Source of the DNA: an uncultured Acidaminococcus sp.
GTDB lineage: Bacteria > Bacillota_C > Negativicutes > Acidaminococcales > Acidaminococcaceae
Length of the DNA: 6,096 nt
Assembly: GCA_900314165.1 (NCBI GenBank)
Contig: OMUE01000227.1
Location: forward strand, 1 to 6,096
Direction: 5' to 3'
In this document: positions 1-6,096 of the stretch, in pieces
Layout of the letters: every line of letters begins with the position of its first letter
Numbering within the stretch: the first letter of the stretch is position 1
Translations under genes and position numbers: made by a program
The notes under the pieces: model-generated
Database searches by the model: none
Told to the model about the DNA's origin: nothing
Seen by the model: the letters and a program-made list of their open reading frames with translations, nothing else

Positions 1-1
1 A

Positions 2-1879
2 CCCAGATTTCAAAGTTCAAAAGAGGTGCTGGATTGGCGGCAGGGTCTGCGGCTGTTCCGTTTCCTGCTGGGGATCTACCCCCGGCTGCTGCCCACCATC
101 CTGGTCCTGATCCTCATTAACGCCATACTGGTGTCCATTCCGGCCGTATTCATGCAAAAAGTGGTGGCGGTGCTGGAGGAGGCCTGGGCCCGGCAGCTGA
201 CCTGGCTGGAAGTGAAACCCGTCATTTTCCGGTACGTAGCCATCCTGCTGGGGCTGTACGTGGTGTCCCTGGTGGCCAATGTGGCCTACAACCAGCTCAT
301 TGCCTTCTTTAACCAGGGCTCCCTGGCCCAGATCCGGCAGCGCATGTTCGCCCATATGGAACGGCTGCCTATTGGCTTTTTCGACAGCCACCAGCGGGGA
401 GAACTCATGAGCAGCTACACCAACGACGTGGAATCCCTGCGGCAGCTGCTGAGCATGGCTTTTCCCCAGCTGTGCGTCACGGCCCTGTCCCTGACTACGC
501 TGATTGTGATCATGGTGTATTACAGCCTGTGGATGAGCCTGGTGGTAGTAGGGGGCTGCCTGTGGTCCGTGGTCATTACCCGCAGTGTGGGAGGCCGCAG
601 TGCCCGGTTTTTTATGGAGCAGCAGCATAGCCTGGCCAGCTGCGAAGGCTTTATGGAAGAGAGCATCCAGGGGGGCAAGGTCATCAAGGTGTTCCAGCAC
701 GAGCAGCTGACCCGGGAAGCTTTTGACCGGGAAAATCGGCAGCTGTTTGAGGCGTCCTATGCGGCCAACCGGTATTCCAATACCCTGATGCCCATTCTGA
801 ATAACGTGGGCTATCTGATCTATATCGTGGTGGCCTGCGCCGGCAGCCTGTTCCTGGAGTGGCAGGTGGCCAATGTGTCCCTGTCAGGCCTGCCTTTTTC
901 CTTGGCGGTCATCGTACCGTTTTTGGGTATGGCACGGCAGTTTTCCACCAACATCCAACAGATTTCTCCCCAGATTAATGCTATCGTCATGGCTATGGCG
1001 GGCACGAAACGGATCTTCGCCCTTTTGGCAGAGCAGCCGGAAGTGGATGAGGGCACTGTGTCCCTGGTGTGCCAGGCGGGCAGCGGTTGTCAGTACCGGT
1101 GGGCCTGGCATGAGGAGGGGGGGCAGGATGTACCGCTCCGGGGCCGGGTAGAGTTCCACCATGTGGATTTTGCCTATGATCCCGGCAAGCCCATTTTGCA
1201 TGATATTACCCTGACGGCGGAGCCGGGCCAGAAGATTGCCCTGGTCGGGGCCACAGGGGCCGGCAAGACCACCATTACGAATCTGTTGAACCGGTTTTAC
1301 GAGGTCACAAAGGGATCCGTGACCTATGACGGCATCCCCCTGCAGCACATCCGGAAAAGTGCCCTGCGGCAGAGCCTGGGCATCGTCCTGCAGGATACGG
1401 TGCTGTTTACGGGGACGGTGCTGGAGAACATTCGGTACGGCAGGCTGGAAGCTACGGAGGAGGAGTGCCGGCAGGCGGCCATTCTGGCCGGGGCCGACGA
1501 TTTCATCCGCCATTTGCCCCAGGGGTACCATACGGTGCTCCACGGGGCCGGCAGCAGCCTGAGCCAGGGCCAGTGCCAGCTATTGGCTATTGCCCGGGCC
1601 GCCGTGGCCAATCCGCCGGTGATGATCATGGACGAGGCCACGTCTTCTATCGATACCCGGACGGAGCAGATTGTCCAGAAGGGCATGGATGCCCTCATGG
1701 AGGGGCGGACGGTGTTCGTCATCGCCCATCGCCTGACCACCATCCGCAATGCGGACCAGATCCTGGTCATGGACCAGGGCCGCATCGTAGAGCAGGGCAG
1801 CCACGACAGCCTCATGGCAATGCATGGACGGTATTATGAGTTGTACAGCCGGATGGATGAGGAGATGCTGGAGGAATAA
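2..1879 (+). CDS. ABC exporter half-transporter (membrane domain fused to ATPase), probably 5'-partial
   Basis: This is a multidrug/lipid-type ABC exporter subunit in the inner membrane that uses ATP to drive export; the substrate cannot be told. Numbering from the GTG at 26 gives 617 residues. About six membrane segments lie near 21-43, 70-90, 145-165, 168-186, 258-278 and 287-305. The ATPase follows: A-loop Y384, Walker A GATGAGKTT (408-416, K414), Q-loop Q456, signature LSQGQ (512-516), Walker B MIMDE (catalytic E537), SSID D-loop and H568. Residues 336-370 form a spacer with a WAW motif, as seen in the second subunit of heterodimeric Firmicute exporters, so the partner gene is probably just upstream. 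The frame stays open to base 2 and the GTG at 26 has no properly spaced Shine-Dalgarno, so the true start probably lies outside the window. Function class is sure; start and substrate are not. Confidence 0.93.
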   Translation, partial: PRFQSSKEVLDWRQGLRLFRFLLGIYPRLLPTILVLILINAILVSIPAVFMQKVVAVLEEAWARQLTWLEVKPVIFRYVAILLGLYVVSLVANVAYNQLIAFFNQGSLAQIRQRMFAHMERLPIGFFDSHQRGELMSSYTNDVESLRQLLSMAFPQLCVTALSLTTLIVIMVYYSLWMSLVVVGGCLWSVVITRSVGGRSARFFMEQQHSLASCEGFMEESIQGGKVIKVFQHEQLTREAFDRENRQLFEASYAANRYSNTLMPILNNVGYLIYIVVACAGSLFLEWQVANVSLSGLPFSLAVIVPFLGMARQFSTNIQQISPQINAIVMAMAGTKRIFALLAEQPEVDEGTVSLVCQAGSGCQYRWAWHEEGGQDVPLRGRVEFHHVDFAYDPGKPILHDITLTAEPGQKIALVGATGAGKTTITNLLNRFYEVTKGSVTYDGIPLQHIRKSALRQSLGIVLQDTVLFTGTVLENIRYGRLEATEEECRQAAILAGADDFIRHLPQGYHTVLHGAGSSLSQGQCQLLAIARAAVANPPVMIMDEATSSIDTRTEQIVQKGMDALMEGRTVFVIAHRLTTIRNADQILVMDQGRIVEQGSHDSLMAMHGRYYELYSRMDEEMLEE

Positions 1880-1929
1880 GGCACAAGAGAAAAGGGAACG
1901 GTGAAAAGGGAAAAGAGGCGCTGCACGTC
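1880..1929. other. Purine-rich intergenic stretch after the ABC gene
   Basis: This short stretch is rich in A and G and contains repeated AAAAGGGAA-like words. No gene, T-tract terminator or promoter is evident. The first REP palindrome follows immediately and is the only stable hairpin downstream of the ABC gene. Confidence 0.4.
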
Positions 1930-1958
1930 GTAGGGGCGCATCGAGAGATGCGCCCACC
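1930..1958 (+). repeat. REP 1 (stem class A, loop GAGA)
   Basis: GTAG foot at 1930-1933, then a perfect 9-bp stem GGGCGCATC/GATGCGCCC (1934-1942 with 1947-1955), GAGA loop and ACC tail. No paired spacer lies upstream, so this looks like the right-hand end of a truncated composite unit. Linker 1956-1987 joins it to REP 2. Confidence 0.9.
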
Positions 1959-1984
1959 GAGGTTTCCTTATATAGCAAAGCCTT

Positions 1985-2013
1985 GATGGGTTCATCTAGC
2001 GATGAACCCCTAC
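1985..2013 (-). repeat. REP 2 (stem class B)
   Basis: Read on the - strand: GTAG foot (2013-2010), stem GGGTTCATC/GATGAACCC and loop GCTA. On the + strand the arms are 1988-1996 and 2001-2009. It pairs with REP 3 across the spacer 2014-2061. Confidence 0.9.
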
Positions 2014-2061
2014 GGATGCGAGTCGGATGTACGGTGTTTTAGAAAATGAATATTGAAAGTC

Positions 2062-2090
2062 GTAGGGGCGCATCGAGAGATGCGCCCACC
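2062..2090 (+). repeat. REP 3 (stem class A, loop GAGA), abutting the transposase stop
   Basis: GTAG at 2062-2065, arms 2066-2074 and 2079-2087, GAGA loop. It is identical to REP 1 through the palindrome and the following ACCGAGGTT. The last bases of that shared tail supply the stop codon of the transposase gene on the other strand, only 7 nt from the stem. Confidence 0.9.
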
Positions 2091-2094
2091 GAGG

Positions 2095-2562
2095 TTATTC
2101 TTCTATAAATTCCTTATCCATTGCCCATTTTCGGGGATTATTTTGGATATATTCCATAATCTCTAATTTATCCTGTTCCGTCCGCACAACGTGATCATAA
2201 AATCCTCTCTGCCAGAAAGATTTACCACATTGTAAGGTTATGAAACTTTTCATGTGGCTGATAAATCGGCTGAGAGATATTGCATGTGATTCATTACCAG
2301 GATTCCTGAAAATCAGAAAATGGATATGATTGGGCATAACGACATATTGTTGGATTTCTATACCGGGATAATGGTGACGGTATTCGTCGATTATGGAGAT
2401 AACGGTTGTGCCTATAGAAGAGGGGATCAATTTATCATCCCCAATGCTTCCGAAAAGACATTTTCTATTTTGCGTGCATAATGTAATGAAATATAATCCG
2501 GTATTCTCATAGGCAAAAGGGTGTAGGCGGATATTTTTGCGATTGGGAATGGTGTAATGCAT
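2095..2562 (-). CDS. REP-associated tyrosine transposase (RAYT; Y1/HUH single-strand endonuclease)
   Basis: The 155-residue protein belongs to the Y1_Tnp (IS200-like) nuclease family, RAYT branch. These enzymes cut and join single-stranded DNA at REP palindromes through a tyrosine and metal bound by an HUH pair. Visible motifs: an N-terminal RLHPFAYENTGLYFITLCT block with a following LFG; the HUH motif in MPNHIHFLI (H79, H81); the block FWQRGFYDHVVR with probable nucleophile Y122; and a C-terminal YIQNNPRKW, which is typical of RAYTs rather than classical IS200 TnpA. Length is normal and all catalytic residues are present, so it looks intact. ATG at 2562 is preceded by AAGGAG at a 7-nt gap. 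REP pairs flank it on both sides. The stretch 2101-2400 is 37% G+C (111/300 by hand count), far below the neighbours, which suggests foreign origin. Whether it still acts on these REPs is inferred. Confidence 0.93.
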   Translation of the reverse strand: MHYTIPNRKNIRLHPFAYENTGLYFITLCTQNRKCLFGSIGDDKLIPSSIGTTVISIIDEYRHHYPGIEIQQYVVMPNHIHFLIFRNPGNESHAISLSRFISHMKSFITLQCGKSFWQRGFYDHVVRTEQDKLEIMEYIQNNPRKWAMDKEFIEE

Positions 2563-2569
2563 AGAGGAA

Positions 2570-2575
2570 CTCCTT
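2570..2575 (-). promoter_or_regulatory. Ribosome binding site of the transposase gene
   Basis: AAGGAG on the - strand, 7 nt before the ATG at 2562. It fixes that start. A TCCTT trace of the same site also appears in the linker at 1966-1970, which lacks the gene. Confidence 0.75.
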
Positions 2576-2591
2576 GGGATGGAATAGCTTT

Positions 2592-2620
2592 GGTGGGCTT
2601 ATCTGACGATAAGCCCCTAC
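2592..2620 (-). repeat. REP 4 (stem class C)
   Basis: Read on the - strand: GTAG foot (2620-2617), stem GGGCTTATC/GATAAGCCC and loop GTCA. The + strand arms are 2595-2603 and 2608-2616. It is the only class C stem in the window, lies about 30 bp upstream of the transposase start, and pairs with REP 5 across spacer 2621-2668. Confidence 0.9.
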
Positions 2621-2668
2621 GGAAGCGTGTTGTACGGATGGTATTTTGAAAAATGTACATGGAAACTC

Positions 2669-2697
2669 GTAGGGGCGCATCGAGAGATGCGCCCACA
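2669..2697 (+). repeat. REP 5 (stem class A, loop GAGA)
   Basis: GTAG 2669-2672, arms 2673-2681 and 2686-2694, GAGA loop. The tail is ACA instead of ACC, a departure from the other copies. Linker 2695-2725 follows. Confidence 0.9.
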
Positions 2698-2722
2698 AAG
2701 GGCTTTTGGAATGAGCAAGCCA

Positions 2723-2751
2723 GGTGGGTTCATCTAGCGATGAACCCCTAC
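2723..2751 (-). repeat. REP 6 (stem class B)
   Basis: GTAG foot on the - strand (2751-2748), arms 2726-2734 and 2739-2747, loop GCTA as in REP 2. It pairs with REP 7 across spacer 2752-2799, which closely matches the spacer of the REP 2/3 pair. Confidence 0.9.
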
Positions 2752-2799
2752 GGATGAGAGTCGTACGTATGGTGTTTTGGAAAATGAATATTGAAAGTC

Positions 2800-2827
2800 G
2801 TAGGGGCGCATCAAAGATGCGCCCACC
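2800..2827 (+). repeat. REP 7 (stem class A, AAA triloop variant)
   Basis: GTAG 2800-2803, arms 2804-2812 and 2816-2824. The loop is AAA, one base shorter than the GAGA loop of other + strand copies, while the stem remains perfect. It lies about 20 bp beyond the stop codon of the aminopeptidase gene and could protect the 3' end of that mRNA. Confidence 0.88.
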
Positions 2828-2844
2828 AGGAGTCGTGCAAGATC

Positions 2845-4125
2845 TCACCCAAAGAACACCGTAATCAGCTTTTCCAATGCTTCCTGATCCTTATAGCCCA
2901 TGGTCTCTCTGGCCGAATGCATGGCCAAGAGTGGCACGCCGATGTCCATGGTCCGGATAGGCGTCAGGGCCGAGGCCATGGAGCCCAGGGTGGAGCCTCC
3001 CCGGATATCGCTGCGGTTCACGAACAGCTGGCAGGGAATCCCGTTAGCCTCACACAGCCCCTTCACGATGGCCACGGCCTCTGCATCCCCGGCATAGCTC
3101 TGGGTGGATGCCTGTTTCAACACCAGGCCCCCGTTCAGCACGGGCTGGTTCGTAATGTCGCACTTATCCACGTAATTGGGATGGAGCCCATGGGCCACGT
3201 CCACGCTGAGCATGAACCCTTTGGCCAGATCCTGGTACAGCTGTTCCTGGGTGAGTCCCAGGCAGCCATAGACCCGCTGCAGCAGCTGGTCCAGCACTAG
3301 GGAGTCCGCCCCCTGCTTCGTGTTGCTGCCTACTTCTTCGTTGTCAAAAAGTGCCGCTACCCGCAGGCCTTCGCTGCATTCTCCATTGATGAGTCCCTTC
3401 AGGCAGCCTACGACGCTGGTCAGGTTGTCCAGCCGGCCGCTGGAAATAAATTCTTCGTTAAGGCCCAGGGTGCAGCCCTGTTCCACCGGATAGGTGGACA
3501 GCTCGAAGGACAGGATGTCCTCGGCCTTGCAGCCCAGTTCCCTGGCCAGGAATTTCTGGAAGAACTGTTTGTCCGGCTTTTCTTTATCTACCAGTGTGGC
3601 CAGAGGCAGCACGTCCTTTTGTTTGTTCCATTTATAGCCGTCGTTTACTTCCCGGTTCATATGGATGGCCAGGTTGGCGATGGTCAGCAGGGGCCGCTTG
3701 AAATCCACAAAATGGGTGGCCGGCGCAAAAGGATCCGCCGTCCGGGTCACTACCTTGCCTGCCAGGGACAGGGGACGGTCCAGCCAGGTGCTGACGATCA
3801 TGCCGCCGTAGCCTTCTACATTCAGCGTACCGTAGCCGTGGCCTGTGACCTCCGGTGCCGGCTTGATGCGGAAGCAGGGGAAATCCGTGTGAGCCGCGGC
3901 CATGCGCAGGCCACGGCTGCCCTTTTGGCCCGTCCGGAACGCCAGCAGGCAGGAGTCGAACACGGTGACATAGTACTTTCCTTCCGGCGCCAAAGACCAG
4001 TCAGCTCCCAGGTCCAGGGACTGGAATCCCTCTTGGTCCAACAAATGTTTTGCTGTAAGGACTGTGTGATACGGTGATGTACTTTGTTCAATAAACTGCA
4101 GCAATTCTTTTGTAATCTGTTCCAT
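2845..4125 (-). CDS. apeB: M18 family aspartyl aminopeptidase
   Basis: A cytoplasmic dinuclear zinc aminopeptidase that removes N-terminal residues from peptides; the M18 family usually prefers Asp and Glu. The 426 residues span the whole family fold with no signal peptide. Metal ligands and catalytic residues are recognisable: H79 in AAHTDFP, bridging D233 in SGRLDNL, general base E263 with ligand E264 in FDNEEVGS, D309 in SVDVAHGLHP, and H403 in LAMHSARE near the C-terminus. A conserved YKWN lies at 164-167. The ATG at 4125 has AGGAGG 7 nt upstream. It is divergent from the amino acid permease, so the two may share control and serve peptide and amino acid breakdown (inference). Its 3' end faces the REP island, with no T-tract terminator seen. 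The symbol follows the usual name for bacterial M18 enzymes; the exact substrate is not shown. Confidence 0.95.
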   Translation of the reverse strand: MEQITKELLQFIEQSTSPYHTVLTAKHLLDQEGFQSLDLGADWSLAPEGKYYVTVFDSCLLAFRTGQKGSRGLRMAAAHTDFPCFRIKPAPEVTGHGYGTLNVEGYGGMIVSTWLDRPLSLAGKVVTRTADPFAPATHFVDFKRPLLTIANLAIHMNREVNDGYKWNKQKDVLPLATLVDKEKPDKQFFQKFLARELGCKAEDILSFELSTYPVEQGCTLGLNEEFISSGRLDNLTSVVGCLKGLINGECSEGLRVAALFDNEEVGSNTKQGADSLVLDQLLQRVYGCLGLTQEQLYQDLAKGFMLSVDVAHGLHPNYVDKCDITNQPVLNGGLVLKQASTQSYAGDAEAVAIVKGLCEANGIPCQLFVNRSDIRGGSTLGSMASALTPIRTMDIGVPLLAMHSARETMGYKDQEALEKLITVFFG

Positions 4126-4132
4126 GATGTTT

Positions 4133-4138
4133 CCTCCT
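4133..4138 (-). promoter_or_regulatory. Ribosome binding site of the M18 gene
   Basis: AGGAGG on the - strand with a 7-nt gap to the ATG at 4125. This is a strong match and decides the start. Confidence 0.85.
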
Positions 4139-4153
4139 AGTGTGCACTATGTG

Positions 4154-4188
4154 AGTACACTGAATTTTTACTACCTTTTTAGTGTACT
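4154..4188. promoter_or_regulatory. Candidate operator: inverted repeat AGTACACT / AGTGTACT
   Basis: Arms at 4154-4161 and 4181-4188 are exact reverse complements, separated by 19 nt. A related AGTGTGCACT lies at 4139-4148 and another GTACAC at 4277-4282. The arms bracket a weak - strand promoter guess for the M18 gene (TTGCGT at 4194-4189, TAAAAA at 4170-4165, 18-nt spacer). A repressor or activator site for the divergent pair would fit, but no regulator is encoded here and the family cannot be named. Confidence 0.4.
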
Positions 4189-4234
4189 ACGCAATTAATT
4201 AGGAATCAAGCGCTTTTTCGTCAACTTTTTGCAC

Positions 4235-4263
4235 TTTTCAAGCAAGTGACTCTATGGTAAAAT
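4235..4263 (+). promoter_or_regulatory. Probable promoter of the permease gene
   Basis: An extended -10 element TGGTAAAAT (4255-4263, with TAAAAT as hexamer) lies 17 nt after a weak -35 TTTTCA (4235-4240). The predicted start of transcription is near 4270, giving a leader of about 37 nt. An alternative reading uses TTGCAC at 4229-4234 with TATGGT at 4253-4258. Confidence 0.5.
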
Positions 4264-4270
4264 ATCCACA

Positions 4271-4282
4271 TACAATGTACAC
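4271..4282 (+). repeat. 12-nt element, exact inverse of one after the permease gene
   Basis: TACAATGTACAC here is the exact reverse complement of 5789-5800. It lies at the predicted 5' end of the permease mRNA and contains a GTACAC box like those of the candidate operator. Confidence 0.35.
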
Positions 4283-4290
4283 ATCACACT

Positions 4291-4298
4291 AAGGAGGT
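4291..4298 (+). promoter_or_regulatory. Ribosome binding site selecting a TTG start
   Basis: AAGGAGGT lies 8 nt before the TTG at 4307. The next in-frame ATG is codon 21 and has no such site, so the TTG is taken as the start. A TTG start may lower translation efficiency despite the strong site. Confidence 0.85.
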
Positions 4299-4306
4299 CA
4301 TTACAA

Positions 4307-5770
4307 TTGAGCAGCAATCAAACCAATGGCAGCAACAAAGTCCTGTCCTGGCAGGCCCTGGCCCTTATGTCCTTTACATCCGTATGGGGCTTCGGCAACA
4401 TCGTCAACGGCTATGCCAATCAGGGACTAAAAGCAGTTGTTTCCTGGATCCTCATGTTCTCCCTTTACTTCATCCCTTATGTATTGATGGTAGGCGAAAT
4501 GGGCTCCACGTTTAAGGACAGCCAGGGCGGCGTGTCCTCCTGGATCCGTTCTACCACCGGTACCCGGCTGGCCTACTTTGCCGGCTGGACGTACTGGATC
4601 GTCCATATGCCCTATCTGGCCCAAAAGCCTCAAAATATCCTCATCGCCCTGGGCTGGGCTGTGCTGGGCAACGGCACCCTGACGAAGATGATGACTCCCA
4701 TGGTCCTCCAGAGTCTGGCCCTTATCCTGTTTTTCTTCTTCCTGTGGTATGCCTCCCGGGGTGTCACAGCCCTGAAGCGTATCGGTGCTCTGGCCGGTTC
4801 CAGCATGTTCATCATGTCCCTGCTGTACATCCTGCTGGCTTTGGCAGCGCCCCACCTGACCACGGCTAAAACCTTTACCTATTCCCTGAACTGGGATACC
4901 CTTATGCCCACGTTCAATTTTGATTATATGACCACCCTCGGCATCCTGGTCTTTGCCGTGGGCGGCTGCGAACGGTTGTCCCCTTATGTAAACAACCTGC
5001 AGAAACCGTCTTCTGAATTTCCGAAATCCATGATCTTCATGGCCGGCATGGTGGCTGTAACAGCCCTTCTGGGCACGTTCGCCATGGGGCTCATGTTCGA
5101 TCCTACAAATATTCCCAAAGACCTGATGATGAACGGTGCCTACTACAGCTTTGCCAAATTAGGGCAGTATTACGGCATCGGCAATACGTTCGTGACCATC
5201 TATGCCATCTGCAATATGCTGGGCCAGGCTGCTACCCTGGCCATGTCCATCGATGCGCCCATCAAGATCCTGCTGGCCGACGTGGATCCTCAGTTCGTGC
5301 CGCCCTCTTTTGCCCGCATGAACAGCCGGGGCATCCCCGTCAACGGCTACAAGCTGACGGCTGTCCTGGTGTCCATCCTGATCCTGGTGCCGGCTCTGGG
5401 CATCGGGGATATGACGAGCCTGTTTAACTGGCTGCTGCGGCTGAATGCCGTGTGCATGCCTCTCCGGTACCTGTGGGTGTTCTTTGCCTACATGATGCTG
5501 AAGAAACAGGCGGAGAAATTCACCTCTCCCTATCATTTTGTGAAGAGCAGGGGACTGGGCATGTTCGCCGGTCTGTGGTGCTTCTGCTTCACAGCCTTTG
5601 CCTGCCTCATGGGCATGTATCCTAAAGGCATAGAAGCCTATACCAGCGGCTGGTATTTCCAGCTGGCCATGAACATCATTACCCCGCTGGTTCTCATCGG
5701 CATCGGCTTCATCCTGCCCACCATCGCCAAAAAAGAACGGGAAACCGCATTAGAAGAAAGCGAACTTTGA
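4307..5770 (+). CDS. APC-superfamily amino acid permease (12 membrane helices)
   Basis: A 487-residue inner membrane transporter of the amino acid-polyamine-organocation superfamily, close in style to the YjeM and glutamate/GABA antiporter-like branch. Twelve hydrophobic segments are visible near 15-38, 44-65, 88-118, 131-149, 157-181, 207-225, 241-263, 291-312, 347-366, 370-397, 415-437 and 447-473. The broken first helix carries VWGFGNIVNGY, matching the substrate-binding glycine region of the superfamily. EMGSTFKDSQGG after helix 2 and GGCERLSPY in helix 6 are further family landmarks. The soluble tail is short and charged. It begins with TTG at 4307, supported by AAGGAGGT, and is followed by a strong hairpin. 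The divergent M18 peptidase suggests a role with acidic or other amino acids, but the substrate and the mode (symport or exchange) cannot be read from sequence. Confidence 0.93.
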   Translation: MSSNQTNGSNKVLSWQALALMSFTSVWGFGNIVNGYANQGLKAVVSWILMFSLYFIPYVLMVGEMGSTFKDSQGGVSSWIRSTTGTRLAYFAGWTYWIVHMPYLAQKPQNILIALGWAVLGNGTLTKMMTPMVLQSLALILFFFFLWYASRGVTALKRIGALAGSSMFIMSLLYILLALAAPHLTTAKTFTYSLNWDTLMPTFNFDYMTTLGILVFAVGGCERLSPYVNNLQKPSSEFPKSMIFMAGMVAVTALLGTFAMGLMFDPTNIPKDLMMNGAYYSFAKLGQYYGIGNTFVTIYAICNMLGQAATLAMSIDAPIKILLADVDPQFVPPSFARMNSRGIPVNGYKLTAVLVSILILVPALGIGDMTSLFNWLLRLNAVCMPLRYLWVFFAYMMLKKQAEKFTSPYHFVKSRGLGMFAGLWCFCFTAFACLMGMYPKGIEAYTSGWYFQLAMNIITPLVLIGIGFILPTIAKKERETALEESEL

Positions 5771-5788
5771 TATTAAAAGCTGTAGTTT

Positions 5789-5800
5789 GTGTACATTGTA
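5789..5800 (+). repeat. 12-nt inverse partner of the permease leader element
   Basis: GTGTACATTGTA, 18 nt beyond the permease stop, exactly complements 4271-4282. It is placed before the terminator-like hairpin and so would be in the same transcript. Confidence 0.35.
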
Positions 5801-5805
5801 AAATC

Positions 5806-5838
5806 CGGGACTGGTGCAACACCTTTGCACCAGTCCCG
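5806..5838 (+). terminator. Intrinsic terminator-like hairpin after the permease
   Basis: A perfect 14-bp stem (5806-5819 with 5825-5838) closes a 5-nt CACCT loop. The downstream strand reads TTGTCT, a weak T tract. On the opposite strand the hairpin is followed by GATTTT, so it may work in both directions and insulate the permease from the REP array. It differs in sequence and size from the REPs. Confidence 0.75.
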
Positions 5839-5854
5839 TTGTCTAAGAAGCCTC

Positions 5855-5883
5855 GGTGGGCGCATCATACGATGCGCCCCTAC
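5855..5883 (-). repeat. REP 8 (stem class A, loop GTAT)
   Basis: GTAG foot on the - strand (5883-5880); arms 5858-5866 and 5871-5879. The stem is the same as REPs 1, 3, 5 and 7 but with a different loop. Confidence 0.9.
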
Positions 5884-5930
5884 GGATTTCAATGTACATT
5901 TACAAAACACTAAACAACCGACACGCATCC

Positions 5931-5959
5931 GTAGGGGTTCATCGAGAGATGAACCCACC
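5931..5959 (+). repeat. REP 9 (stem class B, loop GAGA)
   Basis: GTAG 5931-5934, arms 5935-5943 and 5948-5956. It has the class B stem of REPs 2 and 6 but carries the GAGA loop that near the transposase is found only on class A. Confidence 0.9.
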
Positions 5960-5984
5960 AGGTTTGTTTATGCAAGGAACTCCC

Positions 5985-6013
5985 GGTGGGCGCATCATAC
6001 GATGCGCCCCTAC
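5985..6013 (-). repeat. REP 10 (identical to REP 8)
   Basis: Arms 5988-5996 and 6001-6009, GTAG foot on the - strand at 6013-6010. Second tandem copy of REP 8. Confidence 0.9.
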
Positions 6014-6060
6014 GGATTTCAATGTACATTTACAAAACACTAAACAACCGACACGCATCC

Positions 6061-6089
6061 GTAGGGGTTCATCGAGAGATGAACCCACC
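6061..6089 (+). repeat. REP 11 (identical to REP 9)
   Basis: GTAG 6061-6064, arms 6065-6073 and 6078-6086. Second tandem copy of REP 9, ending just before the window edge. Confidence 0.9.
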
Positions 6090-6096
6090 AGGTTTG

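Follow-up and report, generated by a model that had tools for sequence, protein, structure and literature searches.

The 6,096-nucleotide stretch of DNA analysed here (hereafter, the window) contains a real, intact REPtron, which represents a further case of a known system. At its center lies an intact open reading frame of 155 amino acids (2095..2562, minus strand), which was identified as a RAYT (TnpAREP-like) Y1/HUH nuclease through Pfam, NCBIfam, PDB entry 4er8, and a predicted model; this gene is surrounded by hairpins with a GTAG foot. Considered jointly, a RAYT of the subclass 2.4/group 4 type, its cognate GTAG-REPs, and the mechanism outlined below very likely account for this locus. 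The neighboring genes encode an ABC transporter (26-1879, plus strand), an M18 aminopeptidase (2845-4125, minus strand), and an amino-acid permease (4307-5770, plus strand). The M18 neighbor shared 77-79% identity with its best matches in genomes G011, G006, G003, G007, and G004, all of which belong to the class of L024/G001, placed in Negativicutes.

Around the RAYT reading frame, a hairpin scan recovered seven hairpins, and in 7/7 of these GTAG was located directly 5′ of a perfect 9-bp stem with zero gap, precisely as the preliminary description had reported for the palindromes flanking this gene. REP 1 (1930..1955, loop GAGA), REP 3 (2062..2087, 7 nt away from the RAYT stop codon), REP 5 (2669..2694), and REP 7 (2800..2824) lie on the plus strand, each with GTAG followed by the stem GGGCGCATC. 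On the minus strand, the stem following GTAG is GGGTTCATC in REP 2 (1988..2013) and REP 6 (2726..2751), and GGGCTTATC in REP 4 (2595..2620, 32 nt away from the RAYT start codon). The loop measured 4 nt in six of these REPs and 3 nt in REP 7, and the orientation of the hairpins alternated on both sides of the gene. Moreover, four additional GTAG-foot hairpins with perfect 9-bp stems were found beyond 1930..2827, forming a second cluster at 5858-6086 (5858-5883 and 5988-6013 on the minus strand; 5931-5956 and 6061-6086 on the plus strand). REPs are thus not restricted to the flanks of the RAYT gene, a restriction that had been named earlier as a result that would speak against a RAYT/REP system. 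In the window, the copy number was 11 REPs in 6.1 kb, in two clusters. When all distinct perfect hairpins of the window (stem of at least 9 bp, loop of 2-7 nt) were considered, 11 of 12 possessed the GTAG foot, and 200 first-order Markov sequences of window length yielded none with such a foot. Folding of single-stranded DNA produced the expected hairpin in all four REPs tried and also in the complement of one (z of -5.0 to -6.1); because the complement of a REP folds too, folding alone leaves the strand unset.

When the 11 REPs were aligned, the elements C-GTAG-GGG, ATC, GAT, and CCC-A were invariant, and three basal G-C pairs (GGG/CCC) were present at the stem base in 11/11. Stem variation was confined to the middle three of the nine pairs (CGC in six REPs, TTC in four, and CTT in one; among the seven flanking the RAYT gene, four, two, and one, respectively), and was always compensated. 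REP 2 and REP 3 constitute a BIME-like module (1972..2094, plus strand), copies of which were found at 2579-2701 (78% identical) and 2710-2832 (76% identical), and the RAYT gene is therefore flanked by direct copies of one module. In the second cluster, a 120-nt unit (5847..5966, containing the REPs at 5858 on the minus strand and 5931 on the plus strand) is followed by a 98% identical copy (5977..6096, with the REPs at 5988 on the minus strand and 6061 on the plus strand). Given that the REPs belong to modules of about 120-130 nt that have been duplicated, the copies in the window are not independent; given also that only three of nine stem pairs vary, the conservation of GTAG in the window is no higher than that of its neighbors, the C preceding GTAG and the A following the stem being just as invariant. 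The earlier statement that stems vary while GTAG is strictly kept is accordingly accurate as to GTAG (7/7) and as to the existence of variation, but the variation is narrow and occurs within duplicated modules. These features raise the alternative that local tandem duplication carried the REPs along as passive passengers, one REP pair having been copied together with its flanks to give the 120-130-nt modules, and that GTAG was kept through recent copying and not through nuclease recognition. The identity of the modules over their full length, flanks included (76-98%), and the equal invariance of the adjoining C and A favor this explanation, whereas the compensated changes in the middle stem pairs (CGC, TTC, CTT) argue against it; we regard it as improbable.

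The position of the REPs is also relevant to a second alternative, that the hairpins serve mainly the host (in mRNA 3′-end protection, termination, or as supercoil sites) and that the RAYT is incidental. Consistent with a host role, all 11 REPs are intergenic, with the REPs of 1930-2087 located after the ABC-transporter gene and those of 5858-6086 after the permease gene. However, no intrinsic-terminator-like site was found within 1800-2900, and this explanation, too, appears unlikely. A search of the window against Rfam gave no match at gathering scores. The only one of the 12 perfect hairpins that lacks GTAG (~5810-5834) is located about 40 nt past the permease stop codon, and is perhaps the terminator of that gene.

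The RAYT protein was then compared with protein families and structures. It matched Pfam Y1_Tnp at 31.5 bits (cut-off, 23) and the NCBIfam family REP_Tyr_transpos (NF047646) at 69.3 bits, short of a cut-off of 80 that is a score threshold and no biological feature. In a PDB sequence search at E 0.001, the only match was 4er8, the E. coli REP transposase (E 1.1e-6). An AlphaFold2 model of the protein (mean pLDDT 89.1) gave 30 Foldseek matches at E ≤0.001, of which 4er8_A ranked first (E 9.5e-8, TM (query) 0.64), with IS200/IS605 transposases next. The HUH motif corresponds to H79-I80-H81 and the Y motif to Y138-I-Q-N-N142-P143 (YIQNNP); H79, H81, Y138, N142, and P143 were invariant across 39 aligned rows, comprising the window protein and 38 chosen from the 62 homologues listed. 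In the alignment with 4er8, residues W117, Q118, D123, H124, R127, and Y138 paired with E. coli W94, Q95, E100, H101, R104, and Y115, respectively (E. coli residues are numbered by position in the 4er8 chain). By motif and alignment, the catalytic tyrosine is Y138 and not Y122, which had been put forward as the residue to mutate; Y122 exists in the protein, but pairs with E. coli W99.

The same comparisons bear on a third alternative, in which the gene would belong to an IS200-like insertion sequence with the flanking hairpins as its ends. Although the Y1 superfamily is shared and direct copies of one module stand on either side of the gene, the IS200 model scored 24.5 bits, far short of its cut-off of 55, the Y motif reads Y---NP and not Y---Q (following the motifs set out in PMC6006769), and 4er8 outranks the insertion-sequence transposases structurally. 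In addition, the 90% cluster of the RAYT protein contains two members, the next proteins being 68% and 51% identical among the homologues listed from the protein database. An IS200-like element is therefore highly improbable here, far more so than either of the other two alternatives.

With respect to known systems, the RAYT fits, by its motifs, subclass 2.4, which Table 1 of PMC6006769 equates with Bertels group 4. The motifs listed there (NH[IFV]H, WQ, and YIxNNP) are satisfied by NHIH, WQ, and YIQNNP in the window protein; subclasses 2.1, 2.2, 2.5, 2.6, and 2.7 were rejected, as their motifs do not match. The likeness extends to features that the sections of PMC6006769 on subclass 2.4 describe, namely REPs with three basal G-C pairs, a GT[AG]G foot, and, in relatives of the window locus, REPs within the RAYT gene, which that source places generally between HuH and Y with the frame kept. 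In contrast to that subclass, the window gene lacks an internal REP and encodes 155 amino acids (the median given there is 194). The REPtron of E. coli TnpAREP (group 2; 4er8) has in common with the window locus the HUH/Y1 core, the W/Q/(E or D)/H/R residues of the GTAG region, and gene-adjacent REPs in alternating orientation. However, E. coli REPs are imperfect and contain a bulge, whereas those of the window are perfect 9-bp palindromes, and nothing in the window protein, which ends 12 residues past NNP, corresponds to the E. coli C-terminal tail with its G160 and E161 contacts. The group 3 REPtrons of Stenotrophomonas (Sm) and Marinomonas (Mb), as characterized in portions of PMC8266576, resemble the window in their perfect palindromes, in the D at the E100 position, and in being without the group 2 C-terminal extension, but their motifs differ (DH[LF]H and YI[VI]ANP in Table 1 of PMC6006769).

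The hairpins themselves resemble the GTAG-REP super-family as outlined in parts of PMC3733652, in the GTAG foot, stems mostly of 6-9 bp, inverted dimers, tandem clusters, and location downstream of genes. That report assigned GTAG or CGTC REPs, inverted dimers and tandem clusters included, to over 80 species from 8 phyla, and GTAG REPs outside Proteobacteria have already been published there; a word search of that report found no mention of Firmicutes, Negativicutes, Clostridi, or the three genera sought. A table in PMC2817692 lists GTAG REPs with their RAYTs, Proteobacteria being among its rows. In view of what these sources (PMC6006769, PMC3733652, PMC2817692) contain on GTAG REPs and RAYTs, the system as such is known.

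According to the relevant passages of PMC8266576, E. coli TnpAREP cannot do without GTAG, which is contacted by G160 and E161 of its C-terminal tail, whereas two perfect-palindrome REPtrons largely tolerate changes of GTAG (Sm with respect to binding, Mb with respect to cleavage). The passage on GTAG recognition in PMC6006769 names five E. coli residues, with W94 described as unclear in its role; of the five, four are identical in the RAYT protein, and the fifth, E100, is replaced by D. By alignment, residues W117-R127 would argue for GTAG contact; the absent tail and the perfect stem, by analogy with the systems above, would argue against full E. coli-like GTAG dependence. The interpretation given in the preliminary description is sustained in part, namely as to the REPtron; that the window follows the same recognition logic as E. 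coli is not established. It is plausible that the nuclease recognizes GTAG, and this is better backed by the relatives than by the window.

To place the locus among its relatives, RAYT matches at E 0.001 were collected and were found in 41/380 genomes of the class of L024/G001, many of them weak. The nearest RAYTs were those of G006 (50%) and G011 (46%), which were also tree sisters of the window RAYT (SH-aLRT 85). Pfam Y1_Tnp was discarded as a RAYT detector; the RAYTs that the protein search recovered in G007 and G011 escaped it, and, from score and length, the strong Y1_Tnp matches in these genomes look like IS200-type genes. Hairpin feet were surveyed at 28 RAYT loci (E ≤1e-14 to the window protein, short-flank duplicates dropped, 81 screened) plus the window, by counting all perfect hairpins of at least 8 bp with any foot, the window's own hairpins included. 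Within 1.5 kb of the gene, GTAG was the commonest foot (51 of 192; next best, 9), and beyond 1.5 kb it accounted for 18 of 158 feet (next best, 11). GTAG feet were hence denser near the RAYT (51 per 99 kb) than further out at the same loci (18 per 193 kb), which argues against a mainly host-serving role. A perfect GTAG hairpin of at least 8 bp was present within 1.5 kb of the gene at 13/29 loci and was not found there at the other 16; with one mismatch allowed, such hairpins occurred near the gene at 24/29 loci, leaving five without (L014, L017, L018, L020, and L098). Six control feet in the one-mismatch scan each gave 0 to 5 matches, the scanned stretches being up to 19 kb long. At locus L095 (G334), 29 GTAG hairpins (one mismatch allowed) were observed in alternating arrays over 19 kb around the RAYT, where the control foot GATG gave 5 and the other five control feet none.

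Stems varied between loci, mostly starting with GGG or GG, and GTAG with other stems was found at RAYT loci belonging to other classes and phyla, an observation that argues against passive local duplication. Recurrence across loci offers the better evidence that GTAG is the feature common to the nucleases. Taken together with the Y1/HUH match and the top structural match to 4er8, the recurrence of this arrangement at many of the relatives' RAYT loci upholds the view, already expressed in the preliminary description, of a RAYT among its apparent cognate REPs.

Genome-wide abundance was assessed with a pattern of GTAGGGG followed by CCC at REP distance, compared with a reversed-pattern control; overlapping matches were counted repeatedly. 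The pattern exceeded the control in two of nine related genomes, G003 (220 vs 131) and G007 (231 vs 120), and showed no excess in G004, G005, G006, G008, G009, G010, or G011. In the two genomes with the nearest RAYTs, counts were 79 vs 122 (G006) and 63 vs 82 (G011), a result that favors the duplication alternative. GTAG hairpins were nevertheless present at the RAYT of both G006 and G011, and in G011 also at three other places examined; no GTAG-GGG hairpins were found in arbitrarily chosen sequence from G011 (76 kb) or G006 (38 kb). When ten 20-kb stretches were examined in each genome, 12 GTAG-GGG hairpins were obtained from G003 (four of which formed one local array) and 9 from G007, and the two genomes had REP stem types in common, in dispersed copies. 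Eight control feet combined gave 8 hairpins (6 GACG) and 3 (all GACG) in these 200-kb samples of G003 and G007, respectively. The GACG-foot hairpins had a GGG base (six in G003, at L130, L133, L136, and L137; three in G007, at L142 and L145, two of which are one palindrome read on both strands); they exceed the other control feet, and perhaps represent another repeat family or terminators.

A RAYT is present in G007, but none was matched in G003 by the window protein at E 0.001 or by the G007 protein at E ≤1. The retention of REPs in G003 with no detectable RAYT favors a host role. It had been anticipated that equal REP abundance in related strains that never had the RAYT would speak against a RAYT/REP system, and the outcome is mixed: REP abundance in G003 is about that of G007, and G006 and G011 have a RAYT with no excess, but that G003 never had the gene is not established. 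Because G003 and G007 have REP types in common, loss of the RAYT in G003 is as possible as its never having been there, and would be the simplest interpretation. In this small sample, REP number does not follow RAYT presence.

The exact stem type of the window was sought as the pattern GTAGGGGNNNATC...GATNNNCCC in the 380 genomes of the class, and matches occurred in three (G004, G011, and G219), with no clean hairpin in G219. This stem type is rare in these genomes, but the count is a poor guide to GTAG REPs whose stems differ. Eight stretches on seven viral contigs matched the exact stem and were rejected; all matched with a 2-nt loop and had 59-66% GC, and for these reasons are probably no copies of the window REP family. 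Two IMG/VR contigs listed as viral, L123 and L129, contained many GTAG hairpins with varied, compensated stems, and in L123 all of them (11/11) were on one strand.

In relatives, REPs were also found inside the RAYT gene. With one mismatch allowed, GTAG hairpins of both orientations occurred within one uninterrupted RAYT frame at 13/43 loci (L002, L003, L005-L011, L015, L016, L022, and L030), counting L022, which has a short frame, and L030, which has three hairpins in one direction. Host roles do not readily explain REPs within RAYT reading frames. In the 11 of 13 that were aligned (all but L022 and L030), the hairpins lay at or near two places around the HUH segment, corresponding to a turn at GSI-GDDK of the window protein (residues 38-44) and to the loop that follows the HUH strand (residues 87-96), with strands and helices taken from the predicted window model. 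One REP of the pair thus precedes HUH, unlike the location generally between HuH and Y given in the pertinent section of PMC6006769. All 13 loci fell within an 18-row Clostridia part of the tree (SH-aLRT 91), and the in-gene label required 6 changes over 42 rows, compared with a shuffled mean of 11.3 (0/500 shuffles as low). Copies within the same gene were 97% identical on average and those of different genes 60% (72 comparisons, maximum 91%); when copies were re-paired, 0/10,000 trials reached the observed sum. This comparison used nine representative genes out of 13 measured, near-copies being dropped, with L021 (broken frame) included and L030 left out. At L030 (4109-4290), the three same-direction hairpins are spaced in 78-nt steps with the frame open, and the RAYT frame of L015 contains a repeated peptide; both look like tandem multiplication of the in-gene REP segment.

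One possible, still tentative, reading of these data as a whole is that in the Clostridia relatives the RAYT and its REPs leave a record of their co-evolution, in which opposite-orientation REPs occupy two fixed surface loops flanking the HUH-coding segment, GTAG stays constant, stem and loop are nearly alike in the two copies of one gene but differ between lineages, and the RAYT may convert its internal REPs in step. The parts of the literature searched yielded no account of a fixed REP pair around HUH with concerted change. If this reading is true, each RAYT gene would carry its current recognition sequence.

For the window, the REPtron with cognate GTAG-REPs is the account that we favor. 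Most likely, the HUH nuclease would bind a REP hairpin on one strand, once that strand is exposed in single-stranded form, reading GTAG plus features of the stem and loop; it would then most likely cut beside the hairpin, with Y138 as the nucleophile, and rejoin the strands, and over time such cutting and rejoining would most likely copy and spread REP pairs. Binding, cleavage, and spreading are drawn from published work on E. coli and group 3; our own analysis contributes the hairpins, a catalytic site and a GTAG region whose residues are intact, a fold prediction, and evidence that GTAG hairpins are associated with RAYTs in relatives. The REPtrons assayed in the passages of PMC8266576 considered here belong to groups 2 and 3, and a RAYT that is short, has no tail, and is paired with perfect palindromes would distinguish E. 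coli-like GTAG reading from group 3-like tolerance. Among the clostridial genes that contain REP pairs, many nuclease/REP combinations occur naturally, from which the recognition code could be worked out. With this work, a system known chiefly from studies in Proteobacteria gains REPtrons of Bacillota (Negativicutes and Clostridia).
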